47,819 nucleotides of DNA, taken from contig JADFJT010000006.1 of assembly GCA_022566015.1 (NCBI GenBank), positions 1-47,819 on the forward strand, given 5' to 3'. Below are positions 1 through 47,819 of the stretch, in pieces. The notes below the pieces were generated by a model that had not been told where the DNA came from, ran no database searches, and saw only the letters and a list, made by a program, of their open reading frames with translations. Positions within the stretch are counted from its first letter, which is position 1; every line of letters starts with the position of its first letter. The position numbers and the translations under genes were made by a program. Origin of the DNA: Pseudomonadota bacterium. GTDB lineage: Bacteria > Pseudomonadota > Gammaproteobacteria > GCA-001735895.

Positions 1-138
1 GGGGCTATTTTTCGACTCCACCTTCCCATGTAATTTTCGTATGCATCCGTTTTACCCCAAAGGCCAGATTTATTATTCGTCATATCCGTTTTATCGGGGG
101 AGGATCAGCGTCGACTGCATTCGCTTGATACTCATTGA

Positions 139-180
139 GCCTCCTCCCCAGCGTACCGCCAAAGCGGTAAGCTGGTAGGC
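139..180 (+). other. Long stem-loop in the 5' leader of an IS110-type element (candidate bridge-RNA segment)
   Basis: A compound hairpin lies 27 bases before the transposase start. CCAGC (148-152) pairs with GCTGG (171-175), TACCGC (154-159) pairs with GCGGTA (164-169) around a CAAA loop, and GCCT (139-142) can pair with AGGC (177-180). The leader also carries ATCCGTTTTA twice (45-54 and 84-93). IS110-group elements are known to encode a structured bridge RNA in the non-coding region upstream of the transposase, so this leader is where it would be. That role is an inference from position and structure; the left end of the element is not defined and may lie before base 1. Confidence 0.35.
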
Positions 181-206
181 GACCAAACCCAAACGGAGAA
201 GACTCA

Positions 207-1303
207 ATGAGATTCTATACGCAACAACATCGATATACATGTGGAATTGACCTCCATGCCCGTTCACTTTATGTCTGTATACTGGATGATACCGGTCATT
301 CGATTATTCACAAACAAATCAATGCAACACCAGAGGCACTACTTAAACTGATTCAGCCCTACCAGGATGATCTAATCATCGGGGTTGAATGTATGTTTTC
401 CTGGTACTGGGTGGCTGATTTCTGTGCGCAGCATGATATTAAATTTGTACTCGGTCATGCCCTGTATATGAAAGCCATCCATGGTGGCAAGGCGAAGAAC
501 GATAAAATCGATTGACCTCCAGGGATGGAGGAAATGCAGAGGGAATGAAGGAACATTCCCTGCCCGATAAAATTGCTCGCCTGTTAAAGGGCGGTATGTT
601 CCCCATGGCCTACGTCTACCCCAGACCCTGGCGGAGCACCCGGGATCTGATGCGTCGTCGGATGCGGCTCATGCATCAACGCGCTGAGTTGATTGCCCAT
701 ATCCACAATACCCTCAGTCAATATAATCTACCACCGAATACCGATAATCTACGATACGCAAAGAACCGGGTCCAGTTTCGGGAACTGTTTCCAGACACCA
801 GTGTGCAACGCAGTATCGATCTCGACTTGGACCGCATCGACTTCTATGATGACCTACTCAGTAAGCTCGAATGGTATCTCAAGAAAACGGCTCGCTCTAT
901 CGATCCAAATACCATAATCCGATTAAAGTCGATTCACGGGATCGGCGACATCCTGTCGCTGGTGATGCTGTATGAAATCCATGACATTGATCGGTTTGCA
1001 CGGGTGCAGGACTTTGTCTCCTATTGCCGATTGGTGAAGTGCCAGCGCGAATCAGCTGGTAAGATCTATGGCACTGCGGGTGCCAAGATCGGCAACGCCT
1101 ATCTGCGATGGGCCTTTGGTGAAGCCGCAGTCCTGTTCCTGCGGGGTAATCCGGATGCAAAGCAATGGCTTGAAAAAAAGACGCGTAAATACAACAAGGC
1201 CAAAGCCCTGACCATACTCGCGCATAAACTGGGTCGAGCCGTGTTTTATATGCTCAAGCGAAAAACCCTGTTCGATCAGAACAAATTTCTGGCTCTGGGT
1301 TAG
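207..1303 (+). pseudogene. IS110-family transposase, interrupted by a 50-nt insertion
   Basis: The first frame (207-515, 102 residues) holds the N-terminal RuvC-like DEDD domain: GIDLHARSLYVCILD with Asp15, GVECMFSWYW with the Glu, and the family motif GGKAKNDKID, which is followed directly by TGA. The second frame (about 512-1303) resumes at KIARLLKGGMFPMAYVYP and carries the C-terminal Transposase_20 domain (IHGIGDILSLVMLYEI, then GTAGAKIGNAYLRWAFGE). In relatives KNDKID and KIARLL are two residues apart; here 56 nt separate them, so about 50 nt are extra and the frame shifts. The extra DNA is the two-hairpin repeat listed separately. A full transposase cannot be read without frameshifting, so the copy is almost certainly inactive, although both halves are otherwise well preserved, which suggests recent damage. 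Confidence 0.9.
516..561 (-). repeat. Two-hairpin REP-like insert inside the IS110 transposase gene
   Basis: CCTCCA (516-521) pairs with TGGAGG (526-531) around GGGA. AGGGAATG (540-547) pairs with CATTCCCT (554-561) around AAGGAA. Between the hairpins lies ATGCAG (534-539), which is CTGCAT on the minus strand. Read on the minus strand, the order is long hairpin, CTGCAT, then a hairpin with CCATCCCTGG at its tip. The same order occurs at 47747-47791 inside another mobile element. The excess length relative to an intact transposase gene is about 50 nt. Confidence 0.75.
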
Positions 1304-1747
1304 GAAGGCACGGGTAGAGCCTGACGTCTAACTGGGTTCCATACGCACAAGCTCTCTACAATATCTCTCTTTATCGCCTCGACGATACCGGATGTTGATC
1401 AGCGATGCGTGATAACCCCTGGCGTTTGATTGGACTGCCCGTGTGCTTCCGTTTAATGGATTGGAGATAAGGCACTGCACCTCCCCCGAGCCTGGTACTA
1501 ACCGGATGATCACCGATCAAGCCATGGTGTTTTGAATAGGTCGGCATGAGGTTAACTGAAATAGATTCTAGAGCAGCTGGCTGGCTAGTATGGCCAGCAT
1601 ACAAGACTCTCGATATGTGTTTGGGCAGATCCTTCATATGAATCGAAAGACAGGATCTTAGCTTCGATCTCTATATCGAATCACTGAGGCCTACAGCCTT
1701 CGGTGACTAGTTCTTATCGCGCTTGACTGGAGGACGGCTCATATGTG
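1304..1747. other. Non-coding stretch after the transposase gene; probable right end of the IS element
   Basis: I find no convincing gene here. The open frames on the minus strand match nothing I recognise and have no good start signals. The first 200-250 bases are probably the 3' non-coding end of the IS110 element, but IS110-group elements lack clear terminal inverted repeats, so the boundary cannot be placed. A small inverted repeat, GCTGGC and GCCAGC separated by seven bases, lies near 1577-1595. Confidence 0.4.
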
Positions 1748-2329
1748 TTAGCTGTTGGTTCTACGCCTTTTAATTCCACGAATAGAAAAGTAAAAATAAA
1801 TCAAAACTACGGCTAGAAGAATCTTGGTCGTTACCTCTAACAGTTTCTTGGTGTTGTTTCTTGTCTGAGTATTTTCAGCATAATATGACTGGAATCTCTG
1901 CCTTTTTCCAATCGCAGGCTCACCATTTTCGAGTTCAGCTTGAACGCTAGGTTGACATCTAGCCGTGTCGTGGCCGTAATACGTTACAGATGCAGCCTTG
2001 AACCCACCTATTGGATCGTACTGGAGTTTCGGGTATCGAATCGTGACGGCATCCAAGCTATCTCCTTTTTCAGGTTTATCAAGTAATGTCCCCCAGGTTT
2101 CTGGAGATGTCCTAAAGGAGTCATAACCAACGCACCCGCTAAAACTTACTTTCAAATTCTTAAGGTTGTATCTAGACACGTTCACTATTATTACTCTTAT
2201 AGAATCAAACGGTTTAAAACCTACCGTTGAGAGCATGAGCGGGAGAGTTTTATATACTTCTTCACCGATTTTGCTGAGTAGTCTTTTAGGTACTTTATCG
2301 CTATCCTCAAAAGAATTGATTTCAGACAT
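1748..2329 (-). CDS. Hypothetical protein with a C-terminal membrane anchor
   Basis: This encodes 193 residues of a protein I do not recognise. The bulk is polar and presumably globular (residues 1-155). A single hydrophobic segment near the C-terminus (ILLAVVLIYFYFSI, about residues 168-183) is followed by basic residues GIKRRR, which predicts a tail-anchored protein with its main domain in the cytoplasm. The start lies 6 nt after the stop of the 56-residue gene at 2336-2506, so the two are probably co-transcribed. The region is AT-rich compared with the rest of the window and lies between an IS element and a toxin-antitoxin pair, which fits accessory DNA. Confidence 0.55.
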   Translation of the reverse strand: MSEINSFEDSDKVPKRLLSKIGEEVYKTLPLMLSTVGFKPFDSIRVIIVNVSRYNLKNLKVSFSGCVGYDSFRTSPETWGTLLDKPEKGDSLDAVTIRYPKLQYDPIGGFKAASVTYYGHDTARCQPSVQAELENGEPAIGKRQRFQSYYAENTQTRNNTKKLLEVTTKILLAVVLIYFYFSIRGIKRRRTNS

Positions 2330-2335
2330 GAAATT

Positions 2336-2506
2336 TTAAATTTGTCTATTCCATTCATAAACAGGGTTCTTTGTATATTTGTGGTGATAAATAAAATGCA
2401 TATCCGGTTCAGATAGATTTGAATAAATATCTGGAACAAACGGCGCCAGTAAGGCAGCAATGGGGATCAATATTTTTTCCCAGATTGACAAAGATCCTCT
2501 TTCCAT
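2336..2506 (-). CDS. Small hypothetical membrane protein (56 residues)
   Basis: The frame starts at ATG (complement of 2504-2506) and ends with TAA (complement of 2336-2338), giving 56 residues. A hydrophobic segment (WEKILIPIAALLAPFVPDI, about residues 9-27) suggests one membrane-spanning helix; the rest is polar and ends NPVYEWNRQI. The stop sits 6 nt before the ATG of the 193-residue gene, consistent with translational coupling. The ribosome-binding signal is weak (GAGA about 8 nt upstream). I recognise no family. The spacing and sensible composition argue that it is real, but homologue evidence is needed. Confidence 0.45.
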   Translation of the reverse strand: MERGSLSIWEKILIPIAALLAPFVPDIYSNLSEPDMHFIYHHKYTKNPVYEWNRQI

Positions 2507-2901
2507 ATTTATTTCTCGATATTACAGCTAACAGTTAAATAGACAGATTTTCTGTTGAACGAGATAGGAAGGAACTGACTATTTCAGTGACAACTAGTAT
2601 ATATCAGTCTGTTAAGGCTATGCCACCAATGTCCGCAGTTGGCCGTAAGCACTAATTCTTATGATTCACATGAATGACTCCAATTGGCCGCTTTCTGCAT
2701 TTAGTATAAGTAAATTAAATGTCTGCTCATAGGATAGTAATCGTTCAAAGTGGCCCCCACCCCTATGTTTGAGCATTTTTTTCCGCAACTGACTTTTCGC
2801 AGCCAGTTTATTTGTTCTCTACATTCTTACTGTTCCAGGTTGACAGTATTGTTTAGGATTTATACCATTAAGTACCAATAATTGATATTTTAGGTGCCGA
2901 T
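2507..2901. other. Intergenic region between the small membrane-protein unit and the toxin-antitoxin pair
   Basis: I see no gene. The right part carries the candidate promoter of the toxin-antitoxin operon. A stretch around 2625-2700 contains GTTGGCCG and ATTGGCCG and looks like a degenerate repeat, but I cannot assign it. Confidence 0.4.
2840..2868 (+). promoter_or_regulatory. Candidate sigma-70 promoter of the toxin-antitoxin operon
   Basis: A perfect -35 hexamer TTGACA (2840-2845) is followed after 17 bases by TACCAT (2863-2868, four of six matches to TATAAT). It ends 33 bases before the antitoxin start. ParD-type antitoxins normally bind the promoter of their own operon, so autoregulation is likely, but I could not pick out a clean operator. 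Confidence 0.45.
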
Positions 2902-3141
2902 ATGCCCAAAAACACTAGCATGACCCTCGGTGAACACTTCGATGGATTTATAGCACATCAAATTGAAGAAGGCCGCTTTGCCTCTGCAAGTGAGGTAGTA
3001 CGCGCCGCTCTTAGAATGTTTGAGGACAACGAAAAGAAAATAGCAACTCTCCGTCACTTACTTGAAGAAGGTGAACGTAGTGGGACCGCTGAGTACAGTT
3101 ACGAGAGTCTGATGAATGAGCTCGATGAAGAACTTGGTTGA
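2902..3141 (+). CDS. parD: ParD-type antitoxin, ribbon-helix-helix family
   Basis: The 79 residues match the ParD/CopG-like antitoxin pattern. The N-terminal strand and ribbon-helix-helix (NTSMTLGEHFDGFIAHQIEE, then GRFASASEVVRAALRMFEDNE) dimerises and binds DNA. The acidic C-terminal tail (about residues 45-79, ending NELDEELG) is the part that usually wraps and neutralises the toxin. The stop codon overlaps the toxin start (TGATG), the usual arrangement for coupled expression. Expected role: neutralise the ParE toxin and repress the operon. Confidence 0.9.
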   Translation: MPKNTSMTLGEHFDGFIAHQIEEGRFASASEVVRAALRMFEDNEKKIATLRHLLEEGERSGTAEYSYESLMNELDEELG

Positions 3142-3443
3142 TGGAATCATTTATTCTTACCAGGGCAGCCAAAGCTGATTTAAAATCAGTCGCAGCCTAC
3201 ACACAGCGGAAATGGGGTAAAGCTCAACGTAAAATCTACATTCAGCAATTTGACAATGCTTTCCAATTGCTCTCGAAGACCCCCTCGACTGGAATTAAAT
3301 GTGATTATATTAAACTGGGCTATCGAAAATTTCAGGTTGCCAGCCACCTCGTCTTCTACCGCAGCTTAAGCCAGTCCATTATTGAAATCGTTCGTATATT
3401 GCATAAACGTATGGACGCCAAAGTACAATTAGGAAAGCCTTAG
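3141..3443 (+). CDS. parE: ParE/RelE-superfamily toxin
   Basis: The protein of 100 residues has the ParE pattern: N-terminal ILTRAAKADLKSVAAYTQRKWG, a central helix pair, then GYRKFQVASHLVFYRSLSQSIIEIVRILHKRMD. The LVFYR and IVRILHKRMD segments are the typical C-terminal strands of ParE, which poisons DNA gyrase. ATG at 3141 is chosen over the TTG one codon earlier because it gives the one-base TGATG overlap with the antitoxin gene. The target (gyrase or ribosome) is assigned by family only. Confidence 0.88.
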   Translation: MESFILTRAAKADLKSVAAYTQRKWGKAQRKIYIQQFDNAFQLLSKTPSTGIKCDYIKLGYRKFQVASHLVFYRSLSQSIIEIVRILHKRMDAKVQLGKP

Positions 3444-3726
3444 GAAGACGCTAGATTCCGGCTAAAAACATGCCGGAATGACAGCCGTCAGGTCAGAACC
3501 GAAAGACTGTTAGGCCGTCTGAACTTTGAGCATCAACTGGAAATTATTTCCAGAGAAGAACTGGTTTGAAATGGCCTGGCTGTAAGGCATCAGTAAATAG
3601 ACAGGTATGCTGTCTTTTCGAACATCGTTATGAAGTCACACGGTTTTCAATCGTAACCGACCCCATCAATCTATTATTAGGTTAAGCTGACGTGTCTTTT
3701 ATTCGCTGAACTATCGGGAGCAAACC
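3444..3726. other. Intergenic region with a terminator-like hairpin repeat
   Basis: ATTCCGGC (3455-3462) pairs with GCCGGAAT (3472-3479), an 8-bp stem starting 11 bases after the toxin gene. There is no U-rich tail, so it is either a weak terminator or one copy of a dispersed ATTCC/GGAAT palindrome that also appears near 21547, 28272 and 30223. The remaining 240 bases show no gene. Confidence 0.5.
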
Positions 3727-4542
3727 ATGCCACGTTTCAATCGACTTTTAATCACCGGCGCTGCGGGAAACCTCGGCAAAGAGCTGCGCCGAGGTCTGGC
3801 ACCATTGGCTGCTACCCTCCGACTTACCGACCGTAGTGAGATGGCGCCTGCGGCAGATCACGAAGAAATTATGATGGGTGAGCTTGGTGACTTTGACGCT
3901 GTAATGAAGATCGTGGAAGGCTGTGATGCAATTGTTCATTTTGGTGCAGCACCGGTTGAAAGGCCCTGGGCAGAAATCCTGGAGAGTTCCATAAAAGGTG
4001 GATACAACATATACGAAGCAGCACGACGGAATGGTATTAAGCGCATAGTATACGCCAGTTCAATCCATGCGGTTGGTTATGAACGCCGAGAGGACGGTGC
4101 GGATACGGATACACCACACAACCCCGACACATTGTATGGCGTATCAAAATGCTTCGTGGAGGACCTTGCGAAAATGTATTTTAACAAATTCGGCATTGAA
4201 TCCGCCTGCTTACGCATCAACTCCTGCTTCCCCAAACCGCTTGACCGGCGGCATCTAGCCACCTGGCAAAGCTTTGATGACTTAATCCATCTGGTCGAAC
4301 GCTGTTTAATATCGGAGCGCATCGGACATACCGTTGTCTATGGTATTTCTGACAACCAGGAGACGTTCTTTTCCAACCATAAGGTGGCACATTTAGGATA
4401 TCGACCCAAAGATAACGCTGGAGATTATCGTCAGGAAGTGGAAGCCGCGAATGAACCGGGTAATCCATTCGATCCTGCTATCGAATACGTCGGTGGCTTC
4501 CTGTGCGCTTATGGCCATCCGGATGAAGAGGAGCGACTGTAA
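3727..4542 (+). CDS. udh: NAD-dependent uronate dehydrogenase-like protein (extended SDR)
   Basis: The 271 residues match the short uronate dehydrogenase family, which oxidises glucuronate or galacturonate to the aldarolactone with NAD. The NAD-binding TGAAGNLG is at residues 10-17. The catalytic set is visible as YASSIHAVGY (Ser111/112) and YGVSK (Tyr137, Lys141). The family segment RINSCFPKPLDRRHLATWQS, with the following DDLIHLV, is close to that of characterised Udh proteins, and the length is right. It stands alone, convergent with the CoA-ligase gene. A sulfonated sugar or other polyol as substrate cannot be excluded given the sulfonate genes next door. Confidence 0.8.
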   Translation: MPRFNRLLITGAAGNLGKELRRGLAPLAATLRLTDRSEMAPAADHEEIMMGELGDFDAVMKIVEGCDAIVHFGAAPVERPWAEILESSIKGGYNIYEAARRNGIKRIVYASSIHAVGYERREDGADTDTPHNPDTLYGVSKCFVEDLAKMYFNKFGIESACLRINSCFPKPLDRRHLATWQSFDDLIHLVERCLISERIGHTVVYGISDNQETFFSNHKVAHLGYRPKDNAGDYRQEVEAANEPGNPFDPAIEYVGGFLCAYGHPDEEERL

Positions 4543-4565
4543 CTATCCACGCTCGACCCGAACGG

Positions 4566-6104
4566 TTAAGTTTCTGCGATTAAATTCTTAATTAATTCGG
4601 GCAACTTGAGGCGTAGGATCTTACCCGACGGACCTTTGGGTAATTCATCGAAGAAGTAGACGACTTTGGGTGATTTGTACTTACCCACGCCTGATTCGCA
4701 AAAGTCCATCAATTCCTGTTCGCTGCATTGGTAGCCATCGCGTAGCACCACGCAGGCGACTACTTCCTGCCCATAGTCTTCGTCGTCGACACCGACCGCC
4801 GCCGCTTCTAGTATTGCCTCGTGCTGGTAGAGCACATCGTCTATTTCTCGGGGTGCGATATTTTCTCCACCGCGGATAATGAGTTCCTTTAACCTCCCGG
4901 TAATAAATATATAACCATCTTCATCTTTCTTACCCTGATCGCCGGTATAAAACCAGCCATTGACAATAGAAGATTCAGTCGCCTGGGGATTTTTGTAATA
5001 ATAATCGAGCAGATTACTACCGCGGATGGCTAATTCACCGACCACCGATGGTGGGCATTCGCGTCGCTGATCGTCGACAATAATGATTTCATTGCCGCAG
5101 GGCATACCCACCGAACCAGGTTTGCGCTCAAGCGGCGGCAATGGATTGGTCGCCACGGTGCCGGCGGTTTCGGTTAGCCCAAGGGTTTCGATCATCGGTA
5201 TCTGGAATACCGACTCCCACTGCGCTAAGGTTGCCGCGGCAAGCGGTGCCGACGCCGAGCGCGCGAATCGAAAGCAATTCAGGCGTTCGTCCGCGCCAAA
5301 ATCATACGGCTCCTGATCGGCCCGGTCGAGCAGGTACTTGATAATCGTCGGTACGATACTGCTCCAGCTACATTGGTGTTCGGCTACTAGCGACCAGTAG
5401 GTTTTTGCGCTGAAACGCTGGGGCATCACCACGCTACTGCCACTGTATAGTGGGGCCGAAATAGTCACCATCGCGCCATTGATGTGGTACACCGGCAATA
5501 CACACAACGCCCGATCATCCTGGGTAAGCTGGTGCCCTTCGGCAACATTGCGTCCGCCACTAGTCACCGCTCGATGGCTAATAACCGCTCCCTTGGGTAA
5601 GCCGGTAGAACCCGAGGTATAGAGTAGCAATGCTGTATCTTCGGCTTGCGGTGCCGCGATTTCTAGCGAATGAGTCACACCTTCAGGCCATTGCGGGCCC
5701 GATTCATCGTCGGTCTCGATCACGCGAATCGGTCGATCAACCTGTTGCATCAGCTCGACCAGTTTTTCACGGTATTCGGGGGCGACAAATACCGCCTCCG
5801 CATCCGAATGGTCGAGTACATAGATTAACTGTACGTCACCGGCAACCGCATTCAATGGAACGATGATGCGGTTATTCGCCATCACCCCGAGGAACAGGCG
5901 CGTAGTCCAGAAACCATTGTTTAGCAGAAAAGCTACTCTGCCACCCTTACCGATACCGAGCCGATCCAGTCCGGCGCCAATATCATCGACCGCTGTCTTG
6001 AGTTCGGAAAAACTAATCTGGCGCGATGTCTCGGGCGCAATCAGAAAGGTGCGATCTGGCGACGTTTCGGCGTAGTGCTCGATACAGGCCCGTATAGTTT
6101 GCAT
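4566..6104 (-). CDS. sauT: AMP-forming acyl-CoA ligase, probable sulfoacetate-CoA ligase
   Basis: This 512-residue member of the ANL superfamily activates a carboxylic acid with ATP and CoA. The phosphate loop LLLYTSGSTGLPKG is at about residues 158-171, the hinge and A8 region GRLKELIIRGGENI near residue 400, and the catalytic lysine lies in KGPSGKILRLKL near residue 495. The substrate cannot be read from these motifs. The gene starts inside the stop codon of the acylating aldehyde dehydrogenase (TAATG overlap), so the two proteins are made together, and in the sulfoacetate pathway exactly this pair (SauT and SauS) makes sulfoacetyl-CoA and reduces it. The sulfoacetate assignment therefore rests on the partner and the adjacent exporter. 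Confidence 0.7.
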   Translation of the reverse strand: MQTIRACIEHYAETSPDRTFLIAPETSRQISFSELKTAVDDIGAGLDRLGIGKGGRVAFLLNNGFWTTRLFLGVMANNRIIVPLNAVAGDVQLIYVLDHSDAEAVFVAPEYREKLVELMQQVDRPIRVIETDDESGPQWPEGVTHSLEIAAPQAEDTALLLYTSGSTGLPKGAVISHRAVTSGGRNVAEGHQLTQDDRALCVLPVYHINGAMVTISAPLYSGSSVVMPQRFSAKTYWSLVAEHQCSWSSIVPTIIKYLLDRADQEPYDFGADERLNCFRFARSASAPLAAATLAQWESVFQIPMIETLGLTETAGTVATNPLPPLERKPGSVGMPCGNEIIIVDDQRRECPPSVVGELAIRGSNLLDYYYKNPQATESSIVNGWFYTGDQGKKDEDGYIFITGRLKELIIRGGENIAPREIDDVLYQHEAILEAAAVGVDDEDYGQEVVACVVLRDGYQCSEQELMDFCESGVGKYKSPKVVYFFDELPKGPSGKILRLKLPELIKNLIAET

Positions 6105-7540
6105 TAGTCTTTCCCGTACCTGGCGAAATGCGCGCCAAACAATTCCTCTTCTGTCGGTTTGTCTTCCTCGCCTGTGGTAACCAGGTGGGTAATATTGATG
6201 AAATTGCGATAATTCAGGTTTTCGCTGATACTATTGCCGCCCCAGGTGCCACAGCCCATACTCAGGGTAAAATTCAGTGCATTATCGAAGCTGCCGCCAT
6301 TACCGAAGGTATGCGCCTGATTAACCAGCACACGCACTACATCGATTTCTTCGGCTAGCCGTGCCGGTTGCTCCGGATTGCTGGTGTGAATTCCGCAAGA
6401 ATGACCGCGTCCCTGGACCCTTAGCACATCGCGCACCAGTTGCACCGCATGATCGAAATCTCTGGCCCGATATACTGTCAACACCAGCGATAGTTTTTCG
6501 TCGGCAAACACTGAATCGAAATTGAATTCACCTTCTTCGACCAGAAAGAATCTTGCCGATCGCGAAAGCTCGCCAAGGCCTAGGCCAGCAGCGAAGACAT
6601 CAGCATCTTTGGCGATCAAATCTCGATTTAATTTGCCGTCGATCCAGAGCTTACCTTCGATTAAGTCTTTTTCTCCTGCGCTACATCGATAGGCTCCGAC
6701 TGACTCAAGTGCCGCAATCGCAGCTTCGTAAACATCCTCAAGGATAATGAGCGAATTCTCCGAAGAGCAGGAAGTCGAGTTATCAAAGGTTTTCGAGGCA
6801 CTAATTTTTCGCGCGGCATCGTCCAGGTCGGCGCTCGAATCGACTATTACCGGTACATTACCGGCTCCGACTCCAATCGCCGGAGTGCCACTGCTATAGG
6901 CCGACCGCACGTTGTTTTGCGAGCCGGTCGCTACGATTAAATCGGCTTTTTCCATCAATAACCGAGTCATGCTGCGCGTGACTGGTTGCGGCAGAATCTG
7001 TACCAGGTCTTGAGGTGCCCCGACTCGCGCGAGTGCTGATCGCATCACTTCAACTGTTGCATTGGTACTATTCCAGCCTGCAGGGGACGGTGCAATGACA
7101 ATCGCATTAGCACCTTTTAGCGCCATCATAGATTTATTCACAGGCGTCGCCGAAGGGTTGGTCGATGGCGTAATTGCAGCAACTACACCGACTGGCTTAC
7201 CGTATTTCACCATCCCGTTAGCCACATCGTTTTCAATAATTCCGACGGTTTTGGCGCGCATCAAGTCGCGCAAAGCACCAAATGTTTTACGCTGATTCTT
7301 GATAACCTTGTCTTTAACATTGCCAATACCGGTGTCTCGCACCGCCATTTTGGCGAGCCGTTGCGCGTTTTCGGGCTTGTATAGTGACCAGGCAATCGCT
7401 GTGACCAGCTCATCGATACGCGCCTGGTCGGCATTAGCAATCTCTGTCATCGCAATTCGACCTTGTTCGATCAGCCTGTCAGTAGTTTCTATTTCTTTGC
7501 GGGTTGCACCCGTAACGGCACTGTGTTTTGGCATTGCCAC
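6104..7540 (-). CDS. sauS: CoA-acylating aldehyde dehydrogenase, SauS-like (sulfoacetaldehyde dehydrogenase)
   Basis: The 478-residue protein belongs to the acylating aldehyde-dehydrogenase family that also includes EutE and the AdhE N-terminal half. The catalytic cysteine is in FDNSTSCSSENS (Cys258). Other family segments are PVGVVAAITPSTNPSATP and the C-terminal CGTWGGNSISENLNYRNF. The sequence is closest, by eye, to SauS, which interconverts sulfoacetyl-CoA and sulfoacetaldehyde with NAD(P)H. The start is GTG at 7540; ATG two codons later (7534) is an alternative. It is the first gene of the sauS-sauT pair and diverges from the TauE-type exporter. The xsc gene, needed to cleave sulfoacetaldehyde, is not in the window. 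Confidence 0.78.
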   Translation of the reverse strand: MAMPKHSAVTGATRKEIETTDRLIEQGRIAMTEIANADQARIDELVTAIAWSLYKPENAQRLAKMAVRDTGIGNVKDKVIKNQRKTFGALRDLMRAKTVGIIENDVANGMVKYGKPVGVVAAITPSTNPSATPVNKSMMALKGANAIVIAPSPAGWNSTNATVEVMRSALARVGAPQDLVQILPQPVTRSMTRLLMEKADLIVATGSQNNVRSAYSSGTPAIGVGAGNVPVIVDSSADLDDAARKISASKTFDNSTSCSSENSLIILEDVYEAAIAALESVGAYRCSAGEKDLIEGKLWIDGKLNRDLIAKDADVFAAGLGLGELSRSARFFLVEEGEFNFDSVFADEKLSLVLTVYRARDFDHAVQLVRDVLRVQGRGHSCGIHTSNPEQPARLAEEIDVVRVLVNQAHTFGNGGSFDNALNFTLSMGCGTWGGNSISENLNYRNFINITHLVTTGEEDKPTEEELFGAHFARYGKD

Positions 7541-7683
7541 TTTAAAATCTCTAATTTTCCGGGAGACGCAAGTTTACACACTGCGTATTGCTTTTCAAAT
7601 CACCTGGGGTACAGGTCAATTGACGATCTTCCCTTATATTGCCAAGCTGATAATATGCAGCGTTTGGATTTGAGACGACTAAA
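7541..7683. promoter_or_regulatory. Divergent promoter region between the sauS-like and tauE-like genes
   Basis: These 143 bases must contain the promoters for the sauST pair (minus strand) and the exporter (plus strand). An inverted repeat ACCTG-GGGTA-CAGGT (7602-7616) lies near the middle and could be an operator. No hexamers stand out clearly. Confidence 0.35.
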
Positions 7684-8439
7684 TTGTTTGCCGAATTCGA
7701 TTTCTGGATTATTGTCTGGTGTTTTTTCGCGTTGTGTTGCGGTGGTTTCATCAAGGGCGCGCTAGGCGTCGGCACCCCTTTATTAACCGTGCCGATGATG
7801 GCGATGGTTGTACCACCACAAACAGCAATTGCGATTATGGCGATCCCAGTGGTGGTAGCCAACCTCTGGCAATTTTCCCAGGCCGAGCGCAGTATCTCGG
7901 TAGTGAAACGTTTCTGGCCAGCCTTAGTCGGAATACTCGTCGGTACCTGGATCGGAGTCAAAATCCTCTCGACAATCGACGAACACACGCTACTGATCCT
8001 GGTTGGGATTGCGGTCATTACCTTCGCGCTTCTACAGGGGTCAAGCTACCATTTTTTCATTCCGGAAACTAAGGTTAAACCCGCTGGCGCGATATTTGGC
8101 CTGTCCAGCGGTTTGATTGGCGGAATATCGTCATTTTTTGGTCCGATGCTGATGGTTTATCTACTTTCAATACGTGACCTGCCTAAAAATCAGTTTGTCA
8201 GCACGATCAGCTTTCTCTACGTGAGCGCAGTAATACCCTGGGCGATAAGCCTGTATTTATTCGGAATTTTAGATCAGACAATTTTGATCTACTCGATAGC
8301 TGCCACCTTGCCTGTAGGCCTTGCCCTGCTGGTGGGGCAAAAATTTCGCGCACGTATCAGTGAAGAAAAATTTAAAATACTGATCATCGGTATACTACTG
8401 GTATCCGGCGCATCGATGTTATGGCGTGCATTTCTATGA
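7684..8439 (+). CDS. tauE: TauE/SafE-family anion exporter
   Basis: This 251-residue membrane protein has about eight hydrophobic segments and the duplicated TauE motif: GGFIKGALGVGTPLLTVPMM near the N-terminus and GLSSGLIGGISSFFGPMLMV in the middle. Family members export sulfite or sulfoacetate-like anions during sulfonate breakdown. Divergence from the SauS-SauT genes suggests it removes sulfite released downstream of sulfoacetaldehyde cleavage. The start is a TTG at 7684 with only a modest upstream purine stretch (GAGACGA), so the exact N-terminus is uncertain. Substrate assignment is by context. Confidence 0.8.
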   Translation: MFAEFDFWIIVWCFFALCCGGFIKGALGVGTPLLTVPMMAMVVPPQTAIAIMAIPVVVANLWQFSQAERSISVVKRFWPALVGILVGTWIGVKILSTIDEHTLLILVGIAVITFALLQGSSYHFFIPETKVKPAGAIFGLSSGLIGGISSFFGPMLMVYLLSIRDLPKNQFVSTISFLYVSAVIPWAISLYLFGILDQTILIYSIAATLPVGLALLVGQKFRARISEEKFKILIIGILLVSGASMLWRAFL

Positions 8440-8500
8440 GTGCCTGGTCGACAATATACCCAGCATCATCGACTGCACCTGCTAGACAGCTATTTGTGGC

Positions 8501-8510
8501 TGGTATACCA
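8501..8510. promoter_or_regulatory. Perfect palindrome TGGTATACCA upstream of tctC, candidate GntR-type operator
   Basis: The 10-base palindrome lies 60 bases before the tctC start. It fits the T-N-G-T-N-N-A-C-N-A pattern bound by many FadR-subfamily GntR regulators. No GntR gene is in the window, so the regulator, if any, is elsewhere. A single palindrome of this length can also occur by chance. Confidence 0.35.
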
Positions 8511-8569
8511 TCCAACGGTTAATAATATTGACCTTCAAAATAAAAACCATGACAACGAGGAGACGCTCG

Positions 8570-9598
8570 ATGAAATTTAAAACGTATCTTGCAAAAACCA
8601 GTGTGGCTTTCGCCACCATGGCACTGTCGGCAAATATTGCATACGCCGCCTGTGCTACCGATAACTTGCCATCTGCGCAACCTAAGCCCGACGGATTTCC
8701 CGCTCGTGCTTTGACCATGATAGTTCCCTATGGACCAGCCGGTGGTTCAGGCCAGGTTGCCTCGGGCATGGCCAAAGCCGTTAGCGAACTGACTGGCATA
8801 TCGATTAACCGCTCCCACAAGCCCGGAGGCTCAGGCACGGTTGGGATGATCGCATTCATGGCAATGCCGGCCGATGGTTACACCGTTCTCGAGCATATCG
8901 ACGATGCATCAAGCGCGCATGCCCTCGATTCGAGCAAACCTAACCCGGCGAGTGATTTGATTCCACTGGTGACTTCGCAAATCACCTTCTCGCAGATTTA
9001 CATGCGCGTCGGCGACACCCGTTTCAATGACTGGGATTCGTTCGTCAAATGGATTAAGGCTCAAAATGGTAGAGCGACCATCGCCAATGTATCCAAAGAA
9101 GGTTCGATGGAACGTGTCACAATGAAATTCATCACCGATGCAACCGGTATGAAAATTCAGCAAATCTCGTTTGACAAAGGTGCTCCACGTTATGGTGCGC
9201 TCGTTGGCGGCCAGGTTGACGCGCTATTCGAGCAACCGGGTGATGTTAGAACGTTCCTCGATGCCGGGATATTTAAACCCATCTTGACCATTCTAAAAAC
9301 ACGCCCATCTGCTTTTGCCGACGTACCTAGTTTGACCGACGCGGGTCTGGATTTCGACCCTCTCTACCGTTTCCGCGGATTCTACGTACACAAGGATGCA
9401 CCTGCCGATCGTGTTAAATGGCTGCAATGGGCTTTCCAAAAAGGTTTTTGCCAGCCTAGCTACCAGAAGTTTAACGACAGCAAGTATATGAATCTGATCG
9501 AAAGCTACCGCGATACTGCAGGTACGAGAGAACTGATTACCACAACGATTGACCAATATCGTGAGGTATACAAGACAATGGGTCTTAAAGTTAAATAA
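8570..9598 (+). CDS. tctC: TctC/Bug-family periplasmic solute-binding protein of a TTT transporter
   Basis: The 342-residue protein captures a small organic anion in the periplasm for the TctAB permease. I place the start at ATG 8570, because GAGGAG lies 8-13 bases upstream and the next residues form a signal peptide (MKFKTYLAKTSVAFATMALS, cleavage near ANIAYA-A); the frame is open from a TTG at 8528. After cleavage come the family segments RALTMIVPYGPAGGSGQVAS, KPGGSGTVGM and YGALVGGQVDALF. Bug proteins bind carboxylates; a sulfonated carboxylate such as sulfoacetate is plausible from the neighbours. A terminator-like hairpin follows the gene. Confidence 0.88.
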   Translation: MKFKTYLAKTSVAFATMALSANIAYAACATDNLPSAQPKPDGFPARALTMIVPYGPAGGSGQVASGMAKAVSELTGISINRSHKPGGSGTVGMIAFMAMPADGYTVLEHIDDASSAHALDSSKPNPASDLIPLVTSQITFSQIYMRVGDTRFNDWDSFVKWIKAQNGRATIANVSKEGSMERVTMKFITDATGMKIQQISFDKGAPRYGALVGGQVDALFEQPGDVRTFLDAGIFKPILTILKTRPSAFADVPSLTDAGLDFDPLYRFRGFYVHKDAPADRVKWLQWAFQKGFCQPSYQKFNDSKYMNLIESYRDTAGTRELITTTIDQYREVYKTMGLKVK

Positions 9599-9617
9599 CA
9601 GCATGGATCTTTATTAC

Positions 9618-9652
9618 ACAACGCCCGGGGGTTTCTCGGGCGTTGTTGTTTT
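9618..9652 (+). terminator. Rho-independent terminator or attenuator between tctC and tctB
   Basis: ACAACGCCCG (9618-9627) pairs perfectly with CGGGCGTTGT (9637-9646) and is followed by TGTTTT. It lies 19 bases after the tctC stop and 25 before tctB. Partial termination here would make more binding protein than permease, a common arrangement in binding-protein-dependent transport operons. Confidence 0.85.
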
Positions 9653-9676
9653 CAATCCGTGAAGTTTGGCTAGCCC

Positions 9677-10378
9677 ATGGGCAAATTGAGAATCGGGCAC
9701 TTAGTAGAAGCCGGCATATGGCTGACGCTTTGCCTGGTGTTATTCATCTATACCTTCGAATTCGACCAGGAAATCGAAATCTACAAATATGGTGCTAGCG
9801 CCTGGCCACGAGCTATCATTTTGTTGATGGCATTTGCCGCAATCGGTCAATTAATACAACAATGGCAGCGCGGAGACGAGTCTACGTCGAATTTCATCGT
9901 CGCAGCGACCGACGATGGCGCAGAGGAAGCACATCACTCGGATTTAAAATGGTATTTGTCGACATTTGGCCTGCTGTTGATTCCATTTGCCTACCTGCGC
10001 GTCCCCAACTGGATTGTTGCGCTGCTGTCTGCCGAAGGGAGCACGGTTCACGTAATCCGTATCGTCTGCGCGCTGATTTTGATTGGAATATTCATCTACT
10101 ACATGCGCCGCAACCTGTTAGGCGCGATGTTAACTTTACCGCTGATATTCGCTGCCATGCTCGAAGACATCGGGTTTTACTCGCTCGCCCCATTTTTCAT
10201 CGTCGGCGTCATGTTTATGATGGGTGAACGCAAAGCTAAACCGATGATCATGATAGCCGCATTAATTTTTAGCCTGCTGATGCTGCTGTTCGTGAAAATC
10301 CTCTATGTGGGTTTACCCGTGGGCAATATTAGACCTTTCTACGATATCGGTAGTTGGGTGGTTACTGTTTTACAGTAG
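9677..10378 (+). CDS. tctB: TctB-family small permease subunit of the TTT transporter
   Basis: The protein has 233 residues, with an N-terminal membrane helix (about 9-29), a second near 45-60, a hydrophilic loop (65-95) and two or three more hydrophobic blocks to the C-terminus. The pattern YKYGASAWPRAIILLMAFAA resembles the TctB family, in which the small four-to-five-helix subunit partners TctA. It lies between the binding-protein gene and tctA with 20-nt spacing to the latter. The sequence of TctB proteins is poorly conserved, so position supports the call as much as sequence does. Confidence 0.8.
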   Translation: MGKLRIGHLVEAGIWLTLCLVLFIYTFEFDQEIEIYKYGASAWPRAIILLMAFAAIGQLIQQWQRGDESTSNFIVAATDDGAEEAHHSDLKWYLSTFGLLLIPFAYLRVPNWIVALLSAEGSTVHVIRIVCALILIGIFIYYMRRNLLGAMLTLPLIFAAMLEDIGFYSLAPFFIVGVMFMMGERKAKPMIMIAALIFSLLMLLFVKILYVGLPVGNIRPFYDIGSWVVTVLQ

Positions 10379-10398
10379 CAATGTGACGAGAAGCAGGC

Positions 10399-11907
10399 GT
10401 GGATGCATTCAATAATTTTCTGACCGGTACGGTAACTCTTTTCAGCGACCCAATGGGCGTCCTGATATTCTTCAGTGGCGTTATTGGCGGTATGCTGTTC
10501 GGTGCCATCCCCGGGGTAAGCATGCTCACGCTGGCGGCTATCCTGTTACCTTTCACCGCCCACCTTTCTCCCGAACACGGCATCATGCTGTTTTCTGTCA
10601 TTTACTGTACTGGTGTTTACGGCGGAGCGATCACCGCGATTTTGTTCAATATCCCCGGCGCACCGGAAAACGCGCCGACCGCGTTCGACGGTTACCCGAT
10701 GACGCTAAAAGGCCAGGCGGGCAAAGCAGTCGGCGCCGCGGTCATGTGTTCGGCCATAGGGGGTACCGTATCGTGCATCATCATGATGTTGGCGACTGCG
10801 CCTATTGCCAACTGGGCGATCTCGGCCTTTGGCCCACCGGAAATTTTTGCTCTGGTATTTTTTGGCCTCGCTGTAGCCTCCTCAGTGGGCGCCAGGACAT
10901 TCTGGAAAGGCTGGTTGTCGATACTCGCTGGATTGTTGATCGCAGTAGTCGGCCTTGATCCAGTGGGTGGTATCGAACGGTTCGATTTCGAAATGCCTTA
11001 CCTGCTCGCCGGCATCCACTTTATTCCGACAATACTCGGTTTTTTTGCCGTCTCAGAAATTTTTGCGCAGGCTGAAAAGAAAGCGCGAGGCTCGTTCATA
11101 GCGCCCAAGATGAGCGTTGACTTTCCCAGTTTAGCCGAACTCCTTGCGCATAAGTGGGCCGTGATTCGTTCTATCGTGATCGGTTTTTTCTGCGGCATAT
11201 TGCCCGGAATTGGGGCCACGCTGGCTGCGTTCATGGGTTACAACGAGGCAGTACGCTGGTCGAAGACGCCGTGGGAATTCGGCAAGGGTAAACTCGAAGG
11301 CGTTATCTCGTCAGAAACCGCCAACAATGCCGCCACCGGAGCCGCCATGATTCCACTGCTGGCGCTCGGGCTACCCGGTGGCGCGCTGACCGCAATGATG
11401 GTGGGTGTGTTTCAAATGCACGACATGGAACCGGGGCCGCTGGTATTCATCAACAGCGCAGACCTGGTATGGGTGGTATTCTCGGCCATGTTTTTCGCTA
11501 ATATATCGATCTTGTTTATCGGTTATATCGAAACCAAGACCATCATCAATCTATTGCGCATTCCGTTTCAATATCTCGCGCCGATGATTTTATTGCTCGC
11601 CACCGTTGGCGCATACGCGGTGCGTGGACTGACCATCGATATCCTCGTCATGTTTCTCGCCGGGGTGATCGGCTTCTTCCTGAGGCGTTCGGGGTACTCA
11701 GTCGCCGGCATTGTTCTCGGCCTTATTCTGGGAAAAATTGGCGAGCAAACGTTTGCACAGGCGATGCAAATGCTACACTTCGAGTGGTCGGGATTTCTGG
11801 ATCGTCCAATTGCGCTAGGGCTTTTGATCGCTGGACTTGTGGCCCTGCTGGGAAGTATTTACGGTGCCTTCTTCAAAAAGAAACGAATCCAGCCGCCAAT
11901 GGCTTAG
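10399..11907 (+). CDS. tctA: TctA-family large permease subunit of the TTT transporter
   Basis: This 502-residue integral membrane protein has 11-12 hydrophobic segments. The two TctA signatures are present: GAIPGVSMLTLAAILLPFT near residues 36-54 and the inverted-repeat counterpart FFCGILPGIGATLAAFMGYN near 265. The segment SSETANNAATGAAMIPLLAL is also characteristic. It carries out proton- or sodium-driven uptake of the anion delivered by TctC. The start is GTG at 10399 with GAGAAG upstream. The stop is one base from the end of the convergent azlD gene. Confidence 0.92.
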   Translation: MDAFNNFLTGTVTLFSDPMGVLIFFSGVIGGMLFGAIPGVSMLTLAAILLPFTAHLSPEHGIMLFSVIYCTGVYGGAITAILFNIPGAPENAPTAFDGYPMTLKGQAGKAVGAAVMCSAIGGTVSCIIMMLATAPIANWAISAFGPPEIFALVFFGLAVASSVGARTFWKGWLSILAGLLIAVVGLDPVGGIERFDFEMPYLLAGIHFIPTILGFFAVSEIFAQAEKKARGSFIAPKMSVDFPSLAELLAHKWAVIRSIVIGFFCGILPGIGATLAAFMGYNEAVRWSKTPWEFGKGKLEGVISSETANNAATGAAMIPLLALGLPGGALTAMMVGVFQMHDMEPGPLVFINSADLVWVVFSAMFFANISILFIGYIETKTIINLLRIPFQYLAPMILLLATVGAYAVRGLTIDILVMFLAGVIGFFLRRSGYSVAGIVLGLILGKIGEQTFAQAMQMLHFEWSGFLDRPIALGLLIAGLVALLGSIYGAFFKKKRIQPPMA

Positions 11908-11908
11908 A

Positions 11909-12238
11909 TCAACCAGCCCAGCTCGCCATTATCGACAGGCTGGCGCCACCCGCCAGCACCCCGGCCAACAGCATGCGCCTGAAGGCGAAATAGGCTGTAA
12001 AAGCTATCGTAACCGCCGCACAACGAATTGCTAACGAAACACTGGCCAGGTCGCTTTCCGGCATCATGATCATGCGAAAAACCAGGCCTGCCACCATCGC
12101 GTAAGATACGCAGCTTACCCATTCGAATACTGCGCCCTCGGGGTCGATCTTTTCCACCACCGTGACCCCCAGCAAACGCCAGAAGAAGGTGGCCGCGGAA
12201 GACCCGAGCACAATCAGCCAAAGTGTCTCATTGTTCAC
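11909..12238 (-). CDS. azlD: AzlD-family branched-chain amino acid exporter subunit
   Basis: The 109 residues with four hydrophobic segments match the AzlD family; FWRLLGVTVVEKI and EWVSCVSYAMVAGLVFRMI occupy the usual positions. It works with AzlC to export branched-chain amino acids and possibly other small amino acids. It overlaps azlC by 4 nt (ATGA), so the two are translationally coupled. Confidence 0.82.
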   Translation of the reverse strand: MNNETLWLIVLGSSAATFFWRLLGVTVVEKIDPEGAVFEWVSCVSYAMVAGLVFRMIMMPESDLASVSLAIRCAAVTIAFTAYFAFRRMLLAGVLAGGASLSIMASWAG

Positions 12239-12957
12239 GTTAGGACTCGTCGTATAATAGGTATTCTGCCGAGGAAGAACCCCAGGCTCCCTCCGACCAT
12301 GCCTGTGATTAGCAGGTCAATCGACGGGAAATACAGGTGCGCCGGTGGCACCACCAGACAACCGAGAATTAAAGAGGCTCTTGCGCTAGCCTGCGGAACC
12401 GCCGACAGCACTAACGCAAAAAATAGCGGGCTTAAAAATATCATCCCCAGTACCAACGTATCGGGCATTACCGCGGATGCGTGGTAACCGAGTAAGGTGC
12501 CAGCTATAGCGGCACCCAGGATAGTATGGGCAAACACGACATAATATAGTTTGCGATAATCGGGGTCGATTTCCGGAAACTGACGCAAGCACATCGCCCA
12601 GGAATTGATCGACAGCAACTGGGCATAAAAAACCAGTTCCAAAAAACCAGTTTTGCCACGGGTCATGGCCGGAATGAAAGACACCACCATCGGAAAAAAA
12701 CGTGCATTGGCGAGCGAGCAGGCAAATATTATGGTGAATAAACTCTGGCCAGTCGCGGTCAATTCGACCATCGCGAGCTGACCGGGCAAACCCCAGATAA
12801 ACGCGGTAGCGAGTGCGGCCATTTCTGGCTCAAACCCGCTACTTCGAGCCAACGAGCCGAAGCCCATCATCGTCGTCAACAGAATAAACGCCGGTAACGA
12901 AAGAGAATCCAGTACTGCTTTTAAAACGACACGACCAAAGCCGCTGGTTTGCGCCAT
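12235..12957 (-). CDS. azlC: AzlC-family branched-chain amino acid exporter subunit
   Basis: This 240-residue membrane protein has about six to seven hydrophobic segments and AzlC signatures: MMGFGSLARSSGF, ATAFIWGLPGQLAMVEL and FACSLANARFFPMVVSFIP. AzlC is the large subunit of the LIV-E class exporters. It is the first gene of the azlC-azlD pair on the minus strand. Residues 50-63 contain the GLPGQLAMVEL block that is normally GP.QL. in the family. The substrate is not predictable; the neighbouring transporter may be unrelated, since it is convergent. Confidence 0.83.
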   Translation of the reverse strand: MAQTSGFGRVVLKAVLDSLSLPAFILLTTMMGFGSLARSSGFEPEMAALATAFIWGLPGQLAMVELTATGQSLFTIIFACSLANARFFPMVVSFIPAMTRGKTGFLELVFYAQLLSINSWAMCLRQFPEIDPDYRKLYYVVFAHTILGAAIAGTLLGYHASAVMPDTLVLGMIFLSPLFFALVLSAVPQASARASLILGCLVVPPAHLYFPSIDLLITGMVGGSLGFFLGRIPIIRRVLT

Positions 12958-12979
12958 AGAATTTTGAGTCCTGATAATA

Positions 12980-13117
12980 ATCGCTGCCCCTGGCCAACTG
13001 CTGGTTAATGAGTGGAATCGTATAATTGACGCACGATTCCACCCTGCCGACTCGAATCGATGGCAACCCGGCGGCGTCTGGCTGGCTAAGAAATCGGGGC
13101 AACTGCGGGCTAAAAAA
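12980..13117 (-). pseudogene. Decayed fragment of a subtilisin-like protease gene
   Basis: On the minus strand the segment reads LPSIRVGRVESCVNYTIPLI followed by NQQLARGSD. This aligns almost residue for residue with LPPIRVGLVDSGVNYAIPLI and NRHLARDSD in the intact protease 1.5 kb away. The catalytic Asp has become Glu and the following Gly has become Cys. A weaker match (SPQLPRFLSQ against NPPLVFLERV) extends it to about 13117. Nothing downstream continues the domain. It is a remnant of a tandem duplicate or recombined paralogue and encodes no functional protease. Confidence 0.75.
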
Positions 13118-13383
13118 AACCACTATGGTGGCTAACGACAGCATCCGCTATGACCTTTAGCCTCCCAATCATAGCTATTCTGCCCTGGTTTTGATACTGG
13201 AGCCAGGCTACTACATCGAGCCTTGAGCGTATTTTTATTACCCCGGTAATTAGGGCCACAATATGAAATAAATGTGAAACCGTATAAATCAGGGACTGTA
13301 CCACTGGCATTTTTGCACCTTTGTAGCCACAATTCATAATGCCTTTCGAACTGTTTATAGACGATTGTCGGGTAAATTTATTC
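13118..13383. other. Non-coding stretch between protease fragment and protease gene
   Basis: No gene is supported. A short minus-strand frame (13110-13337) has no recognisable domain and no good start. The stretch may be further eroded remains of the duplicated protease locus. Confidence 0.35.
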
Positions 13384-15240
13384 CTAATACAGCAGCCGGT
13401 TGGCCGCGCCAGTGACTTGTGCGTATTGGCATTGTCGATCTGTTAGTGTTTGACTGTCCGCATCGGTACGTTCCTGCATCAGGTTTGCAGAGTCCTCGAC
13501 GTGTTCACCATTGTTACTGATAACATGAAAAAGCTCGTGTGCCAGCGCAATCCCTTCATCCCCGATATCTGGCATTAGCCATACGCTGTTAGCGAGCCAC
13601 GGGCGCCTCCGGGTATTACCGAGGCCAAAGGCTTCACCTGTGAAAGGCTCCTGCATTCGTGTATCCCGTGCAAAGACTACCGTCGTAGCTGTCCTGTTCA
13701 TCGCGCCTAGCAGTGTATGGGCAGTACCGGTGGAAAGATCGCGCAGGTAGTCATCCCCGGCGAATGAATGGATCGATATATCTCCCGCACCTATGCCACA
13801 TTGTGCGAGCAAATCATAAGCAGTTTGCACGGCCTGCTGAATACGTTGATGTGTCCAGGCTGGATCTAATATGAGAATATCGAGTGGTAGCCGAAACTCA
13901 GAATTGCCAGTATGGCTGATAGTCAGTTTAGAAAGCAGCTTTATTTCCAGCGGACGACCGGCGAGCGGATCGGCAATATAACCGCTGCTAACCCAGTCAG
14001 ACGTATGGTTACTGCCATAGCGCCTGCGTAACTCGACAATTATATCGGCGGCGGTCCACTCCCGATGCACCATTTTTAGATTAGCCGCGAGCGCTGTTAA
14101 GCGAGGGACCGCATAACTTGTCCCCGAGGCGGTAATCTCCTTACCAGAATAATCGATCAAGGATACATTCTCTGCTGGGATCAGGTAATCGACAGACTCT
14201 TTGCCCCAATTTGTGCGATCAGCCGGCCGAACGAAATCGTCTGCTGAAGTCACCACGAGTAAATTATCGAGATCGAGCGCAGCCGGATAAACCGGGTCAT
14301 CGTCGATGTCGCGTCCATTATTTCCGGCCGAGGCGATGAACAGCATATCGGGATGCGCACGTGCGGCCTGCTCGAAGGCTCGCCAATCCTCGGCGCGGTT
14401 GCTTCCGAGCGGCATGCCTAGAATATCAACCTGATTACTCGCGGCATGCTCCACCAATGCCTGCATTCGTGACATGTCGGGGCGTGGATACCGGTATGGC
14501 ACGAGTACTATGTCGGGCGCCTCACGCAACAATAACGACGCGGTTCTAGTCCCATGGCGTTGTACAAAGAATTCGGATCGTAACGGATGGGCATCGTAAG
14601 GTAAATCATCCATATCCCAGAAATCGTAACCAATCAACTTGCCGTCACTGTCCCTGGCCAGGTGGCGATTGATTAAAGGTATAGCATAGTTGACGCCCGA
14701 ATCGACCAAGCCAACTCGTATCGGTGGTAATGCATCGGCGTTTGACTGATTTTCCGATTCAGATCTAACGCGCTCTAAAAAAACTAGCGGTGGATTGAGC
14801 CATTCAGGTTCACCGCGCACAGCGAAATCTTCATCCAGTGAAACGACATTGAGTGCCTGACCAGAATCGCTATAGTTTATTTTTCGCGCGACCTGCAGGC
14901 TGCAGTCCGAAGACAAAGATAACATCAGCAGAGGATCGCCATCAGCACGATACAAAGTACTGATAAACCGTGTCCGTAGACCCATCCGATCGATCACATC
15001 CAGTTCCAGATAATACTGATCGTGTACTGCCAACCGATGTTTAACCCCGATTTGCTTACCCCGGAGTTCGATACTCGAGATCTCTACAGGACCGACCAGG
15101 GCACCCGTTTTCAACTCGGCTGAATGCTCCCAGGACTGACAGGCTTCGACGGTAAAGTCCATCAATTGCCGAGGCTGCCAGCCAGCCGAATAAACGCTGG
15201 TGGTAAAAAATAACGAACTGACTATCAATAACAGTCGCAT
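13384..15240 (-). CDS. Secreted subtilisin-like (S8) protease with an added C-terminal HExxH metallopeptidase-like domain
   Basis: The protein has 618 residues counted from ATG 15240, chosen because MRLLLIVSSLFFTTSVYSAG is a good signal peptide; the frame is open to 15285. The S8 triad is complete: Asp180 in RVGLVDSGVNY, His229 in QRHGTRTAS and Ser375 in ASGTSYAVP, with the oxyanion region FIASAGNNG. After residue 450 the subtilase fold ends and a second region follows, with WLMPDIGDEGIALAHELFHV (His568, Glu569, His572), NNGEH (His580) and NLM (Met588). HExxH plus a later His and a Met is the pattern of metzincin-like zinc peptidases. Two proteolytic centres in one exported chain are therefore predicted. 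The C-terminal call is by motif only. Confidence 0.8.
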   Translation of the reverse strand: MRLLLIVSSLFFTTSVYSAGWQPRQLMDFTVEACQSWEHSAELKTGALVGPVEISSIELRGKQIGVKHRLAVHDQYYLELDVIDRMGLRTRFISTLYRADGDPLLMLSLSSDCSLQVARKINYSDSGQALNVVSLDEDFAVRGEPEWLNPPLVFLERVRSESENQSNADALPPIRVGLVDSGVNYAIPLINRHLARDSDGKLIGYDFWDMDDLPYDAHPLRSEFFVQRHGTRTASLLLREAPDIVLVPYRYPRPDMSRMQALVEHAASNQVDILGMPLGSNRAEDWRAFEQAARAHPDMLFIASAGNNGRDIDDDPVYPAALDLDNLLVVTSADDFVRPADRTNWGKESVDYLIPAENVSLIDYSGKEITASGTSYAVPRLTALAANLKMVHREWTAADIIVELRRRYGSNHTSDWVSSGYIADPLAGRPLEIKLLSKLTISHTGNSEFRLPLDILILDPAWTHQRIQQAVQTAYDLLAQCGIGAGDISIHSFAGDDYLRDLSTGTAHTLLGAMNRTATTVVFARDTRMQEPFTGEAFGLGNTRRRPWLANSVWLMPDIGDEGIALAHELFHVISNNGEHVEDSANLMQERTDADSQTLTDRQCQYAQVTGAANRLLY

Positions 15241-15491
15241 TGGTATCACCAATATCTGCAGGTTGTCGAGCGAGTTCTGCTTCAAAATATCGGGTTTCGA
15301 TCATACCAAAGTTAGCGACAAAATAGGTTTTACAGGTCTGCAATATCTTTTAAATTGACACTGGCTGGAGTGTTAAAGTGATTACCTCGATCTCTGACGC
15401 ATCTGTGATTGGCCATACGCGAGACACTGGCTTGCGACAATAAACTGGCCTACGAATAGATTATTTAAGAAAACTGTCCTTATACCCGAAT

Positions 15492-16115
15492 TTAAGGCTC
15501 CCACGGTTGTTCTGACACAATGACGCGAATGTCTGTGGGCTTTCCACTGTTACAAGGATTATTAAGTTGTGGGCAATTCGAAATAACGGCCAATGCATTC
15601 ATCTTCGCCTGTAAGCTGACGTAGTCGCCGGGTTTAGATGCACTTTCGACAAATACTGTGGGGACCATCTGATTTGCGTCTACCGGAACATCGCAGAAAA
15701 AGTTTATATTGGGAACTATGTCTTTTCGACCAAGACCGTGGTTGGACAATTCGGTTAAAAAGTTTTCTCTACACCCAGGCACGTTTTTAACACCGTACAA
15801 CATCTCATTACTGGGTGCGCTACAGCAACCGCCGATAGTATCGTGACCGTTACAGCTATCGTGAGTAATAGTGAAAATAGGCCGGGCTATATCAGAATAA
15901 AGATGGTGGCCAGTGGTAAGTTTTAACGTTTGTATCGCTTTTAAGGTATTCGGTGCGTGGTATCTTTCCTCAGGGTTATCAGCGTTGTAGCACAAAAAAT
16001 CGACCCCCTGTTGACCTTCAAGATCGATGATCGTCAGATAGTGCCAAACCGGGATTACGGCCGACCAGGGCTTCCCAGCGGGAATAATTTCATCGAGCAT
16101 CGAATTTTGAGCCAT
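15492..16115 (-). CDS. DUF1989 (urea-carboxylase-associated) family protein
   Basis: The protein has 207 residues. GKPWSAVIPVWHYLTIIDLE, then HDSCNGHDTIGGCCS and VPGCRENF match the DUF1989 family, whose conserved Cys and His residues probably bind zinc. Some relatives form the two subunits of carboxyguanidine deiminase next to guanidine carboxylase; others have no known role. No urea or guanidine carboxylase gene is in the window, so that function is not supported here. It lies downstream of the MITE-like element and the homocysteine-methyltransferase gene on the same strand. A 7-bp hairpin (16166-16187) precedes it. Confidence 0.75.
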   Translation of the reverse strand: MAQNSMLDEIIPAGKPWSAVIPVWHYLTIIDLEGQQGVDFLCYNADNPEERYHAPNTLKAIQTLKLTTGHHLYSDIARPIFTITHDSCNGHDTIGGCCSAPSNEMLYGVKNVPGCRENFLTELSNHGLGRKDIVPNINFFCDVPVDANQMVPTVFVESASKPGDYVSLQAKMNALAVISNCPQLNNPCNSGKPTDIRVIVSEQPWEP

Positions 16116-16165
16116 GTTTAAATCTCGTGATCGAAGTTTGCGCCTCTATAAAAAGCCTGGATCAT

Positions 16166-16187
16166 GATGACCGATAAACAGGTCATC
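16166..16187. promoter_or_regulatory. Hairpin/operator-like inverted repeat upstream of the DUF1989 gene
   Basis: GATGACC (16166-16172) and GGTCATC (16181-16187) form a perfect 7-bp inverted repeat with an 8-base spacer, 51 bases before the gene start. There is no U tract on either strand, so an operator is more likely than a terminator. No cognate regulator is identified. Confidence 0.35.
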
Positions 16188-16214
16188 TACGAGTAATCGT
16201 TATGGAGGCTAATA

Positions 16215-16408
16215 TCTAGCCCGGACAATTCATGAATTACCGCGATGATTGCGCAGGACTTTGTTTTCTCGGAAGATTTTCCGAAGAAGTGTCGCTTCAG
16301 AGCGCCTACTTTTGGCGGACCAATGGATCCGGCCGACTGAGCAAAATCTCCTGAGGGAACAAAGGGCAAGCAAGGGCGCGAGTACATTTATGAAATGTTC
16401 GGGCTAGA
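16215..16408. mobile_element. MITE-like element, complete copy (194 bp)
   Basis: The left end reads TCTAGCCCGGACAATTCAT and the right end, on the opposite strand, reads TCTAGCCCGAACATTTCAT, so the element has imperfect terminal inverted repeats with two mismatches in 19. CTAG occurs exactly at both borders and may be a 4-bp target duplication. The interior has a hairpin TCGGAA-GATT-TTCCGA and no transposase. A second copy starts at 47692. The right-hand CTAG provides the TAG stop of the homocysteine-methyltransferase-like gene. A 66-residue minus-strand frame inside the element is not treated as a gene. Confidence 0.82.
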
Positions 16409-17321
16409 CCCCACAAAACTCCTGTCGCAGCGCAGCAATGTGCTCCGGACCTATACCACAGCATCCGCCAACCATACGCACACCGCTTTGAACCCAACCC
16501 TGTGCGGTACTGGCCAGTTCATCGGGTTCGATCACATCGACAAACTGCCAGTTGGGCCTGGCGAAATAGCCAGATTCGGGATAGACGCCTACCGGTCCGT
16601 TCCGATATTGCCTGACTACTTTTATCGCCTGTTCCACATCGGGCACTGGCGTGTGCATTATATTCATCATCATCGCCGGATATCCAGCCAGAGCTTTGAC
16701 AAGGCTTTCGAAGTCGAATGCTTCATAGTCAAATACCGACAGTGTGCTAGCGCCTTTGTTAATTTGGGCACATACGCCGATCCAGAGGGGCAAACCGACC
16801 TCTAATACTGCCTCGACTGCAGCGATTGAAAAATCTTCTGTCTGGCACATTTCCAGTGTAATCAGGTCAACGCCTGCTTCAGCCAGTATTTCCGCCTGTT
16901 CTTTTATAGAACGGCTTACGGCCTCTGGGGAATTCCACTCAGGGTCATCGTGCGACACCCATTCACATATCGAACCCGCAATGGCAACTGGCCCTGTTGC
17001 CACACTGTCTCGCGCCCGCTGTGCCAACTTGACCGCATTTTGATTGATATCATTTAGATATTTTCCCAGGCCGCCCGGCTCCAGCATATGCCGCGCACTG
17101 GAAAATGTGTTGGTGGTAATGACTTCTGCACCGGCGCTGATGTATGCTTCATGCGTTTCACGCACCGCTTCAGGGTGAGATAGCATTGCGCGGGCGCTCC
17201 AAACTATCTCATCCATCGGCACGCCAGATTTTTCCAGCTCGGTTCCCATGCCTCCATCGATGATGAGCGGTGGGCCGTCGCCGCGAATGCGATCTTCTAG
17301 CCAGGACAGGTCATCGGTCAT
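16404..17321 (-). CDS. Homocysteine S-methyltransferase family protein
   Basis: This 305-residue Pfam S-methyl_trans protein transfers a methyl group from a donor such as S-methylmethionine, a betaine or a methylated thiol to a thiol acceptor. The N-terminus has LIIDGGMGTELEKSG. The three zinc-binding cysteines are visible: one in WIGVCAQ and two in MVGGCCGIGPEHI. The usual C-terminus follows the GGCC motif closely, so the protein looks full length, but the last codon and the TAG stop lie at the MITE border (16404-16407 is CTAG). It diverges from the D-glutamate cyclase operon. The exact donor is not predictable; the nearby methylated-amine genes make a betaine-type donor possible. Confidence 0.85.
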   Translation of the reverse strand: MTDDLSWLEDRIRGDGPPLIIDGGMGTELEKSGVPMDEIVWSARAMLSHPEAVRETHEAYISAGAEVITTNTFSSARHMLEPGGLGKYLNDINQNAVKLAQRARDSVATGPVAIAGSICEWVSHDDPEWNSPEAVSRSIKEQAEILAEAGVDLITLEMCQTEDFSIAAVEAVLEVGLPLWIGVCAQINKGASTLSVFDYEAFDFESLVKALAGYPAMMMNIMHTPVPDVEQAIKVVRQYRNGPVGVYPESGYFARPNWQFVDVIEPDELASTAQGWVQSGVRMVGGCCGIGPEHIAALRQEFCGV

Positions 17322-17484
17322 GTAATTTTTCCGCTTTGGCGAACAAGATACAGGAAATCTGCCGCGTGAAAAATAATCCCATTATAACCAGTTCCATGAA
17401 TATTAATTGACGGGCACTCTAATATTCAGTCGCTAATTACACGAATGTCGACTCTGAGTTGATTGTAATAACCGACCTTACCCA

Positions 17485-17490
17485 TATAAT
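17485..17490 (+). promoter_or_regulatory. Candidate -10 box for the D-glutamate cyclase/oxoprolinase operon
   Basis: A perfect TATAAT lies 39 bases before the first gene of the operon. The best -35 match, TTGATT (17459-17464), is 20 bases away, longer than ideal. The call is therefore only moderate. Confidence 0.4.
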
Positions 17491-17529
17491 AATTGGATCT
17501 AGATTAAATAAATGACTTTACGGTAAACC

Positions 17530-18318
17530 ATGAATCAGGACATCTCACCACTTGAACTTCGCAAACAAATTCGCAGCGGGGCATTTACCGGTAACACATC
17601 TGGTTATTCGAAGGGTTATGTTCAGGGAAACCTGTGTATTCTTCCGGTGGACTGGGCTAACGATTTCCTGCAATTTTGCCAGCTGAATCCGAAACCCTGC
17701 CCACTGATCGGAATGTCGTCCGCGCCAGGTGACTCCCATATCGCTAAACTGGGTGATGATCTGGATATACGCACCGACATCCCCAGTTACAAGATTTTCA
17801 AAAATGGCGAATTACAGGAAGAGGTGACCGATGTCAGCAGCTACTGGCGAGATGATCTGGTCACATTCGTACTCGGATGTTCGTTCTCGTTTGAAGAAGC
17901 ACTCATTACCGATGGTCTCGAAATTCGAAATGTAAGCGAGGGGGTTAACGTGCCGATGTACCGAACCAGTATCGATTGCGCCAGTGCGGGCCGATTTAGC
18001 AGCAATATGGTGGTGAGCATGAGACCCATGGTTCCATCGGATGCCATTCGAGCTATCCAGATTTGCACGCGCTTTCCAGCGGTTCACGGAGCGCCGATTC
18101 ATTTCGGCGACCCTGATTTAATCGGCATCCGTGATATTAATAATCCAGAGTTTGGCGATGCAGTGACAATCAGGGAAAACGAAGTTCCGGTATTCTGGGC
18201 CTGTGGCGTTACTCCTCAAGTTGCGGTAGAACAGGCTAAACCGCCCTTTTGCATTACTCATTCTCCCGGTTGCATGCTGGTAACCGATATGCCCAACAGC
18301 CAGCTGGCTGTGATGTAG
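17530..18318 (+). CDS. DUF1445 protein, D-glutamate cyclase N-terminal-type domain (putative hydro-lyase)
   Basis: The 262 residues match the DUF1445/YcsI family: [50 protein letters not shown] and the C-terminal [17 protein letters not shown]. In vertebrates this domain is the N-terminal half of mitochondrial D-glutamate cyclase, which converts D-glutamate to 5-oxo-D-proline. The DUF4392 domain that forms the other half is encoded separately at 20670, four genes later in the same operon. It leads the operon and is followed 13 bases later by pxpA, whose enzyme consumes 5-oxoproline. The activity is an inference from homology and context. Confidence 0.88.
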
Positions 18319-18331
18319 GCGGGATAAGGCG

Positions 18332-19063
18332 ATGTTATTACTCAATTGTGATCTGGGTGAAAGTTATGGTTCCTGGAAAATGGGATCGGATGCCGATGCT
18401 ATGCCACACATTGACCAGGCTAATATCGCCTGCGGTTTTCACGGTGGCGACCCGCTGGTGATGAGAAACACGCTCGCGCTGGCGAAACGACACGGCGTTA
18501 TGGTCGGTGCGCACCCGTCCTATCCCGATCTGGTCGGTTTTGGGCGGCGCTCGATGAATTGCTCTGCCGAAGAAATTATGGCTTTCGTGAGTTACCAGAT
18601 CTCTGCTATCGATGGTATGGCGAAAATTCAGGGCATCGACCTTACTTATGTCAAACCCCACGGTGCCCTCTATAACGATATGATGGGCAAACAGCTGGTT
18701 CGAGACTCGATCATGCAGGCGGTGGCGGAATATCATCGTCCACTGCGCCTGACCTTGCTTGCGACACCGCAGGCCGACCAGCACACTGAGGAGGCGAAGG
18801 CGCTCGGCATCAAACTCTGGTTCGAAGCCTTTGCCGATCGCTGCTACGACGACGACGGCACTTTACTGGCGCGATCTAAACCAGGCGCAGTCCATACACG
18901 TGAGAAGATGCTCGATCAGGTGCGACAAATTTGTCAGCACGGCACGGTTACTTCGGTCAGCGGTCACACGCTGAACCTGGCTCCCGATACCCTCTGCGTA
19001 CATGGCGACAACGAAGAAGGAATTGCCGCAATTATCGAAATTCGCAACATCATCCATCAATGA
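18332..19063 (+). CDS. pxpA: 5-oxoprolinase subunit A (LamB/YcsF family)
   Basis: This 243-residue LamB/YcsF protein is one of three subunits of the prokaryotic ATP-dependent 5-oxoprolinase, which opens 5-oxoproline to glutamate. Signatures are LLNCDLGESYGSWKMGSD, ANIACGFHGGDP, VGAHPSYPDLVGFGRR and YVKPHGALYNDM. The length is normal. GGGATAAGG gives a good ribosome-binding site before ATG 18332, and the stop overlaps pxpB by 4 nt. Confidence 0.95.
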   Translation: MLLLNCDLGESYGSWKMGSDADAMPHIDQANIACGFHGGDPLVMRNTLALAKRHGVMVGAHPSYPDLVGFGRRSMNCSAEEIMAFVSYQISAIDGMAKIQGIDLTYVKPHGALYNDMMGKQLVRDSIMQAVAEYHRPLRLTLLATPQADQHTEEAKALGIKLWFEAFADRCYDDDGTLLARSKPGAVHTREKMLDQVRQICQHGTVTSVSGHTLNLAPDTLCVHGDNEEGIAAIIEIRNIIHQ

Positions 19064-19737
19064 GAATTGAAACTGCCGGGCAGGACGCTTTAATCGTCTA
19101 TTTTGCCGATCAAACCAACCCTATGGTTTCGGCCACAATCCAGCATGCAGTAACCATTATCCAGGCGGAAATGCCGGAAATTATTGTCGACCTGGTACCT
19201 TCTTACGCGTCGCTGCTGGTCATTTACGATATTGACGCCTGTGATCATTTTGAGATCAAGAGGCGTTTGCGCGAAGCACTTTATGACCCGGATATAACCA
19301 ATTTAGGTGAGCGTGATCTGGTCATACTGCCGGTCTACTACAGCCTGGAATCGGGGCCCGATTTAAAAACCATCGCGGATCGCAGCAATATTAGTACCGA
19401 TGAAGTAATCGACATCCACCTGGGGAGAGAATACCGCGTATACGCGATCGGATTTGCGCCGGGATTTGCTTACCTGGGCGAAGTCGATGAACGCATCGCG
19501 ACGCCACGACTGGCGACACCTCGGCAAAAGGTTCCGCGGGGAGCAGTTGCTATTGCTGACCGACAAACCGCGGTTTACCCGGCCCAGTCGCCCGGCGGGT
19601 GGAACCTGATCGGCCTATGTCCGACACGCATGTTCGATCCCTCCAAAGAACCCTCTATGCCGGTCAAGGTCGGCGACCAGATAAAATTTGAACGCATAGA
19701 CCGCAATGAATACATTTCATTAGGTGGAACGCTATGA
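19060..19737 (+). CDS. pxpB: 5-oxoprolinase subunit B (KipI family)
   Basis: This 225-residue KipI/AHS1-domain subunit of 5-oxoprolinase starts at ATG 19060, which overlaps the pxpA stop (ATGA); the open frame extends back to 18931 but that part lies inside pxpA. Family motifs are YAIGFAPGFAYLG, TPRQKVPRGAVAIADRQTA and SPGGWNLIG. It forms a complex with PxpC for the ATP-dependent step. The stop overlaps pxpC by 4 nt. Confidence 0.95.
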   Translation: MRIETAGQDALIVYFADQTNPMVSATIQHAVTIIQAEMPEIIVDLVPSYASLLVIYDIDACDHFEIKRRLREALYDPDITNLGERDLVILPVYYSLESGPDLKTIADRSNISTDEVIDIHLGREYRVYAIGFAPGFAYLGEVDERIATPRLATPRQKVPRGAVAIADRQTAVYPAQSPGGWNLIGLCPTRMFDPSKEPSMPVKVGDQIKFERIDRNEYISLGGTL

Positions 19738-20669
19738 GCGGGCTAAAAGTCATTCAGCCGGGCATGTTGACCCTGATCCAGGATCTCGGCCGATTCGGGG
19801 CGCACAGCCTTGGCTTGACCCATGGTGGCCCCCTGGACCGGCTCGCCTTCAACTGGGCCAATCGCCTACTGGGTAACGATATCAACGCCAGTTGCCTCGA
19901 GGTCAGCTTTGGTGGGCTGGTATTGGAATCCGGAGTCGATACCGTGATCGCGATTACCGGGGCTGAATTGCCCTGCACTCTTAATGGCTCCAGCATTTCC
20001 CAGTGGCAAACGCTATCGATCAAAAGAGGCGACAAGCTGGAGCTGGGTTATACAGTTGTGGGAACACGCGCATACCTCGCAGTAGCCGGTGGTTTCGATA
20101 TCCCGCATAGTTTCGGAAGTAGCTCGACCGTGGTACGAGAAAAAATCGGTGGTATTCATGGCGATAAATTACAGGCAGGCGACCACCTTCCCTGCGATCC
20201 AATTTCGCTCGATTCTAACCAGTTCCTCGCCGAACAACATCGACCTCAGTATGGCAACAGCGCTATCCTGCACGTTGTTCCGGGCTACCAGCAACATGCT
20301 TTTGACTCTGCCCAACACTGGCGATTTTTTAACTCTGACTACCGGGTGACCGATCGTAGCGATCGCATGGGGTTCCGACTAGAAGGCCCTATGATCAAAT
20401 CAGAGATTGTGGGAATGCTCTCCGAGGGTATTTGTCATGGGGCGATTCAAATTCCGGCGGACGGCCAGCCTATCGTATTAATGAACGACCGGCAAACCAT
20501 TGGCGGTTATCCAAAAATTGGATCGGTGATCCCAGCCGATACTGCCCGTCTGGCACAGCTAAGCCCGGGTGCGACAGTCTGCTTCGAGGCGATCAGCGTG
20601 GAGCGTGCGCACAATTTACACTGGCTGGAAAAGTCACGATACGAGCGAACCCAGCCAGAGCAATGTTGA
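19734..20669 (+). CDS. pxpC: 5-oxoprolinase subunit C (KipA/AHS2 family)
   Basis: The 311-residue biotin-dependent-carboxylase-like AHS2 domain protein starts GLKVIQPGMLTLIQDLGRFG and includes THGGPLDRLAFNWANRLLGN, RSDRMGFRLEG and the C-terminal MNDRQTIGGYPKIGSVI. It completes the PxpABC complex. Length and motifs are intact. The DUF4392 gene begins at the base after its stop codon. Confidence 0.95.
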   Translation: MSGLKVIQPGMLTLIQDLGRFGAHSLGLTHGGPLDRLAFNWANRLLGNDINASCLEVSFGGLVLESGVDTVIAITGAELPCTLNGSSISQWQTLSIKRGDKLELGYTVVGTRAYLAVAGGFDIPHSFGSSSTVVREKIGGIHGDKLQAGDHLPCDPISLDSNQFLAEQHRPQYGNSAILHVVPGYQQHAFDSAQHWRFFNSDYRVTDRSDRMGFRLEGPMIKSEIVGMLSEGICHGAIQIPADGQPIVLMNDRQTIGGYPKIGSVIPADTARLAQLSPGATVCFEAISVERAHNLHWLEKSRYERTQPEQC

Positions 20670-21539
20670 ATGGTAAGAGAAGTAAATATGCATAACGGCT
20701 CCTCTGAACTGACGCTGAGCCAGAAGATTGAAGATATCCTGGTCGCTCGTAATCTACGCGGCATGAAAAACGTACAAGCCCATTTGGAGCCTGGATATTG
20801 CCTACGTGCGGCTAAAATTTTGCGCGATTGTGACGGCCATGTTTTGATCGGCACGGGATTCCCGGTCGTCGATACCTTTGAGACCGACGGCCCGGTTGGT
20901 ACTATCGCGCTTTATAATTCGCTCGAAACTATAGGTGCGACTCCTGTCATCGTTTGCGGCAAACCCCTTTCCGAGGCATTAGCGGCCAAATTTCGAGTAC
21001 ACGAAATTCGAGTTGGCGACCATGGTCACCGCGAACAGGAAGCACTCGAAGCGATGAAAAAGTATCGCCCTCAGGCCATTGTCTCGATAGAACGCCCAGG
21101 ACAGGCTGCCGATGGCAGTTATTACAATATGCGTGGCGAAAACATCAGTTCCCGCACCGCCTGCTTCGATACATTCATGAATTTAAGCGAGTGTCCTACC
21201 ATTGCAGTCGGCGATGGGGGTAACGAAATTGGTATGGGCAAGGTCAGCAAAGCACTCAAAGGCCTGGATATAATCCCAGCGGCTACCAGCTGCGATGAAT
21301 TGATCGTCTCCGACGTATCGAACTGGGGTGCCTACGGCATCATTTCCTTTCTGTCTATCTGGCAAGGCAGTGATCTGCTCAGGGAAATCGATCCACTCGG
21401 CATTCTCGAATATATTTCAGCGCTAGGCAGCGTCGACGGCGTGACGCGCATTAACCAGTTAACCGAAGATGGATTGCCAGCCAGTGAAGGCGAGTCTATT
21501 TTGCGGGAGTTGCGGGAAGTTTGTGGGTTTGAAATATAA
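20670..21539 (+). CDS. DUF4392 protein, D-glutamate cyclase C-terminal-type domain
   Basis: The 289 residues (283 if ATG 20688, preceded by AGAGAAG, is used) match DUF4392/GLUCM-like_C: GHVLIGTGFPVVDTFETDGP, then IVSIERPGQAADGSYYNMRG and TIAVGDGGNEIGMGKV. This is the C-terminal half of eukaryotic D-glutamate cyclase. The partner N-terminal-type domain opens the same operon. The two proteins probably act together to cyclise D-glutamate, feeding 5-oxoproline to PxpABC. Whether PxpABC accepts the D-isomer, or a racemase is involved, cannot be told from sequence. Confidence 0.87.
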   Translation: MVREVNMHNGSSELTLSQKIEDILVARNLRGMKNVQAHLEPGYCLRAAKILRDCDGHVLIGTGFPVVDTFETDGPVGTIALYNSLETIGATPVIVCGKPLSEALAAKFRVHEIRVGDHGHREQEALEAMKKYRPQAIVSIERPGQAADGSYYNMRGENISSRTACFDTFMNLSECPTIAVGDGGNEIGMGKVSKALKGLDIIPAATSCDELIVSDVSNWGAYGIISFLSIWQGSDLLREIDPLGILEYISALGSVDGVTRINQLTEDGLPASEGESILRELREVCGFEI

Positions 21540-21546
21540 GTAATAG

Positions 21547-21601
21547 CATTCCGACCCACGAGCCGGAACGGTGAAATTGTTCTGACTGGGATGACGGCGG
21601 T
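21547..21601. repeat. Degenerate ATTCC/GGAAT-type palindromic repeat
   Basis: CATTCCGACCC near the left and CTGGGATGACGGC near the right are remnants of the inverted ends seen in other copies (3455, 28272, 30223). Part of the 177-base gap between the DUF4392 and aminotransferase genes is thus repeat. There is no clear terminator. Confidence 0.35.
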
Positions 21602-21716
21602 GACAATTCTGGTACCCTGTTTATTCAAATGTGGCTCTATTCGCTCACACCCTGTTTCTGATTAACTTGCGTGTCGATTTTTTTAACAGCTGATAATATA
21701 TTACCGAGACCGTAGC

Positions 21717-22604
21717 ATGAGTATTGCATATTTAAATGGTACCTACATGCCGATCGAAGAGGCTAGAATTTCACCGCTTGATCGAGGATTTTTATTCGGC
21801 GACGGCATCTATGAAGTGATCCCCTCCTACGGTGGGAAAATGGTCGGTTTCGGTCCGCACATTGCCCGCATGCAAGACGGCTTAAACACGGTCGAAATCA
21901 AACTGGGCTGGGACGAAAACCAGTGGCGTGAATTGTGCGAAACAATTTGCGAAAAGAACGGTAATGGCAATCTGGGCATTTATTTGCATGTCTCACGCGG
22001 TGCCGACAATAAACGCCACCACGCCTACCCAGAAGGCATCGAGCCGACTTTGTTTGCATTCACTTACGACATTCCCGAACCACCCGTGCCAGACCGCAAT
22101 ACCGTGAAACCCTATACCTGCTCGACCGGTCAGGACTTACGCTGGAATCGTTGTAATATAAAATCGACCTCATTGCTCGGCAATGTGATGCATTTTCAGC
22201 AGAGCCACATAAAGGGAGATGGAGAAATATTGTTATATAACGACCGGAATGAGTTAACCGAGTGCGGCGCCTGCAATGCTTATATCGTCAAAAACGGCGT
22301 AGTAGCAACACCTGTACTCGACGATCAAATTCTGCGCGGTATTACACGTCAAATTGCACTCAAGGCTCTGCGCGCCGAGGGGTCCATTACGGTCGAAGAA
22401 CGGATTATTACCATGGATGAAGTCTGGGACGCCGACGAAGTCTGGATATCAAGCTCTAGCAAGGAAATTGCTCCGGTGGTTAAACTGGACGGCAAACCAG
22501 TCGGAGATGGCAAGGCAGGACCGGTATGGGAAAAAGCTGCTAAAATTTACCAGGCAGCTAAATTAACGATTAACTCAACGATTAACCAGGCAATTTACCG
22601 ATAA
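21717..22604 (+). CDS. dat: D-amino-acid aminotransferase (class IV, PLP)
   Basis: This 295-residue fold-type IV aminotransferase exchanges amino groups between D-alanine and 2-oxoglutarate to give pyruvate and D-glutamate. The N-terminus has ISPLDRGFLFGDGIYEVIPS. The PLP lysine is Lys149 in NRCNIKSTSLLGNV, preceded by the family RHHAYP motif near residue 100. The C-terminal DEVWISSSSKEIAPV is also typical. It follows the D-glutamate cyclase/oxoprolinase genes on the same strand, so D-glutamate made from other D-amino acids could enter that pathway. Its end overlaps the convergent fau gene by 10 nt. Confidence 0.9.
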   Translation: MSIAYLNGTYMPIEEARISPLDRGFLFGDGIYEVIPSYGGKMVGFGPHIARMQDGLNTVEIKLGWDENQWRELCETICEKNGNGNLGIYLHVSRGADNKRHHAYPEGIEPTLFAFTYDIPEPPVPDRNTVKPYTCSTGQDLRWNRCNIKSTSLLGNVMHFQQSHIKGDGEILLYNDRNELTECGACNAYIVKNGVVATPVLDDQILRGITRQIALKALRAEGSITVEERIITMDEVWDADEVWISSSSKEIAPVVKLDGKPVGDGKAGPVWEKAAKIYQAAKLTINSTINQAIYR

Positions 22605-23176
22605 ATCGCCTGATCGGTGACGACCATATCGAGCTGAACATCCCAGTCTTCAGGCTCTAATTGCTCAACCTTTTGCAGTTCATGGGCAACCCCGATCAAA
22701 ACGGGTCGGGGTTCAGATTGAATGGAATCCTTAATAAATGCAAAGCTGCGGTCGTAGAAACCACCACCCATACCGATTCGATTACGCTTCGCATCAAAAA
22801 CTACCATTGGCGCCAGCACCAGGTCGAGTGCTTCGGGCGCGAGCATTTCGCCGTCACCCACATCTGGCTCGGGTAACTGGTAGCGATTGATGCGCATTTT
22901 TTGCCCGTGGAAAAACGGCGAGAATCGTAACGATTGCTGGTTCAAATTCGGCAGGAATATCTGTTTCGCCTTTGCCAGCGCTTGATCAATCACAAAATCG
23001 AGGCTGATTTCACCATTTACAGCAAAATAAACAGCAATTCGATCGGCCCGTTTATACTCGGGCAACGAAATAATCCGCTCACCCAGGTTTATCGAGGCTA
23101 AATCTTGTGCAGCCTGATCTAATCCAGCGCGCAAATTTCTATTGCGCTTTCTAAGTTCTTCGACGGAGTATTCCAT
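22595..23176 (-). CDS. fau: 5-formyltetrahydrofolate cyclo-ligase
   Basis: The protein has 193 residues from ATG 23176 (a TTG lies one codon upstream). It is an ATP-dependent enzyme that converts 5-formyl-THF to 5,10-methenyl-THF. The nucleotide-binding end MGGGFYDRSFAF and VLIGVAHELQKVEQLEPEDWD match the family, with LRKRNRNLRAGL at the N-terminus. In many gammaproteobacteria the gene is preceded by 6S RNA, but here only 22 bases separate it from the LysR gene. A link to one-carbon units from the neighbouring demethylation genes is plausible. Confidence 0.92.
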   Translation of the reverse strand: MEYSVEELRKRNRNLRAGLDQAAQDLASINLGERIISLPEYKRADRIAVYFAVNGEISLDFVIDQALAKAKQIFLPNLNQQSLRFSPFFHGQKMRINRYQLPEPDVGDGEMLAPEALDLVLAPMVVFDAKRNRIGMGGGFYDRSFAFIKDSIQSEPRPVLIGVAHELQKVEQLEPEDWDVQLDMVVTDQAIYR

Positions 23177-23198
23177 CAATTTCGGTCACTTACAATAG

Positions 23199-24134
23199 TC
23201 ACGAATCATACCTGGATGCATGCGAATAACGATCACTTTCCGCCTGATCTCGCTCCTCGATCAGCTCGAGTAACCAGTTCTTGAAAGCCTGCACCGACGG
23301 ATTTTTCAAATGCGCTTCGGGGCATACGACATAATAGGCAAATTCATTCTCCAGGATGATATTAAATGGTTTGACTAACCTGCCCGAGTCGAGCAATTCC
23401 TGCACAAAGGTCGTCGATCCCAGCGCGACACCCTGGCCATCGACGGCGGCCTGTATTAACACATTGGTATCGTCGATAATGGTACCTTTATTGGCATTAA
23501 ATGCCTCAACATTAGCCAATTTCAGCCAGTCAGCCCAACATTCGTAATTAGCATCATGCAATAGTGTGTAATATCGCAGGTTATTGATATCGGTCAATGG
23601 CTTGTCATTAGACATAAATGCGGGCGTACAAACCGGAAAGAAATCGAGGCTTAATAACGGGTCGGCCACGACACCGGACCAGTCACCCTTGCCGTAGGTA
23701 ACCGCAATGTCGATTTCTTCGCGGTCAAAATCAACCGCTGGGTGGGCATGGTACAAACACAGGTCGATTTCAGGATACTGCAACCAGAAATACTTGAGCC
23801 TGGGCGAAAGCCACTTGGCCGCAAACGATGGCGCCAACCGTACATTCAGCATCTTACTCGACGGCTCCTGACTGACCGCACCGATTGCATTCGATACCCT
23901 GTCGAACGCTTCGATAACTTCTGGTAGCAGCGCCTTACCCTGTTCGGTCAAGACCAGCTTTCGCGGATAACGGACGAATAAAGCCACGCCAAGATAATCT
24001 TCGATCACCTTGATCTGGTGACTCACTGCAGCCTGGGTAACATTAAGTTCCTGAGCAGCCCGGGTAAAGCTCAACAGGCGACCCGCAGCTTCAAAATTCT
24101 TCAAACTATTGAGCGGCGGTAATCGACGTGCCAT
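23199..24134 (-). CDS. LysR-family transcriptional regulator, GcvA-like
   Basis: This 311-residue regulator has the N-terminal winged helix-turn-helix (LPPLNSLKNFEAAGRLLSFT, then AAQELNVTQAAVSHQIKVIE) typical of the GcvA/AmpR subgroup, and a type 2 periplasmic-binding-like effector domain (about residues 95-300). It diverges from the MttB-like gene across 133 bases, so it probably controls the methylamine/amino-acid catabolic run. The effector is unknown. Confidence 0.9.
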   Translation of the reverse strand: MARRLPPLNSLKNFEAAGRLLSFTRAAQELNVTQAAVSHQIKVIEDYLGVALFVRYPRKLVLTEQGKALLPEVIEAFDRVSNAIGAVSQEPSSKMLNVRLAPSFAAKWLSPRLKYFWLQYPEIDLCLYHAHPAVDFDREEIDIAVTYGKGDWSGVVADPLLSLDFFPVCTPAFMSNDKPLTDINNLRYYTLLHDANYECWADWLKLANVEAFNANKGTIIDDTNVLIQAAVDGQGVALGSTTFVQELLDSGRLVKPFNIILENEFAYYVVCPEAHLKNPSVQAFKNWLLELIEERDQAESDRYSHASRYDS

Positions 24135-24267
24135 ATCAGATACCTATGGATTATTAATTCTAATGCATACTATAAAAAATAATTGATTGAATCTACAATT
24201 ATGTACCCTCAAAATACGAATTATTATTTATCGCTGGTAAGAATCAGCTCACTGGAGGAAATGAGGC

Positions 24268-25818
24268 ATGGGAAGACGATCTGGGGGAAGGCAGGCCAAA
24301 ATTGCACTGCGAAAGGCAGCTCTCGCCGATCATCTGAAACCGGTTCATGCAGGTCAAGTTGGCGGTCAGTACAAACCATTGAAAGACGCCGATGTCAAAG
24401 CAATCGACGATACCGTATTCAAGATTCTCGAAGAAGTCGGCTTTGCCCAGGCGACACCGCACTGCATCGAAGTCTGTACCGCCGTCGGTGGGATTTACGG
24501 CGAAGACGAACGGTTAAGATTTCCGCGCGCGGTAGTCGAAGATGCGATGGAAAAATGTTGCCGCAATTTGACGCTCCATGGACAGGATCCAAAACACGAC
24601 CTGCATCTAAGCGGCCAGAAGGTACATTTTTCTACCGCCGGCGCCGCGGTTATGATCGCCGACCCTGAAAAAAACGAATACCGCGAATCTACCGCACAGG
24701 ACCTTTACGACATGGCCCGTATTGTCGATAAGTGTGACAACATCCATATGTTTCAACGCACTTGCGTCCTACGCGATATCACCGATAACCGTGAAATGGA
24801 TATCAACACCACTTATAACGCGGTAAGCGGCACTACCAAGCATGTCGGTGCTAGCTGGACCGAAGTGCATCACCTGGAAGACAGTTTAAAGATGCTGCAT
24901 ATCATCGCTGGGGGGGAAGACAAGTGGCGGGAACGCCCCTTTGTGAGCATTTCCTGTTGCCACGTTGTTCCACCGATGAAATTTACTGACGAAGCACTGG
25001 GCTGCGTTAAAGTCGCTGTCGAGGGCGGTATGCCTGTATTATTGCTGTCGGCCGGACAATCCGGTGCGACTTCGCCAGCCTGCCTCGCAGGAGCCGTGGC
25101 CCAGGCCTGGGCCGAATGTCTGGGCGGCCTGATTTATGTCAACGCGATCAAACCAGGAGCCCCGGCAATTCTCGGGACCTGGCCGTTTGTCTCCGACCTG
25201 CGCACGGGTGCCATGAGTGGTGGTTCTCCCGAACAGGCCATCCTGTCATCAGCCTGTGCGCAAATGGGTAACTTTTATGACCTGCCAACCGGAACAGCCT
25301 GCGGAATGTCAGACGCCAAGTTTCCAGACATTCAGGGCGGCGCCGAGCGCGCTTATACTACCGCCTGTGCCGCCATTTCAGGCGCAAATATTATTTACGA
25401 AGCCGCTGGTATGTATGCCAGCCTGCTCAGTGTCTGCCCCGAGTCATTATTAATCGATAACGATATTCTGGGCGCCGCTTTGCGTATTACCAGGGGTATC
25501 GAGGTCAACGAAGATACCCTGAGCTTCGAAGTACTCAAAGACGTGTGTCTCGGTGATAAGGGGCATTATCTGGGTGCTAGCCAGACACTCGATGTCATGC
25601 AGACTGAATATTTTTATCCTGAATTCGGTGATCGCCTGAGCCCGAACGAATGGGTCGAACAGGGCAAGCCCGTTATCCTGGAAAAAGCAATTGCCAGAAA
25701 GAATCAAATTCTGGAAACCTACTTCCCAAAGCATATCAGTGACGAGGTGGATCGAGCGGTGCGAGAGCAGTTTCCAATATTCTTACCACGCGAAGCCTTT
25801 GGGCGCAGCGCCAGGTAG
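24268..25818 (+). CDS. MttB-family methyltransferase, non-pyrrolysine type
   Basis: This 516-residue protein belongs to the trimethylamine/glycine-betaine methyltransferase superfamily (MttB/MtgB fold), which demethylates quaternary or tertiary amines onto a corrinoid. No in-frame TAG occurs before the stop, so pyrrolysine is not used. Recognisable parts are the N-terminal region ending VFKILEEVGFAQATPHCIEV and the barrel segments MPVLLLSAGQSGATSPA, AILGTWPFVSDLRTGAMSGG and KFPDIQGGAERAYTTACAAI. Start ATG 24268 follows GGAGG (24254-24258). A dimethylglycine-dehydrogenase-like gene follows 27 bases later. No corrinoid protein gene is in the window. Confidence 0.88.
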   Translation: MGRRSGGRQAKIALRKAALADHLKPVHAGQVGGQYKPLKDADVKAIDDTVFKILEEVGFAQATPHCIEVCTAVGGIYGEDERLRFPRAVVEDAMEKCCRNLTLHGQDPKHDLHLSGQKVHFSTAGAAVMIADPEKNEYRESTAQDLYDMARIVDKCDNIHMFQRTCVLRDITDNREMDINTTYNAVSGTTKHVGASWTEVHHLEDSLKMLHIIAGGEDKWRERPFVSISCCHVVPPMKFTDEALGCVKVAVEGGMPVLLLSAGQSGATSPACLAGAVAQAWAECLGGLIYVNAIKPGAPAILGTWPFVSDLRTGAMSGGSPEQAILSSACAQMGNFYDLPTGTACGMSDAKFPDIQGGAERAYTTACAAISGANIIYEAAGMYASLLSVCPESLLIDNDILGAALRITRGIEVNEDTLSFEVLKDVCLGDKGHYLGASQTLDVMQTEYFYPEFGDRLSPNEWVEQGKPVILEKAIARKNQILETYFPKHISDEVDRAVREQFPIFLPREAFGRSAR

Positions 25819-25845
25819 TCGAAATATAATTAACAGAAATTAATA

Positions 25846-28263
25846 ATGATAAGTCATGCAAGAGTCGTCATCATCGGTGGTGGGTCGCTCGGGGTCAATC
25901 TGCTCTATCACCTCACCAAAGAAGGTTGGACCGATATCGCATTAGTCGAAAAAGGTGAGCTGACCAGTGGCTCGACCTGGCATGCGGCTGGACTATGCGC
26001 TAACTTCATCGGCAATATGACCGTCTCGCAAATACACGATTATACGATCAAACTGTATAACGAAATTTTACCGCAGGAAACCGGCCAGACCTCCAGCTTT
26101 CACCAAACCGGCAGTATTCGAGTCGGGTTTACCCAGGTCGAAGAAGAGTGGTTTCGAAACCTCCAAAGTCGCGCCAAAAACGGTGGCTTCGAATTCAATA
26201 TTATCAGCAAGCAAGAAGCGCGCGAGCTCAATCCGTTTATGAATTTCGACAAGGCGCGCATCATCGTCAGCACACCGGACGATGGGCACGTCGATCCGAC
26301 CTCGGTGGTCATGCCTTTATCCAGACTGGCACGCGAAAAAGGGGCCGAGATAAACCGTTTCACACGTGTCACCGAAATCAACTCGCTGCCCTCCGGTGAA
26401 TGGGAAGTGGTTACCGACAAGGGTAGGATAATAGCCGAACATGTTGTCAATGCGGCTGGCTGTTTCGCGCGAGAAGTGGGCGCTATGGTCGGCGTTAACG
26501 TGCCTCTGACCAATCTCGAACATCAATACCTGGTCACCGAAACCCACCCGGATATCGAGGCTCTCGGCTGGGAATTACCGGTGTGTCGTGATTCCTACAG
26601 TTCGGCGTATATCCGTCAGGAAGGGCTGGGATTCCTGGTCGGCCCCTACGAAATGTGGGGCTCCAAACCCTGGTCCCTGAACGGTATGGACTGGGGATTC
26701 GACCGCGAATTGTTCGAACCTGACGTCGATCGCCTGATGCCGTTCCTCGAAAGATGTTTTGAAATGACACCAAAATTCAAAGAAGTCGGGATCAAAACCA
26801 TCGTCAATGGCCCCATCACGCATACCCCTGATGACAATATACTCGCTGGTCCGCAGGGCGGATTGCGTAACTTCTGGAATCTCTGCGGTGCAAGTATCGG
26901 TATAGCCCAGGGTGGTATCGGAAAATATATGGCTCAGTGGATGGTTCATGGCCAGACCGAGATCAATATGGCACCTCTGGATAGCCGCCGTTTCGGTGAA
27001 TGGGCCGATAAAAAATACTGTACCATCAAAGCGATCGAATCTTACGAAGTCATGTATGCACCGGCCGCACCGAACGACAACCGTCCGCATGGGCGCCCAA
27101 TGCGGACCAGTCCGCTTTACGCGCGTTTACTCGAAAATGGGTGTATACACGGTGTAGTTCAAGGTTATGAAAAGGCACTCTGGTTTGCTACCGATAAAGT
27201 AAGGCGTGAAAGTCTGACCTGGTTGCACAGTGAAGCACATGAAATTGTTGGTGGCGAGTGCCACGCAGTTCGCGATGCGGCCGGCATCATCGACTTATCT
27301 GGCTCGGCCAAGTTTGAAATCAGTGGTAAGGATGCATTCGCGTTTCTGGACCTTCTTTCCTGCAACAAGTTACCTTCGAAAGACGGTCGTCTCGGGCTCA
27401 GTTTGTTCCATGCACCGAATGGCGGCATCATGTGTGAAATGTCGATCACCCGTTTTGCCCAGGATCAATTTTATCTAGTCTCGGCAATTGGGTCTGAGCA
27501 CAAAGATCTGCACTGGATGCAACAAAACGCTAATGATTTCGACGTCGAGATTAAAAACGTCACCGACGATATCAGTTCGATATTGTTGACGGGTCCAAAA
27601 ACGCGCGAAATTCTGCAGCAATTGACCGAAGAAGACCTGTCCAATAATGCTTTCCCGTGGCTGCACGCCAAAGAGGTAAAGATTGACAGTGCCCAGGTTC
27701 GGGTTATCCGGGTTTCGTACGCGGGCGAACTCGGTTACGAGTTACATATGCGTTCGTACCAGTTACTGTCGATTTACGATTCGATTTGCCGCGTCGGCGA
27801 AGACTATAATCTGCGCGATTTTGGTGGCTATGCATTCAATTCGATGCGTATGGAAAAAATGTACCGCGCCTACGGCAATGAATTTACCGAAGAAATCAGC
27901 GGACTCGAAGCGGGCATGGACCGTTTCATCGATACCAGTCGCAATTTTATCGGCTGCGAAAATCTTAAACAGCGTGCAAATGGGCGCTTTAGCATCGAAC
28001 TCGCGTACCTGGTATTCGACGACGATATCCCCTGCGAATGCTACGGCAACGAAGCGGTCTACCACAATGGAGAATTAATCGGCCTCACGACTAGCGGTGC
28101 TTTTGGCCACCGTATTGGCAAGAGCCTGGCCTTTGCCTATTTAAAACCGGACGTGATATCCGCGGGCCTGGAAGTTACTATTGACACCTCCCTAGGTACG
28201 CGTGTAGCGCATATTGAAATGGGTGCGGCTTACGATCCAACGAATGAAAAATTGCGCAGTTAG
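25846..28263 (+). CDS. Dimethylglycine/sarcosine dehydrogenase-like flavoprotein with GcvT domain
   Basis: The 805-residue protein has two parts. Residues 1-430 are an FAD-dependent DAO-type oxidoreductase with VVIIGGGSLGVNLLYHL, and His46 in GSTWHAAGL at the position used for covalent FAD in dimethylglycine and sarcosine dehydrogenases. Residues 430-800 are an aminomethyltransferase (GcvT-like) domain, with RDAAGIIDLSGSAKFEISG, VRVIRVSYAGELGYELHM and a C-terminal barrel. Such enzymes N-demethylate an amino acid and pass the methyl as methylene-THF. Its position after the MttB-like gene suggests serial removal of N-methyl groups. The substrate may be a betaine derivative but is not certain. 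Confidence 0.9.
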   Translation: MISHARVVIIGGGSLGVNLLYHLTKEGWTDIALVEKGELTSGSTWHAAGLCANFIGNMTVSQIHDYTIKLYNEILPQETGQTSSFHQTGSIRVGFTQVEEEWFRNLQSRAKNGGFEFNIISKQEARELNPFMNFDKARIIVSTPDDGHVDPTSVVMPLSRLAREKGAEINRFTRVTEINSLPSGEWEVVTDKGRIIAEHVVNAAGCFAREVGAMVGVNVPLTNLEHQYLVTETHPDIEALGWELPVCRDSYSSAYIRQEGLGFLVGPYEMWGSKPWSLNGMDWGFDRELFEPDVDRLMPFLERCFEMTPKFKEVGIKTIVNGPITHTPDDNILAGPQGGLRNFWNLCGASIGIAQGGIGKYMAQWMVHGQTEINMAPLDSRRFGEWADKKYCTIKAIESYEVMYAPAAPNDNRPHGRPMRTSPLYARLLENGCIHGVVQGYEKALWFATDKVRRESLTWLHSEAHEIVGGECHAVRDAAGIIDLSGSAKFEISGKDAFAFLDLLSCNKLPSKDGRLGLSLFHAPNGGIMCEMSITRFAQDQFYLVSAIGSEHKDLHWMQQNANDFDVEIKNVTDDISSILLTGPKTREILQQLTEEDLSNNAFPWLHAKEVKIDSAQVRVIRVSYAGELGYELHMRSYQLLSIYDSICRVGEDYNLRDFGGYAFNSMRMEKMYRAYGNEFTEEISGLEAGMDRFIDTSRNFIGCENLKQRANGRFSIELAYLVFDDDIPCECYGNEAVYHNGELIGLTTSGAFGHRIGKSLAFAYLKPDVISAGLEVTIDTSLGTRVAHIEMGAAYDPTNEKLRS

Positions 28264-28271
28264 CAACTTCT

Positions 28272-28392
28272 GTCATTCCCGTGAAAGCGGCGGTCCGGCG
28301 TCCCGAAATCTAAAAACGCGGCTGGAATTAGCGAGGAAAGTAGCACGGTGCCAGTAGATTCTGGTTCTCCGCTTCGATACGTCCGGAATGAT
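28272..28392. repeat. Degenerate palindromic repeat element, about 120 bp
   Basis: GTCATTCCCG (28272-28281) at the left faces TCCGGAATGAT (28382-28392) at the right, an imperfect inverted repeat bounding mostly unstructured sequence. The same kind of ends occurs as short hairpins at 3455 and 30223. It sits between the flavoprotein and the HD-domain gene and probably has no coding role. Confidence 0.5.
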
Positions 28393-28421
28393 ATTGCTTT
28401 TTAGGATAACTGGAAATAATT

Positions 28422-29006
28422 ATGAACACAGTAAACTTTACCCGGATGGAAGACAGTACTCGCGAAGAATACGAATTTCTCGACGATCTTGAAAAAAAAT
28501 ATTGCAGTGGCCTTGCTGACAGGCTGCTGAAGGCCTTAAGACAATTAGAACATAGCCTTTCCGGTTATAAAGTGACACGACTCGAGCATGTACTACAGGG
28601 CGCCACGCGAGCCCATCGAGCGGGTGAATCCGATGAAATGATTCTGGCGGTGTTACTACACGATATCGGCGACGAGCTCGCCCCGCATTCGCACAGTGAA
28701 ATGGCTGCCGCGGTCCTGAGGCCATTTGTATCGAAAAAAATCTACTGGATCGTGAAACACCACGGCCTGTTTCAAATGTTTTACTACGCTCATTTTTTTG
28801 GCGGTGACCGGAATATCAGAGACCAGTTTAAACAACACCAGTGGTATCAGGACGCGGTCGATTTTTGCCATAAATACGACCAGAACTGTTTTGATCCGAA
28901 TTATGATTCTGAACCAGTAGAATTCTTCGAACCTCTGGTACGCAAAATGTTAGCCAATCCAGCTATCGTCGACGCCGAGCATGTCGCGCGCTATGGCTCT
29001 GCCTAA
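28422..29006 (+). CDS. HD-domain protein (diiron oxygenase- or phosphohydrolase-like)
   Basis: The 194 residues fall in the HD superfamily: RLEHVLQGATRAHRAG, then LAVLLHDIGDELAPHSHSEM, and later VKHHG and FDPNYDSEP. The spacing from LEH to the HD pair is 24 residues, as in the mixed-valent diiron oxygenase PhnZ, but the Tyr/Glu pair typical of PhnZ is not at the expected positions, so a phosphohydrolase is equally possible. Relatives often sit with amine- and betaine-catabolism genes. It starts in a region bounded by the repeat, and its end overlaps the next gene by 26 nt. Confidence 0.7.
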   Translation: MNTVNFTRMEDSTREEYEFLDDLEKKYCSGLADRLLKALRQLEHSLSGYKVTRLEHVLQGATRAHRAGESDEMILAVLLHDIGDELAPHSHSEMAAAVLRPFVSKKIYWIVKHHGLFQMFYYAHFFGGDRNIRDQFKQHQWYQDAVDFCHKYDQNCFDPNYDSEPVEFFEPLVRKMLANPAIVDAEHVARYGSA

Positions 29007-30207
29007 GATGCTATCAGTCGATGGTGAGCTTAGTTGCTTCACAAATTCAAAGTTCGTTTCCAATGGTGATTACCCGGATAATTTATCTAGAATAGCGAGC
29101 CTCGAAAAATCTAAAGCTGCAATAGATGAAATAACCCAATGGCCCGGCTATACCGCTACGCCGCTTTATTCACTCATTAATCTGGCTAAGGATACTGGCG
29201 TAGATAAAATCTGGTACAAGGATGAATCGAAGCGATTTCATCTGAAGAGTTTCAAAGCACTGGGTGGTGCCTATGCAGTGGCTCGCCAATTGCAATCACG
29301 GGTAGCCGAAGTTACCGGTGAAGAGCCGAGTGTACAGGATTTGTTCGACAAAAAATTTACCGAAATTGTGAGTCAGACTGTGATTAGTTGTGCGACCGAT
29401 GGTAATCATGGTCGTTCGGTATCCTGGGGTTGCCAGATGTTTGGTTGCCAATGCGTGATTTATATTCATCGCGACGTTTCACCAGGGCGTCAACAGGCGA
29501 TAGAGGCTTTCGGTGCGACTGTCATTCGAATTACCGGTAACTACGATGATTCGGTCAAACAGGCCGATATGGATGCGAAAAGACACGGTCGAATTATCGT
29601 TTCTGATACAAGTTACGAAGGCTATATGGAAATCCCCAAAGATGTGGCGCTCGGTTACACGGTTTTATTGTCGGAATCTGTCGAGCAATTGGGCGACGAA
29701 ATTCCCACCCACGTTTTCATCCAAGGTGGTGTCGGTGGCCTTGCTGCTGCGGTTTGTGCTTATTTTTGGGAGCTATGGGGCGAATTGCGCCCACGTTTTA
29801 TCGTAGTCGAGCCGGAAAACGCTAATTGTTTGCAACAGAGTGCACGCGCCGGGTCCCCGGTTATCATTAAAGGTAATCTCGATACCTTGATGGCGGGGCT
29901 CGCCTGCGGCGAAGTATCGGCTCTGGCCTGGGAAATTTTGAGTATCGGGACGAATGATTTTATCACTGTTAATGAAGCCTCCGTACCTTTAACCATGCGG
30001 TTATTGGCTCAGGGGATTAACGGTGACCCCAGTATAGAAGCGGGTGAGTCGGCCGTTGCTGGGCTGGCGGCGTTAATTACCGCACGCCATAGCGAGGTGG
30101 ATTCTCAACGTCTGGGTCTCGATCGATCGAGTCGTATTTATATTTTGGGGACCGAAGGTGCGACTGATCCCGAGATGTATGCGAAGTTGGTTGGTTCCGA
30201 TGGATAG
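28981..30207 (+). CDS. dpaL: Diaminopropionate ammonia-lyase-like PLP enzyme
   Basis: The protein has 408 residues of fold-type II PLP enzyme. The Schiff-base lysine is Lys92 in FHLKSFKALGGAYAVA, which matches diaminopropionate ammonia-lyase (DpaL/YgeX) closely, and ISCATDGNHGRSVSWG and VFIQGGVGGLAAAV bind the cofactor. DpaL converts 2,3-diaminopropionate, in either isomer, to pyruvate and two ammonia. The start may be ATG 28981 or 28993; both overlap the HD gene end, indicating coupling. In this operon the true substrate could be another amino acid. Confidence 0.85.
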   Translation: MSRAMALPKMLSVDGELSCFTNSKFVSNGDYPDNLSRIASLEKSKAAIDEITQWPGYTATPLYSLINLAKDTGVDKIWYKDESKRFHLKSFKALGGAYAVARQLQSRVAEVTGEEPSVQDLFDKKFTEIVSQTVISCATDGNHGRSVSWGCQMFGCQCVIYIHRDVSPGRQQAIEAFGATVIRITGNYDDSVKQADMDAKRHGRIIVSDTSYEGYMEIPKDVALGYTVLLSESVEQLGDEIPTHVFIQGGVGGLAAAVCAYFWELWGELRPRFIVVEPENANCLQQSARAGSPVIIKGNLDTLMAGLACGEVSALAWEILSIGTNDFITVNEASVPLTMRLLAQGINGDPSIEAGESAVAGLAALITARHSEVDSQRLGLDRSSRIYILGTEGATDPEMYAKLVGSDG

Positions 30208-30222
30208 ATTCGGCTATTTTGT

Positions 30223-30246
30223 CATTCCGGCTCGAGGACTGGAATG
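30223..30246. repeat. ATTCC/GGAAT hairpin overlapping the M24 peptidase start
   Basis: CATTCC (30223-30228) pairs with GGAATG (30241-30246). The ATG of the right arm is the annotated start codon of the next gene, so the hairpin may affect its translation. Confidence 0.5.
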
Positions 30247-31414
30247 AAACCGGCTAGCCCACCACGCGGGTTCGCACAAGCGGAATTCGAAGATCGCACC
30301 CAACATGCGCAACGCATGATGCATGAATTAAAAATTGATGCGATGCTACTGACGACCGAACCGCATGTACGCTATTTTAGCGGTTTTCTTACCCAATTTT
30401 GGTTAAGCCCTACTAGACCCTGGTTTTTGTTAGTACCGTTAACGGGTAAACCTGTCGCGGTAATCCCGACAATTGGTGTCGTGGGTATGCTCGATACATG
30501 GATAGACGATGTGCGGTCCTGGTCTTCCCCACAGCCGGGTGACGACGGTATTTCACTGCTCACTAGCACGATTCAGGGATTGCCTAAGCGCTTTGGTCGT
30601 ATCGGAGCCACACTCGGTGTCGAAAGCCACTTACGTATGCCGGCACAGGATTTTGAACAACTCAGGGATAATCTCGGAACAACCGAAGTAATCGATTGTA
30701 GCCTGTTGCTACTGCAGCTTTGTAGTATTAAATCAGTCTCAGAGGTGGCGAAAATCAAACATGTTTGCGAACTCACCTCGGACAGCTTTAATGCACTACA
30801 GGACTTCGCTCGCATCGGTAATAGCGAGCGCGAAATCGTTCAGTCTGCGTATCGATTTACTCGAACGGGGCGCCGACAGCACACCCTATATCGTTTCTGC
30901 CTCAGGTCCTGACGGCTATGACAATATCATCATGGGGCCTACTGATCGAAAACTGGGCGACGGTGATTTACTGATCATCGATACCGGCACGCTGTTCGAT
31001 GGCTACTATTGTGATTTTGACCGCAACTATGCCTTTGGAATGGCTTCGGACAGAGCCAAAAGGGCCTACGAAGCTGTATTTAACAGCACCGACGCAGGCT
31101 TTAAGGCTGCCAAACCAGGCGCAACAACCACCGATTTATGGCGCGCGATGTGGACGGTACTCGAAGCTGGGGGTGCCGAAGGCAATGATATTGGCCGTAT
31201 GGGCCATGGACTTGGCACACAACTAACCGAATGGCCCTCAATTACCGCCTCTGACAATACCGAACTGAAACCCGGCATGGTGATGACACTGGAGCCTGGC
31301 ATGAGCTACGATGGCGGCAAGCAAATGGTGCACGAAGAGAATATTCTAATCACAGATTCCGGTGCTATCATGTTGTCGAAACGGGCTGCAGCAGAATTAC
31401 CGATCATCCAGTAG
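30244..31414 (+). pseudogene. M24-family (Xaa-Pro dipeptidase/creatinase-like) peptidase, frameshifted
   Basis: The first frame (30244-30912) gives the N-terminal creatinase-like domain (ends near GNSEREIVQ). The next frame (open from 30761) continues from LRIDLLERGADSTPYIV to the end at 31414. A one-base excess near CAGTCTGCG at about 30843-30849 accounts for the break. The C-terminal pita-bread domain keeps all metal ligands: the two Asp in LLIIDTG and YYCDFDRNYA, His in MGHGLG, Glu in LEPGMSYD and Glu in HEENILI. Without the shift it would be a normal 390-residue metallopeptidase. Sequencing error or recent decay is possible. Its partners suggest cleavage of a dipeptide or amide intermediate. 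Confidence 0.82.
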
Positions 31415-31436
31415 GCCATGACTCTTCATTATTAAA

Positions 31437-32216
31437 ATGAGTAAATCCGAAATTATCCAGTCTGATATTTCGCTCGACGAGATCGGGCCCGGTGGTCGCA
31501 TCGGCCTGATCGCGCTGGCTACTGACTTAAATTCCGAACAGGATTTACGCCGTATATTTCCGGACGATATCGAAATGTTCACCAACCGAGTGCTCAATGC
31601 AAATCCGGTAACGATGGAAAACCTGCGTAATATGGCAGGCGATATTAGTCGTGCAGCGGCAGGAATTTTACCCGACATAAAACTAGATGTGATGATTTAT
31701 GGCTGCACATCTGGAACCGTCGCCATCGGTGTTGAAAAAATTGAACAGTTAATTCACCTGAGTTGCCCCGGAGTACCAGTAACCAATCCCGTCAGTGCAG
31801 CACTCGCCGCATTTGACCGATTTAACGCACAGCGTATTTCGATTCTGACCCCCTATACCGAAGCGGTAAATCTGGAAATGGCTGAATTTTTCGAAGGCCA
31901 GGGGATAGAAGTAATTAACATCGTGGGTCTGGGGTACCAAAGCGACATGGACATGACCGGAATACCGCCGCAGGCTATCGCTGGAATCGCCGAGCGAGTT
32001 TGTGATCAGAATGCAGACCTGCTGTTTATCTCCTGCACCGCTATTCGTGCCGCGGCTGTGATAGAGGAAATAGAACAGGCCATCGGCAAACCCGTAGTAT
32101 CCAGCAACCAGGCGCTAGTCTGGCATAGTCTGAAGTTGATCGATTATCCCGGCAGTATTCATGGTTATGGTTGCCTGTTAAACAAATCCCGGCTGCCGCA
32201 ACAATTAAGCCCATGA
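31437..32216 (+). CDS. Asp/Glu racemase superfamily protein (maleate isomerase/EutA-like)
   Basis: The 259-residue protein belongs to the Asp/Glu racemase, arylmalonate decarboxylase and maleate isomerase group. The catalytic cysteine pair is visible as VMIYGCTSGTVAIG and LLFISCTAIRAAAV, and PVTNPVSAALAAF and VVSSNQALVWH fit the same family. In ectoine-type catabolic clusters an EutA protein of this family occurs beside a PLP enzyme and an M24 peptidase, a similar trio to the one here, although no ectoine-specific gene is present. Its ATGA overlap with dsbB reflects tight packing rather than a shared function. Confidence 0.82.
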   Translation: MSKSEIIQSDISLDEIGPGGRIGLIALATDLNSEQDLRRIFPDDIEMFTNRVLNANPVTMENLRNMAGDISRAAAGILPDIKLDVMIYGCTSGTVAIGVEKIEQLIHLSCPGVPVTNPVSAALAAFDRFNAQRISILTPYTEAVNLEMAEFFEGQGIEVINIVGLGYQSDMDMTGIPPQAIAGIAERVCDQNADLLFISCTAIRAAAVIEEIEQAIGKPVVSSNQALVWHSLKLIDYPGSIHGYGCLLNKSRLPQQLSP

Positions 32217-32719
32217 TTAAAACAGCTATTCGATTTAGCCAATACCGAATTTACTGGATATTACTCCTGGTGCTTGGGGTCGTGCTGGAATCCATTGCAC
32301 TTTATTACCAATATGTACTGGACGAATGGCCATGCGTACTGTGTATTCATATTCGTATCTGGGTTTTCGGTTTTATCCTGATCGCTATATTCGGGATATT
32401 TTTGGGCCAATATATCGCGACAAATCGGACGCTTCACTTATTCAACAGTATCGTTATGATAGGCTTTGTCGAGCGCAGTTGGCAGGTACTGGCCGTCGAA
32501 CGCGGCTGGGTATTTGGCGATTGCAATATGGATGCGGGTCTGCCACCCTGGTTCGCGCTGGATAGCTGGTTTCCCGCCCTGTTCGAAGTTCAAACATCCT
32601 GTGGCTATACGCCGCTCATAATATTAAATATCAGCATGGCTGAAATACTAATGCTTATGTCGGCATTTCTATTAATTACCAGCCTCGCGTTATCGATTGC
32701 CAGCTACGGATCAGAATAA
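32213..32719 (+). CDS. dsbB: DsbB-family disulfide bond formation protein
   Basis: The protein has 168 residues from ATG 32213, which overlaps the preceding stop (ATGA). It has four membrane helices and two cysteine pairs: CVLC after the first helix pair (EWPCVLCIHIRIW), and GDCNMD with TSCGYTP in the large periplasmic loop. It reoxidises DsbA and passes electrons to quinones. nhaB follows, as in many gammaproteobacteria. Confidence 0.93.
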   Translation: MIKTAIRFSQYRIYWILLLVLGVVLESIALYYQYVLDEWPCVLCIHIRIWVFGFILIAIFGIFLGQYIATNRTLHLFNSIVMIGFVERSWQVLAVERGWVFGDCNMDAGLPPWFALDSWFPALFEVQTSCGYTPLIILNISMAEILMLMSAFLLITSLALSIASYGSE

Positions 32720-32803
32720 TAAATCTATCTTAAAAAATTTAGGCAGCTTAAGTCACAACTGCTAAAATCAGTTTATTCTCCAAATCGTTTAAAAATAACC
32801 CCG

Positions 32804-34303
32804 ATGGAATTATCCCTAAAAGACGCATTTATTGACAATTTTCTGGGCCAGTCCCCGAGATGGTACAAGCAGTTAATCATTATTTTTCTGATCGTTAACC
32901 CGGTTATTTTTTTTATCGACCCATTCGTCGCGGGATGGGTTTTGGTCATCGAGTTTATTTTTACGCTGGCCATGGCGCTAAAATGTTACCCGCTACAACC
33001 CGGGGGATTGCTCGCGCTGGAAGCCATCATAATCGGTATGGCATCACCGGAAGCGGTATACCAGGAAACCATCGCCAATTTTCAGGTAATCATGTTATTG
33101 ATGTTCATGGTGGCGGCCATATACTTCATGCGCGAACTGCTATTGTTTACATTTACGCGCATTTTGTTAACGGTCAAATCGAAATCGTTTTTATCTTTCC
33201 TGTTCTGCTTTACTGCTGCTTTTTTGAGTGCCTTCCTCGGCGCCCTTACGGTAACCGCGGTACTAATATCGGTCGCGATCGGTTTTTATGCGGTTTACCA
33301 CAAATTTACTTCGGGCAAGAAATTGCATGATGATCACGACCATAGCAACGACCTGGAAGTACGCGATCAAGACCGGGAAGACCTTGAGCAGTTCCGTTCC
33401 TTCCTGCGCAGCCTGATTATGCATGGCGCTGTCGGTACCGCCCTGGGCGGTGTGTCGACCCTGGTCGGTGAACCGCAAAACCTTCTAATAGCAGAGCGCG
33501 CCGGGTGGGATTTTATAGAGTTTTACATTCGTATGGCGCCGGTTACGATGCCGGTGCTGGTTTTCGGACTTGCTACCTCCGTATTTCTGGAAAAGGTGAA
33601 ATGGTTTGGCTATGGCGCCACCTTACCCGATTCGGTCGCCGCAGTGCTTAGGGAATATGACCGGGAAGAAAACGCCAGGAGAACCAATAAAACTAATGCT
33701 GTTCTCATCGTACAGGCTATCGTCGGTGTCGTTTTAATATTGGCGCTGGCATTTCACGTAGCTGCGGTTGGCCTCGTAGGCCTGATGGTTATAGTATTGT
33801 TAACGGCGCTGAACGGCATAGTCGAAGAACATCGAATTGGGCACGCGTTTGAAGAGGCCTTGCCATTCACCGCTTTATTGGTGGTATTTTTCGCGGTCGT
33901 AGCGGTTATCCACGAGCAACACTTGTTTACTCCGGTAGTCACCGCAGTGCTGGCAATGGATAGAGAAATTCAACCGCTCATGTTTTTCATCGCTAACGGC
34001 GTATTATCGATGATTAGTGACAATGTATTTGTCGCGACCGTGTATATCAACGAGATCGCCCAGGCCTTGAAAGACGGGGTTATCGATCGCGCACAATTTG
34101 ATGTTCTGGCCGTAGCAATCAATACCGGCACCAATCTGCCCAGCGTAGCGACCCCTAACGGTCAGGCTGCATTTCTATTCCTGTTAACCTCTGCGCTGGC
34201 ACCGTTGATCCGCCTTTCGTACGGCAAAATGATGTGGATGGCGCTGCCTTATACCTTCGTGTTGAGTAGTGTGGGTATGCTCACAATATGGTTATTTTTT
34301 TAA
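32804..34303 (+). CDS. nhaB: NhaB-type Na+/H+ antiporter
   Basis: The 499-residue polytopic protein matches Nha[21 protein letters not shown] at the N-terminus, then [20 protein letters not shown] and [20 protein letters not shown]. NhaB exchanges sodium for protons and helps growth in salt. It has about 12 membrane segments. Adjacent to dsbB, the conserved gammaproteobacterial neighbour. Its end is 9 bases from that of the convergent Nudix gene. Confidence 0.95.
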
Positions 34304-34311
34304 CAAACGAA

Positions 34312-34902
34312 TTATCCGGTGGCCAGGCGCTGCTGGTTTAATTCTAACCATTGCAAGGCAATGATGGTCGCGGAAGACTTGACCTTGCCATCGCGCACCC
34401 ACTGATAAGCCAGACTAGCGTCGATGACCTCGACGCGTATATCCTCGTTTTCCTCAGCCAAACCATGTATGCCGCCCACGCCGGAACTATCGACGATTCC
34501 ACAATAAAGTGTGCACTGCTCGGTAGTGCCACCCGGACTCACGTAATATCGGCTAATAGGATGTAATCGACTGATCTCGCAACCAGCCTCTTCCTTACTC
34601 TCGCGCAACGCGACCTGATCTGCACTCTCGCCTTCTTCGATCACGCCAGCGACGCATTCGATCAACCACGGGGAATTTTTGTCACGTATCGCGCCAGCCC
34701 TGAACTGTTCGATTAAAACGACCTTGCATCTTACCGGGTCGTAGGGCAATAAAGCCACTATCGAACCGCGTTCAAAAATTTCGCGGGTAAATATACTGCT
34801 TTCGCTACCGGCAAATAATTCATGCGACAGCCTATATTCGTCGAGACGGAAATACTGGCTGAATAAAACTTCGTGCTTTATCAGATTCCAGCTATAGTTC
34901 AT
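34312..34902 (-). CDS. Nudix hydrolase, ADP-ribose pyrophosphatase-like
   Basis: The protein has 196 residues from ATG 34902, which has GGGAGAG upstream; the frame is open further to 35115 but that part overlaps the Trm112 gene. The Nudix box is complete (GVIEEGE, then RESKEEAG). The preceding strand ALLPYDPVRCKVVLIEQFRA and the N-terminal WNLIKHEVLFSQYFRLDEYR match the NudF/TrgB group, which hydrolyses ADP-ribose. In many relatives kdsB follows the ycaR gene here; it does not in this window. Confidence 0.88.
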   Translation of the reverse strand: MNYSWNLIKHEVLFSQYFRLDEYRLSHELFAGSESSIFTREIFERGSIVALLPYDPVRCKVVLIEQFRAGAIRDKNSPWLIECVAGVIEEGESADQVALRESKEEAGCEISRLHPISRYYVSPGGTTEQCTLYCGIVDSSGVGGIHGLAEENEDIRVEVIDASLAYQWVRDGKVKSSATIIALQWLELNQQRLATG

Positions 34903-34954
34903 GTTTGTGGCTCTCCCGCCGAATCGGCCAACCGCGTTCCACCCACTAGAATCG

Positions 34955-35143
34955 CTATCCCATATTGTCCAATTCTTCACTACTGAGCTCACGCGCCTCT
35001 TCCGGCAACATGACGGGGATGCCATCTCTGATCGGGTAGGCCAGCCGCGACGCTCTGGACAGTAATTCCTGGTTTTTTTTATCGTAAATGAGTGGGCCCT
35101 TGGTGATTGGATCAACCAGAATATCCAGCAGATGTTTATCCAT
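34955..35143 (-). CDS. ycaR: Trm112/YcaR-family small protein
   Basis: The 62-residue protein has the family skeleton [20 protein letters not shown], then [20 protein letters not shown]. In most homologues LVCPxCKG supplies two zinc cysteines; here the first is Asp and the second Thr, and no others replace them, so zinc is probably not bound. The gene overlaps the end of the MsbA-LpxK gene by 8 nt, the usual lpxK-ycaR order. Confidence 0.85.
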
Positions 35144-37958
35144 GGTGTTTGGTCTCGAGTAAATTTAAAAATCTTTCCTGTACTTCCTGCGACAGTTCAA
35201 TTGTCAGCGCCACCACCCATATATTTTCTCCAGGCATGCCCTTTAATTTTACTGCATCCTTGTGGGTCACCAGTATCGGTAAATCCGGTTTCAGATCTAT
35301 ATCCTGCTGGGTAAAATCGTGATGATCGGGAAATTCGTGTTCGATCGGGTCTATACCCATTTGCCTTAAACTGGCAAAGAAAAATTCGGGAAACCCGATT
35401 CCTGCGAGTGCATGAACCTGTAGACCTTTGAATGCTGATATATGTTTACGTTCCTGTGGCTGCGCCAAATTCCAGACCTGCCCGAGAGATTCGATCACCT
35501 GATTACTATCGCGGTTTATCGTGATATCGACCTGTCGAAGACGGTCGCGCGGTTCGCGCATCGGGCCGGCCGGAATTAACAATCCATTGCCGAACGCCAC
35601 GTACCGACAAACAGCAATTTCAATATCCCTCTGCAATGCATAATGCTGTAGGCCATCGTCGGATAAAATAATGTCCGTTTGTGGATGCTTTTCTAATATC
35701 TGGCGCGCGGCCGAAACACGATTAGCACCAACGCCGATTGGGCACTGGCATAATTCTGACATCATATTTGCTTCGTCACCGACCCGATGATCGGTTTGAC
35801 CACCGGCTAATATTTGAATTTTATTTTCATATCCACTTTTGTATCCACGCGTAACAATGGCCGGGTGAAAACCCCTGTCGCTTAAAAGCTGAAATAGTGC
35901 AACCACAATTGGCGTTTTTCCGTTACCTCCCAGGGTAATGTTCCCTACTACAATAGTAGTGACTGGCAGGCGCGTCGATCGTAGCAAACCGATGCGGTAG
36001 CCGAGACGCCTCATTCCATAAGCGACAAAATATACCAGCGACAACGGCATGAACAATATAGCCAATGGGTTCATCGACCACAGCCACCATCCCTGACGCT
36101 TTTGGTTAGATGTATTCATCCAGTAACCCAGCACTGTTTTTTCGAGTGTAATTGGTTGTTCCGACGCCTCACTCGGTTCAGGCTGGGTCTGAAGCTCCTC
36201 ATCGCTGTCACGAAATTGCATTCGGTGTAATTTCGCGTAGATTCCTTTGTCCTTCAGCAGACTGCTGTGGTTGCCCTGTTCGATCAATTTTCCTTGATCG
36301 AGAACCAAAATATAATCTGCATGTTCGATGGTCGATAGCCGGTGGGCAATCACCAGCGTGGTTCGATTACTCATCAAATTTTCGATAGCGTGTTGAATAT
36401 GACGTTCAGATTCAGTGTCCAGCGCCGAGGTAGCCTCATCCAGAATCAAAATCGGTGCATCTTTGAGCAATGCCCGCGCGATAGCGATTCGCTGCCTTTG
36501 TCCACCCGATAAGAGCACCCCGCGCTCCCCTACTTCGGTATCGAGCATATCGGGCATTTTTTCGATAAACTCCCAGGCATAGGCCTGTTTCGCGGCTTCG
36601 ATAATTTGGGCGTCATCGACTTCGTTTCCAATACCGTAAGCAATATTATTACGCACCGTATCGTTGAAAAGACGCACATCCTGACCCACATAGGCTATTT
36701 GACGCCGCAAATCCTTGAGTCGATAGTCCTGAATTCGTTTGCCATCCAGAAGGACTTCACCACTATCATTTTCGTATAACCGGGGTATCAGGTTGACCAG
36801 GCTCGATTTACCGCTTCCCGAACGACCCACGATAGCAACTGTCTGGTGAGGCTCCACGATAAAATTAATATCTTTGAGGACTAGCTGCTTACTTCCCTGG
36901 TAACGCAACGCAACCTGTTTGAATACCAGGCGCCCATCGGCTCGGTCAGTTATTTCCTCCACACCATCATCTTTTTCACTTAAGCGTGAGGTAAATTCAA
37001 AAATGCTTTCTCCCGCAGCGATGCCTTTTTGAATATTCGCATTGACTGTCGACAACACACGCATGGGTGAGAGCAGCATAGTCATTGCGAATATAAAGGA
37101 AACGAAATCACCTGTGGTTATTTCTCCCCGCATCGATTCTGAAGTCGCGAAAGCTATAATCGCAGCGAACGCGACCGCTACTATGAGTTGAATCAGTGGT
37201 TGGCTGATCGCCCTTGCGACTGACATTTTTAAATTCAGTCTTAAGTTGTACTGGTTATACTTTTTGAACCGGCTGTGTTCGTAATCCCGTCCACCAAATA
37301 TTTTTACCACGCGGTTAGACTCGATTACTTCCTGGGCTATTTGAGATACGTCACCCATCGAGTTTTGAATTTTTTTGCTAATTTTTCGAAAGCGGCCGGA
37401 AATACGCACCACTATTAAAAAAACTATCGGGCCAGCTAACAGAAATATCGAGGTCAATTGCCAGTTGAGCCAAAACATATACGCGAGTAATACGATGATG
37501 CGTAGTGTGTCCTGGATGAAAACGGTGAGCGATGACGATACTGAACTCGCGACCTGTTCAACATCGTAGGAAAATCGAGTAATGATTGAACCGGATGATG
37601 ACTGATCATACTCTTCGCTGGTCATAGTCATCAGCTTTTCAAACATTTGCTCCCGTAACGAATTGATTACCTTGCGGCCAATGTAGTCCATGCAATAGGT
37701 ACGCATAAAAATAGCAACCATTCGTACTACAAAGATTAAAATTATCGCAATTGGAATGAGTCGAATGATGTACGGATCACGCTCGATGAAACCATCGTCT
37801 AGCATCGGTTTCATCAAGTAAGCAAACGCCGCGTCGGATACAGCAAAAATAACCATTCCTATTACCGCGAGCGTAAAATAAGTCTTGTGTTCGAATGCCA
37901 GCGCTAATAAAGCCCGGTACGCGGAAACACCTTTTGGATTGCCCGAAATAACCTTCAT
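35136..37958 (-). CDS. msbA-lpxK: MsbA-LpxK in one reading frame: lipid A flippase joined to tetraacyldisaccharide 4'-kinase
   Basis: The protein has 940 residues. Residues 1-580 are MsbA: six-helix ABC domain, Walker [10 protein letters not shown] near 376, [15 protein letters not shown] near 482, [10 protein letters not shown] near 501. After a polar linker ([16 protein letters not shown]) comes Lpx[21 protein letters not shown] and the P-loop [18 protein letters not shown] near 675. Met614 begins a 327-residue chain, the normal length of LpxK, and the codon before it is TGG at 36120-36122. One base change from TGA or TAG would split the genes, so the join may be a recent fusion, a sequencing error, or translated from both starts. 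No strong ribosome-binding site precedes Met614. ExbD-ExbB lie upstream. Confidence 0.9.
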
Positions 37959-37988
37959 CTAAAACCCGTAAGCCGCACCAGAAGGGAC

Positions 37989-38405
37989 CTACTCTAGTGG
38001 CCGCGTGGTAGCGATAGAAACCCGACTGAGCCCGAGTTTGCCGAGTACATCCATTGCGGTCACCAACGATTGCACCGGCGACGCCGCATCCGACTGAATC
38101 ACTACTGGAATATCCGAACCGTTCAGCGCACGTTCTACCGCGGCCATCAATGTAGCACTTTTCTTATTGGTTAATTCTCGCGAGTTGAGATAAAAGCGCC
38201 CTTCGGAGTCAATCATGATATTAAGCTTTTCAGGCACATTAGCGGAAGGCTGATCGCTAGCCTCGGGTAAGGTTATTTTCAGCTCAGAAGTGGTATCAAA
38301 GGTCGTCGATACCATGAAAAATATAAGTAATAAAAATACCACGTCTATTAGCGGAGTCAGGTTGATATTGACTTCTTCAACGGGCGTAGTGCTGATAAAT
38401 TTCAT
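37989..38405 (-). CDS. exbD: ExbD/TolR-family proton-channel subunit
   Basis: The 138-residue protein has one N-terminal helix, NINLTPLIDVVFLLLIFFMV, with the conserved Asp of ExbD/TolR, and a periplasmic domain. It partners ExbB to energise outer-membrane transport. It is the member next to msbA, as usual for the exbB-exbD-msbA-lpxK order. Confidence 0.92.
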   Translation of the reverse strand: MKFISTTPVEEVNINLTPLIDVVFLLLIFFMVSTTFDTTSELKITLPEASDQPSANVPEKLNIMIDSEGRFYLNSRELTNKKSATLMAAVERALNGSDIPVVIQSDAASPVQSLVTAMDVLGKLGLSRVSIATTRPLE

Positions 38406-38406
38406 C

Positions 38407-39024
38407 TCAAGACAGCTTTTTTCGGTCGCCCAACAGGAAATCCACGAGTTTCATCGCTTCCTGTTCCATGCCGACCACGAGTTCATCGATTTTTCGCTTC
38501 AAATGTCGGTGAAATATCAGGCTAGGAATGGCAATGGTCAATCCGGCTGCAGTGGTGATTAACGCTTCGGAAATGCCACCTGCTAATTGTGCAGGGTCGC
38601 CCACCCCAATCGTTGTTATGGCGGTAAACACCTTGATCATACCGATTACTGTTCCCAGAAGTCCTAACAACGGGGTGATTGTCGAAATAGTTCCCAGGGT
38701 ATTCATGAAACGTTCCATTTCGTGCACTACGTGGCGGCCAGTCTCTTCGATACTTTCACGAATCAGGCTGCGAGGTAAATGTCGGCTAATCAACCCTGCA
38801 GCCAGAATCTTGCCGAGCATCGAGCCATTTTCTATTTCGGTGATATGCTCATCGGTTAGTGCATCCTTGTTCATCAATTTCCAAATACCGGTCAGGAGTT
38901 TTTCCGGTATCACCTTCTTGTGTCGTAGCGTCCACATTCGCTCGATCACTATAGCCACCGCAATAATCGAACACGTTAGTATAGGCAACATTAGCCAACC
39001 CCCTGCCTGAACCAGCTCTAGCAC
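38407..39024 (-). CDS. exbB: ExbB/TolQ-family proton-channel subunit (MotA/TolQ/ExbB)
   Basis: This 205-residue membrane protein has three helices. The C-terminal pair LGLLGTVIGMIKVFTAI and GISEALITTAAGLTIAIPSL are the signatures of the family. It forms the proton channel with ExbD; the spacing between them is one base. Confidence 0.92.
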   Translation of the reverse strand: MLELVQAGGWLMLPILTCSIIAVAIVIERMWTLRHKKVIPEKLLTGIWKLMNKDALTDEHITEIENGSMLGKILAAGLISRHLPRSLIRESIEETGRHVVHEMERFMNTLGTISTITPLLGLLGTVIGMIKVFTAITTIGVGDPAQLAGGISEALITTAAGLTIAIPSLIFHRHLKRKIDELVVGMEQEAMKLVDFLLGDRKKLS

Positions 39025-39898
39025 GCTTTTTTCCTCTAAATCGAATGCCGCACATAATACTGTAATCGGGTCATCGATGCGATAGCAGCTACAATCGGTT
39101 TTTGTTCAAGATTCATCCGATTTGCGGTGTGCTATTTCCTTTCTTACGGCACGGTACCGCTATTGTCTTACGGCATATCTCGTGCATCAGCGATATATGA
39201 AATATTTGGAATTCATCCAGGGCCGCCTAGTGTTTTCACTGTTCGCACGGATGAACACCTTAAACGGTTATCGTTGAGTGCCAGAGTCAGATCCAATTAC
39301 CTGAACAGATACCAGGCGTGTATGGACTTCAGTGACCACGGAATCGACGCCGACCTGTTTATTGGCAAGCATGGACTCTTATGCGAGGAGTTTATAGAAT
39401 CGGTATTCCTGGTTAAAGACCGAATTTGAAACCACTGTCACTGCGGCCGATACCGCTGAGGTTTCAAGAATATCGGTGTTACAGGTAGCCCCTGATGGAG
39501 CCGGTAATCAACGTCTCAGATGAAAGGTTAAGCATTAGTTTCGGGTACTTTCCTGGTTTCTGCCCTATCGCGCTTAAAATGGATTACATTTCTAATTTAC
39601 CTTTCTCCAGCGCTGGCTGGAGATTAGCGTCGGACTGCTCGTAAGAAAACGCGAAAACTCGCTGCAGCTATTACGCGGTAACGAGCGTATTAAATTACCC
39701 ATTGCCGCGTGAATTGAAATTCACCACTAATAGTTAGACAGCAAAACCTATTATTTCATCACCGCCTTTTCTGTAACCAGTTAAATCCCTGGGACAAACA
39801 GGGGAACGACTAACCAGACCAGGATACCCAGTAAGCTTGACCGGCAGCACCAGGGCTCTTAACTGGAAAAAGAATTCGTTATTTTGGCAAAAAACGGT
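39025..39898. other. 870-bp stretch without a confident gene between exbB and comEC
   Basis: In related genomes exbB usually follows comEC closely. Here a 100-residue plus-strand frame (39127-39429) resembles no family I know, and its codon use is not clearly coding. From about 39590 a short frame (LEISVGLLVRKRENSLQLLR, then GNERIKLPIAA) ends in TGA at about 39714, looking like the C-terminal tail of a lost gene. No tRNA or repeat is seen. The stretch may be a decayed insertion. Confidence 0.5.
39127..39429 (+). CDS. Unassigned 100-residue open frame
   Basis: Plausible only by length. No family is recognised and the strand opposes both flanking genes. The C-terminal half (RVRSNYLNRYQACMDFSDHG, then IDADLFIGKHGLLCEEFIE) looks somewhat protein-like. 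It could be a remnant of a larger gene. Confidence 0.2.
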   Translation: MCYFLSYGTVPLLSYGISRASAIYEIFGIHPGPPSVFTVRTDEHLKRLSLSARVRSNYLNRYQACMDFSDHGIDADLFIGKHGLLCEEFIESVFLVKDRI

Positions 39899-42205
39899 TT
39901 AATACCAGAATTTGGGCCTTCGGCTCCGGTATTTTATTAGTCTGATACCCTGTTCACTACTACGCACCGTAATCGCCCCGTGTTGATCAGTTCGAACAAT
40001 TTCTATACCCATATCTCGATAAACTTCCAGTACCTCGGAGTTCGGAAAGCCCCAGTGATTACCTTTTCCTACAGAGAATAAAGCGATATCAGGATTAACG
40101 CTATGCACAAAGCCTGGTGTCGAAGAGGTCGAGCTACCATGATGTGGTGCTAGCAGCACGCTGGCAGAAAGACTACCAGGGCTGGCTTTTACTAGTCTTA
40201 ATTCCTGCTCTGACTCAATATCACCGACCAGCAAGGTGTTATGAAAACCGCTTATCCTGAGCACGCAGGAGCGATTATTGCTGTTGCTGAATGCCCCGTT
40301 TCTATCTGCTGTTAAAAACTCGAATTCAACTCCGTCCCAACGCCACGAGGGATAGTCATGACAGGATCTTACGGGTGTAGATAAATTGAATTTTTTCTCC
40401 ACTTCTAGCGGCGTACCGGAAACCAGCCGTGCGGGGTCATAGCTTCCGATAAAGCTATAGAAACCGCCGCTATGATCTTTATGATTGTGGCTAATGATCA
40501 TCAAATCGGGTGCTTCTATACCCTGATGTCGAAGGAAAGGCTTGAGCACCCAGAGACCTGTACTGTAGCCTTGGTTATTTCCCGGACCGAAATCGTATAC
40601 CAGACTATGATTTCTGGTCTGTAGTACTGCTGAAGTTCCCATACCTACGTCGAGCAGGGTCAATTGGTAAGCACCGAAATCCAGTGCGGGTCGATGCCAG
40701 AATAGTGGCAGAATGAATAAAATAAAAGCGGGTTTTTTAGCGACACTACCAGCGGGTAGCAACAGGATGATCAAGCCAAGTGCCGAAAAACTAATGAGAG
40801 CGAAGGGTATCCCGCCGCCCTGATGCGCACCGAGGCCAAGGTCTAGCAATAAACTCAGATATGCGAACAGCCAGGTGAGCAGCGTATCACTAGCGATCAA
40901 TAACCACCTTGCCAGTGAAATCTCAAAGCTGCCCAGAAACGCCCCGATCAGATCAAGCGGCACGATCACCAAACTTACCAGTGGTATCGCCAGGATATTA
41001 GCAAAAAAGCTGGCTGGATTAATCTGATCGAACAATAGTATGCTAACCGGGACAAACAATAAGGAAAATAGCAACTGGATACCCAACATCTGTTTCCAGT
41101 GACTAACTGGGCCTGGCAGCAAAAACTGCGCAAGGCCTATGACCAGCAGGGCGACAATACTCAACCAGAATGAAGAAGAGCCTATAGCGAGCGGATTAAC
41201 AATCAATATCAACACCACTGCAATCGCTACACTGTTGAGTAAATTAATCCCTGACCTGAATAGCAGCGCAACAAAAACGACTGCCAACATGACTAGCGCG
41301 CGCACGGTCGGGAGACTGAATCCGGCCAGTGCTGCGTACATAAACCCCGCGGCAAATGCGAGCGATGCCGAGAATACTATCCGGTTTTGAATGAAACGAT
41401 AAAACCAGATTCGCCAGATCCACTGCCCAAAGGCGAAGAATAATCCTGCTACCATGCCAATATGCAATCCTGAAATAGCCAACAGGTGCGCAGTGCCCGT
41501 GTCCCGGAGTATCTCTCGATGACGAGGCTGGATATCACCCCGATACCCAAGAACCAGCGCCTGGATTAAGCCAATGTTATCGCAGGAAAAACAATTCTGC
41601 TTGATACCTTCCAGCATTCGGGTTCGCCAGAGATTGATATGCCACGGGGGTGACCGATCAAGTCTTTGATTTAAATTCGATTTTCGAACATAGCCAGTCG
41701 CACCTATGCCTTTTACAAATAACCACCGTTCGTAATCGAATCCGCCTGGATTTTGAAATCCCCCCGGTGCCTTTAACTTTACCAGGAATTGCCAGCGTTC
41801 CCCGGCAACCGGTAATTGATCGGTTCGATACCAGCTCAGGCGTATTTTCCTGGGCAAGCGGTAGGGGTACTGTGTAATAATTTCGGGCTTGAATATAAAC
41901 CGAATAGACTGTGACCGGACTTCGGGTATATCGGCTATTACGCCGGTTACCCGCATTATCCTGTGATTAAAATCGGGCGAAAGTCTCGATTCCAAGGTGT
42001 GCAATAAATGCAAATTTGTCCAAAGATAGGCTATACATATGAATATGAAAAAACGATATCGGGGGATAAAGCAGGCGCATATCAACAGCAGTGGCAGATA
42101 GGCAAACCAGAATCGATCTGGGATATCACTGCCGTAGAAAGCGAGCGTCGAACCCAATGCAATCGCTAATGCGCTGTTGACCACGTCCACACCATCCCTG
42201 TGCAC
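39899..42205 (-). CDS. comEC: ComEC/Rec2-family DNA uptake channel
   Basis: The 768-residue protein has an N-terminal DUF4131-type periplasmic/OB region (about 30-190), the polytopic competence domain (about 200-500, with DTGTAHLLAISGLHIGMVAG and SLPTVRALVMLAVVF) and a C-terminal metallo-beta-lactamase-like domain (QLTLLDVGMGTSAVLQ, SHNHKDHSGG, APHHGSSTSS). It is expected to carry single-stranded DNA across the inner membrane during transformation; other genes for this are not in the window. Confidence 0.93.
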   Translation of the reverse strand: MHRDGVDVVNSALAIALGSTLAFYGSDIPDRFWFAYLPLLLICACFIPRYRFFIFICIAYLWTNLHLLHTLESRLSPDFNHRIMRVTGVIADIPEVRSQSIRFIFKPEIITQYPYRLPRKIRLSWYRTDQLPVAGERWQFLVKLKAPGGFQNPGGFDYERWLFVKGIGATGYVRKSNLNQRLDRSPPWHINLWRTRMLEGIKQNCFSCDNIGLIQALVLGYRGDIQPRHREILRDTGTAHLLAISGLHIGMVAGLFFAFGQWIWRIWFYRFIQNRIVFSASLAFAAGFMYAALAGFSLPTVRALVMLAVVFVALLFRSGINLLNSVAIAVVLILIVNPLAIGSSSFWLSIVALLVIGLAQFLLPGPVSHWKQMLGIQLLFSLLFVPVSILLFDQINPASFFANILAIPLVSLVIVPLDLIGAFLGSFEISLARWLLIASDTLLTWLFAYLSLLLDLGLGAHQGGGIPFALISFSALGLIILLLPAGSVAKKPAFILFILPLFWHRPALDFGAYQLTLLDVGMGTSAVLQTRNHSLVYDFGPGNNQGYSTGLWVLKPFLRHQGIEAPDLMIISHNHKDHSGGFYSFIGSYDPARLVSGTPLEVEKKFNLSTPVRSCHDYPSWRWDGVEFEFLTADRNGAFSNSNNRSCVLRISGFHNTLLVGDIESEQELRLVKASPGSLSASVLLAPHHGSSTSSTPGFVHSVNPDIALFSVGKGNHWGFPNSEVLEVYRDMGIEIVRTDQHGAITVRSSEQGIRLIKYRSRRPKFWY

Positions 42206-42325
42206 AACATAAACTCGAACTCCCTGTTAATCCTATATCCAATAGCAAAGATTCAATAATTCTTTGGCTAATATGCAGGCTACCACTTTACACATTAGGC
42301 TATTAACCTCGATAATACAATCGAC

Positions 42326-42856
42326 ATGATAAAGAAACTGTTTAAGAAATACCTGCCCCACCCTCATTTAGTAACGAAAAACACCTGGTCTGGACTTCTT
42401 GGATCCCGACTGAAGGATCCGAGCCTCTGGCATATTAATCGCAAGTCCTGTTCGGGTGCTATTGCCCTGGGCGTTTTTTGCGCTTTTATTCCCTTGCCAG
42501 CCCAAATGTTGATCGCCGCAGTTTTCGCAGTATTGCTACGTTACAATATTCTAATTTCGGTTGCCATGGTCTGGATTAGTAATCCGATAACCATTCCGCC
42601 CATGTTTTATTTCTGTTATCTGGCAGGTTCCGCTATTTTGGGCACCGAAGCAGATAATTTTAGCTTCGAATTAAGCTTCGACTGGCTAATTTTTGGATTA
42701 CTCCAGGTTTGGCAACCCCTTCTGCTTGGGTGCCTGCTGCTTGGAGCTGTTGCCTCTCTGCTATCTTTTCTGGCTGTGCGAATCCTTTGGCGAATGCGTA
42801 TCTTGGCTCATCTGAAAATACGCAGGGAACGAAGGATTAAGAGCGAAGCGAGTTAA
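42326..42856 (+). CDS. DUF2062 membrane protein
   Basis: The 176 residues match DUF2062: LWHINRKSCSGAIALGVFCA, then IPLPAQMLIAAVFAVLLRYN and ISNPITIPPMFYFCY. It has three or four helices with a basic C-terminus. The role is unknown. It diverges from comEC and converges on lolD, and is a usual neighbour of both in gammaproteobacteria. Confidence 0.88.
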   Translation: MIKKLFKKYLPHPHLVTKNTWSGLLGSRLKDPSLWHINRKSCSGAIALGVFCAFIPLPAQMLIAAVFAVLLRYNILISVAMVWISNPITIPPMFYFCYLAGSAILGTEADNFSFELSFDWLIFGLLQVWQPLLLGCLLLGAVASLLSFLAVRILWRMRILAHLKIRRERRIKSEAS

Positions 42857-42927
42857 GCGGGCAGTCTTATTACGCAGGGCAGATACATTAGAATTCTCTG
42901 CAAAAATACCATCCCGCAAACCAGATA

Positions 42928-43638
42928 TTATGATAGAGGTATACTGTCCCCGGAATCGCGACTGAGCTTCCCATCCTCCATACGCCAGCAAAATTTCATG
43001 CGACTGGCTATATCCATATCGTGGGTAACAACTACTAGCGCAATATTACTGGACTGATTCAATTCCAGCATCAGTTCGAGCATTTCCCTGGCGGTATTCA
43101 AATCCAGGTTGCCGGTCGGCTCATCGGCAAGCAGACAGTCGGGGAAAGTGACCAGTGCTCTCGCCAACGCGACGCGTTGACGCTCACCCCCCGAAAGCTC
43201 GCCCGGTTTATGGCCGGCTCTTTGGGTAAGGCCTACCCGGTCAAGCCATTCGAGTGCGGTGGCATTGGCCAGTTCTCTGTTTTGGCGCCGCACCAAGAGC
43301 GGCATTGCAATATTTTCCTGTGCGCTAAACTCGGGTAGTAAATGGTGGAACTGATAAATGAAGCCCAGGTGGTGATTGCGTAGCACACCTAACTTTTTTT
43401 CCGACAGCTTTGAAATCGGCTGATCCATTACCTTTACTTCGCCCGCACTGGCGTGATCGAGGCCACCGAGTAAATGCATCAGCGTACTCTTGCCGGCTCC
43501 AGATACACCGATAATTGCGTGGGTTTCACCGGCACCCACTCTAAAATTGACACCCTTGAGTACTTCAACATGCAGCTCACCCTGCTGGAAAGTTTTGTGT
43601 ATATCGATGGCTTCGATGACCGCCGTCGGGCTACTCAT
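42928..43638 (-). CDS. lolD: Lipoprotein-releasing system ATP-binding subunit
   Basis: The 236-residue ABC ATPase has Walker A GVSGAGKSTLMHLLGGLD, signature LSGGERQRVALARALV and Walker B LLADEPTGNLD. It powers release of outer-membrane lipoproteins by LolC/E. The start overlaps the permease stop by 8 nt, so they are coupled. A closely related macB-type ATPase is excluded by the lolC partner. Confidence 0.93.
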   Translation of the reverse strand: MSSPTAVIEAIDIHKTFQQGELHVEVLKGVNFRVGAGETHAIIGVSGAGKSTLMHLLGGLDHASAGEVKVMDQPISKLSEKKLGVLRNHHLGFIYQFHHLLPEFSAQENIAMPLLVRRQNRELANATALEWLDRVGLTQRAGHKPGELSGGERQRVALARALVTFPDCLLADEPTGNLDLNTAREMLELMLELNQSSNIALVVVTHDMDIASRMKFCWRMEDGKLSRDSGDSIPLS

Positions 43639-44878
43639 AACTCAAAGCCTCTGCGGGACGTGTTCTCGATGCGCTCAAGGCTGGGTACAAGGTGGCTAAT
43701 ACCGATACGAAAAAAGATAGCATCGATATTTTGATCACATCCGACTGGCGCATGTCCGACGGCAGATCGGTAATCGGATAAACACCGGTGGGTAAAAACT
43801 GGGTTTGAAAAAACTGTTCCATTGCCGGGATAATTACGTCGATATAAGAAGCCACTAAAACGCCACTTCCAACGCCAAAAATAGTGCCGATAGCCCCAAT
43901 CAGTGTCCCCTGTATCATGAATATCCACATGATCGACATGGGTGATACTCCGATGGTACGCAGTATCGCGATATCAGCCTGTTTATCGGTTACCACCATG
44001 ACCAGCGTAGAAACGATATTAAATGCCGCCACCGCAATAATCAGTGAAAGTATAATAAACATCACGGTCTTTTCGGTTTGCACCGCCTTGAAATAATTAC
44101 TGTGTCTCAGGGTCCAGTCCGATACCCAGTATTCGAGTCCGATCTGATCACGCAATTCTCCGCGCACGAATGGCGCATCGTCCATATTGTCGATTTTAAG
44201 GCGTAATCCACTGACACCGCCATCCAGCCTAAATAACCGACTCGCATCATCGACATGGATGATCGCCGTACTTCTGTCGTACTCGTATACCCCTATTTCA
44301 AATAATCCGACTACCAAAAATCGACGTAAGCGTGGCAGATAGCCGATCGGAGAAGCAGTAGATTGTGGCGTGACCATCGTGACTCGGTCGCCAGGTACTA
44401 CATCTAACGAGTCCGCAAGACCGGTTCCCAGGATAATGCCATATTCGCCTGATTTTAAATCGGATAATTGACCAAAGGTCATATGCCGGTAAATTTCAGA
44501 TACCCCATTTTCAGACTCAGGCTCGATACCCCGGACTATAGTGCCGCTCACCGACGACATATTGGACAGCATCGCTTCTGCCTCCACGTAAGGCGCAATG
44601 CCGATGATTGACGGATGCGAAATTAACTGGTCCTTAAGCGCCTTCCAGTCGTCCAGCCGATTATCGAAACTGGTCACTGTAATGTGGGATACCATACCCA
44701 GAATTCGTCCTCGGAGCTCTTTCTCAAATCCATTCATAACCGATAAAACGACAATCAGCGCCATCACTCCCAACGCGATTCCGAGCATGGAAATCAGCGA
44801 AATAAAGGAAATAAAATGATTGCGTCGTTTGGCCCGCGTGTAACGAAGCCCAATAAATAATTCAAGCGGTAAATTCAT
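43631..44878 (-). CDS. lolC: Lipoprotein-releasing system permease, LolC/LolE family
   Basis: The protein has 415 residues from ATG 44878, the start that gives the standard N-terminus LPLELFIGLRYTRAKRRNHF; the frame stays open to 44962. It has one N-terminal helix, a periplasmic domain and three C-terminal helices with ILRTIGVSPMSIMWIFMIQG. Only one LolC/E gene is present with lolD, so the complex may be a permease homodimer (LolF-like), unless lolE is elsewhere. Confidence 0.92.
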   Translation of the reverse strand: MNLPLELFIGLRYTRAKRRNHFISFISLISMLGIALGVMALIVVLSVMNGFEKELRGRILGMVSHITVTSFDNRLDDWKALKDQLISHPSIIGIAPYVEAEAMLSNMSSVSGTIVRGIEPESENGVSEIYRHMTFGQLSDLKSGEYGIILGTGLADSLDVVPGDRVTMVTPQSTASPIGYLPRLRRFLVVGLFEIGVYEYDRSTAIIHVDDASRLFRLDGGVSGLRLKIDNMDDAPFVRGELRDQIGLEYWVSDWTLRHSNYFKAVQTEKTVMFIILSLIIAVAAFNIVSTLVMVVTDKQADIAILRTIGVSPMSIMWIFMIQGTLIGAIGTIFGVGSGVLVASYIDVIIPAMEQFFQTQFLPTGVYPITDLPSDMRQSDVIKISMLSFFVSVLATLYPALSASRTRPAEALSYE

Positions 44879-44953
44879 GTTGCTGATTAAACCACGAATG
44901 TACCGGTCTCGACCAGTTGCGAAGTTAAACGAACTTGTATAATTAAGTCCCTG

Positions 44954-44981
44954 TTGTCTCAATCCTTTGGCGTGCTATAGT
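44954..44981 (+). promoter_or_regulatory. Candidate promoter of the small secreted protein gene
   Basis: TTGTCT (44954-44959) and TATAGT (44976-44981) are 16 bases apart, with four and five of six matches to sigma-70 consensus. The -10 ends 73 bases before the start codon. Confidence 0.4.
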
Positions 44982-45054
44982 GATTGGCATACTGTTATAA
45001 GACTTTCCGACGTCTGTTAGTGATGGACTAGATGGAAATCATCAGGAGAGAAAA

Positions 45055-45351
45055 ATGCGTACTAGAATTTATATTCTTTTGTTAACCGGTGGCCTGTTCC
45101 TCACACCGTTGAACGCAGAAATATTGACCATACCTGGCCATACAGCTGTTGAGAAAAAACAAATGATGCCGATGCGCGGCGTTAGTATGGAGGCGGTACT
45201 GGATGATTTCGGCGAGCCCATGGAAAGATTTGAGCCAATCGGAGATCCGCCCATAAGCCAATGGATATACAGTGGCTTCCGAGTTTATTTCGAATTCGAG
45301 GCAGTTTTACACACAGTCGATATGACTACGCTGATCATGCCGAAAGAATAA
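45055..45351 (+). CDS. Small secreted protein of unknown function
   Basis: The 98-residue protein has a signal peptide (RIYILLLTGGLFLTPLNA, cleavage near residue 21). The mature part contains VSMEAVLDDFGEPMERFEPI and ISQWIYSGFRVYFEFEAVLH, a pattern reminiscent of small BamE/SmpA-like periplasmic domains, though not diagnostic. A strong ribosome-binding site (CAGGAGAG) precedes the start. It diverges from lolC and may be exported lipoprotein-free, as no lipobox is seen. Confidence 0.7.
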   Translation: MRTRIYILLLTGGLFLTPLNAEILTIPGHTAVEKKQMMPMRGVSMEAVLDDFGEPMERFEPIGDPPISQWIYSGFRVYFEFEAVLHTVDMTTLIMPKE

Positions 45352-45582
45352 TTCTACTGTCGGCCAGCCCTAAACCATAAAATTCTCAATCTTAAACTCA
45401 CACTGAGAGCCTTCGAATAGCTCTTTGCCCAACATAAAAGGGGCAGGTTTATCGCTTAAGAAAGGCTATTCCATAGTATGATAGAAACTTGGCGGTACAC
45501 CGAAGAAACAGGCTGACAGATTTTAGCTAAAATTAATGGTTACAAAACATCAAATAAAGCTCCGAGCAGAGGAAAACATAAA
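45352..45582. other. Intergenic region before the rhodanese gene
   Basis: No gene is seen in these 231 bases. A good ribosome-binding site (AGAGGA) lies just before the downstream start. No clear terminator is present. Confidence 0.4.
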
Positions 45583-46233
45583 ATGAAATTTTATATTCGC
45601 GCTGGGGTGGCGGCGATATTGTTAATCAATGGCGGATTATCAACCGCCGCAGTAGTCAATATTACCCCTGAGATCGAAAGCGTAACAGTAATACATGGCG
45701 ACAAAAATGTAGTCATCATGCGCAATCAAAATCAGAGAAATACTGTCAATCCTGCTTTCGCAAAAACATCCAGAAAATGCCCTCCTTTTTGTATTCAGCC
45801 TTCGTCGCTCGCACCTGGTGTTGAAACCATAGGTGAGATCGAAGTGCTTGCTTATCTCCGGCTTATAGCCGAGGGGGATGAATCCATCCTGGTGATCGAT
45901 TCCCGTACACCGGACTGGGTTGCTAAAGGAACAATTCCTGGGTCAATTAACATACCCTGGACCAGTTTAAATCCTGCCAGGGGCGCAGACCCCATATCGA
46001 TTGGAGAAATTCTTGAAGATCAGTTAAATGCCCAAAATCTGGAAGGATTATGGGACTTTAGCCGTGCAAAAACTCTGGTTATGTTCTGTAATGGCATGTG
46101 GTGCGGGGAGTCGCCCAATAATATAAAAAACCTGCTCAAATTTGGCTACCCGGCGCACAAACTTAAATGGTACCGTGGTGGCATGCAGGATTGGGAAATT
46201 CTGGGGTTGACTACCGCAAAGCCGGCTCCATAG
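45583..46233 (+). CDS. Periplasmic rhodanese-like protein
   Basis: The 216-residue exported protein has a signal peptide (first about 22 residues, ending LSTAA) and a rhodanese domain (about residues 85-210): ILVIDSRTPDWVAKGTIPGS, then the active-site loop FCNGMWCGESP with Cys169. This loop is longer than the six-residue loop of sulfurtransferases and contains a second Cys (Cys174), which could give redox behaviour. A proline-cysteine motif RKCPPFCIQ precedes the domain. Role in sulfane-sulfur transfer or oxidation is possible. Confidence 0.85.
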   Translation: MKFYIRAGVAAILLINGGLSTAAVVNITPEIESVTVIHGDKNVVIMRNQNQRNTVNPAFAKTSRKCPPFCIQPSSLAPGVETIGEIEVLAYLRLIAEGDESILVIDSRTPDWVAKGTIPGSINIPWTSLNPARGADPISIGEILEDQLNAQNLEGLWDFSRAKTLVMFCNGMWCGESPNNIKNLLKFGYPAHKLKWYRGGMQDWEILGLTTAKPAP

Positions 46234-46298
46234 GGTATTTTGACTGATCCCTGAGCTGCTACTTTTATCATAATTATCACAATTTACAGGATACCGAT

Positions 46299-47696
46299 GT
46301 GAGCCAGGCTGCTATTAAAAAAGAGCCCGTCGAAAACCGTGAAATAGCGCATAAGAAATATTTAAAACAGCGTTCTATCCTGGTGGTTGACGATGAGCAT
46401 GGCATCAGGAATTTTCTCATCAAAGGCCTATCGAAACACGTGGGCCTGGTCGAAGCAGCCGAGGATATAGACCGGGCTGAGGAATTGCGCCAAAGATGTC
46501 ATTTTGACCTGATCATTGCCGATATAAAACTACCGGGGAAATCTGGTGTGGAGTGGGTGCAGGAATTACGCGACGCTGGCCGCAATACCTCGGTGATCTT
46601 TATTACCGCGCACGGCCACCTGGATGTAGCGATCGATGCAATTCGTGCGGGCGCGGCCGATTTCCTAATAAAACCCTTTCGCATAGACCAGATATTAACC
46701 GCCGTTGATCGCTGTATTGAACGCCAGGAAATGAAAAGAGAAAATTTTGTTCTTCGGCGTCAGGTAGATAAAATTTACGATAGCTCCAGCATGATTGGCG
46801 AATGTCCGTTAATGCAGAGTCTCGATGAAGTGATCAGGCGGGTGGCTTCGACTCCTTCCACTATTTTAATTCAGGGGGAAACGGGTACTGGCAAGGAGTT
46901 AGCGGCCAGGAGCATTCATGAATTGAGTGGTCGCAACGGTAGTTTCGTCCCAGTGAACTGTGGCGCTATGGCCGCAGAGCTGTTGGAAAGCGAATTATTC
47001 GGCCATGTCAAGGGCGCTTTTACCAGTGCCCACCAGGGCCGCGAGGGTTTATTTAGTTACGCCAACGGAGGCACTCTGTTTCTGGATGAAATAAGTGAAA
47101 TGCCCACTTCGATGCAGGCTCATCTTCTCAGGGTACTGGAAGAAAAAACCATCCGCCCGGTGGGCTCGAATCAGGAAATACCAGTCGATGCCAGGATTAT
47201 TGCGGCAACTAACAGGAATCTTGAACAACTAGTACACGACGGAAAATTTAGAGAAGACCTCTTTTTCCGACTCAGCGTGTTAAACATTCAGATTCCCTCA
47301 TTACGTGAACGAATCGAAGATTTGAGATTACTATCGCATCATTTCATCGACACAATTTCTGCCAGCCTGGGTATAAAATCAGCCCGACTTAGCGAGACCG
47401 AATTAGCATTGTTATCTTCCCATCAATGGCCCGGAAATGTGCGTGAATTGAAAAATGTAATCGAACGCAGTCTTTTGCTAAATACCCCTGCGAGTGAATG
47501 TATTTCGGGCGTAGCAAATACTAATTTATCGACCAAGATACCCGACCAGGTCTACCTGTTGCAGGATATTGAAAAACAGCATATTCTCAAGATCCTGGAA
47601 ATGGAAAACGGTAACAAATCAGCCGCAGCAAGAATCCTCGGCGTATCACGCAAAACTCTGGAACGAAAAGTATTGGCCTGGGCTAAGGCGATCTAG
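46299..47696 (+). CDS. NtrC-family sigma-54-dependent response regulator
   Basis: The 465-residue activator has a receiver domain (phosphate acceptor Asp75 in LIIADIKLPGKSG), an AAA+ domain with Walker A GETGTGKELAAR and the sigma-54 contact GAFTSA, and a Fis-type helix-turn-helix (NKSAAARILGVSRKTLERKV). The start is GTG 46299 with AGGA upstream. No sensor kinase is in the window. The stop TAG lies in the CTAG of the MITE-like element, so the original C-terminus may have been the same (WAKAI). Confidence 0.93.
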   Translation: MSQAAIKKEPVENREIAHKKYLKQRSILVVDDEHGIRNFLIKGLSKHVGLVEAAEDIDRAEELRQRCHFDLIIADIKLPGKSGVEWVQELRDAGRNTSVIFITAHGHLDVAIDAIRAGAADFLIKPFRIDQILTAVDRCIERQEMKRENFVLRRQVDKIYDSSSMIGECPLMQSLDEVIRRVASTPSTILIQGETGTGKELAARSIHELSGRNGSFVPVNCGAMAAELLESELFGHVKGAFTSAHQGREGLFSYANGGTLFLDEISEMPTSMQAHLLRVLEEKTIRPVGSNQEIPVDARIIAATNRNLEQLVHDGKFREDLFFRLSVLNIQIPSLRERIEDLRLLSHHFIDTISASLGIKSARLSETELALLSSHQWPGNVRELKNVIERSLLLNTPASECISGVANTNLSTKIPDQVYLLQDIEKQHILKILEMENGNKSAAARILGVSRKTLERKVLAWAKAI

Positions 47697-47819
47697 CCCG
47701 GACAATCCATGAATTACCGCGATGATTTCGCAGGATTTTGTTTTCACAGGAATTTGCTCCTGCAATTTCTGCATACACGCCATCCGTGGCGATATCAGGA
47801 GATTTTCCGAAGAAGTGTC
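47692..47819 (+). mobile_element. MITE-like element, second copy, incomplete at window end
   Basis: The left end TCTAGCCCGGACAATCCAT matches the complete copy at 16215, followed by nearly identical sequence through GAATTACCGCGATGATT and a final match GATTTTCCGAAGAAGTGTC. The interval in between has about 49 extra bases, the two-hairpin repeat listed below. The right end is outside the window. Confidence 0.82.
47747..47799 (+). repeat. Two-hairpin REP-like insert inside the second MITE-like copy
   Basis: CAGGA (47747-47751) pairs with TCCTG (47758-47762); CTGCAT follows (47769-47774); CGCCA (47778-47782) pairs with TGGCG (47787-47791) around TCCG. The order and the CTGCAT linker match the insert in the IS110 gene read on its minus strand. 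The first MITE copy lacks it, so it inserted into this one; CAGGA stands at both borders and may be a target duplication. Confidence 0.72.

Follow-up and report, generated by a model that had tools for sequence, protein, structure and literature searches.

MITEPsy1 of Pseudomonas syringae, a small MITE thought to derive from ISPsy2, uses CTAG or YTAA as its insertion site and duplicates it (PMC3189936). A 4-bp YTAR duplication is also described for IS5 (PMC10359306), and in ISPsp10 (IS5/IS427), which duplicates TA, it is the transposase's own stop that the target provides (PMC4133298). For IS1380 members other than those described below, 5-bp duplications have been reported (IS1247; PMC3281130). 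The eukaryotic piggyBac elements duplicate the four bases TTAA, have TIRs that often start with CCC, and have been analyzed with IS1380 as the prokaryotic outgroup (PMC10813416).

The element described here is best explained as a YTAR-targeting, IS1380-type MITE whose surviving copies gather at the 3' ends of genes, where they do the least harm (probability about 0.8). On this best reading the element is largely ordinary, and a dedicated device for targeting stop codons is neither needed nor shown. The element, its duplication rule, one empty CTAG site and the density of insertion sites were observed directly.

The element, its copies and its target

The window (the whole stretch of 47,819 nucleotides analyzed, contig C96) contains two copies of a small non-autonomous element, the first at 16216-16407 including both CTAGs, the second starting at 47693 and cut off at the contig end at 47819 (Table 1). 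The end pattern occurs three times in the window, where chance would give 0.02 matches. The 184-bp core has no transposase gene; the element is short, bears terminal inverted repeats and occurs in ~19 copies in the genome, which upholds its description in a first-pass annotation as a MITE-like family. That annotation was also right that the TAG of a CTAG closes the neighboring gene: the right CTAG of copy 1 does so for the minus-strand methyltransferase gene, the left CTAG of copy 2 for the plus-strand regulator gene. An Rfam search with the element returned no match, nor did the plasmid and phage collections searched.

Table 1. Features of the two element copies and adjoining genes in the window
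Feature	Coordinates	Strand	Basis
Left target duplication CTAG	16216..16219	.	Sequence; matched 4-bp duplicates at other copies, including TTAG/TTAG
MITE core, 184 bp, imperfect inverted repeat over nearly its whole length (foldback)	16220..16403	.	~19 related genome sites; fold
Left terminal inverted repeat CCCGGACAATTCATGAAT	16220..16237	+	End pattern; ends common to 1680-bp IS1380 element
Right terminal inverted repeat CCCGAACATTTCATAAAT (minus-strand reading)	16386..16403	-	End pattern
Right CTAG	16404..16407	.	Supplies the methyltransferase gene's TAG stop (16404-16406, minus-strand reading)
Homocysteine S-methyltransferase gene (PF02574), ends in element border	16404..17321	-	Domain match; orthologues
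Left CTAG of second copy	47693..47696	.	Supplies the regulator gene's TAG stop (47694-47696)
Second MITE copy, long internal variant, incomplete at contig end	47697..47819	.	Sequence; genome copies
Sigma-54 (NtrC-type) response regulator gene, ends in element border	46299..47696	+	87%-identical G008 orthologue

The source genome is a 2.97-Mb MAG of 197 contigs. Several of its copies are cut by contig ends, and three forms occur among them: short, with an internal insert and with an internal deletion. Contigs ending in or beside a copy comprise the window (47693-47819), C9, C14, C85, C104, C160, C180 and C188; since the assembly breaks at the element, with many contig ends in or near copies, the copy number is probably underestimated. 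Ends of a second type, similar to CTAGCCCGNATATTGCATGAA, were seen at C1:13864, C47:10214, C91:10823, C91:12548 and C112:23594 and suggest that this genome has a further related MITE or IS1380 family.

Both window copies begin with TCTAG, as the earlier description had it, but this is an incomplete rule. Most copies carry CTAG on both flanks, C23 and C194 carry TTAG on both, a few have mixed YTAR, and CTAA borders also occur. Matched duplications among the 11 two-flank copies of the source genome were CTAG/CTAG in 7 and TTAG/TTAG in 2. Because TTAG/TTAG copies exist beside CTAG/CTAG ones, the border is a 4-bp duplication of a YTAR target. CTAG makes up 12.9% of YTAR sites (background taken from stretches of the genome totalling 446 kb) versus 7 of the 11 two-sided insertions (p = 1e-4). 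The claim that the element targets CTAG therefore stands as a strong preference for a sequence that is duplicated, while the full rule is YTAR. The GTDB scan provides no independent evidence for this motif, because its search pattern required YTAR. YTAR reads as YTAR on the opposite strand too, so TAR (TAG or TAA) is present on both; whichever side of the element a gene ending in Y-TAR lies on, its stop is retained, because the motif is self-complementary in pattern and is duplicated.

Probable affiliation with IS1380 and spread of related forms

IS1380 transposase (PF13701) loci in the genus show YTAR followed by ends of the CCCRA..CATAAA type, with YTAR beside the ends at L066, L069 and L070. 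Among 369 genomes of the class, one (G320, L431) yielded a 1680-bp element with a CTAG target duplication that encodes a 457-aa PF13701 protein; its TIRs (CCCGGATTATTCATGAAT/CCCGGACTATTCATGAAC) match the MITE at 16 of 18 positions at each end. CTAG duplications were also found at two more full IS1380 elements (L424 and L426). Since its ends are common to a full element encoding a PF13701 protein, the MITE is assigned by those ends to the IS1380 family. The full-length parent IS with the same ends that had been envisaged thus has a candidate in the same class, but none was found in the source genome, an absence that weighs little because the MAG is fragmented and MITEs are not defined by having a parent in their own genome. 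The PF13701 locus of the source genome (C70) has more distant ends, CCCAATCATTGCATAAAT and CCCGACAGTTGCATAAAT, and most of the many-copy hosts that were searched had no good PF13701 match. Pairs of ends 1.4-3.1 kb apart in GTDB loci were considered as full-length IS and rejected: they enclosed ordinary genes and no transposases. The G320 IS1380 (L431 1348-3065) sits exactly at the CTAG center of a longer inverted repeat, CTACCGCGCAGA..TCTGCGCGGTAG, directly downstream of another transposase-like gene; MITE copies generally show no such inverted-repeat preference.

MITEs with the same ends occur across Gamma-, Delta- and Zetaproteobacteria, Nitrospira and Methylomirabilota, among other groups; five MAGs (deltaproteobacterial or similar) have ~140-230 end matches each, corresponding to roughly a hundred copies. 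The commonest very short class consists of 34-bp palindromic ‘solo’ forms, spread over several genomes (n = 8: L034, L106, L111, L123, L144, L156, L166 and L096), of which L106 and L156 are one site in related genomes. Four of the eight are at stop codons, two of these being the same site in related genomes. The form at L034 (1488-1521; C177:14287-14320 of the source genome) reads CTAGCCCGGACATTTCATGAATTGTCCGGGCTAG, one half from each element end. As TTCATGAA equals its own reverse complement, it is present at the two ends of the element in direct as well as inverted orientation, and a deletion between these direct repeats would leave exactly 4+9+8+9+4 = 34 bp, as in C177; the 34-bp forms are probably deletions across this palindromic 8-mer in both ends. 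A longer arrangement was seen at L147 (4918-6876; G143:C1 ~1036918-1038876), where a pyridoxal-type gene (D-cysteine desulfhydrase/ACC deaminase-like by eye) lies between two MITE-type ends that are separated by 1959 bp and flanked by TTAG at either side, and the genes on both sides stop at the shared TTAG. The arrangement may be a non-autonomous element carrying cargo, located where convergent genes overlap at their stops.

Insertion sites and gene ends

Empty sites in relatives had been expected to read CTAG once, and this is so for one site: at C183, relative G008 has the flanks in register around a single CTAG (...aaaaaccCTAGgagtctgtcgaa...) that is already the stop of the same gene. At window copy 2, the 87%-identical G008 regulator has no element and has TAG at the same codon (GTAG); at C33, an element-free relative has TTAG at the same stop; and at C160 two element-free relatives have their stop, TGA or TAA, at the same codon. 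Window copy 1 is uninformative on the age of the stop, because orthologues of its methyltransferase (60-70% identity) end about two codons earlier. The copy on C104 (L013; C104:3265), first called a stop, truncates a gene (kbl-like by eye) that continues in G008; no other clear gene disruption was seen in the source genome.

Gene calls on these MAGs were home-made, from a codon model trained separately for each genome. Each YTAR site was assigned to one of five classes (stop, just downstream, upstream, far, genic); insertions were classed by their joined flanks. The source genome was pooled with G144, G143 and G149 by the Mantel-Haenszel (MH) method; many copies are one-sided at contig ends, and numbers per genome are modest. 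The source genome has 5 insertions at stops taken as native (6 with C104), 6 at sites 1-30 bp past a stop and 7 elsewhere in intergenic DNA; no insertion was called genic (the C104 copy, called a stop, truncates a gene) versus ~73% of YTAR sites. The fraction at stops was 5/19 in this genome, 22/81 in the GTDB set, and 6/34, 2/21 and 11/48 in the three further genomes. Few sites are within genes.

These counts bear on whether the transposase or a host partner steers insertion to stops or gene 3' ends beyond the YTAR requirement, which we regard as unlikely. In its favor, stops are 2.8-fold denser in insertions than all other intergenic YTAR sites (MH odds ratio 2.77, p = 1.2e-5, four genomes), although unannotated genes in the ‘far’ class lower the density there and inflate this value; for that reason we give most weight to the comparison of stops with adjacent downstream sites. 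Stops also exceed sites ≤100 bp upstream of genes (odds ratio 1.97, p = 0.011). In the GTDB set of 81 sites, stops account for 22 of 60 non-genic sites versus 12% expected (p = 1e-6), the other 21 sites being called genic by a length-based gene caller, as against 9 called so by the codon model. Furthermore, where ORFs of 200+ codons read into the element, they do so in the TAR frame at 27 flanks versus 2 and 4 in the other frames (source genome and GTDB). Selection, however, predicts the same frame bias, and sites 1-30 bp past stops are enriched too (MH odds ratio 2.34 versus the rest of the intergenic sites, p = 0.003, four genomes), with no significant difference between them and stops (MH odds ratio 1.35, p = 0.24, four genomes). 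Most copies lying away from stops had been named as an observation that would speak against a target-choice strategy, and ~77% of pooled sites do lie elsewhere, with ~23% at stops. Flanks showed no hairpin, palindrome or T-run preference relative to intergenic YTAR sites in the four genomes, and targeting of such features was rejected as the source of the 3'-end bias. The first-pass suggestion that the element often lands on TAG stops is thus correct as to the enrichment, but the excess reaches 1-30 bp beyond them, and the strategy itself is unproven, as the target motif and purifying selection account for most of the pattern. Some stop-specific preference may remain, given the denser stop class in the GTDB set (22/83 versus 9/79 for the 1-30 bp class; 26/79 versus 5/75 with the other gene caller). 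A bias to stops or gene 3' ends built into IS1380-type transposition seems improbable to us; if real, it would mean that elements spread by picking gene-sparing sites, beyond any later selection.

We favor a YTAR-targeting MITE sorted by selection. An IS1380-type transposase acting in trans would cut at YTAR, best at CTAG, and duplicate the 4 bp, and the duplication would preserve a gene's stop whichever side the gene lies. Selection would purge most genic insertions, and the survivors would be intergenic and densest at stops and in the next 30 bp, where both the protein and the downstream promoter are spared. We infer that selection is the cause of the 3'-end bias: insertions at the ends of genes would be tolerated, so that the target is often a stop signal, and stop codons suit the element because YTAR holds TAG/TAA on both strands and is duplicated.

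There is little likelihood that the hairpin is retained at gene ends as a terminator or mRNA 3' stabilizer of the preceding gene. The core foldback is very stable (-85.4 kcal/mol, z -6.8) and copies are in excess at gene 3' ends, but such folding is inherent in the inverted-repeat build, the stem is not followed by a U-run, copies also lie upstream of genes and far from genes, and the apparent covariation is due largely to the alignment of copies in opposite orientation. A conserved RNA structure was accordingly rejected, the apparent covariation being discounted because near-palindromic copies were aligned in both orientations. Least credible, and very improbable, is that CTAG belongs to the element's own end, in-frame insertion anywhere making a new stop and a shortened gene: the truncating C104 copy and the slightly displaced end of the copy 1 methyltransferase would fit, but TTAG/TTAG and CTAA borders mark the target as duplicated, stops older than the element are shown by the empty G008 CTAG site and by same-codon stops at three further sites, and ORFs of 200+ codons almost never enter it in other frames.

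Significance and comparison with known systems

A 4-bp target that is a stop on both strands and is duplicated offers a simple quantitative case of a motif lowering the cost of a transposon to its host. With roughly a hundred copies in some genomes, target choice and selection are separable by experiment, and repeats widespread in Gamma-, Delta- and Zetaproteobacteria and other phyla are now tied to the IS1380 family.

ISPsy2 is an IS5-type element, and an IS5-derived MITE of the MITEPsy1 type was considered and rejected: the YTAR target fits, but a MITEPsy1-type TIR is absent. The MITEPsy1 TIR (GGAAGGTCTGAAAAAGCC) is unrelated to CCCGGACAATTCATGAAT of our MITE, while CTAG targeting and duplication are common to both. 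IS5 has the same YTAR duplication, but searches that covered the end pattern and PF13701 transposases revealed no IS5 element with the ends of the MITE, and the full-length relatives found with those ends carry PF13701. ISPsp10 is a precedent for an insertion site that provides a border stop, although there the stop is that of the transposase and here that of a neighboring gene. The likeness to piggyBac, which is eukaryotic and uses TTAA where the MITE prefers CTAG, consists, by description, in a 4-bp duplication and CCC-type TIR starts. Unlike IS1380 family members (PF13701), the MITE has no transposase, and the IS1380 ends in its own genome have diverged; like them, it has ends of the form CCCGGA..TTCATGAA(T) beside a 4-bp YTAR/CTAG duplication.
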